Shown one piece after another: positions 1-33,519 of a DNA stretch of 33,519 bases. Where the stretch lies: NCBI GenBank assembly GCA_007117665.1, contig SKGD01000144.1, forward strand, positions 1 to 33,519, read 5' to 3'. The notes beneath the pieces were generated by a model, which saw nothing but the letters and a program-made list of their open reading frames with translations, was not told the origin of the DNA and did not search any database. Origin of the DNA: Alphaproteobacteria bacterium (GTDB lineage: Bacteria; Pseudomonadota; Alphaproteobacteria; Micavibrionales; Micavibrionaceae). Both the position numbers and the translations under genes were made by a program. Each line of letters begins with the position of its first letter. Position 1 is the first letter of the stretch.

Positions 1-2
1 CC

Positions 3-140
3 GCTTATAATATGAGCCCTGAAGAATATCGTGAGCGCTGGGGGTTGCCTGCGGATTATCCGATGGTTGCGCCGAATTACGCCAAGCGCCGCAGTAAGCT
101 GGCCAAGGAAATCGGTCTGGGAACAACAGGCCGCAAGTAA
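3..140 (+). CDS. MucR/Ros family transcriptional regulator, C-terminal fragment
   Basis: The first 140 bases hold the last 45 codons of a gene that begins outside the window. The frame is open from base 3 to a TAA at 138-140. The reading includes [19 protein letters not shown] followed by [18 protein letters not shown], which is the hallmark C-terminal half of the Ros/MucR zinc-finger regulators of Alphaproteobacteria (family knowledge). These are DNA-binding proteins that act at AT-rich promoters of surface polysaccharide, motility and symbiosis or virulence genes. The zinc-finger half lies outside the window, so zinc ligands cannot be checked. The gene is convergent with proC, with only 25 bases between the two stop codons. 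Confidence 0.85.
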
Positions 141-165
141 CGGCCAAAGACGTTAGGGGTTGCCC

Positions 166-999
166 CTAAGTACCGGACAGGTCGATACTGCGCTGTTTTG
201 CTGCCGCTACGGCTTCATCCATCAATGATTGCAATCCGTTCTGGTCGCGCATCAGGACGTCCAGCGCGGCTGCGGTCGTGCCGCCGGGGCTGGTGACGTT
301 CTCGCGCAAGGTCGATGCCGCACTGTCCGGCATGTGGGCGGCCAGCGCCCCTGCACCGATCACCGTCCGGCGTGCCAGCGTCATCGCCAGATCACGAGAC
401 AGGCCGGCTTTTTCCCCGGCACCGGCGAGCGCTTCAATCAATAAAAACACATAGGCCGGGCCACTGCCTGAGAGGGCGGTAACGGCATCCATAAGGGTTT
501 CATCCTTAATCCATTCCACATGGCCGACAGCTTCGAGCAGGCGCGTGGCTTGCTCTTTTTGTTCCGGCGTGACATGCGGGTTGGCAACACAGACCGAGAC
601 ACCTTGTCCGATGGAGGAAGGCGTGTTCGGCATGGCGCGGATCACCGGATGACCGGCACCGAAATATGTTTCAAACACCGCGATGGATTGACCGGCGGCG
701 ATGGACAGCAAGGGGGTGTTCGCACCGGCCAGAGGTTTCAGGGCGGCACAGGCATCTGCCATGATCTGGGGCTTGACGGCCATGACGATCACGTCAATTT
801 TTGGTTCCTGCGCGGCCAGCGCCGCGACATTTTCATACCAGCTCACCGGATTGGGCGCATAATCGACAAATTCTGGGGGTAATCCGGCGGGGTCGAGAAT
901 ATAAATCCGGTTTTCGACCTTGCGCTCAAGCCAGCCTTGCAACATGGCCTGCCCCATCTTGCCGCATCCGACCAGCAGGATGTTCAGGTCAAAAGGCAT
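166..999 (-). CDS. proC: Pyrroline-5-carboxylate reductase
   Basis: Catalyses the last step of proline synthesis, NAD(P)H-dependent reduction of 1-pyrroline-5-carboxylate to proline, in the cytoplasm. The 277-residue product has the usual family length. The N-terminal Rossmann nucleotide-binding motif GCGKMG is at residues 11-16, AVKP at 74-77 and RAMPNTP at 121-127. The C-terminal family signature SGSGPAY is at 177-183 and VTSPGGTT at 235-242. It is the last gene of a leftward operon with the ubiK-like and ybjN-like genes: the stop of ybjN is only four bases before this ATG, so translation is probably coupled. Family assignment is secure. Confidence 0.96.
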   Translation of the reverse strand: MPFDLNILLVGCGKMGQAMLQGWLERKVENRIYILDPAGLPPEFVDYAPNPVSWYENVAALAAQEPKIDVIVMAVKPQIMADACAALKPLAGANTPLLSIAAGQSIAVFETYFGAGHPVIRAMPNTPSSIGQGVSVCVANPHVTPEQKEQATRLLEAVGHVEWIKDETLMDAVTALSGSGPAYVFLLIEALAGAGEKAGLSRDLAMTLARRTVIGAGALAAHMPDSAASTLRENVTSPGGTTAAALDVLMRDQNGLQSLMDEAVAAAKQRSIDLSGT

Positions 1000-1003
1000 A
1001 ATC

Positions 1004-1507
1004 TCAGGCTTCGCCGCGCGTTTCGGAAAGCGCCAGGCTCATAAGGGAATCCTGTGTGTTTTTTGCCTCGGACAGCAACAGGAAAACATTGTAAAAGCGT
1101 TCGCATTCCGCCAGTGCAATCTCGATCAGATCGGCGACCTGATCCGCGCCGGATGAATGCTGCATACCTTTGAATAATGATGTGTGGCGGAAAAACGGAA
1201 TGCCGGTTTCGCGCGGCACATCAAAATGCCCCAGCCATAATTTTTCGTTGATCTGACGCAATGTCCGGCTGAGCAGCTCATCCCTCACAGCCGGAATTGT
1301 CAGGTCAAGTTCACAGAAAAACTGCATGGCGCTGTGTTGTTCCTGCCAGATAAAGGTCATCGCGTACTGGCCGTGCGCGCCGGACATCCGCACCTGTAAT
1401 TCATCATGGTTGGGGCGGTCAAAAACCCAGTCCTGACCGGCCATGATCTCTTCGATACTATCCAGCGGATTTGTCATGTCCTCGTAAATTTCCGCCATAT
1501 CGCTCAT
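1004..1507 (-). CDS. YbjN domain-containing protein
   Basis: A 167-residue cytoplasmic protein of the YbjN/DUF1790 type, a fold related to type III secretion chaperones whose role in Alphaproteobacteria is not established. The sequence shows the family pattern: an acidic N-terminal segment, an alternating strand region around QYAMTFIWQEQHSAMQFFCE, and a helical segment including LRQINEKLWLGHFDV near residues 82-96, followed by a C-terminal helix. There is no signal peptide or membrane segment. Its ATG overlaps the stop codon of the upstream ubiK-like gene (ATGA at 1507-1504), and proC follows after four bases. The three-gene order ubiK-like / ybjN / proC is a recurrent alphaproteobacterial arrangement (recalled, not searched). 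Function is unknown. Confidence 0.85.
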   Translation of the reverse strand: MSDMAEIYEDMTNPLDSIEEIMAGQDWVFDRPNHDELQVRMSGAHGQYAMTFIWQEQHSAMQFFCELDLTIPAVRDELLSRTLRQINEKLWLGHFDVPRETGIPFFRHTSLFKGMQHSSGADQVADLIEIALAECERFYNVFLLLSEAKNTQDSLMSLALSETRGEA

Positions 1508-1839
1508 GCTTTTTTTGCTCCGCTTTTTTTCGTTTTCGATGTTTTCCCAGATGCCTTGGAAGGCGCTTTTTTCTGTGTAGTTTTTGTGGTTTTTGCAGCC
1601 TTTGCGGGGGCTTTTTTCGTATGCCCGCTTTCCAGCGCGGCAACCCTTTTTTCCAGCGCCGCAATCATCGCCATGGCGCGGTCGTAATCCTCGCGGGGAA
1701 CCAGATCCATCCGGTCAGCTACATCCTCGACCCGGCTTTTGATCTCATCGCGGATCTGCTGTTGCAGGCCGCTCAGGATATTCACCGCGCCACCGGCGAC
1801 ACGCGCAATATCATCGAGGACTTTCGGATCGGGACCCAT
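1504..1839 (-). CDS. ubiK: UbiK/BMFP-family accessory protein with Lys/Ala-rich tail
   Basis: A 111-residue protein. Residues about 1-72 match the UbiK (YqiC, BMFP) family: a short amphipathic helix followed by a coiled coil, with the motifs IRDEIKSRVEDVADRMDLV and PREDYDRAMAMIAALEKRV. UbiK of Escherichia coli is an accessory factor of the aerobic ubiquinone-synthesis complex and binds lipids. Family members are normally about 80-100 residues. Here residues about 74-111 form a low-complexity extension of Lys, Ala, Thr and Ser resembling histone H1-like tails, which suggests nucleic-acid or membrane contact but is not diagnostic. It is the first gene of the leftward operon, and its start faces lgt across a 267-base divergent intergenic region. 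The role in ubiquinone synthesis is inferred from the family only. Confidence 0.82.
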   Translation of the reverse strand: MGPDPKVLDDIARVAGGAVNILSGLQQQIRDEIKSRVEDVADRMDLVPREDYDRAMAMIAALEKRVAALESGHTKKAPAKAAKTTKTTQKKAPSKASGKTSKTKKSGAKKA

Positions 1840-2106
1840 GACGTAACGTCCTTGTTTTTGTGAAAAATTATTGCTCGGAACTGGGTATCAGGAGTCTTTT
1901 ACAGGCGCAAGGGAAAGCAGGAGCGCGGATAAAATAATCCGGGGATATTTATAAACCTAAGGGTATTTATGAAGAGGTGATGGATGGGGGCGCAGGATCC
2001 GCCAGTTTCCTAAAAAGCGTTTTCATCGTCACGCGATGATGCTAAAACCACCAACTGAGAAATAAGGGCGAAACAGCCCGTATCCTGACTGGAAAGACGA
2101 ATATTT
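1840..2106. promoter_or_regulatory. Divergent intergenic region between ubiK-like gene and lgt
   Basis: This 267-base gap must hold the promoters for both the leftward ubiK-ybjN-proC operon and the rightward lgt operon. It contains short inverted repeats (CATCG/CGATG around 2021-2035 and GGGC/GCCC around 2067-2080). I see no -10/-35 pair close enough to consensus to name, no RNA gene and no convincing small ORF. The only purine-rich stretch before lgt is GGAAAGACG, about a dozen bases upstream of its ATG. Confidence 0.4.
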
Positions 2107-2985
2107 ATGGGTATTGCTTTTCCTGCTATTGATCCTGTCGCATTTGCGATCGGCCCGCTTGAATTTCGCTGGTATGCACTGGCTTATCTGGTCGCATTTC
2201 TGGCGGGGTGGCGGCTGGCGCTGTATCTTGCCGGTCTGGATAGGCCGGCGGCGACAAATGCGGCGACAAGTGCGGCGGCTGGGGCAGAGAAAGAAGGCGC
2301 GCCGCGGCGTTTTTTGAGCAAGGAAGCCATTGATGATTTTCTTCCCTGGGCGATTTTGGGGGTTATTTTAGGCGGACGGCTTGGTTATGTGCTGTTTTAC
2401 CAGTTTGATTATTATGCCGCCGCGCCGTTCGAGGCGCTTAAAGTCTGGAGAGGCGGCATGGCGTTTCATGGCGGGGCGATGGGCGTGATTATTGCCATGA
2501 TCGTCTATAGCTTATGGGGGAAATGGCCGCTTTTACGGCTGACCGATATTGTGTGCTGCGTTGTGCCTTTGGGGTTGTTTTTGGGGCGGCTTGCGAATTT
2601 TGTTAATGGCGAGCTTTACGGGCGGGTCACTGATGTGCCGTGGGGTGTTGTGTTTCCGTTCGGTGGCGATTTGCCGCGTCACCCCAGCCAGATTTATCAG
2701 GCTTTGATGGAAGGGCTGGCGCTTTTTGGCGTCATGATGGGGCTGGCGCATTGTTCTAAAATCCGCAATATGCCGGGCATCTTGTCGGGTGTGTTCCTGA
2801 TCGGGTACGGGCTGGCGCGGGTGACAGGTGAAATGTTCCGTGAGCCGGACGCGCATCTGGGCTTTTTATGGGGCGGGATAACCATGGGACAGGCGCTGAG
2901 CGTGCCGATGATCCTGTTTGGGGCGGGACTGATCGTTTATGCGTGCCGCGCCGCGCGTCACACCCCGCCGCAAGGAACGGCGTGA
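2107..2985 (+). CDS. lgt: Phosphatidylglycerol-prolipoprotein diacylglyceryl transferase
   Basis: Inner-membrane enzyme that transfers diacylglycerol from phosphatidylglycerol to the lipobox cysteine of prolipoproteins, the first step of lipoprotein maturation. The 292-residue product is polytopic. It carries the conserved histidine at 121 in AFHGGAMG, the Lgt signature GRLANFVNGELYGR at 160-173 and the RHPSQIYQA motif at 191-199. Residues about 46-68 form an Ala/Lys-rich loop longer than I would expect for this family. It heads a tight operon with the MidA-type methyltransferase and pgeF; one base separates its stop from the next ATG. The window encodes at least two lipobox proteins (23720-24310 and 26323-27222) that would be substrates. 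Confidence 0.97.
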   Translation: MGIAFPAIDPVAFAIGPLEFRWYALAYLVAFLAGWRLALYLAGLDRPAATNAATSAAAGAEKEGAPRRFLSKEAIDDFLPWAILGVILGGRLGYVLFYQFDYYAAAPFEALKVWRGGMAFHGGAMGVIIAMIVYSLWGKWPLLRLTDIVCCVVPLGLFLGRLANFVNGELYGRVTDVPWGVVFPFGGDLPRHPSQIYQALMEGLALFGVMMGLAHCSKIRNMPGILSGVFLIGYGLARVTGEMFREPDAHLGFLWGGITMGQALSVPMILFGAGLIVYACRAARHTPPQGTA

Positions 2986-2986
2986 G

Positions 2987-3985
2987 ATGAGCTTTGCCGC
3001 GCATCTACGGCAAAAAATCCGGCAGGATGGCGCGATGGATATCGCTTCTTTTATGGCGCTGTGCATTGCTCATTACTATAAAAGCCGCGACCCGTTAGGA
3101 CGTCAGGGTGATTTCACCACAGCGCCGGAAATATCCCAGATGTTCGGGGAAATGATCGGGATCTGGTGCGCCGATTTATGGCACCGTGCCGGTGCACCGC
3201 CGGTGTTGCATTTGGTTGAATGCGGGCCGGGGCGCGGCACGCTGATGGCGGATTTACTGCGCGGAACCAAGCATGTCACAGGATTTCATGAGGCGCTTCA
3301 TATTCATCTGGTTGAGATCAGCCCGCCTTTGCGCGCGCTTCAAAAGCATGCCGTGGTTCATGAGCGTGTCACATGGCATGAAAATTTTGAAACAACGCCT
3401 GAAACGGGCGCGTTGATCGTCATTGGCAACGAATTTCTTGACGCATTGCCGATGCGGCAATATCAGCGAACCGCCGAAGGATGGATGGAATGTTGCATCG
3501 GTCTTGACCCGCAAACTGGTGCGCTGGTCAGGGGTGTCATGCCGTGCGTCATGCCGTGCGTCATGCCCGTGTCACGGGCTGCCGGCATTGGTGATGTTAT
3601 CGAGATATCTCCGGCGCGTGAGAAATTTGTCGCCGGGGTGCGCGCACGCCTGACCCGTCAGCGCGGCGGTGCGCTATTCATTGATTACGGCTATAACGGG
3701 CCGGCTGTGGGTGACACGTTGCAGGCCGTCAGGAACCATGATTATGTTTGTGTTTTGGAGACAGCCGGTGAGGCGGATCTGACATCCCATGTCGATTTTG
3801 CGCCTTTTGGCGGTTTTCTGACGACGCAGGGCGCATTTTTGCAAGCTCTGGGGATTGCGTTGCGCGCTGAAAGGCTGGGGCTGCAACGGGATATGCAACG
3901 ACTCTGCGCCCCCGACCAGATGGGCGGGCTGTTTAAAGTGTGCGGTTTTTGTTCGGACGGGCTGCGACCGGCGGGGTTTTCATGA
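2987..3985 (+). CDS. SAM-dependent methyltransferase, MidA/NDUFAF7 family
   Basis: A 332-residue class I methyltransferase of the MidA/NDUFAF7 (DUF185) family. The eukaryotic member methylates an arginine of a respiratory complex I subunit; the bacterial target is not known. Visible motifs are GDFTTAPEISQMFGE at residues 41-55, typical of the family, and the SAM-binding loop ECGPGRG at 78-84. Later motifs are GNEFLDALP, FIDYGYNG and the C-terminal DQMGGLFKV. The ATG at 2987 is chosen because it directly follows the lgt stop and has AAGGA 7-11 bases upstream; an in-frame GTG/ATG-like extension back to 2939 lies inside lgt and adds only basic residues. A 12-base unit is tandemly repeated at 3536-3571, giving VMPC-VMPC-VMPV. 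The stop overlaps the possible ATG of pgeF at 3982. Confidence 0.9.
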   Translation: MSFAAHLRQKIRQDGAMDIASFMALCIAHYYKSRDPLGRQGDFTTAPEISQMFGEMIGIWCADLWHRAGAPPVLHLVECGPGRGTLMADLLRGTKHVTGFHEALHIHLVEISPPLRALQKHAVVHERVTWHENFETTPETGALIVIGNEFLDALPMRQYQRTAEGWMECCIGLDPQTGALVRGVMPCVMPCVMPVSRAAGIGDVIEISPAREKFVAGVRARLTRQRGGALFIDYGYNGPAVGDTLQAVRNHDYVCVLETAGEADLTSHVDFAPFGGFLTTQGAFLQALGIALRAERLGLQRDMQRLCAPDQMGGLFKVCGFCSDGLRPAGFS

Positions 3986-3996
3986 CAGGAGAGAGG

Positions 3997-4785
3997 ATGT
4001 TCAGGCAGGCGGATCATCTGGCGGCGCAGTCTCGTGTCAGTCACGGTTTTTTCGGTCGTCGCGGCGGTGTCAGCACAGGTCTTTATGCAAGCTTGAATGG
4101 CGGGCGCGGCACGCAGGATGACCCGCATCATGTAGGGGAAAACTTGCAGCGGGTCTGCACGGCTTTGGGGGCGGACGCACCAGCGCCTGTCGGGTTGTAT
4201 CAGATTCACGGATCTGCCTGTGTACAGGTCACGCGCGCCAATCTGGCGGATATGATGCGGACGCGTCCTCAGGCAGATGCTCTGGTCACGGATGAGCCGG
4301 GCATTGTTTTGTCGGTGTTGACTGCCGATTGCGCGCCTGTCCTGCTATATGGTGAAAAGCCTGACGGTGCGCCGGTTATTGGCGCGGCGCATGCCGGGTG
4401 GGGCGGGGCGCTTAAGGGGGTTATACAGGAAACTGTGCGCGCCATGGCCGGTTGCGGGGCATCGACTGACACTATGATGGCAGCGATCGGGCCGCATATC
4501 ATGCCGCAATCTTACGAGGTCGGCGCTGATTTTTTCGACAGATTTATGGCTGTTGATGCGTCATATAAGCGTTTTTTTACCGGCGGTGCGGGCGGCAAGT
4601 ATCAGTTTGATCTGGGTGGTTTCGTCCAATGGCAACTGGCGCAAAGCGGGGTGGGACGGATCGCCGCGATTGGTGATGATACATACGCCATGGAAGATGA
4701 TTATTTTAGCTATCGCCGATCTGTCCACAGGCAGGAGCCGGATTACGGACGGCAGGTTTCTGCGATTATGATCCGTTCATTATAA
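3997..4785 (+). CDS. pgeF: PgeF-type purine nucleoside phosphorylase / laccase-domain protein
   Basis: A member of the YfiH/PgeF (multicopper 'polyphenol oxidase', DUF152) family. Studied members act on peptidoglycan precursors containing L-Ser as editing enzymes, or as purine nucleoside phosphorylases; which activity applies here is not visible. The metal-binding residues are all present: H71 in QIHGSA, C112 in TADCAPV and H132 in AAHAGWGG. HGFF is at 16-19 and IGPHIMPQSYEVG lies further on. I chose ATG 3997 because AGGAG lies five bases upstream and the N-terminus then matches family length (262 residues). ATG 3982, overlapping the previous stop as ATGA, would add five residues and is the main alternative. 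Last gene of the lgt operon. Confidence 0.9.
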   Translation: MFRQADHLAAQSRVSHGFFGRRGGVSTGLYASLNGGRGTQDDPHHVGENLQRVCTALGADAPAPVGLYQIHGSACVQVTRANLADMMRTRPQADALVTDEPGIVLSVLTADCAPVLLYGEKPDGAPVIGAAHAGWGGALKGVIQETVRAMAGCGASTDTMMAAIGPHIMPQSYEVGADFFDRFMAVDASYKRFFTGGAGGKYQFDLGGFVQWQLAQSGVGRIAAIGDDTYAMEDDYFSYRRSVHRQEPDYGRQVSAIMIRSL

Positions 4786-4812
4786 GAGAGACGCGATTCC
4801 GCTGTTGATTTC

Positions 4813-4839
4813 CTGACGCTTTTTTTTATAGTGCGTCAG
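4813..4839. other. Perfect 7-bp hairpin with T-rich loop upstream of prs
   Basis: CTGACGC at 4813-4819 pairs perfectly with GCGTCAG at 4833-4839 around a 13-base loop starting with eight T residues. It sits between the pgeF stop and the prs start. No T run follows the 3' arm, so it does not look like a normal rho-independent terminator on the plus strand. It may be a structured leader of prs or chance. Confidence 0.35.
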
Positions 4840-4871
4840 TATCACGGATATAAAACGGGTAAGAAAAAGTG

Positions 4872-5804
4872 ATGAAACTGATTGCCGGCAATTCCAACCG
4901 TCCTTTGGCCGAAGAAATTGCGAAATATCTCGGGGTTCCTCTTACCAAGGCCAGCATTCGCCGCTTTTCCGACATGGAGGTTTTCGCCGAAATTCTTGAA
5001 AATGTCCGTGGCGAAGATGTGTTCGTGATCCAGTCTACGTCCTATCCGGCCAATGATAATCTGATGGAGCTGCTCATTACGATTGACGCGCTGCGCCGTG
5101 GATCGGCGCGCCGGATTACGGCTGTGATTCCTTATTTTGGTTATGCGCGGCAGGATCGAAAAACCGGTGGCCGTACGCCGATCTCGGCCAAGCTGGTTGC
5201 TAATCTGATCACTGCAGCCGGGGTGGATCGCGTTCTGACGATGGAGCTTCATGCGGGGCAGATTCAGGGTTTTTTTGATATTCCGGTCGATAATTTGCAT
5301 GCCTCGCCGATTTTTGTGCCGGAGTTGGTCAAACGATTCAAAAAAGAGCCTTTGGTGATGGTGTCGCCGGATGTTGGCGGTGTGGTGCGGGCGCGGGCGC
5401 TGGCCAAAAAAGTGGATGCGGATCTTGCTATTATCGACAAACGCCGTGAAAAAGCAGGCGTTTCCGAAGTGATGCATGTGATCGGCGATGTCGAAGACAA
5501 AATCTGTATTATGGTGGATGATATTGTCGATTCAGGCGGCACGCTGTGTAATGCGGCGCAGGCTCTGAAAGATAAAGGCGCAAAAGCGGTGCATGCCTAT
5601 GTCGTGCATGGCGTGCTTTCCGGCGGGGCTGTGGCGCGCATTTCATCATCGGCGATCGAACGTCTGGTCATTGCCAACACCATCACGGCAACCGAATCCG
5701 CCAAGTCATCGGACGCGGTCGAAGAGTTGACCGTCGCGCCTTTGATCGGCGAGGCGATCAAGCGTATCAGCGAAGAGCGCTCTATTTCGGCATTGTTTCG
5801 CTAG
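4872..5804 (+). CDS. prs: Ribose-phosphate pyrophosphokinase
   Basis: Makes 5-phosphoribosyl-1-diphosphate from ribose 5-phosphate and ATP for purine, pyrimidine, histidine, tryptophan and NAD synthesis. The 310-residue product has the standard length. Key elements are the catalytic flexible loop around [13 protein letters not shown] (93-105), H127 in [11 protein letters not shown], and the PRPP-binding motif [10 protein letters not shown] (216-225). The ATG at 4872 matches the usual N-terminus [17 protein letters not shown]; an overlapping GTG at 4869 would add one residue. There is no strong Shine-Dalgarno sequence. The stop codon TAG (5802-5804) coincides with the end of a repeat also found at 19464-19491, so the last codons may have been set by that insertion. 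Confidence 0.97.
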
Positions 5805-5840
5805 GATCAGACCTCATTCATTTCATCCATTCTGCGCGCC
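5802..5840. repeat. Partial copy (one end) of the 19218-19491 repeat element
   Basis: Starting at the prs stop codon, about 39 bases match the reverse complement of the right end of the element at 19218-19491. TAGGATCA, then one mismatch (G for A), then ACCTCATTCATTTC, then four differing bases, then ATTCTGCGCG. The match extends past the terminal inverted repeat into sequence specific to the right end, so it is a relic of that end rather than a chance palindrome. No matching opposite end is visible before rplY. Confidence 0.7.
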
Positions 5841-5901
5841 TGTCATCATATTAAAAGCTTGCTTTTCTTCCTAAAGTCTGTTTTTTATCACCTGTTTTGG
5901 T

Positions 5902-5935
5902 GGGGCGGACACCCCTGGAGGCCGCCCTTAATTTA
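5902..5935 (+). terminator. Weak hairpin between prs and rplY (terminator or rplY leader)
   Basis: GGGCGG at 5903-5908 pairs with CCGCCC at 5922-5927 and is followed by the AT-rich TTAATTTAAAA. The T run is poor, so termination after prs is only possible, not clear. It lies about 30 bases before the rplY start and could equally be a structured leader. Confidence 0.3.
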
Positions 5936-5958
5936 AAATCTAAGTAAGGATGAACGCT

Positions 5959-6642
5959 ATGTCTAAAAGTTATGTTTTTAAAGCGGACGCCAGAGACGGA
6001 GCCGGTAAGGGGGCTGCCCGTGCATTGCGCCGCGAAGGAAAAGTGCCTGCTGTTATCTATGGTGATAAGAAAGAGCCTGTAAAAATTGCCATTTCTGCGC
6101 GTGACGCGAATTTGGAATATAATAAAGGTCACATGTACACCAAGCTGTGCAATATTGAGGTCGGTAACGACAAGCATTTGGTGTTGGCGCGTGATGTGCA
6201 GTTGCATGTTGTTAAGGACACGGTCGAGCATATCGACTTTTTGCGTGTGACCTCCAAAACCAAGATTGCGGTTAACGTGCCTGTGGTTTTTGTGAATGAA
6301 GAAAACTCACCGGCGATCCAGAATAAAGGCGTGATGAATGTTGTGCGCTATGACATTGAACTGGTCTGCAAGGCGACAGATATTCCGGAGCAGATCGAGA
6401 TAGATTTGACGCCGTTTGATATTGGAGATTCGATCAAAATCAGCAACGTGACCTTGCCGGACGGAGCGCGCCCGGTGATTGATGATCGTGATTTTACAAT
6501 CGCTACAATCGCGGCGCCGAAGCGAATTGAAGACGTTGCCGAGGAAGAGGAAGCCGCTGCTGCGGGTGAAGAAGGCGCGGAAGGCGCTGAGAGTGCCGAA
6601 GGTGAAGGTGCTTCTGAAGAAAAAGCCGAAGGCGACGCCTGA
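5959..6642 (+). CDS. rplY: 50S ribosomal protein L25 (Ctc/TL5 type)
   Basis: Binds 5S rRNA in the large ribosomal subunit. The product has 227 residues, the long two-domain Ctc/TL5 form. The N-terminal L25 domain (about 1-90) includes GKGAARALRREGKVPAVIYG. The C-terminal beta domain (about 95-185) includes VPVVFVNEENSPAIQNKGV and NVTLPDGARPVI. Residues after about 190 form an acidic Glu/Ala/Gly tail, common in alphaproteobacterial L25. ATG 5959 is chosen because AAGGA lies eight bases upstream; ATG 5950 would overlap that site. It precedes pth and ychF in the conserved prs-rplY-pth-ychF order, but a strong terminator separates it from pth. Confidence 0.95.
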   Translation: MSKSYVFKADARDGAGKGAARALRREGKVPAVIYGDKKEPVKIAISARDANLEYNKGHMYTKLCNIEVGNDKHLVLARDVQLHVVKDTVEHIDFLRVTSKTKIAVNVPVVFVNEENSPAIQNKGVMNVVRYDIELVCKATDIPEQIEIDLTPFDIGDSIKISNVTLPDGARPVIDDRDFTIATIAAPKRIEDVAEEEEAAAAGEEGAEGAESAEGEGASEEKAEGDA

Positions 6643-6663
6643 TCAGGACTGGACCGAATAACG

Positions 6664-6697
6664 GGCGCAGGTGGGCGATATCCTCCTGCGCCTTTTT
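6664..6697 (+). terminator. Rho-independent terminator after rplY
   Basis: GGCGCAGG at 6664-6671 pairs perfectly with CCTGCGCC at 6685-6692, followed directly by five T residues. Position, 22 bases after the rplY stop, fits a classical terminator. Confidence 0.85.
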
Positions 6698-6765
6698 GAT
6701 ACGGGAATGAAGCATGTGAAGCGGGAGATGACATGCTGAAATTTTTTAAAAAGGATAGGCAGTCA

Positions 6766-7365
6766 ATGTGGCTTATCATCGGTTTGGGGAACCCCGGCGA
6801 TCGTTATAAACACAACCGGCATAATATTGGCTTTATGGCGATCGACCAGATTGCGCGGGATTATTCTTTCCCGCCTTTTCGCAAAAAACACCAAGCGGAA
6901 ATAACCGAAGGACGCATTGGAAATCAAAAGCTTATCCTTGTAAAGCCGATAACTTACATGAATAATTCCGGGCAAGCTGCGCGGGCGATTTCCAGCTTTT
7001 ATAAAATAGATACAAAACGAACCGTATGCATCCATGATGAACTGGATTTGCCGCCGGGGACGGTCAAGGTCAAAGATCGCGGCGGGGCGGCGGGGCATAA
7101 CGGGATCAAGTCAATGATCGCGCATCTCGGGTCACAGGATTTCTGGCGCATCAGGATGGGGATCGGGCATCCGGGCGATAAAAACCGCGTGTCTGATTAT
7201 GTCCTCAGCGATTTTGCAAAAAGCGAGCAAATCTGGCTTGCGCCTTTGCTGGATGCGACCAGTCGTCATATAGGTTTGATTTTGGATGGAAATGCCGTTG
7301 ATTTTGCCGCGAAAGTCGCGCAGGATGCGCCGTCGCCATCGGATGCGAAAGAAAAAAGGAGTTAA
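6766..7365 (+). CDS. pth: Peptidyl-tRNA hydrolase
   Basis: Releases tRNA from prematurely dissociated peptidyl-tRNA. Numbering from ATG 6766 gives 199 residues, the usual length, starting MWLIIGLGNPG as in the family. Catalytic and binding residues are present: N9 in LGNPG, H19 in NRHNIGF, N66 and N67 in YMNNSG, D91 in HDELDLPPG and N112 in GHNGIKS. An upstream in-frame ATG at 6733 has a better-spaced GGGAG (6723-6727) and would add the 11 residues MLKFFKKDRQS, so the longer form is a real alternative. ychF follows three bases after the stop, pointing to co-transcription. Confidence 0.95.
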   Translation: MWLIIGLGNPGDRYKHNRHNIGFMAIDQIARDYSFPPFRKKHQAEITEGRIGNQKLILVKPITYMNNSGQAARAISSFYKIDTKRTVCIHDELDLPPGTVKVKDRGGAAGHNGIKSMIAHLGSQDFWRIRMGIGHPGDKNRVSDYVLSDFAKSEQIWLAPLLDATSRHIGLILDGNAVDFAAKVAQDAPSPSDAKEKRS

Positions 7366-7368
7366 TTC

Positions 7369-8469
7369 ATGGGGTTTAATTGCGGTATTGTCGGCTTGCC
7401 GAATGTCGGTAAATCAACGCTTTTTAATGCCCTGACGGCGACAGCCGCCGCGCAGGCTGCGAATTTCCCGTTTTGCACGATCGAGCCAAATGTCGGGCGT
7501 GTTGCCGTGCCGGATGTCCGGCTTGATAAAATCGCTACTATTGCGGGGTCGGCAAAAATCATCCCGGCGCAGCTTGAATTTGTTGATATTGCCGGGCTGG
7601 TCAAGGGGGCGAGCAAGGGCGAGGGGCTGGGGAACCAGTTTTTGGCCAATATCCGCGAAGTTGACGCGATCGTGCATGTGTTGCGGTGTTTTGACGATTC
7701 CGATGTCACGCATGTTGAAGGGTCGGTTGATCCGTTACGCGATGCCGAGATTATCGACACGGAGTTGATGATCGCCGACATGGAAAGTCTGGAAAAACAG
7801 ATTGAAAATATCAGCCGCAAGGCAAAATCCGGTGATAAGGAGCTCAAAGCCCAGCTTGATTTTATGGGCGTGGTAAAGGCGGCTCTGGATGAAGGCAAGC
7901 CTGCCCGCGCGGTTGACGTGCCTGACCCGATGATCCGTACCTTTAAAAATCTCCAGCTTTTGACAGGCAAGCCGGTTCTTTATGTTTGTAATGTGGATGA
8001 AGGCGATGCGGCGACCGGCAATGATTACACCGAAAAAGTCGCTTCTATGGCGGCGCGTGACGGCGCGCAGCATGTGGTGATCTGTGCCAAGATCGAGTCC
8101 GAGATTGCCCAGCTTGACAGCGCCGAAGAAAAGCAGGAGTTCCTGACGGCGATCGATCTGGAAGAACCGGGTCTGAACCGGATCATCCGCGCCGGTTATG
8201 AATTATTGAATCTGCATACTTATTTCACCGCTGGCCCCAAGGAAGCGCGGGCATGGACGATGCGGAAAAACGCCAAGGCGCCGGAAGCCGCAGGATGCAT
8301 TCATACGGATTTTGAAAAAGGATTCATCAAGGCCGAGGTTATCGCTTTTGATGATTTCATCGCCCTTGGCGGCGAGCAGCCCTGCAAAGATCAGGGGAAA
8401 ATGCGTCAGGAAGGCAAGGAATATGTCGTGCGGGATGGTGATGTCATCTTGTTCCGGTTTAATGTGTAA
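7369..8469 (+). CDS. ychF: Redox-regulated ATPase YchF (Obg-family)
   Basis: A TRAFAC-class P-loop protein that prefers ATP to GTP and binds ribosomes; in Escherichia coli it modulates oxidative-stress responses. The 366-residue length is standard. Motifs are the P-loop GLPNVGKST at residues 9-17, the switch region DIAGLVKGAS near 72-81 and YVCNVDEG in place of the GTP-specific NKxD motif, as in YchF. The C-terminal TGS domain carries HTDFEKGFIKAEVIAFDDF. AAGGAG lies just upstream of the ATG, within the pth/ychF junction. It ends the housekeeping block; the sequence beyond is AT-richer and accessory-looking. Confidence 0.97.
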   Translation: MGFNCGIVGLPNVGKSTLFNALTATAAAQAANFPFCTIEPNVGRVAVPDVRLDKIATIAGSAKIIPAQLEFVDIAGLVKGASKGEGLGNQFLANIREVDAIVHVLRCFDDSDVTHVEGSVDPLRDAEIIDTELMIADMESLEKQIENISRKAKSGDKELKAQLDFMGVVKAALDEGKPARAVDVPDPMIRTFKNLQLLTGKPVLYVCNVDEGDAATGNDYTEKVASMAARDGAQHVVICAKIESEIAQLDSAEEKQEFLTAIDLEEPGLNRIIRAGYELLNLHTYFTAGPKEARAWTMRKNAKAPEAAGCIHTDFEKGFIKAEVIAFDDFIALGGEQPCKDQGKMRQEGKEYVVRDGDVILFRFNV

Positions 8470-8504
8470 ACCGTTTCAATCATTTCAGAGGACTTCATGT
8501 TCCT

Positions 8505-8538
8505 AACCCCCTAACGCTTTGTAAAGCAATGGGTTTTT
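8505..8538 (+). terminator. Probable weak terminator after ychF
   Basis: AACCC at 8505-8509 pairs with GGGTT at 8531-8535, with an inner GCTTT/AAAGC pairing, and is followed by T residues. The stem is interrupted, so strength is doubtful. Position fits the end of the pth-ychF transcript. Confidence 0.4.
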
Positions 8539-8581
8539 CTTCTCGTTAAGAAGGGTGTCTCTCTTGTCATCTCATATGAAT

Positions 8582-8634
8582 CCGGGTACGATACCGGGTA
8601 CAACGTGAAAATGCCGGTTTTAAAAACCGGGTAT
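8582..8634. repeat. Cluster of CCGGGTA motifs with an inverted repeat
   Basis: CCGGGTAC occurs at 8582-8589 and 8594-8601 and CCGGGTAT at 8627-8634. An inverted repeat CCGGTTTT/AAAACCGG spans 8614-8630. GGGTAC-like clusters just before tyrosine-integrase genes often act as integrase arm-binding sites (general knowledge); here the cluster immediately precedes a small ORF with weak similarity to an integrase N-terminus. It could also be an operator. Confidence 0.4.
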
Positions 8635-8641
8635 ACATGAC

Positions 8642-8884
8642 TTGGCCAAGCTTATTGAGCTGGACCCTTGTTTTAAAGAACATGCGATAAAAGCAGGGGT
8701 GGCTGACCCTCAGTGTGGGTTAACAATTACGGAGAAAGGCTTGAGATTATACGAAGCAAAATCTGAGGCTGCTTTTAATATTGATGATACGTCTGCACCA
8801 AATCTTAAATTACTGCAACGAGATATCTTCCCTGATTGGGCTTTAAAAGAATATTTTAAATCTTCTTATGCAGATAATTTCTAA
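8642..8884 (+). CDS. Small ORF, possible relic of an integrase N-terminal domain
   Basis: An 80-residue frame opened by TTG with no good ribosome-binding site. Base composition is more AT-rich than its neighbours. I do not recognise it securely. The stretch beginning AIKAGVADPQ and followed by LTITEKGLRLYEAKS has the rhythm of the arm-type DNA-binding domain (DUF4102) that opens many tyrosine integrases, with the usual A-I/V-K-A and K-G-L-x-L-Y positions. Upstream CCGGGTA repeats support that reading. After residue 45 the similarity disappears and the frame stops, so if the idea is right this is a truncated remnant. Alternatively it is a genuine small protein co-transcribed with the protease 27 bases downstream. 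Confidence 0.35.
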   Translation: MAKLIELDPCFKEHAIKAGVADPQCGLTITEKGLRLYEAKSEAAFNIDDTSAPNLKLLQRDIFPDWALKEYFKSSYADNF

Positions 8885-8911
8885 TATCAATATTTGATCG
8901 AAGGAAACAGT

Positions 8912-9931
8912 GTGCCATTCCCGTATTTGCCAAGAGACGATCAAGATGAGACGTTGTTTCGGATTGAAGATCCTTTCGGGTTGCGATCCGTCATCATCCC
9001 TTTGTTTTCCATTGATAGAGAAACCGAAGAAATCAGCGGCATAGGGACGGCTTTCCGCGTTGATCCCTTTGGAACATGTCTGACTGCATATCATGTGCTG
9101 GAAAGCCGGGAGACACGGAATTTTTTCAACAGCCCTGAGCTTGGGACTGTGTTTGGTTTTTTCAGCCCCGGAATGGTTTTAGGCAGACCGTCGATCCCGC
9201 GTGAGAGTTTTGTTTTTCTGCATGAGGCGGCAACAATACGGGGAGAACGGGAAAGCCCTTTGCTCCATCTGCCGAATGAAATGGTAAATGTCTTTGATTG
9301 CGCGAAGCTGATTTTTGATCCGCGCAGTCCAAAGGTGCAGCAACATCGTGGGTTTTTGCCTTTACAGGTTTATGGCGGCAACCCTCCTGCGGTGGGGGAT
9401 CGCGTCATGGCAGTCGGGTATCCAGGCGTTATGAACGTACAGCATGTTCCTGAGAGAAATCTTGTTCATTTTACTGAGGGTTTGCATGGCGCTGTGGGAA
9501 CTATTACAGAGATACTGCCTCAAGGCCGCAACGCCAATAGGCGCTGGCCTACTTTTGTCGTTTCGTCTAAATGGCCAAGCGGTATCAGTGGCGGCCCTAT
9601 TTTCAATGAGAATGGATATGTTATCGGCATAGTCAGTTCCAGCCTTCATGACCCCGATGTTGACGAATTGACGGAAGGTTATTCGTTTTGGTTTCGTCCG
9701 ATCCCGGCCATGCGGGGATTTTTGCCTTCGATCGATGCGGATAATGAGGGATCGCTTCGTGTCTGGGGTGTGCTAAGACAAAATCCGTGGAAATTAGCCG
9801 GAATTTTTGCTATCAGGGAGCAGGCGGAAGCGTATAGGGATGAGCTTGGCGGAGACTATGAGGCGATTTTTGGCAGTAATCGCTTCGGAACAGATGATTT
9901 TGTATATTCCCAAGAAAATAATCCCGCGTGA
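8912..9931 (+). CDS. Trypsin-like serine protease, cytoplasmic
   Basis: A 339-residue protein of the S1/trypsin-like fold. The triad is visible: H61 in LTAYHVL, D129 in VFDCAKL and S226 in SGISGGPIF, with VGYPG between them as in HtrA-like proteases. No signal peptide, membrane segment or PDZ domain is present, so it probably acts in the cytoplasm. Its C-terminal part (after about 255) has no recognised domain. I chose GTG 8912 because AAGGA lies six bases upstream; a TTG at 8894 would add six residues. It follows the small ORF at 8642-8884 in an AT-richer patch between conserved genes, which suggests acquisition. Stand-alone trypsin-like domains also occur as effectors in conflict systems, but nothing here shows such a role. 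Confidence 0.82.
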   Translation: MPFPYLPRDDQDETLFRIEDPFGLRSVIIPLFSIDRETEEISGIGTAFRVDPFGTCLTAYHVLESRETRNFFNSPELGTVFGFFSPGMVLGRPSIPRESFVFLHEAATIRGERESPLLHLPNEMVNVFDCAKLIFDPRSPKVQQHRGFLPLQVYGGNPPAVGDRVMAVGYPGVMNVQHVPERNLVHFTEGLHGAVGTITEILPQGRNANRRWPTFVVSSKWPSGISGGPIFNENGYVIGIVSSSLHDPDVDELTEGYSFWFRPIPAMRGFLPSIDADNEGSLRVWGVLRQNPWKLAGIFAIREQAEAYRDELGGDYEAIFGSNRFGTDDFVYSQENNPA

Positions 9932-9940
9932 TTATCACGC
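9926..9940. other. 15-bp palindrome over the protease stop codon
   Basis: GCGTGAT-T-ATCACGC is a perfect inverted repeat with 7-base arms overlapping the TGA of the protease gene (9929-9931). It could be an operator or part of a transcript end; no T run follows. Confidence 0.3.
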
Positions 9941-10077
9941 CAGCGCATACAAAACCGTGTGCAAAATGACCAGCGCCAAAAGTCACACTATAAATTACGG
10001 AGTCTTAATTCAAAATTTCCGGTTTAATGTTTGACGGGCAGGACACACGGCTTTCACTTCAGATCAATGATATAAAG

Positions 10078-10099
10078 AACCCGGCAAAGGGGGGTTTTC
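10078..10099 (+). terminator. Possible weak terminator before the BCCT gene
   Basis: AACCC at 10078-10082 can pair with GGGTT around 10092-10096, followed by TTCTTT. The stem is short, so this is a weak call. The rest of 9932-10130 shows nothing recognisable. Confidence 0.3.
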
Positions 10100-10130
10100 T
10101 TTGCGTGCTTTGGCTTGTAAGCTTACAGCC

Positions 10131-11703
10131 ATGATGAAGTCTTTTAAACAACCGGTCTTTTTGATCTCCGTTATTTTTCGTATTGATGCTGGTCGGGGCA
10201 GGCGCATTTTTCCCGGACTCGTTTGGCAGTGCAGCCGGGGCGGCTCTGGGATGGGTGACGATGCATTTTGGCTGGTTTTACCTGCTGTCTGTGTTTGGGT
10301 TTGTTGTTATTCTTTTTTATCTGGCGCTTTCAAAATACGGCGAAATTCGCCTTGGCGCACCGGACAGCGTTCCTGATTATTCGTTTTTTTCGTGGATTTC
10401 AATGTTGCTGGCCGCCGGTTTCGGTGTCGGGCTGGTTTTTTATGGTATCGCGGAGCCAATGTCGCATTATCTTAATCCGCCGCATGGTTATGTTGACGGG
10501 GAAACGGCTGCGGCGGCAAGACAAGCCGTACAGTACAGCTTTTTTAACTGGGGGGTTCATCAATGGGCGGCTTTTGCGATTGTCGGGCTGATTATTGGTT
10601 TTTTCCAGTTCCGCAGACAGGAGCCAGGCCTTGTGTCAACGGTGTTAAGCCCGCTGACGGGCACAGGAGCAACCGGACGAAAGCTGGGCGGTGCCTTTGA
10701 TGTTTTTGCTGTGGTTGCCACCGTAATGGGGATCGCCACATCTTTGGGGCTGGGCGTTTTGCAGATAAATGGCGGGCTATCCTATCAGTTCGGGTTTGCG
10801 GAAGGCATCAAGTGGCAGGCAATTATATTGAGCGGCATGTTTGTTGCCTATATGATTTCGGCTGTGACCGGTCTTGATAAAGGCATTAAAATTCTGTCGA
10901 ATATCAATATGGGGCTGGCGATCGGGTTGATGGTTTATATCCTGATTGTCGGGCCGACATTGATGATTTTGGAATCAATCGCCCAGGGGATGGGAGATTA
11001 TCTCCAGAATTTCTTTGTTATGAGCCTGCAAACAGCGACCTTTGAAAGGTCTGAATGGGCGCGGGAATGGACTATTTTTTACTGGGCGTGGGTGATTGCA
11101 TGGTCGCCGTTTGTGGGGATGTTCATTGCGCGTATATCACGCGGCAGAACAATCCGCGAATATGTGTTTGGTGTTCTGATTATGCCGCCATTGCTTGCCT
11201 GTTTGTGGATCGGCGTATTCGGGACGACGGCGCTTTATCTTGATTTGTTCGAAGGCGCGGGGATTGCTGCTGCGACTGACGATAATATTACAACAGCGTT
11301 ATTTGTCATGTTCGGGACATTACCGTTTTCGGATATTATCTCGGTTATCGGTTTGGCACTGATTTTTGTTTTTCTGGTGACATCGGCTGACTCGGCTTCT
11401 TATATTGTCTCGCAAATGACGGATCGCGGGGCTATTCACCCGCCGTTGGTCAAGCGCCTGACATGGGGGGGATTGATCGCGGCGATTTGCCTGACCTTGA
11501 TTGTCACTGGCGGTTTGCAAGCTTTGCAGGCGGGTGTTGTGCTGGCGGCGCTTCCCTTTACATTCATCCTGTATGCCATGATATGGGTCTTGTTCCGTGT
11601 GCTTGCCGATGATCGCCGCAAGTCGCTCGAGGCGCTTTATCAAAAACACGATAATGTGCCGGTGGGCGCCAGCATTGAAGAAGCCAGAACGCTCAATGAG
11701 TAA
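10131..11703 (+). CDS. BCCT-family betaine/choline/carnitine transporter, apparent frameshift in first helix
   Basis: A secondary transporter of the BCCT family for glycine betaine, choline or carnitine, likely for osmoprotection. The main frame (from about 10174) has about 12 membrane segments. It shows GAGAFFPDSFG near its start and GFGVGLVFYGIAEP. The family tryptophan box WTIFYWAWVIAWSPF is followed by GMFIARISRGRTIREYV. In that frame the only start is a TTG at 10183, which cuts off most of helix 1. The missing piece is encoded in another frame from ATG 10131/10134, reading MKSFKQPVFLISVIF. Removing one T from the TTTTT at 10174-10178 would join them as VIFVLMLVGAGAFF, a perfect helix. 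So the gene is either frameshifted, slips during expression, or contains a sequencing error. Substrate is not determinable. Confidence 0.88.
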
Positions 11704-11844
11704 GTGGCGGCTGCTATCCGGTCTGTCAGCACAAATCTCTTGAAAACTTTATCATGGTTGCGATCTTCACTTTTCGTGCGTGGTGTATCGGCATTACAGT
11801 AGTCCGGTGATAAGAGCTATTTTTGAATTTGACTGGAAAACACC

Positions 11845-12729
11845 ATGGATATGATTTACTGGGATCATTATTACAATATCATCGTCCTGACGAACTTGTT
11901 GATTGTTGTGGCGCTTTTTGCTTCTTTGCGGCTGTTTTCGGGGATGATCTCGCATATCAGCGCCAGACGCGAATTGCTGGAAAAAGACAATCCGGCTTTT
12001 GGCATTTCACTGGCCGGCGCGGCGCTGGGGATAACCATCATGGTCAGCGGCCTGATTTATGGCCATTACGGTCAGGCACGCATTGAATCAATCTCGATGG
12101 TTGCCGTTCTGGGCGCCGTGGGGATTTTGCTGATGGCGCTGACGCGGCTGATTTTCGACAAAATCACCATGCGCGAGATTTCCCTGCGGGATGAGATTGT
12201 CAAAGGCAATATTGCCGTGGCGATTGCCGATGCGGGGAATGTTCTGGCGGCGGCGATCATTATTCGCGCTGTCATGATCTGGTCGAGCGTCTTTTCCGTT
12301 GAATCGTTTTTGACGTTGTTTTCGGGCTATGCGATCTCCCAGATTTTACTGACGGTTCTGACCTTGCTTTCGATGGCGGCTTTTGCCCGCCTGAATAAGG
12401 GACACCGGGTACAGGATCATTTGTCACAGGGCAATATTGCTTTGGCGCTGCGATTCTCTGGGCAAAAAATCGGCATGGCTTTTGCGATTGCGGCGGCGGC
12501 ACATGTGGTTGTGTATGAAGTTTACGACCTCGCGACGATTGCTGTGGCGTGGGTTTGCGTGTCGCTTGTCGCGGTTGCGGTGTGGGCGGTTCTGGCGCAG
12601 ATTGCCGAACGTTTGATCCTGTTTCGGATCAACGGCAAAAAAGAAGTTCTTGAGCAACGCAATATTGCCCTTGGCATTTTTCATGCCGCGATTTTTATCG
12701 CCATCGGCATGATGATTTTCTCTTTGTGA
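11845..12729 (+). CDS. Tandem DUF350 membrane protein
   Basis: A 294-residue inner-membrane protein with about eight hydrophobic helices. It belongs to the DUF350 (YjfL-like) family, whose function is unknown. The usual unit is about 130 residues; here two units are fused, and an internal motif of the form E-x-x-x-x-N-x-A followed by a small-residue-rich helix recurs four times. The repeated asparagines are N49, N122, N197 and N273, with a period of 73-76 residues. There is no signal peptide or catalytic motif. The ATG at 11845 has no clear Shine-Dalgarno sequence; ATG 11851 is an alternative. The flavoprotein gene follows 13 bases after its stop, suggesting an operon. Confidence 0.8.
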   Translation: MDMIYWDHYYNIIVLTNLLIVVALFASLRLFSGMISHISARRELLEKDNPAFGISLAGAALGITIMVSGLIYGHYGQARIESISMVAVLGAVGILLMALTRLIFDKITMREISLRDEIVKGNIAVAIADAGNVLAAAIIIRAVMIWSSVFSVESFLTLFSGYAISQILLTVLTLLSMAAFARLNKGHRVQDHLSQGNIALALRFSGQKIGMAFAIAAAAHVVVYEVYDLATIAVAWVCVSLVAVAVWAVLAQIAERLILFRINGKKEVLEQRNIALGIFHAAIFIAIGMMIFSL

Positions 12730-12742
12730 TTGTGGTTGTCCC

Positions 12743-13927
12743 GTGCATTTTGACCCTGATGTAATCATTCTTGGTGCCGGGGCGGCGGGTATGATGTGCG
12801 CTATTGAGGCCGGCAAGCGCGGACAGCGTGTCTGGCTTGTGGATCATGCTCAAAAAATCGGCGAGAAAATCCGCATATCGGGGGGCGGGCGGTGTAATTT
12901 CACCAATATTCATGCCGCCCCGGAACATTATCTGTCATCCAACCCGCATTTTTGCAAATCGGCGCTGCGCGGTTATACGCCACAGGATTTTATCGCGCTG
13001 GTCGAAAAACACGGCATTGCTTATCACGAAAAAACGCTGGGGCAGCTTTTTTGCGATGAATCGGCGCAACAAATTATCACGATGTTGCTGACCGAATGCC
13101 ACGATGCCGGTGTGCGGGTTGATAAAGACGTTACGGTTGGCGCGGTGACCGCGGCGGAACCGGGCGGTTACTGCGTCGAAACGTCACAAGGAACACATCA
13201 ATGCCGGTCTGTGGTTGTGGCCACAGGCGGGCTTTCCATCCCCAAGATCGGGGCGAGCAAATTCGGTTACGACCTTGCCCGGCATTTTGGGATGGATATT
13301 GTTGAAACGCGTCCGGCGTTGGTGCCGCTGACTTTCCAGAGCGGGTTGCTGGATTTTTGTAAAAGCCTGACCGGCGTGTCGGTCGATGCGCGGGTCGCAT
13401 GCGGACGGACATCATTCGCGGAAGGGTTGCTATTTACACATCGGGGGCTGAGCGGCCCGTCAATCCTGCAAATTTCGTCTTACTGGGCGGAAGGCGGGGA
13501 TATCACTGTCAATCTGGCGCCTGATACGGATGTGACACGCTTTTTAATCGACCGCAAGGCGGCGCAGCCAAAGCAGGAAATTCATAATGCGCTGGCCGAA
13601 TGCGTGCCAAAAAGACTGGCACAGGGCTTGTGCGGGTTCTATGGCGTTGACGGCAGGCTGGCCGATCTTTCGCATGAGAAAATCCGCCTGTTGGCGCAGG
13701 CTGTCAATGGGTGGCAATTACGCCCCGGCGGCACGGAAGGCTACCGGACGGCAGAGGTAACGCTCGGCGGGGTTGATACGCGAGGGCTGTCATCGCGGAC
13801 GATGGAATCACAACGCCATCCCGGCCTTTATTTTATCGGCGAAGTCGTCGATGTCACCGGCCATCTGGGCGGTTACAATTTTCAATGGGCGTGGGCGTCC
13901 GGCTATGCGGCCGGGCAAGTGGTATAG
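12743..13927 (+). CDS. HI0933/BaiN-type FAD-dependent oxidoreductase
   Basis: A 394-residue flavoprotein of the HI0933/BaiN family (TIGR00275 type), NAD(P)H/FAD-dependent with an undefined physiological substrate. The FAD-binding GAGAAG motif is at residues 11-16, and the family blocks GEKIRISGGGRCNFTN, ATGGLSIPKIGASKFGYD and FTHRGLSGPSILQIS follow. Near the C-terminus are GGVDTRGLSS and the flavin-contacting stretch GLYFIGEVVDVTGHLGGYN. The start is GTG at 12743; it gives an N-terminus (MHFDPDVIILGAG) that fits the family. It lies just behind the DUF350 gene and is convergent with the sensor kinase, with 43 bases between stops. Confidence 0.92.
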   Translation: MHFDPDVIILGAGAAGMMCAIEAGKRGQRVWLVDHAQKIGEKIRISGGGRCNFTNIHAAPEHYLSSNPHFCKSALRGYTPQDFIALVEKHGIAYHEKTLGQLFCDESAQQIITMLLTECHDAGVRVDKDVTVGAVTAAEPGGYCVETSQGTHQCRSVVVATGGLSIPKIGASKFGYDLARHFGMDIVETRPALVPLTFQSGLLDFCKSLTGVSVDARVACGRTSFAEGLLFTHRGLSGPSILQISSYWAEGGDITVNLAPDTDVTRFLIDRKAAQPKQEIHNALAECVPKRLAQGLCGFYGVDGRLADLSHEKIRLLAQAVNGWQLRPGGTEGYRTAEVTLGGVDTRGLSSRTMESQRHPGLYFIGEVVDVTGHLGGYNFQWAWASGYAAGQVV

Positions 13928-13970
13928 AATCAAGAGCGCTTGGTTTATGAGGCCTGACCCTGGTTTCGTA

Positions 13971-15302
13971 TCATCGCGGCATGTCGATAATGATTTTCAG
14001 CCCTTGCGGGGTGGCTTGTTCCAGCCGGATACGGCCACCATGCCCCATGATGATATCCTGCGCGATCGGCAGCCCCAGACCGACCCCGCCTGTTTCAGGG
14101 TTGCGTGACTCATCAAGGCGGAAAAACGGCTTGAACACATCCTCAAAACGATCGCGGGGGATGCCCCGCCCGTCATCCTGAATAATGATGGTTGTATAAT
14201 CCGAGGTCTGGCTGGCGGTGATGGTCACATCGCCGCCATATTTACAGGCATTTTCCACAAGGTTCGACAGACAGCGCCGGAAAGCGACAGGGCGCACATC
14301 CATATAGGTATCATCAGGGATCGAAACCGATATGTTTTTTCCTTGCGGCGGGACGGATGCGGTGACATCGTTGACCAACGCGCCCAGATCCGTTCTTTCA
14401 ACTGCTTCGTCACCTTCGCCGCGAACAAAGTCAAGATAGGCGCCGATCATACGCTCCATCTCGGCAATATCGCCCTTAAGCGCGTCAATATCGGCGGAAG
14501 GCGGCATCATGGAAAGCTGAAGCTTCATACGGGTCAGCGGCGTCCTGAGGTCATGCGACACGCCGGCCAGCATGGTCGTGCGCTGTTCGATCTGCCGCCT
14601 GATGCGTTTATACATATCCAGAAAAGCGCTGGAAGCCTGACGAATTTCCCGTGCGCCTTCGGGGCGGAAGCTTTCGGGAATGTCCTGCCCGCGCCCAAAC
14701 CGCGCCGCCGCCACCGCCAGACGCCGGATCGGGCGAATCTGGTTCCGCATGAATAAAATCGCCACCGCCAGCAAAATCAGCGATGCCCCGATCATCCACA
14801 GCAAAAACACATAGCCCGATGACGAAAACAACCGCCTTTCCGGCAGCGAGACATATAAAATCCCGCCATCAATCTGGACGGCGACCTCGACCCATTTTTC
14901 CTCGACATCCACCCATATACGATAGGGGCGGCGCAAATCACGGTCAAAGGCGCGCCCCAATATCTGGGCAACGATCGAGCTTTTCGCCAGCCCGCGCGCG
15001 TCTCTTTCGATGTCTTCCAGGCTTTTGCCATCTTCGTAACTAATCAGGAAATGCAAATATTGCCCGGCGTAAGATGTTATTTGCTTCAGATCGTCTTTAT
15101 CCTGCCTGTCGCTGATATAATCGGCAATGACGGCGATTTCCCCGGAGACTGCGCGCGCCAGACGATCGGTCATTTTATTCCAGTGCCGGTCGAAAAACAT
15201 AAAGGTCGTGATGATCTGGATCAACAAAACCGGGGTAATCAGGATCAACAAAGACCGTCCGAATAATGTCCGTGGCAAGATTTTCTTAATGCCGGTTTTC
15301 AT
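13971..15302 (-). CDS. EnvZ-like sensor histidine kinase
   Basis: A 443-residue inner-membrane sensor kinase. TM1 is about 17-37, the periplasmic sensor about 38-162, TM2 about 163-185 and HAMP about 186-238. The dimerisation/phosphoacceptor helix contains H250 in GVSHDLRTPLTRMKL. The ATPase domain has the N box NLVENACKYGG, G1 DDGRGIPRD, the F box FKPFFRLD and G2 GGVGLGLPIA. All catalytic motifs are intact. It is translated with the response regulator: the start ATG overlaps the regulator stop (15299-15302). The overall layout matches EnvZ and its alphaproteobacterial homologues, which respond to osmotic or envelope conditions, but the signal cannot be read from sequence. Confidence 0.94.
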   Translation of the reverse strand: MKTGIKKILPRTLFGRSLLILITPVLLIQIITTFMFFDRHWNKMTDRLARAVSGEIAVIADYISDRQDKDDLKQITSYAGQYLHFLISYEDGKSLEDIERDARGLAKSSIVAQILGRAFDRDLRRPYRIWVDVEEKWVEVAVQIDGGILYVSLPERRLFSSSGYVFLLWMIGASLILLAVAILFMRNQIRPIRRLAVAAARFGRGQDIPESFRPEGAREIRQASSAFLDMYKRIRRQIEQRTTMLAGVSHDLRTPLTRMKLQLSMMPPSADIDALKGDIAEMERMIGAYLDFVRGEGDEAVERTDLGALVNDVTASVPPQGKNISVSIPDDTYMDVRPVAFRRCLSNLVENACKYGGDVTITASQTSDYTTIIIQDDGRGIPRDRFEDVFKPFFRLDESRNPETGGVGLGLPIAQDIIMGHGGRIRLEQATPQGLKIIIDMPR

Positions 15303-16066
15303 GGGGCTTTGACCTCTTCCGCCTGCAACATATATCCTTTGCCCCGTGCCGTTTGTAAAAGGCGCGGCGTTTTTGGGTTGTCCTCAATCTTCTTGCGCAG
15401 GCGCGTCACCTGTACGTCGATGGTGCGCTCACCGGCAGACAAGCCGCACAACGCCGCGACATCTTCACGGCTGACAATGTGCCCGGCTTTTTGCGTCAGC
15501 GCTTTCAACAGGTTGAACTCAACCTCGGTCAGGGCGATCGCGCCCGCATCATTGTCAAGCTCTGGATAGCGCATATCAAAGATCCAGCGCCCGATACGGT
15601 ATAAAGGCTGTTCCGGGCGATAGGCGGGGCGGCGGCGCAGGATCGCCCGCAACCGCATGACAAGTTCCTGTGGCTCGAACGGTTTGGGCAGGTAGTCATC
15701 CGCGCCGCGCTCGAACCCGGTGATCCTGTCATCGGCGCTCCCCAGCGCGGTCAGCAGGATAATCGGGATGTCGCTTTGCTCTTTCAGGCGTGCTGTCATT
15801 TCCAGCCCGGTTTCCCCCGGCATCATGACATCCAGCACCAGCGCATCATAAGTAAACGCATCCAGCGTTTCATAGGCCTCACCGGCGCAGGACGCGGTCG
15901 TCACCAAAAATCCGTGTTCGGTCAGGTAACGCGAGACAAGCTGCCTGATCCTGTTGTCATCATCGACCAGCAGGATATGCGGCATTGCGGCGTAATTTTC
16001 CGGTGAATTTTGCATTGTCCGGGCTGTTTTTTCCTTAATTGTCTCCGTGAATTCTGATAATGTCAT
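15299..16066 (-). CDS. OmpR-family response regulator
   Basis: A DNA-binding response regulator paired with the downstream kinase. The receiver domain (about 29-145) has the acidic pocket D35/D36, the phosphorylated aspartate D79 in LVLDVMMPG, T106 in LLTALGS and K128 in LPKPF. The winged-helix domain (about 155-250) ends in GERTIDVQVTRLRKKIEDN and ARGKGYML. The 255-residue form starts at ATG 16066. Internal ATGs at codons 18 and 28 (16015, 15985) would give N-termini nearer to typical OmpR proteins, and none of the three has a good ribosome-binding site, so the start is uncertain. The gene is divergent from ilvE, with 36 bases between. Confidence 0.94.
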   Translation of the reverse strand: MTLSEFTETIKEKTARTMQNSPENYAAMPHILLVDDDNRIRQLVSRYLTEHGFLVTTASCAGEAYETLDAFTYDALVLDVMMPGETGLEMTARLKEQSDIPIILLTALGSADDRITGFERGADDYLPKPFEPQELVMRLRAILRRRPAYRPEQPLYRIGRWIFDMRYPELDNDAGAIALTEVEFNLLKALTQKAGHIVSREDVAALCGLSAGERTIDVQVTRLRKKIEDNPKTPRLLQTARGKGYMLQAEEVKAP

Positions 16067-16102
16067 ACAGTTCTGAAAAATTTAAGGAAAACATACCGCT
16101 TC

Positions 16103-16984
16103 ATGACAAATATTCCTTTTGACGACCGCGACGGTTATATCTGGATGGATGGAGAGATGCGCCCTTGGCGGGATGCAAAGCTGCATGTCCTGTCTCATGG
16201 CTTGCATTATGGCGGCGCTGTGTTTGAAGGCGAACGCGTTTATGACGGCCAGATTTTTAAATTGCGTGAGCATTCCCAGCGCCTGATCGACTCGGCGGCG
16301 ATGATTGATATGGATTTGCCGATGAGCGTCGAGGAGATTGACGCGGTTTCGCGCGAGATCATCGAAGCCAATAATATCCGTGACGGTTACGTGCGCCCTA
16401 TTGCGTGGCGCGGCACTGAGCAACTGGCGGTTTCCGCCCAGAAAAACACAATTCATGTGGCTTTCGCGTGTTGGCAATGGCCCAAATATTTCTTCCCCAA
16501 AGGCGGCGATGATAAAGGTATATCGCTTAAAACCGTTAAATGGCGGCGTCCTGACCCCACGACAGCGCCTGTGCAAAGCAAGGCGGCCAGTAATTACGTG
16601 ATCGGCACCATGGCCAAGCACGAAGCCGAGCGCGTAGGTTTTGACGATGCTTTTATGCTTGATTATCAAGGCCGTGTCGCGGAATCCTCAGGCTCCAATA
16701 TATTCTTTGTCAAAGACGGGCAGGTCAAAACCCCCAAAGCCGAATGTTTCCTGAACGGCATTACCCGCCAGACAGTCTTGAAAATCATGGCTGATATGGG
16801 GATAGAGGCTGAGGAAACAACCATCATGCCTGAAGAGATCGGGGCGTTCGAGGAAGTCTTTGTTACCGGGACTGCTGCCGAAATTACATCTGTCGGGCGG
16901 ATCGACGATCATCACTATACCCCGTCCGCTTTTACCAAACGGCTTCAGGATGCTTATAAGGAACTGACGCTGAAAAAGGTCTGA
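16103..16984 (+). CDS. ilvE: Branched-chain amino acid aminotransferase
   Basis: PLP-dependent fold-type IV aminotransferase carrying out the last step of valine, leucine and isoleucine synthesis (2-oxoacid plus glutamate). The 293-residue product has the usual length. K160 in QSKAASNY is the Schiff-base lysine, and E194 in VAESSGSNIFFVKDG contacts the cofactor. The C-terminal EVFVTGTAAEIT is the phosphate-binding segment. FEGERVYDG and YVRPIAWRG are also typical. AAGGA lies upstream but at long spacing (about 14 bases). The gene is convergent with gshA with only two bases between stops, and no terminator is visible there. Confidence 0.94.
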   Translation: MTNIPFDDRDGYIWMDGEMRPWRDAKLHVLSHGLHYGGAVFEGERVYDGQIFKLREHSQRLIDSAAMIDMDLPMSVEEIDAVSREIIEANNIRDGYVRPIAWRGTEQLAVSAQKNTIHVAFACWQWPKYFFPKGGDDKGISLKTVKWRRPDPTTAPVQSKAASNYVIGTMAKHEAERVGFDDAFMLDYQGRVAESSGSNIFFVKDGQVKTPKAECFLNGITRQTVLKIMADMGIEAEETTIMPEEIGAFEEVFVTGTAAEITSVGRIDDHHYTPSAFTKRLQDAYKELTLKKV

Positions 16985-16986
16985 CC

Positions 16987-18237
16987 CTATATCGCTGTTT
17001 TTTGTTTGGCGGCGCAGAGCTCTATTTTTTGTCGGAAAGGGGTCAGGTAACATTGCTCTGACGCCTCCAGCCCTTCGGATGCCAGCCCGATATAGGATGC
17101 GGCCAAAACCCAGATATCCTGCCCTTCGGGGGCGACGCCGACAAGACCGTTCATGGCGGCTTCTTCGCGAAAGCGTATATGGTGTTCGGTTGTCCATTTA
17201 GCGATATCATCGAGCGCTTTTCCGAGTGCTTTTGGCGTATATAAAATGCCTTTCCAAAACGCGGCCATTGCCATCACCATATCCAGCGACTGGCTGTCGG
17301 CGCCGCGCAGCTCCAGATAGCGCTTTAGCCTGACATCGGGGAATAATGTTGTCAGATGATCCTGCCAGTCTGTCATGGTAGGCATTTCGCCGGGAAGTTC
17401 CGGCAAGCGGCCATTCATAAAATCGCGAAAGGATCGCCCGGCGACATCAATATAGCGCCCCTGACGCCTGACGAAATACATGGGCACGTCCAGAGCGTAA
17501 TCAACATAACGGGAAAATCCCATGGCGGGGGAGAATACAAAGTCAGGAATGCCGCAGCGATCAGGGTCGGTCTGTGTCCATATATGGGCGCGATAGCTGG
17601 CATAGCCGACCGGACGCCCTTCTTTAAAGGACGCATTTGCCATCAGGGCGATTATGAGTGGTTGTAATCCCAAAGCAACCCGGAATTTGCGCACCATATC
17701 ATGTTCGCTTTCATAATCCAGATTGATTTGCGTGCCGCAGGTGCGCAGCATCATATCTAGCCCCAGCGTGCCTTTCCCGGGCATATAGCGCTGCATGATT
17801 TCGTAACGGGTCTTGGGCATCCAGTGCATATCCTCGCGCCGCCATGATTTTGGGAACCCTGCGAAGATCAGTGTCAGATCCATTTCGTCGATGATCGATG
17901 TTAAGTTTTTATAAAATGTTGTCAGCGCAGATTCCAGCCCGGCGAGCGTATCGTATGGCGCACCGGAATATTCAAGCTGTCCGCCGGGTTCGATTGAAAA
18001 TGTTTCGCCGTCTTTTGTCAGGGCAACCGGATTGTTGCTTTCGGATATGATGTCCCACCCGTAGCGATCGGCAAAACGGCATAATATCTCACGGATGCTT
18101 TTGTCTCCTTCATAGGGTAAGGCCTGTCCGGTTTTTGAGTCGGCGACAAAGCTTTCAAGCTCCAGCCCTATCCGCCAGCGATCTTTGGGCTTGCATCCCA
18201 GTCTCAGATCATCGATAAAATTTGATGTTGAAAGCAT
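16987..18237 (-). CDS. gshA: Glutamate-cysteine ligase (plant/proteobacterial type)
   Basis: First enzyme of glutathione synthesis, joining glutamate and cysteine through the gamma-carboxyl with ATP. At 416 residues it is somewhat shorter than most members of this class. Visible features are the Glu-rich ATP/metal site GLELESF (23-29), PGGQLEYSGAP, the MQRYMPGKGTLGLDMM region, TCGTQINLDY, and the C-terminal LRGADSQSLDMVMAMAAFW. The class is the GCS2 group shared by plants and Alphaproteobacteria rather than the enterobacterial GshA. It stands back-to-back with gshB, with 19 bases between the two ATGs, so both steps of the pathway share a regulatory region that must extend into coding sequence. 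Confidence 0.93.
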   Translation of the reverse strand: MLSTSNFIDDLRLGCKPKDRWRIGLELESFVADSKTGQALPYEGDKSIREILCRFADRYGWDIISESNNPVALTKDGETFSIEPGGQLEYSGAPYDTLAGLESALTTFYKNLTSIIDEMDLTLIFAGFPKSWRREDMHWMPKTRYEIMQRYMPGKGTLGLDMMLRTCGTQINLDYESEHDMVRKFRVALGLQPLIIALMANASFKEGRPVGYASYRAHIWTQTDPDRCGIPDFVFSPAMGFSRYVDYALDVPMYFVRRQGRYIDVAGRSFRDFMNGRLPELPGEMPTMTDWQDHLTTLFPDVRLKRYLELRGADSQSLDMVMAMAAFWKGILYTPKALGKALDDIAKWTTEHHIRFREEAAMNGLVGVAPEGQDIWVLAASYIGLASEGLEASEQCYLTPFRQKIELCAAKQKTAI

Positions 18238-18256
18238 GTAATCAAGGCCTTTTCAT

Positions 18257-19198
18257 ATGAAGCAGGGACAAATAATCGGGGTCATTATGGATCCTGTTAC
18301 ACAGATTAAACCAGCCAAGGACACAACGCTAGCCCTTATGCGGGCGGCACAAGAGCGCGGCCTTGGGCTATCCTATATGGAACAAGATGATATTTATATC
18401 GCGGATGGCAAGGTGCGGGCACGAACAAAAACGCTGACCCTTCAGGATCATCCCGATCAATGGTATGCCATGGATGACGCGCATGAAGATATTGAGATAA
18501 GCGCGCTTGATGCCGTTTTTATGCGCAAGGATCCGCCTGTGGACAAGCGTTTTATTCATTGTTGTTATATGTTGGCGCAAGCACAAAAAAACGGCGCACG
18601 TATTATTAACGACCCGCTGGCGCTGCTGCGCTACAACGAAAAACTTTATGCCACATGTTTCCCGGATTTTTGCCCACCTTATGTGGTGACGTCATCGCGT
18701 GACATATTGCGGGACTTTGCGGCGCTTCATAATGACATCATTATAAAACCCCTGGATGAAATGGGCGGCAGTGGCGTTTTCCTCGTGAAGAAGAATGATG
18801 TTAATTTGGATGTTATCTGGGAAATTCAGACAGCACGCGGAACATATCCCGTGATGGCGCAGAAATTTGTGCCTGATATAGCGCATGGCGATAAGCGCGT
18901 CATTATCATTAATGGCAAGCCTTACGGATATGCACTGGTGCGCTTGCCCGCAGAGGACAGTATCCGGGGGAATCTTGCCGCGGGAGGCAGCTATGACGTC
19001 AGGAAGCTGGATGAATCCGAGTATGCGCTGGCGGAAAAGGTCGGACAAAAAATTGTCGGAGACGGCGTCTTTCTCGCCGGGATTGATATTATCGGCGATT
19101 ATCTGATCGAAATTAATATTACCAGCCCCACCGGTTTAAGAGAATTGTCAGCCGCAACAGGTGACGATGTCGCCGGGCTGGTCATCGACGCGCTGTAA
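18257..19198 (+). CDS. gshB: Glutathione synthetase
   Basis: ATP-grasp enzyme adding glycine to gamma-glutamylcysteine. The 313-residue product has the expected length. Motifs are IGVIMDPVTQIKPAKDTTLA at the N-terminus, VFMRKDPPVD, INDPLALLRYNEKLYA, the ATP-grasp loop IIKPLDEMGGSGVFLV, DKRVIIINGKPYGYAL, GNLAAGGSYD and the metal-binding end LIEINITSPTGLREL. AAGG upstream of the ATG may serve as ribosome-binding site. The divergent partner gshA starts 19 bases away. A MITE-like element begins 20 bases after the stop. Confidence 0.96.
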   Translation: MKQGQIIGVIMDPVTQIKPAKDTTLALMRAAQERGLGLSYMEQDDIYIADGKVRARTKTLTLQDHPDQWYAMDDAHEDIEISALDAVFMRKDPPVDKRFIHCCYMLAQAQKNGARIINDPLALLRYNEKLYATCFPDFCPPYVVTSSRDILRDFAALHNDIIIKPLDEMGGSGVFLVKKNDVNLDVIWEIQTARGTYPVMAQKFVPDIAHGDKRVIIINGKPYGYALVRLPAEDSIRGNLAAGGSYDVRKLDESEYALAEKVGQKIVGDGVFLAGIDIIGDYLIEINITSPTGLRELSAATGDDVAGLVIDAL

Positions 19199-19217
19199 TA
19201 ATTTCAACTTCTGCTTC

Positions 19218-19491
19218 TAGGATCAAACCTCATTCATTTCGTAAAATGCTGTTGCCAATGATAAATGCAGATACCAGAAAAGCAAGCGAAAGCGTAGCGG
19301 TGCCTACGGTAAGCTTGCTTGACGCCGTAGATGCATTTATCATTGGTAACCCGTAAGGGCGAGGTAAATTTTTGTGTCTATTTGCTCAAAGTGTTTGACC
19401 ATAGCGACGGCTATGCTCTTCGCGCTTTTCCCAAATATCCACTAAAAATTTTCTCGCGCAGAATTTACGAAATGAATGAGGTTTGATCCTA
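19218..19491. repeat. MITE-like non-coding element with 28-bp terminal inverted repeats
   Basis: A 274-base element bounded by perfect 28-base inverted repeats (19218-19245 and 19464-19491), each ending in TAGGATCAAACC when read inwards from the end. A TA dinucleotide lies at each outer end, as expected if it inserted at TA like IS630/mariner-type elements (inference). Inside are two large imperfect hairpins. The first has arms 19251-19269 and 19332-19350 (18 of 19 pairs) with nested AAGCAAGC/GCTTGCTT and CGTAG/CTACG. The second has arms about 19359-19384 and 19432-19457, capped by CATAGC-GACG-GCTATG. No ORF of note is present. A related right end lies at 5802-5840. It might also act as a transcription end for gshB. 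Confidence 0.85.
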
Positions 19492-19609
19492 AATGCCTGA
19501 AAATTAGCGATTGCTTAACCGCGATAACGCATAGTTTAATTGTGGAAAGATATGTTATTTTTCTGCGTGAGGTGGAAATTACTGCAATTAAAGTGGGTTA
19601 TAATATCTT
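19492..19609 (+). promoter_or_regulatory. Upstream region of the PAS histidine kinase
   Basis: The 118 bases between the repeat element and the kinase start are AT-rich and presumably hold its promoter. TTAACC occurs near 19515, a half-site similar to the CtrA box, and TATAAT lies at 19600-19605, too close to the ATG to serve as its -10. I cannot name a promoter with confidence. Confidence 0.25.
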
Positions 19610-22162
19610 ATGGCCTTGAATCGTAACAAGAATGATCATACCGGGAATGGCATCGGACATCGCTCCTATGCCACGCGCCATCGTATATCCGGTGGGATGC
19701 AGCTTGCCGTTCTGGTGTCGGGAATGATCCTGACGGTATTGGCTTATATCGCTTTGACCATGGTTGAACGCGAAATTATCAAAAGCAACGATGACAAGAA
19801 AGTTATAACGTTAATCCAATATATGGAAGCGCGTCAGGATCAGGTGAGCGAAATGTTAAGGCTGCTGGCCTATAACGCATCGATGACTCCCGCGGATGAC
19901 TATGAAGGCATGCTGAGCGGCCTGCCGGACGTTGATATAGGAGATAAACTGTCACGCATTATCATATTGTCTCGTGATGAAAACGGCCATTGGCATGGCG
20001 ATTCTGTAGCGACCAGAGATGGCGGTTGGGAACCTGTTATTGTGACAGACAATCTGACAACTAGTCTGGTACGCATGTTTTCTGCGGAATCAGCAGACGA
20101 GCATACGGTTTTGTTCCATACACAAGGTAATCTGGCACGCTATGGCGAGTTTTATGAGACGCCATCAGTGCAGATCAGGCCTGTTGTGATGGGGGTGCCT
20201 TTTGGTGCCGGCGATTCACAAGGGTGGCTTGTTGCGGTTAGCGATGTTCAGCGTCTGTTAGGGCGTCGCTGGTTGGAAGGCCGGACGGATATAGAGCGGC
20301 TGGAGATCGGCACAGGTGCTGACGGGGATATAGCGCTGGTTGCGGATTATAGCGCACAAACGGTTTATGACGGACATCAGGATGAATCTGTGCCGGGACG
20401 TCATTTCTCATTTCATAATAGCGGTACAGCATGGCACGGACAGGTGATGTTCCGTCCAGAGATGCAACAGGCTTTTTTCCAGTATTTGTCCATGGCCGTT
20501 TTGGCTATGGGCGGGCTTTTGACGTTGTTCGGGACGTTTTATGTCCGTAACAGCCAGCAAAATGCCTATCGTCTGGCTGCCGCGAACAAGGAGCTTTTGA
20601 AGAAAAATTATGAGCTTGATAGCGAAATAGAAGAAAGAGAAAGACTTAATCAGGCGCTGCTGAAAACCAAGCGCGAATATAAAGCCATTATTGATTCGGT
20701 CAGTGACGTGATTTTCGAGGCGTCAGCGGACGGACATATATTATTCGTGAATGAGACATGGCAGAAAATCACCGGACGCAAAGTCGAGGATTCCGTTGGC
20801 GTGAGTTTGTTTGATTTGTTGCACCCCCAGGATCAGGCAGAGCAAAAACGGAATTTCGAGGCATTGCTGAGCGGCAAAAAATCAGCCTATCGCGCCTATA
20901 CCCGCTTGCGATCCCTGAATGATACGTATCGTTCGGTGGAGTTTGCTGTTTCGATGTTGCGACAAGACAAAAACCAGAATGTGCGGGTTGTGGGGTCAAT
21001 CACGGATGTCGAGGAACGTATGCGTGCCGAGCGGGCGTTGAGCGAAGCCGAGAAAAAATATCGTACGATCGTCGAAAATGCCGCCGGCGGCATTTACCAG
21101 CTTGCGCCCGAAGGTGTGTTTTTAAGCGCAAACCCGGCAATGGCACGTATTTTGGGATATGAAAGCGTCCACAAAATGATGGATGAAATCAATAACGTTC
21201 ATGAAGAAGTCTATGTCGATTATCGGCAAAGAATGGAATTTTTGCGTATGTTGAACGAAAAAGGCCGCGTCCATAATTTTGAAGGCGAGGTCAAACGCCG
21301 TGATGGCGGCCGTGTCTGGGTTTCCGAAAATGCCCGCGCCGTGACCGATGATGACGGGAATATCCTTTATTATGAAGGTAGCCTGGAAAATATTGATGCC
21401 CGTAAGCATGCGGAGATCAGCCTGAAAGAGGCAAAGCTGCAATCCGATATGGCAAACCGTGCCAAGTCGGAATTCCTGGCGAATATGAGCCACGAGTTAA
21501 GAACGCCGTTAAATTCGATTATCGGTTTTGCGGAGATTATTAAAGGTGAGGTGCTGGGGCCGATCGAAAATCGTCAATACTGGGATTACGCCAATGATAT
21601 TTACGATAGCGGTAACAGGCTTTTGAGCATCATCAATGAAATTCTTGATATTTCGAAAATCGAGGCCGGCGACCGCCAGTTGAACGAAGAGTTTGTCAAC
21701 GTGAAAGCGGTGGTTGGTTCTGCGCTGGAGTTCGTGCAGGCGAAGGCTGGTGAGAAAAAGCTGATCCTTACAAATACGCTGGATGATACAACCCCTGATA
21801 TTGTCGGGGAAAGTCTGGCGATCAAGCAGATTATGCTTAATTTGTTGAGCAATGCGGTCAAATTTACGCCTGAAGGCGGGCGTATTACGATTTCCGGCGC
21901 TCTGGAAGAAAGCGGACGGTTTAAGCTATCTATCACCGATACCGGCATAGGGATGGATGATACGGATGTTGAAAAAGCCCTGTCGGCTTTCGGCCAGATT
22001 GAAACGGCTCACAGCCGCAGCGGATCAGGGGCAGGGCTGGGGTTGACGCTTGTCCGGGCTTTGGTGAAGTTGCATGAAGGTGAGCTTGACCTGTTTTCAC
22101 AAAAAGGGATCGGCACAACCGTGTCGATTATTTTTCCGGCGCGGCGCGTCAAGAAAAAATAA
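19610..22162 (+). CDS. Orphan PAS-domain sensor histidine kinase (PleC/DivJ-like)
   Basis: An 850-residue membrane histidine kinase. TM1 is about 30-50, an extracytoplasmic domain about 51-290, TM2 about 291-311, followed by a coiled coil (about 320-355). PAS1 begins near 357 (IIDSVSDVIFEASADG) and PAS2 near 483 (YRTIVENAAGGIYQLAPEG). The phosphoacceptor H628 lies in ANMSHELRTPLNSIIGFAEI, followed by LLSIINEILDISKIEAG. The ATPase domain has N748 in LLSNAVKFTPEGG, then DTGIGMDD and SGSGAGLGLTLVRALV. The HisKA region resembles the alphaproteobacterial PleC/DivJ/PdhS group that controls the cell cycle via DivK. No response regulator is adjacent and there is no C-terminal receiver domain. Convergent with recX. 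Confidence 0.92.
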   Translation: MALNRNKNDHTGNGIGHRSYATRHRISGGMQLAVLVSGMILTVLAYIALTMVEREIIKSNDDKKVITLIQYMEARQDQVSEMLRLLAYNASMTPADDYEGMLSGLPDVDIGDKLSRIIILSRDENGHWHGDSVATRDGGWEPVIVTDNLTTSLVRMFSAESADEHTVLFHTQGNLARYGEFYETPSVQIRPVVMGVPFGAGDSQGWLVAVSDVQRLLGRRWLEGRTDIERLEIGTGADGDIALVADYSAQTVYDGHQDESVPGRHFSFHNSGTAWHGQVMFRPEMQQAFFQYLSMAVLAMGGLLTLFGTFYVRNSQQNAYRLAAANKELLKKNYELDSEIEERERLNQALLKTKREYKAIIDSVSDVIFEASADGHILFVNETWQKITGRKVEDSVGVSLFDLLHPQDQAEQKRNFEALLSGKKSAYRAYTRLRSLNDTYRSVEFAVSMLRQDKNQNVRVVGSITDVEERMRAERALSEAEKKYRTIVENAAGGIYQLAPEGVFLSANPAMARILGYESVHKMMDEINNVHEEVYVDYRQRMEFLRMLNEKGRVHNFEGEVKRRDGGRVWVSENARAVTDDDGNILYYEGSLENIDARKHAEISLKEAKLQSDMANRAKSEFLANMSHELRTPLNSIIGFAEIIKGEVLGPIENRQYWDYANDIYDSGNRLLSIINEILDISKIEAGDRQLNEEFVNVKAVVGSALEFVQAKAGEKKLILTNTLDDTTPDIVGESLAIKQIMLNLLSNAVKFTPEGGRITISGALEESGRFKLSITDTGIGMDDTDVEKALSAFGQIETAHSRSGSGAGLGLTLVRALVKLHEGELDLFSQKGIGTTVSIIFPARRVKKK

Positions 22163-22178
22163 GCTGTAAGCCTTAACC

Positions 22179-22829
22179 CTAAAGCTGTTCGATATCCTGT
22201 GCGGTCATGGATAAAACTTTTCCGGCGATCTCATAAGAAAATCCGGCGCGCGCGAATGTCGCAAGCTCTTTGTTGTAAAGGCGCCGGGATTCTTCATTGT
22301 CAATCGCCGTCCTGTCCTTGTTGCTGAAGGCGCCCAGCCTTTTGCGGCGGGCATGGCGCAGCGCCGCTGCCAGTTCCGGCTCTGTGCCGGATGCGGCGTT
22401 TTCTTCTTCATAGAGCTTGAGAGACTGACTGATTTGTTCGGCGGACAGTCCTTTTTGTGTCAGTTTTGCAAAAATCATTTTGCGGGATGTGCCGCGGCGC
22501 CGCAATGACTGCACCATCCCCCGCGCATAGGCGGCATCATCCAACAGCCCCGCCCGGCAAAAGGTTTCGATCAGCTGATCCAGCATCTTCACATAGGTCT
22601 CACGATCTGGATCCTGATGAAAGGCGCATGAACGGTCAATTTTCCGCATCATGACGGTTTTGAAATTATTTTGGCTGCTGGCGAAACGCTGCAGGTAATA
22701 AAGACCGGCATTATGCAGATATTGTCCGGTTATTTTGCGTGGCGTTTTGGGCGCGGATTTTTTTTTGCCCTGCGGGTGATCATTCTTTTGCCCCGGCGCG
22801 GCGGTTTTGCTATGATCCGAAGAGTACAT
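22179..22829 (-). CDS. recX: RecX family regulatory protein
   Basis: RecX binds RecA filaments and modulates recombination and the SOS response. The 216-residue protein shows the three-helix repeat pattern of the family: LLDDAAYARGMVQSLRRRG, then SRKMIFAKLTQKGLSAEQI, and a final LATFARAGFSYEIAGKVLS. The N-terminal 30 residues are a basic, Lys/Pro-rich extension. recA is not in this window, so the gene is separate from it, as in many Alphaproteobacteria. The only plausible start is the ATG at 22829, since the next methionine is near residue 60. It diverges from the ABC permease gene by 50 bases. Confidence 0.88.
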   Translation of the reverse strand: MYSSDHSKTAAPGQKNDHPQGKKKSAPKTPRKITGQYLHNAGLYYLQRFASSQNNFKTVMMRKIDRSCAFHQDPDRETYVKMLDQLIETFCRAGLLDDAAYARGMVQSLRRRGTSRKMIFAKLTQKGLSAEQISQSLKLYEEENAASGTEPELAAALRHARRKRLGAFSNKDRTAIDNEESRRLYNKELATFARAGFSYEIAGKVLSMTAQDIEQL

Positions 22830-22879
22830 CCGTTGCTTTTCTATCGTTCGGTTTTTTCCATACTCATCAAAAGAATAAG

Positions 22880-23695
22880 ATGTCTGAACCTGTCATGCAA
22901 GACAAGACCCCCGCCCCCCGCGAGATGAGGCATATTAATGTGATCGGCTTTGTGACGCTGGTGCAAAAGGAAGTCGGGCGTTTTCTGAGCGTCTATATGC
23001 AGACCATTATTGCGCCGATGATAACGACTTTGCTGTTTTATACGGTTTTTTCGCTGGCGCTGGGCGGGGCGGATCGCACAGTGGGTGAGGTGCCTTATCT
23101 GTTATTTCTGGCGCCGGGACTGGTGATGATGAGCATGGTACAAAATGCGTTCGCCAATACGTCGTCTTCGTTGGTGATTTCCAAGGTGCAGGGCAATATT
23201 GTTGATGTGCTGATGCCGCCTTTGAGCGCGGCAGAACTATTTTCCGGTTATATGGTCGGAGGTGTTTTGCGCGGGCTGTCTGTGGGGCTGGCCTCGGCGC
23301 TGTTGATCAGCCTGTTTGTGCCCATTGGCCTGTATTCGCCTTTTCATGTGCTGGCCTTTGCCCTGCTGGGCACGATGATGCTGGCCAGTCTGGGGATCAT
23401 CGGCGGGATATGGTCTGAAAAATTCGACCATATTGCGGCGGTGACCAATTTCATTATCATGCCGCTGACTTTCTTGTCCGGTACGTTTTATTCCCTGTCA
23501 TCCTTGCCGGGTATGTGGCGCGACATTGCCTTTTACAACCCGTTTTTTCATGCGATTGACGGTTTTCGGTATGGCCTGACCGGCCATGCGGACGGCGATG
23601 TTATGACGGGACTATGGTTGCTTGCGGCGGTGAATGCCAGCCTGATTATTCTGGGCTGGGCAATGATCCGCAGCGGCTATAAAATCAAAAGCTAA
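22880..23695 (+). CDS. ABC-2 type transporter permease
   Basis: A 271-residue inner-membrane permease with six hydrophobic segments, of the ABC-2 (YadH/NodJ-like) family that exports drugs, polysaccharides or lipids. Characteristic parts are VQKEVGRFLSVYMQTIIAPM at the N-terminus, the region SGTFYSLSSLPGMWRDIAFY and NPFFHAIDGFRYGLTG. ATG 22880 is chosen because the frame upstream of it overlaps recX and encodes no family sequence; ATG 22922 is a shorter alternative. No ATPase gene is adjacent: recX lies upstream and a lipoprotein gene downstream, so the partner ATPase must be encoded elsewhere. The substrate is unknown. Confidence 0.9.
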   Translation: MSEPVMQDKTPAPREMRHINVIGFVTLVQKEVGRFLSVYMQTIIAPMITTLLFYTVFSLALGGADRTVGEVPYLLFLAPGLVMMSMVQNAFANTSSSLVISKVQGNIVDVLMPPLSAAELFSGYMVGGVLRGLSVGLASALLISLFVPIGLYSPFHVLAFALLGTMMLASLGIIGGIWSEKFDHIAAVTNFIIMPLTFLSGTFYSLSSLPGMWRDIAFYNPFFHAIDGFRYGLTGHADGDVMTGLWLLAAVNASLIILGWAMIRSGYKIKS

Positions 23696-23719
23696 CAAAG
23701 GGATGGAGCCTTTTTGCGT

Positions 23720-24310
23720 ATGAATAAAGCTGCTTTTTTGATCGTGATCTTTTGTTGTTTTTCATTTCTGGCCGGGTGCGCGGCTCAGGCACCGGAAAGC
23801 CGGCCTTTACAGGCATTGTCTTTCCAGAACTTACCGCCCAAAACCATTGATGTTGCGGATATCCGCATAGAAAATCGTTATAATCCGGCGGCCAGCCTCA
23901 GAGATGTCTCTTCCAGCTTTCCGACCCCGCCGGATATGGCACTGCGCCGCTATGCCGAAAATCGTTTGCGCCCGTCAGGCCGCTATAGCGCCGGTGAGTT
24001 ATATTTTATTATCGAGGAGGTCAATAGCGTCCGCGATGTTCGCCAACCGGAAGGTATGTTGAACCAATGGTTTGGTACCAACAAACAGGATTATTACGAG
24101 GTTGCGGTACGGCTGCGGCTTTATGCTGTGTCCCCCGAAGGGATTGAAGGCCGTCATTCCGTTCTAAACATCAAGCGCTGGATTGCGATCCCTCAGCGTT
24201 ATTCCCTGTCGGAAAAAGAGCAGGAAAAGCAGGGCTTTATACAGACTTTGATTGAAGATGTCGATCAGGCTGTTCAAAAGGCGCTGCGCGAAAAGCACGG
24301 TTTGATCTGA
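23720..24310 (+). CDS. Lipoprotein of unknown function
   Basis: A 196-residue protein with a clear lipoprotein signal: MNKAAFLIVIFCCFSFLAGC, with lipobox LAGC and C20 as the lipidated residue. The mature part is about 176 residues of mixed strand/helix and shows no domain I recognise. It contains PPDMALRRYAENRLRPSG and later KRWIAIPQRYSLSEKEQEKQ. Start ATG 23720 is preferred over TTG 23714; GGAG lies about 11 bases upstream. It begins 24 bases after the ABC permease and is probably co-transcribed, so it could be an envelope partner of that transporter, but this is inference. Convergent with trkH. Confidence 0.8.
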   Translation: MNKAAFLIVIFCCFSFLAGCAAQAPESRPLQALSFQNLPPKTIDVADIRIENRYNPAASLRDVSSSFPTPPDMALRRYAENRLRPSGRYSAGELYFIIEEVNSVRDVRQPEGMLNQWFGTNKQDYYEVAVRLRLYAVSPEGIEGRHSVLNIKRWIAIPQRYSLSEKEQEKQGFIQTLIEDVDQAVQKALREKHGLI

Positions 24311-24374
24311 GGCGTTGATTGGGCGCGTTGATCTGACGTGGGCTTTTCGCTTTTCCCGGGATGAGGGAAGGGGG

Positions 24375-25823
24375 TTATCGCCGCCAGAAATGCGGCGACA
24401 GCAAAACCAGAACCGTAAATAACTCAAGCCGCCCCAGCAACATGCCGAAAGACAGCATCCATTTGGCGCTGTCTGGAAGGCTGGTGAAGGTTCCTGCCGG
24501 GCCGATAATATCTCCCATGGCCGGGCCGACATTGGAAATGGCTGTTGCCGCACCGGACATGGCGGTCATGTAATCCAGCCCGACAAAAGACAACGCCATA
24601 GCCAGCACGGCAAAGCACAGCGCATACAGGAAAAAGAACCCCATGACCGAGGGCGGAACATCATCGGGCAACGGTGTTTTGCCGTAATAAGGAATGAAAA
24701 CCCCGTGAGGGTAAAGCAGCTTTTTAATTTGCGTATGGGTTACGGCGTATAAAACCTGAAACCGGAAAATCTTGATTCCGCAGGATGTCGATCCGGCGCA
24801 GCCGCCAACCACCATCAAAAAGAATAACAGCGAGACAGCAAAGCCGCCCCATTGCATGTAATCGGCGCTGGCATATCCCGTGCCGGTTATGAGCGACACG
24901 ACATTAAAAGCCGCCCGGCGCAGGGACTCAATCGCCGGCATGTCGAGGTGCCATGCCAGATGCAGGGTCATTAATATAATCGCGGCGGCAATGATCGACA
25001 AAAACCAGCGCACCTGCGGGTCGCGAAAAATAACCCCCAGATCGCCGCGCACTGTTTTGAGGTACAAAAGAAACGGCATGCCGCCTAAGATCATGAAAAG
25101 AATAGCCGTTAGCTCTATCCCGGCATTTTCCATGGCTGCGAATGAACTATCGAATGTTGAGAAGCCGCCTGTTGCGACGGTTGTCATGGCATGCGCCACA
25201 GCATCGAAAAGCTCCAGCCCGGCAGCGTGATAACACATCGCGCAAATAAAGGTGAAAGACAGATAAATATAAGCAATGGCGCTGGCCATTTTTGTCGCGC
25301 GGGGCAGGGCTTTTTCATTTTCGGTCGATTCCGTGCGAAAAAGCTGCATCCCGCCGACTTTCAGGAAAGGCAGAACCGAAAGCGCCATCACGATAATCCC
25401 GATCCCGCCGAGCCATTGCAGCAAAGCGCGCCAGATCAATATGCCGCGCGGGGTGTGATCCAGCCCTGTCATGACAGTTGACCCGGTCGTTGTGATGCCT
25501 GACATGGCCTCGAAAAAGGCATCCGTATAGGTCATATGCATGGAAGACAGCCAAAAAGGTAGGCTCGCAAAAGCGGCCAGCGCGATCCAGCTTGTTGTCG
25601 TCAGCAGGAAAGCCTGCTTGATCGTCAGCGAGAAACCTTTGCTGTTGTAATTACCCAGCACAAGACTGCCGCCGAAAAAAGCGGTGATCAAAATACAGAT
25701 AAAAAATATTTTCCAGTCCTCACCGCCATAATAAAAAGAAACCATCATGGGCACGGTCATGCCCGCGGCGAGAATCGACAGCAGTATTCCAATGACATAA
25801 AGAATGGGGCGCAGATCCGGCAT
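24375..25823 (-). CDS. trkH: Trk-type potassium uptake protein TrkH
   Basis: Membrane subunit of the Trk potassium uptake system, which works with the cytoplasmic gating protein TrkA (not in this window). The 482-residue product has the expected length. The four P-loop selectivity-filter segments are visible: GITTTGSTVM, TVATGGFSTF, ITGTGYAS and AISNVGPAMG. The conserved stretch GGCAGSTSCGIKIFRF precedes the last repeat, and the protein ends with the typical LGRLELFTVLVL. It follows apaG on the same strand with a 23-base gap, suggesting an apaG-trkH transcript. Confidence 0.95.
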   Translation of the reverse strand: MPDLRPILYVIGILLSILAAGMTVPMMVSFYYGGEDWKIFFICILITAFFGGSLVLGNYNSKGFSLTIKQAFLLTTTSWIALAAFASLPFWLSSMHMTYTDAFFEAMSGITTTGSTVMTGLDHTPRGILIWRALLQWLGGIGIIVMALSVLPFLKVGGMQLFRTESTENEKALPRATKMASAIAYIYLSFTFICAMCYHAAGLELFDAVAHAMTTVATGGFSTFDSSFAAMENAGIELTAILFMILGGMPFLLYLKTVRGDLGVIFRDPQVRWFLSIIAAAIILMTLHLAWHLDMPAIESLRRAAFNVVSLITGTGYASADYMQWGGFAVSLLFFLMVVGGCAGSTSCGIKIFRFQVLYAVTHTQIKKLLYPHGVFIPYYGKTPLPDDVPPSVMGFFFLYALCFAVLAMALSFVGLDYMTAMSGAATAISNVGPAMGDIIGPAGTFTSLPDSAKWMLSFGMLLGRLELFTVLVLLSPHFWRR

Positions 25824-25846
25824 GATCTCTCCAACAGGTTTGAACC

Positions 25847-26245
25847 CTAGTGTAACACGCTCTTCTGGTAAGGGCTATCCAGAGAAAATAACGGTATATC
25901 AACAGTCATTTTCCGATCATTATCATCATACATTTCGTAAGAGCCACCCATGAATCCTGTTGCTGTACGCAATGGTGCGCCGCTGGAATATTCATATTGC
26001 GCGCCGGGGCCAAGCAGAGGCTTCTCACCAACCACACCCTCACCGGACACTTCATGGACAGCGCCGGTCGCATCGGTAATGCGCCAGTAACGCGATTGCA
26101 GTCTGACCGGACGGTTTGTATTGTTACGGATCGTTACGTGATACGTCCAGACATAATGGCTGTCTTCCGGGCTGGATTCCTCTTCCAGAAATTCCGGCTC
26201 CACTAAAACCGTGATGCCATGTGTGGTTTTCTCAAAAACAGTCAT
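25847..26245 (-). CDS. apaG: ApaG (Co2+/Mg2+ efflux-associated) protein
   Basis: A 132-residue protein with the whole ApaG/DUF525 immunoglobulin-like fold. Family stretches are VWTYHVTIRNN, LQSRYWRITDATG and VVGEKPLLGPGAQYEYSSG, with ATGFMGGSYEM further on. Its role is unsettled; mutants in enterobacteria are affected in cobalt resistance. ATG 26245 matches family N-termini (M-x-x-x-E-K-T-T-H-G-I); an upstream ATG at 26266 would add seven residues without a ribosome-binding site. It lies directly after the ompA terminator and ahead of trkH. Confidence 0.93.
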   Translation of the reverse strand: MTVFEKTTHGITVLVEPEFLEEESSPEDSHYVWTYHVTIRNNTNRPVRLQSRYWRITDATGAVHEVSGEGVVGEKPLLGPGAQYEYSSGAPLRTATGFMGGSYEMYDDNDRKMTVDIPLFSLDSPYQKSVLH

Positions 26246-26269
26246 GATGCGGCATGCTCCCCCCATAGA

Positions 26270-26301
26270 AAAAGAGCCGAAGTTATAACTCCGGCTCTTT
26301 T
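26270..26301 (-). terminator. Strong rho-independent terminator of the OmpA-family gene
   Basis: AAAAGAGCCG at 26270-26279 pairs with CGGCTCTTTT at 26292-26301; the loop contains the palindrome AGTTATAACT. Read on the minus strand, it follows the OmpA-family stop by 21 bases and ends in a T run. Confidence 0.9.
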
Positions 26302-26322
26302 AAACTTCAAGATCGTAATTGC

Positions 26323-27222
26323 TTACTCAAACGTGATTTGCGCACGTCTGTTGGCAGGCTCACGAACATTGTCAGCTGTCTCGACAAGCTGCTCATCCTG
26401 ACCGCGTCCTTCAACACGAAGAACCGAAGCATCAACACCGCGCGCTGTCAAAGCGTCACGAACGGCGTTGGCACGGCGCATGGCCAGTCTTTCGTTATAG
26501 CTGCGCGGGCCGGCACTGTCGGTGTGACCGACGATGCGAACAACGCTGACGCTGCGGCTGTTGATTTCATCAGCAACAGCATCCAGAACATTCTGGCCGC
26601 CGGCACCGATTTCAGTCGAATCAAAGTCGAAGAAGACAAGGTACATGGCATCTTCAGGCATCATCGGCTCAGCGGCTTCCGGAACTTCGTAGGTCGGCTC
26701 AGGCTGCGGCGGCGCAACGGGCGCTACAGGCTCAAGCATATCTTCGAGGTTGGCCATTGCATCCAGAAACTCGGACTTGCAACGCAGGATCCCGTCAGCG
26801 TGCCAGTTGGCTTCCTGCTCTTCGATCCAGCAGTCAAAGCGTGCTTGCGCCATGGCGGCCAGCGCCGGAGCAATTTCACGGGCGCCAAGGTCAAAAGCAA
26901 CAATCAGGCGGCCGCGCGCTTCGGAAAGCTCTTCCATGTGGCGGGGCAGCAGGTTCCAGTCACTGATCGGTTCAGGCATTACAACTTCGCCAGCTGCTGC
27001 AGCCAACCCTTTACGGGCAAAATGCAGGGCATCAGGATAATCCATCATATCCATTTTGCTGTTGGCAAATTCACGATATTCAATCGCCAGCGCCTGTGTG
27101 AAAGCGCTACCGACCGGCTGCACTTCGTTCAGGGCGTCAATTTCGCTATGTGTTTTGAAGTTGGAACACGCGCCAAGAATCAAAACACTCATAACCACCA
27201 TAAGGCCGCGCAATTTCTTCAT
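26323..27222 (-). CDS. OmpA-family peptidoglycan-binding lipoprotein
   Basis: A 299-residue outer-membrane lipoprotein. The signal peptide ends in LILGAC, with C19 as the lipidated residue. After a helical region (about 30-165) and a Pro/Glu-rich linker (about 170-190) comes an OmpA/Pal-type peptidoglycan-binding domain (about 195-299). Its strand carries FFDFDSTEI, and it has IVGHTDSAGPRSYNERLAMRRA and the final VEGRGQ...NRRAQITFE. This should tether the outer membrane to the cell wall. ATG 27222 is chosen because AAGGAG lies seven bases upstream. A good promoter (27299-27326) and a strong terminator (26270-26301) frame it as a single-gene transcript, and both signals suggest high expression. 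Confidence 0.93.
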   Translation of the reverse strand: MKKLRGLMVVMSVLILGACSNFKTHSEIDALNEVQPVGSAFTQALAIEYREFANSKMDMMDYPDALHFARKGLAAAAGEVVMPEPISDWNLLPRHMEELSEARGRLIVAFDLGAREIAPALAAMAQARFDCWIEEQEANWHADGILRCKSEFLDAMANLEDMLEPVAPVAPPQPEPTYEVPEAAEPMMPEDAMYLVFFDFDSTEIGAGGQNVLDAVADEINSRSVSVVRIVGHTDSAGPRSYNERLAMRRANAVRDALTARGVDASVLRVEGRGQDEQLVETADNVREPANRRAQITFE

Positions 27223-27298
27223 TATTAGCTCCTTAAAAAGATGTGATGCGCTCATAACATAATTATGTCGGCCAGCATGCTAACCGATTAAGCCCCCT

Positions 27299-27326
27299 TT
27301 TATAAAGATATCATTTCGAATGTAAA
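27299..27326 (-). promoter_or_regulatory. Sigma-70-type promoter of the OmpA-family gene
   Basis: On the minus strand, TTTACA (27326-27321) as -35 and TATAAA (27304-27299) as -10 are separated by 16 bases, each one mismatch from consensus. It would give a leader of roughly 70 bases. The rest of the 358-base gap 27223-27580 contains an isolated TATAAT at 27441-27446 and TTGACA at 27451-27456 on the plus strand, neither with a good partner, and no gene. Confidence 0.7.
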
Positions 27327-27580
27327 GTACTCTTTCCACAACATTGTGATTTATTTATCAAATTGCACTATAGCCACGTCTGCGGGTCTTTGTTGCGGCA
27401 ATATCAGGTCATTTTGATCCGGCGACAATCGGCTTTGTCATATAATGGGCTTGACAAGGGGCGCCGGAATGTGGAAGACACGAGGCAATCTAATTCGCAA
27501 AAAACGCGAGCCGGTGCGATTCTTAGGTATCGCACTTTCGTTCGCTATCGACCATTCTCAGGTTCAGGAGTAAGAGTATA

Positions 27581-28171
27581 ATGAAACAGTCTTTGGCAGG
27601 TATTAAAGTGGCCGTTCTGGTAGCAAACGGTTTTGTTGAGCAGGATATGACCAGCGCGAACAAGGCGTTGATAGAGGTTGGCGCGCATGTGAGAATCGTC
27701 AGTTCCGAAAACGGGCTGGTCAATAGCTGGGACGGTGCCGGATGGGGACATCATTTCGCCGTCGACTCTCCGTTAAGCGCGGCATTGGCTGCGGATTATC
27801 ACGCTTTGGTGGTGCCGGGAGGACAGAGAAGCCTAGACAAGCTGAAACTGACGGCGCATAGCCGCCGCTTTATCGCCAGTTTCATCTCGACGGAAAAGCC
27901 GGTCGCCTTATTTGATAATGCTGTGTCGCTGATGATCTTTACCGATACCGTGCGTGACTTGACTGTTGGTGGCCCGGCAGAGCTTGAGCCTGAGATTTTG
28001 TTTGCGGGCGGGCAATGGTCGCCGGAGGCGCCTTGCCGTTTTAACCATGTGATGAGCGGCGTTGTGACGGAAGAAACCCGGCCTGCCTTTATCAGCGATA
28101 TGATTGATCATTTCGATATGGTTATGAAGGCTTCTGCCGGGGAACCTGCAAAGGAAATAAAAGCAGCCTGA
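27581..28171 (+). CDS. DJ-1/PfpI-like protein without the catalytic cysteine
   Basis: A 196-residue protein with the DJ-1/PfpI (class I glutamine amidotransferase-like) fold. IKVAVLVANGFVEQDM at the N-terminus has the family glutamate E20, and ALVVPGG is at 75-81. At the nucleophile elbow, where active members have A-x-C-H-G, this protein reads VALFDNAVSL, so the cysteine position is D112 and the following histidine is N113. It should therefore lack the usual protease, chaperone or glyoxalase chemistry, and may be a binding or regulatory relative. Residues after 185 form a short Lys/Ala tail. AGGAG lies about ten bases before the ATG. prfB starts 41 bases downstream. Confidence 0.85.
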   Translation: MKQSLAGIKVAVLVANGFVEQDMTSANKALIEVGAHVRIVSSENGLVNSWDGAGWGHHFAVDSPLSAALAADYHALVVPGGQRSLDKLKLTAHSRRFIASFISTEKPVALFDNAVSLMIFTDTVRDLTVGGPAELEPEILFAGGQWSPEAPCRFNHVMSGVVTEETRPAFISDMIDHFDMVMKASAGEPAKEIKAA

Positions 28172-28212
28172 GATGAAGAGAGAGTAATGACCTGCATTCA
28201 GGAGGGGGCGCG

Positions 28213-29332
28213 ATGAAAGCGGAAACACAAGCGGTCGTGAGGGCGATTGAAGAATCGCTGGCGCTGCTGAGGAGGCATCTTTGACTGGGATCAGGCGCTT
28301 TTACGACTGGATGAGTTGAATGCCCTGAGCGAGGATCCGGCATTGTGGGAAAACCCGCAAAAAGCCCAGGAAATCATGCAGGAAAGAACCCGCCTTGCGA
28401 ACAGGGTTGATCAAATTCGCTCTCTTGAAACGACATCCCGTGATCATGTTGATATGATCGCCCTTGCCGAAGAAGAAGGCGATGCGGAGATGGTCGCGGA
28501 CTCTGAAACGGCTCTGACCGCTTTGCAAGCGCGTCTGGAAAAACTACAGCTACAAAGCCTGTTAGACGGGGAGGCCGATCCGAATAGCGCCTTTTTGACG
28601 GTTCATGCAGGATCGGGCGGCACCGAGGCGCAGGATTGGGCGTCGATGTTACTGCGCATGTATATGCGGTGGGCCGAAGCGCATGACTATAAAATCACAC
28701 TCATGGAACGCAGTGAAGGCGAAGAGGCGGGCATTAAGTCAGCCACGCTCAAGATTGATGGTGAAAATGCCTATGGCTGGCTGAAAACCGAAAACGGGGT
28801 TCACAGGCTGGTGCGGATATCGCCGTTTGACTCGAATGCCCGGCGCCATACCAGCTTTGCCTCGGTTTCTGTATCACCGGTCATTGATGACACGATTGCC
28901 ATCGAAATTGACGAGAAAGACCTTAAAATCGATACGTATCGTTCAAGTGGCGCGGGCGGCCAGCACGTTAACACAACGGACAGTGCGGTCAGGATTACCC
29001 ACCAGCCGACCGGCGTTGTTGTTGCCTGCCAGAATGAACGATCCCAGCATAAAAACCGCGATCAGGCCATGGCGATGCTGAAGGCCAGATTGTACGAGAT
29101 AGAATTACAGCGCCGCGAAGATGACAAGGCTGCGGCTCATGGTGAGAAAACCGACATTGGCTGGGGGCACCAGATACGCTCTTATGTGCTGCATCCTTAC
29201 CAGATGGTCAAGGATTTGCGCACCGGCCATGAAAGCACGGATTCCGGCGGGGTTCTGGACGGGGATATTGATGGTTTTCTCGAAGCATCCTTGTCTCGCG
29301 GGCTGGACGAAAAAACGGATAAAGCATCATGA
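28213..29332 (+). CDS. prfB: Peptide chain release factor 2, with programmed +1 frameshift
   Basis: RF2 recognises UGA and UAA and releases the finished peptide. The gene is in two frames: ATG 28213 to CTT 28279 (23 codons), followed by an in-frame TGA at 28282-28284. Shifting by one base at CTT-T-GAC continues as [15 protein letters not shown] to the TGA at 29330-29332, giving 372 residues. AGGAGG lies three bases before CTTTGAC, the same arrangement as in Escherichia coli prfB, where low RF2 lets the ribosome slip. The domain motifs are intact: the SPF codon-recognition tripeptide in VRISPFDSN and the catalytic GGQ in [18 protein letters not shown] at 28200-28205 serves initiation. The stop overlaps the next gene's ATG (ATGA). 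Confidence 0.96.
28271..28285 (+). promoter_or_regulatory. prfB: RF2 programmed frameshift site
   Basis: The internal Shine-Dalgarno-like AGGAGG (28270-28275), CAT, slippery CTT (28279-28281) and the TGA stop with a following C (28282-28285) form the complete +1 frameshift cassette that autoregulates release factor 2 levels. Confidence 0.95.
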
Positions 29333-30537
29333 CGGACAGAGTAACAGAAAACAGAGTAACAGAAAAATGGTTTGTTTCCGGCAAGGGGATGCTGGTTGTG
29401 CTGTGGTTGCTTTGCGCGCCGGTTGCGTATGGCGCGCTGCCGGATGATCCGGATGATGTGTTAATCCCGACCGGTGGCTGGCTGACGGGGCCGTCCAGCT
29501 TGTTTGGCGGTGGGGGGCAGGAATCTCAGGGAATGCCCTGTCTTTTGACGAACCGGTTTCATAACGGGTATGAAGTTCGTTTTTCGGGCGGCGGCAACAG
29601 GCTTTTCGCGATGGTTCTGGATGTCAGGGAATCATTGTTTGTGACGGGGAATGATTATGATATTCGCCTGAGAATGGCACCGGATCGTCAGCATGACGTG
29701 ACGGCTGTCGCGCATAATCCGGCAATGCTGGTCGTGAATTTACAGCATCTTGACGGCGCTTATCAGGCGCTTGCAAATGCTCGGCATCTGACGGTCACCT
29801 TGTCGGGTGTCGATATTGTTTTTGCTTTGCCGGGAATTCGGGAAGGGCTTGAACGGGTCGAGGACTGCTTTGCGAATGGCAGCACTCACAGAACATCTGC
29901 CGGGCAGGCGGCAAAGCCGGAGCCTGTTCCATCATCAGAGCCTCCGCCATCTTTAGCGGATATGCCGGTACAGCAGGAAAATCGGCAGGCAGCACAGGCT
30001 TCTCCGGTGCCGTTTGACGGTGCGGCACTTGAGATTAACAGTGCGGCGCTGCGGGATCTGTTTCTGGATGGTGCATCGCAGGAAGAAACGGATGCGGCAC
30101 GGCAGCCAGACCCTGCCGCTGTTGCGCAGCAGCCCTCACAACGCGCGATACCGCGTATTTACGATGATTCCGATATCCCCGCAAGCCAGCCGCGCCGGGA
30201 AAGACCGGATAGTAACGGTCGGGCGTCTGAACCGGCAATCGACACTGGTTTTCATGGCGAGGATCCCCATGGCGGGCGCGCGAATTATAGCCGATGGCGT
30301 GCGTTGCGCGGAGCCAATGCCCGCGATACTCTTGAAAATTGGGCAGGACAGGAAAATGTCCGGGTTGTCTGGCGTCACCCGCAGGATTTCCCCATACGGG
30401 ACTCCTTTATTTTTGAGGGCGCTTTCGATCAGGCTGTGGAGTCGCTGCTTTCACGCTATGAAAATGAGACACAGCGCCCGACAGGGCGTCTTTATAACGA
30501 TCCGTCTTTCGGCCAGCGTGTTTTGGTCGTTGAATAA
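29329..30537 (+). CDS. Exported protein with TcpQ-like C-terminal domain
   Basis: A 402-residue exported protein not recognised as a whole. A hydrophobic segment (about 21-36) ending in VAYGA looks like a signal peptide with a long polar leader; the leader includes a duplicated 15-base unit (29336-29365). Residues about 47-182 form a domain, with C71 and C180 near its limits, that is also found at the start of the next gene. A Pro/Ala/Gln-rich linker spans about 185-310. The end (about 315-402) shows the pattern of the TcpQ/PilL C-terminal domain: [20 protein letters not shown], then [15 protein letters not shown] and a final [14 protein letters not shown]. TcpQ-like domains work beside secretins in pilus and secretion machines. 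Start overlaps the prfB stop (ATGA). Confidence 0.72.
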
Positions 30538-30711
30538 GATATTTCACTGATTGTGGGCGCTGCTCTCCTCGGATATTTTGCTGTTTCCGGCGGATTAAGG
30601 CTTTTTTTTAGTCGTCAAGAGTTGTACCCTTCAAACAGGGACGAATCAGGGATCTTGTCCTGTGTATGATTTTTTCAAATGTTTTCTCTTGGTATTTCGG
30701 AGCTTTTAAGG
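30538..30711. other. Intergenic region between the two paralogous exported-protein genes
   Basis: This 174-base gap has a run of eight T residues at about 30603-30610 without a convincing stem before it. GGAG at 30699-30702 serves the next gene. I see no clear promoter. Confidence 0.3.
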
Positions 30712-33135
30712 ATGTTTACGCGCAAGTGGCTAATGACGACAACGGTTTGCAGCTTCATTCTCGCTATGTCCGGCGGCGCGCAGGCCAGTACGATGACCCC
30801 CGAAGGCGGCTGGGCGGTTTCCAAGGTTGAAACATCGGCCAGCGGTAAGCCTTATTGCGCGGTGGCCAGACGGTTTAGCAACAATATGGTCTGGACGTTG
30901 GCGCAGAATGTTGACTATGAAAGCTCCCTCGCGCTTGATTTTCGGACATCGACACTCAATAACCGCCAGGATTACAGGGTTGAGTTAACAACCGGAGCCG
31001 GTGAAGAGCGCGTTTTCAATATCCGCCCTGTATCCCCGCAGGCTTTGATCGTCAGGCTGGGGCGCGATAATGAGTTCATAGACTCGCTGGCGCGTTCGGG
31101 ACGTTTGTCAGCCAGCCTGTCCGGCGATCGTTATGATTATAATATCCCGGATTTCGCGGATGGCCGCAGACAGTTGCAGGATTGTCTGGCCGGGTTGCGC
31201 GGGGGAATGCGTGAGGTTGCTGTCGCATCCGGGGCGGATGTGATGGCGCCGATCCCGGTGGCGGCAACAGCACCGGCTTCATCTTCGGCTCAGGCTACGG
31301 CTCCAACGCCGCAGGCGTATGAAGAGGCAAGAAGCTCTGCTGATTCTCTGGAACAGGTACGCGAAGAGAATATGCGTTTGCGGCAGGCTCTGGCGCAAGA
31401 GCGCCGCCAGTATGAAGACCGGCTTTTACAAGAAGGAACGGATAGCAGCAAGGTCGCGGAATTGAATGAAAAACTGCGTCTGCTGGAGCAGGAAAACCGC
31501 GATTTGCGTTTGCGCCGGGAGCGTCCTGCGCCTCCGCCGATGCAGTGTCCTGATGTGACGGCCTCTGATGCTGTTTCGGAAAAAAGACTTGAGCAAATGG
31601 CCGCCCAGCTTTCTTCTTTGCGGGTTGAAAATGCACGTTTACGTGATGAGATAGAGATTTTGCGCGCGGAAAGGGCAGAAACACCGCCTGCGCCTGATAT
31701 GGCGGCTCCCAATCAGCAGGCAGCACAGGAAATTGAGCGTCTGAGACAGCGTGTTTCGGCGCTGGAAAATGACAATGAGGCTTTGCGAAAGTCCGTATCA
31801 GAAAGAGCCGGCGATACGGGCGGCGTTTCTTTGGCGCAGTTGCGATCAATCGAGGAGCAGCTACAGCAGGTTCAGGCCGAGCGTGACAAGCTGCGTCAGG
31901 AAATTGACGCCGGGGTTGGTCGGGCTGTCTCTGAGGATGTTCCTGCCGGAGGATTGTCATCGCACAGTATTGCGTCTGAAAACTGGAATCTGGAACAGGC
32001 AACAAGACGTTTCAATGAAGCCGAACGGGAAATTCGCCGTCTGGGACGTCAATTGGAAGAGCAGCGCACACATTGCGCTGCCGAAAAAAGGGATCTTGAA
32101 TATATGCTGTTCGATCCCCAGATCGCCACGCAGGAGCAGATTGCCCGCTTGCAGGAACTGGAAGGGCGTGTAGCAACCGCCGAACAGAAATATGAAGCCC
32201 AGAAAGAGCAATTTGCTGCCTTGCAGGAAAATAAGGGTGCCTCATCGGCGGAGCAGGATCGCCTTCGCTATGTGTATGAGCAGGAAATTGCCGATCTTCG
32301 CACGGAGATCGACGCTGTGACGGCGCAAGCTGAACAGGCACGTCAGGCCTTGGCGTTGGAACAGCAAAATCATGAGAAAACCGTAAGGGAGATGGAAGGC
32401 CGGTTGGCGTCGGTACAAAGACAAGCCGATGGCCACGCGCAACCTTACGCCGCACGCCGTAGTCATGAGAGCCCTGAGAGCAGGGAAGAGACTGTCGCCT
32501 CGGCGCCTTTGCCTTTGCGTGCGGAGCCGGCTGTTTACAGTCAGGCTGAAGATGCTGCTACGCTGCGCGCCATGCCGGCATCTTTGCCTGTTGCGGGGTC
32601 TGAAAGGCCGTCCGGCACGGCGCGGGCGCATGAAGGCCGTGTCGAACGATATAGCGACTCTCATACTGCCGCACCATCTGCTTCCTCTCTTGATATGGCG
32701 CGCATATTATCCGGCGCGGACATTTCCGTGACTGAAAGCGTGTCTCGGGTTTCTTCGGTGACGGATCGTGATGTGTATCGTTGGCGGGTCGGGTCTTTGT
32801 TCGGCAGCGCCGAACATCATCCGCGCGCCAGAACAGCGGGATTTGACAATCGCTCTTTGGCTTATTTAAGCAAGGTGGAAGAGCGTTGCAGCGGGCAGTT
32901 CGCGGCAGTCCCCGCAGTCGAAGAGCAAAGTGGTGATATTCGCATCGCGGCTTATGAGATTGCCTGTATTGATGCGACAGGCGAGGGGAACGCGGCTTCT
33001 GTCTTGTTCTATGCTGATCCCACGGGTTTCACGGCCATCGCGCATGAAGCCGGATTGCACGATATGGATGAAGCCATGGATGCGAGAGATCGTCTGGTGC
33101 GTAGCCTGACACGCACCAATATTGCTTCCCGCTAG
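30712..33135 (+). CDS. Large exported coiled-coil protein of unknown function
   Basis: An 807-residue protein with a signal peptide (about 1-26, ending GGAQAS). Residues about 30-160 are homologous to the N-terminal domain of the preceding gene: GGW, then C49 and RRFSNN, LALDFRTS, DYRVEL, LSASLSG and DCLAG with C158. A long coiled coil rich in Glu, Arg, Gln and Leu runs from about 205 to 590, with repeated LEQ/REEN/LRQ heptads. A Ser/Ala/Pro-rich linker follows (about 590-650), and a folded C-terminal domain (about 655-807) contains VYRWRVGSLFG and YEIACID. ATG 30712 has GGAG nine bases upstream; ATG 30679 lacks a site. A periplasmic structural or scaffold role is likely, but no family is recognised. 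Confidence 0.75.
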   Translation: MFTRKWLMTTTVCSFILAMSGGAQASTMTPEGGWAVSKVETSASGKPYCAVARRFSNNMVWTLAQNVDYESSLALDFRTSTLNNRQDYRVELTTGAGEERVFNIRPVSPQALIVRLGRDNEFIDSLARSGRLSASLSGDRYDYNIPDFADGRRQLQDCLAGLRGGMREVAVASGADVMAPIPVAATAPASSSAQATAPTPQAYEEARSSADSLEQVREENMRLRQALAQERRQYEDRLLQEGTDSSKVAELNEKLRLLEQENRDLRLRRERPAPPPMQCPDVTASDAVSEKRLEQMAAQLSSLRVENARLRDEIEILRAERAETPPAPDMAAPNQQAAQEIERLRQRVSALENDNEALRKSVSERAGDTGGVSLAQLRSIEEQLQQVQAERDKLRQEIDAGVGRAVSEDVPAGGLSSHSIASENWNLEQATRRFNEAEREIRRLGRQLEEQRTHCAAEKRDLEYMLFDPQIATQEQIARLQELEGRVATAEQKYEAQKEQFAALQENKGASSAEQDRLRYVYEQEIADLRTEIDAVTAQAEQARQALALEQQNHEKTVREMEGRLASVQRQADGHAQPYAARRSHESPESREETVASAPLPLRAEPAVYSQAEDAATLRAMPASLPVAGSERPSGTARAHEGRVERYSDSHTAAPSASSLDMARILSGADISVTESVSRVSSVTDRDVYRWRVGSLFGSAEHHPRARTAGFDNRSLAYLSKVEERCSGQFAAVPAVEEQSGDIRIAAYEIACIDATGEGNAASVLFYADPTGFTAIAHEAGLHDMDEAMDARDRLVRSLTRTNIASR

Positions 33136-33163
33136 CGCTTTTCTCTTTCAATCGTGCCACTTC

Positions 33164-33192
33164 CCTGGATGCCCGCTCAAGGCGGGCATGAC
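33164..33192. repeat. REP-like palindrome between convergent genes
   Basis: ATGCCCGC (33169-33176) and GCGGGCAT (33182-33189) form a perfect 8-bp stem with a 5-base loop, flanked by CTGG and GACAG. The form CTGGAT-CCCGC...GCGGG-ATGACA is a widespread intergenic repeat in Proteobacteria (recalled). It lies 28 bases after the coiled-coil gene and 38 before the end of the leftward gene and might serve as a transcription end for both. Confidence 0.7.
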
Positions 33193-33229
33193 AGTTAAAG
33201 GTTATCGAGACTTGACATGAACACAATGT

Positions 33230-33519
33230 TTAACGCCCCAGCACACCGTCCAGAATGCCGCGGAACGCGTCTTCCGGTCTTATTTGCTGGCGGGGTTGCG
33301 GTTGCTGCGGAGCCGGCGCGCCGGAGTCATCACCTTGCTCTGATGTGGATGGCGCAGGAGCAGCCGGCTGTGCGGGTGCAGAACCGGGTCTTTCACGTCC
33401 CAAAAGCTGTTGCAATGTGCCGGATTCATCAATCCGGTCAAGCAAGGGGCTGATTACGGCGCTCTCGATCTGGCGCTGGAAATATTGCTGTAGAACAGTC
33501 TGGGCATAAGATTTCGCAG
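33230..33519 (-). CDS. C-terminal fragment of a leftward gene, possibly AsmA-like
   Basis: The minus-strand frame is open from the window edge (33519) to a TAA at 33230-33232, about 96 codons (95 residues visible), so the start lies outside the window. The visible part begins AKSYAQTVLQQYFQRQIESA, continues PLLDRIDESGTLQQLLGRER, then a Pro/Ala/Gln-rich low-complexity stretch, and ends PEDAFRGILDGVLGR. Endings of the type ILDGLLG after a Pro-rich segment are common in AsmA-family envelope proteins, but this is only a resemblance. It is convergent with the coiled-coil gene, separated by the REP-like palindrome. Confidence 0.6.
   Translation of the reverse strand, partial: AKSYAQTVLQQYFQRQIESAVISPLLDRIDESGTLQQLLGRERPGSAPAQPAAPAPSTSEQGDDSGAPAPQQPQPRQQIRPEDAFRGILDGVLGR

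Follow-up and report, generated by a model that had tools for sequence, protein, structure and literature searches.

A probable IS5-type MITE of Micavibrionaceae with an interior of two inverted copies of a conserved hairpin unit

The 33,519-nt stretch of DNA analysed here (the window) is contig 118 of a fragmented alphaproteobacterial assembly (1.77 Mb in 147 contigs) and carries a 274-bp element on its forward strand (19218–19491), delimited from sequence, inverted-repeat and BLAST evidence. The element starts 19 bp 3′ of the stop codon of an ATP-grasp-like ORF (ending at 19198) and is followed after 118 bp by the start of a histidine-kinase-like ORF (19610), both labels being our reading of the ORF sequences. 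The ORF list contains no ORF of 90 amino acids or more inside it. Its left terminal inverted repeat (19218–19245, forward strand; TAGGATCA...), the outer arm of a stem P1, is identical at 28/28 positions to the right one (19464–19491, reverse strand), and the repeat extends to 33 nt at 94%. TA flanks the element at both outer ends, which we read as the target duplication. The interior comprises hairpin 1 (19251–19350, reverse strand; arms 19251–19274 and 19327–19350), a small central hairpin, CCC-GTAA-GGG (19350–19359, no strand assigned), around the dyad centre of the element at 19354.5, and hairpin 2 (about 19359–19457, forward strand). Folded as DNA, the element reached −76.9 kcal/mol, whereas shuffled sequences averaged −30.1 (z −12.5; equalled by 0 of 200 shuffles), and RNA folds of the two strands gave z values of −14.2 and −15.0, a stability far above that of shuffles on both strands. 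Repeat and fold analysis thus bears out the perfect 28-bp ends, outer TA and two large hairpins described for this 274-bp element in an earlier sequence-only reading, and the element as observed is confirmed to be real.

The count of copies suggested by that reading returned many. BLAST gave 69 matches in the element's own genome, a large share of which hit an end alone or the other arm of a copy already counted. Core-bearing places number at most 26, in two families, since two copies that stop at contig ends could be parts of the same one; a covariance model of the core (R1) scored 23 such places. The element is thus neither alone in its genome nor, as detailed below, without relations in other genomes, the two findings together that would have spoken against it. 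Family A (L001–L016, sorted by hand like family B) includes the window copy, L001. Seven of its copies are complete (L001–L006 and L008; 274–276 bp) and six are cut by contig ends, while L011 and L012 lack much of hairpin 2 and L015 lacks hairpin 1. Family B (L017–L025 and L027) has different ends and a different hairpin 1, its right part being 80–86% identical to family A. Shorter derivatives (84, 48, 40 and 39 bp; sizes by eye) and one-ended fragments are also present, and derivatives without either hairpin persist. One such one-ended fragment, detected by BLAST, lies in the window itself (5802–5838, reverse strand), where its terminal TAG forms the stop codon of the prs-like ORF upstream (4869–5804); locus L159 looks similar. 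Being short, non-coding, bounded by terminal inverted repeats and present in many dispersed copies, the element is a MITE.

The ~61-nt structured unit of hairpin 2, which in that orientation has three stems with two internal loops between them, recurs inverted as hairpin 1, so that the element is two-fold symmetric about 19354.5. The relationship was traced with a second covariance model (R2), an apex model made from hairpin 2 only. In the window, R2 matched the apical unit inside hairpin 2 (19378–19438, forward strand) at 68.4 bits (E 4.5e-19), the model including L002, a 95% similar sister of the window copy. It also matched the apical unit inside hairpin 1 (19271–19330, reverse strand) at 28.8 bits (E 1.4e-6), even though it was built without any hairpin 1; the next-best match scored 11.5 bits. 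At E<0.001, 15 of 53 loci (several of them sister copies) gave a full-length match to hairpin 1 on the strand opposite to hairpin 2, with weaker ones in L100 (E 0.042) and L119 (E 0.26); among R2 matches to E 1, hairpin 1 was never full-length on the same strand. The hairpin 1 type of family B was not recognised by R2. Since hairpin 2 is almost self-complementary, R1 picks up its opposite strand as well; the claim for hairpin 1 is therefore based on R2, which gave no opposite-strand match to hairpin 2 at E≤1. By eye, the apex of hairpin 1 has the reverse orientation in L022 and L032 compared with sister elements, which suggests that hairpin tips flip. The earlier reading, made from the sequence alone, had no means of recognising the two hairpins as diverged inverted copies of one unit, or the wider conservation of this core than of the ends. 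Element length is narrowly distributed: of the 85 elements for which the script located both ends, 67 measure 272–278 bp (range 165–309).

In an alignment of 51 units (A3; six of 57 non-redundant cores omitted, namely four deletion derivatives and two divergent ones), 169 cells contained a pair-keeping double change against 48.6 ± 6.5 after shuffling, and the covariation score was 0.476 against 0.160 shuffled and at most 0.160 in slid-partner controls, the rows being related, so that these counts and the conservation values are not counts of independent events. Mean identity was 81% over the 13 internal-loop columns and 71% over the 40 paired ones. Loop columns 51, 52, 81 and 90 stood at 90–100%, and of the ten columns at or above 90% four were loop and six paired, the latter mostly in the apical stem, with paired columns 58 and 59 matching the best loop columns. 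Covariation and conserved unpaired residues together indicate that a folded single strand is under selection. A weak hint as to which strand comes from single stem mismatches, where G.T against A.C (as read, in related rows) was 29:16 in hairpin 1, 12:25 in hairpin 2 and 15:27 in P1; read on its complement, hairpin 2 gives 25:12, so that in either hairpin the strand complementary to the unit shows more G.T than A.C and is modestly favoured. On this complement the internal loops are rich in purines and place GA across from GA, an arrangement known from sheared tandem pairs. One internal loop was considered as a possible kink-turn, a reading that was dropped because the strands did not fit the consensus of that motif.

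BLAST matches to the element occurred in 11 of 58 genomes searched (own included), and the better matches in relatives span the interior and not the ends; some weak matches (L037, L039) do not look like the element. R1, which was built from the central hairpin and hairpin 2 of 18 sequences, matched 24 of 142 order-level genomes, in five families, and 14 of 385 genomes sampled from the class, 12 of which lie outside the order; both counts include the own genome. R2 had matches in 22 of 398 genomes sampled across the phylum, nine of them in other classes. When 17 of the phylum-level R2 loci were inspected, 11 had a scripted inverted repeat round the unit (some weak) and six did not, and several of the ends were quite different in sequence. 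The core is thus more widely conserved than the ends. R2 units at L247–L262, which come from other classes or from distant families within the phylum, lie within unrelated inverted ends, e.g. TAAGGAACCTCTGAAC.. and TATCAGCCCACGG.., which suggests that the structured unit sits in other MITE types too. Judged by eye, L250 (G609) is shorter and has only one unit, flanked by ends TAGGGCGTGTCCTCATAAAA.

A pattern scan of genome contigs returned eight stretches, four of which were confirmed by R1, in Micavibrio sp. DHS20C02 (contig BQJE01000002, which belongs to the order) and in two MAGs labelled Alphaproteobacteria; the four without an R1 match were taken as chance. Viral contigs gave no match to a 21-nt unit pattern and plasmids none to one element (L182) in a distant-mode search. 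Rfam gave 0 matches in the window at gathering score, and two sub-threshold Rfam matches (9 loci, E≤1) were taken as chance. Literature searches, covering mainly open-access papers, returned no published description of the element family. We judge the element to be an IS5-type MITE, a known kind, and its conserved inverted twin structured core to be new.

The two ends of an element resemble each other far more than those of different elements: positions 7–24 agreed at 0.929 within and 0.412 between elements in a set of 77, which omits eight of the 85 (all order-level) for lengths outside 268–282 bp (165, 184, 184, 189, 260, 287, 307 and 309 bp). A terminal inverted repeat was found by script, in searches spanning about 145–350 bp only, for 66 of 87 cores (of the 21 without, eight were contig-cut and 13 uncut) and for 19 of 22 class-search loci. 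Family A arms likewise differed by 0.43 mismatches within a copy and by 2 between copies. The earlier reading took the perfect ends to suggest recent activity or selection; such agreement would be expected from recent transposition, from selection and also from homogenisation of the arms.

These ends point to the IS5 family. Proteins at L048, L050, L055, L059 and L203 match the IS5-family models NF033580, PF13340 or PF01609, and DUF4096 (PF13340) matches were present in 14 of 61 genomes of the family and in three of 14 element-bearing genomes. We read IS ends for ten DUF4096 loci of relatives and for G324 and G151, giving a set of 26 ends (ten of the 25 DUF4096 loci examined, the two others and two fragments); the remaining DUF4096 loci were contig-cut or lacked a clear repeat, and four more ISs brought the set to 34. 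Of 96 distinct MITE ends, 49 matched one of the 26 IS ends at ≥12/16 positions (1.5% of shuffles preserving the first six bases) and 18 at ≥14/16 (0.02%); with 34 ends the figures were 49 against 1.2% and 18 against 0.02%. The other 47 MITE ends had no partner at ≥12/16 among the IS ends. Matches were mostly between genomes: among six element-bearing genomes with IS ends read, IS ends matched the genome's own elements only in G151, where IS and MITEs share the beginning TAGAACCAGTCA, and did not match them in G013, G021, G023, G324 and the window's own genome (IS fragments TAGATAGTGTAG..). No PF13340 match was found in the own assembly, and the one PF01609 match there, barely above threshold, is what is left of the C-terminal part of a decayed IS5-family transposase (L047, about 727–1090, contig 147; 48 bits over 50 amino acids against NF033580, cut-off 110). 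About 150 bp downstream of this remnant lies TAGGCGCTAGACTCATAG, alike at 13/18 positions to the family B end and, by eye, at 15/18 to the right end of the L050 IS. The remnant is possibly the relic of a helper; an intact helper was not found in the own assembly.

Insertion sites agree with such a source. TA was present at both ends of 38 of 65 distinct order-level insertions and missing at one or both ends in 27; in the 38, a Y preceded the left TA 36 times and an R followed the right one 36 times (Y-TA-R), YTAR being the target rule of the IS5 family. Empty sites were sought by joining the flanks of 12 G123 copies with an added TA and searching its genus. For three of the six copies examined (10 alignments), sister species had element-free sites with a single TA (L109/L214, L112/L217 and L123/L220), and the TA at these three belongs to the subject sequence itself. 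L123/L224 showed one base of the TA, L124/L212 had AG at the site, and five alignments for L108 and L110 contained gaps or unclear junctions. The sequence-only reading had proposed a search for empty sites with a single TA; these three, with the many copies, uphold the description of the element as structured, non-autonomous, MITE-like and inserted at TA. No empty site was obtained for the window copy: in G001 and G002 the orthologue has 53–58% protein identity, and the next window gene was not found beside it.

We consider it likely that the element is a non-autonomous IS5-type MITE (of the subgroup that we take to be DUF4096 / IS427-like) mobilised in trans, with a core of twin conserved hairpins selected as a folded strand. 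An IS5-family IS would supply the transposase, which would recognise the outer ~16–18 bp of the ends and insert the element at Y-TA-R, duplicating the TA; we infer this trans-mobilisation from the end matches, the target statistics and the empty sites. The interior consists of two inverted copies of one hairpin unit round the central mini-hairpin, whereby each strand, in either orientation, carries one canonical functional-strand copy and one complement, a rule broken by the hairpin 1 flips of L022 and L032. We likewise infer selection on the folded single strand, and think it most likely, at about even odds, that the core works as RNA upon host read-through transcription, independently of orientation, for example by having the transcript shielded or processed so that insertions would be tolerated. 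In different lineages the same core stands behind different IS5-type ends; the core has thus outlived changes of ends and presumably of helper too. MITE interiors are usually seen as leftovers; an interior more widely conserved than its ends would imply a function for the folded strand and an exchange of ends between helpers.

The simplest alternative is an ordinary MITE in which hairpins and covariation are functionless by-products of palindrome correction, through template switching in quasi-palindromes. Arms are indeed more alike within a copy than between copies, so that arm homogenisation may occur, and hairpin-less derivatives exist. Correction would, however, erase internal loops, when the loop columns are instead the more conserved on average (81% against 71%), and length is nearly constant in genomes of many families while the ends change; we regard this explanation as quite improbable. 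Less unlikely, though still on the doubtful side, is that the core works as DNA, with a protein, either a host factor or a transposase, binding its single-stranded or cruciform hairpins while the DNA is replicated or transposed. Two-fold symmetry would suit a two-ended DNA reaction, the units lie about 105–110 bp apart centre to centre in two-unit loci (worked out by hand), and the hairpin flips in L022 and L032 would matter less. Against this, we know of no requirement for internal hairpins in IS5-family DDE transposases, and at one paired position of a stem 29 of 51 rows have G-U or U-G and one row has no pair, which is easier for RNA. TA at both ends had also suggested an IS630/Tc1-mariner MITE, and an IS630-like transposase with the same ends was what the sequence-only reading proposed to look for. 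A domain search found no PF13358 (IS630 DDE_3) in the own genome, the ends match IS5-family ISs instead and the target is YTAR; an IS630 helper was accordingly rejected, and we give this origin almost no credence.

A further alternative is that the unit is a CGTC-tagged REP, a dimer of which has been captured by IS5-type ends to form the element. According to the passages on these repeats in Di Nocera (2013; PMC3733652), CGTC-tagged REPs are found mostly in Alphaproteobacteria, Micavibrio included, are mostly paired head to head, in some cases as dimers inside palindromes, and are reported without a dedicated transposase, a broad transposase spectrum being one possible mobiliser. The element resembles them, as described in those passages, in its alphaproteobacterial hosts including Micavibrio, its inverted pairs and a CGTC tag beside the stem in many genomes: by eye, 12 of 14 rows from outside the order (alignment A4) have CGTC or TGTC 5′ of the middle stem. 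We find this resemblance suggestive. The same passages give REPs of 20–40 bp with a CGTC (TGTC/CCTC) tag, 8–9-bp stems, 4–5-nt loops and a CCA-like tail (PMC3733652), whereas the unit is ~61 nt long with internal loops, IS5-type ends and nearly fixed spacing; its 7-bp middle stem runs through mismatches into a further stem, its tail (TCC) is offset, and most rows of the order lack the tag. The unit thus departs from the REP definition in stem, loop and tail, and we think it unlikely to be a REP in that sense. Returning to the trans-mobilised MITE with a selected core, we offer as no better than tentative the wider proposal of a portable ~61-nt inverted-twin module, with one functional copy on every strand, in IS5-type, and perhaps other, ends across Alphaproteobacteria and some other Pseudomonadota, serving selfish DNA as a functional RNA or ssDNA device. 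If true, CGTC-REP-like repeats, which lack their own transposase, may move on the same principle; the element would offer a concrete answer to how CGTC-type palindromic repeats spread without a dedicated one, a question left open in the passages of PMC3733652.

Among known systems, IS5-family (IS427-like, DUF4096) ISs and the MITEs derived from them share with the element the end TAGGGTC..., the TA ends, the YTAR target and, for the MITEs, the size; the element differs from them in having a conserved structured module behind differing ends. The RIME elements of rhizobia, reportedly described by Osteras in 1995, are said to be alphaproteobacterial, intergenic and built of large palindromes, a likeness to the element by description only. 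ERIC, nemis/Correia, RUP and QMITE are also non-coding, bounded by terminal inverted repeats, rich in stable hairpins and present in many copies (PMC10969869), whereas a conserved inverted twin unit with interchangeable ends is particular to our element among the structured MITEs in the passages of that review. In the passages concerned, this review and a paper on Bradyrhizobium repeats (PMC5082802) describe other elements.

The contigs of the own assembly break at ISs, and contig ends carry pieces of another IS5-type-looking IS with ends TAGATAGTGTAGTCACGAG or TAGATAGCGTAGTCACGAG (L006, 1–104; L017, about 1733–1852; L020, 1–118; and L164, after a fragment at 639–664). These pieces abut MITE ends in L006 and L164, and in L020 the piece sits within hairpin 1 of a family B copy. 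G029 contains 14 DUF4096 matches, many at contig ends, and perhaps its IS5-type IS has recently expanded. In L164, a CGTC/TGTC-REP-like repeat (TGTCATCCCCGCC..GGGATCCA) of the own genome lies at about 570–605, near a one-ended MITE fragment.
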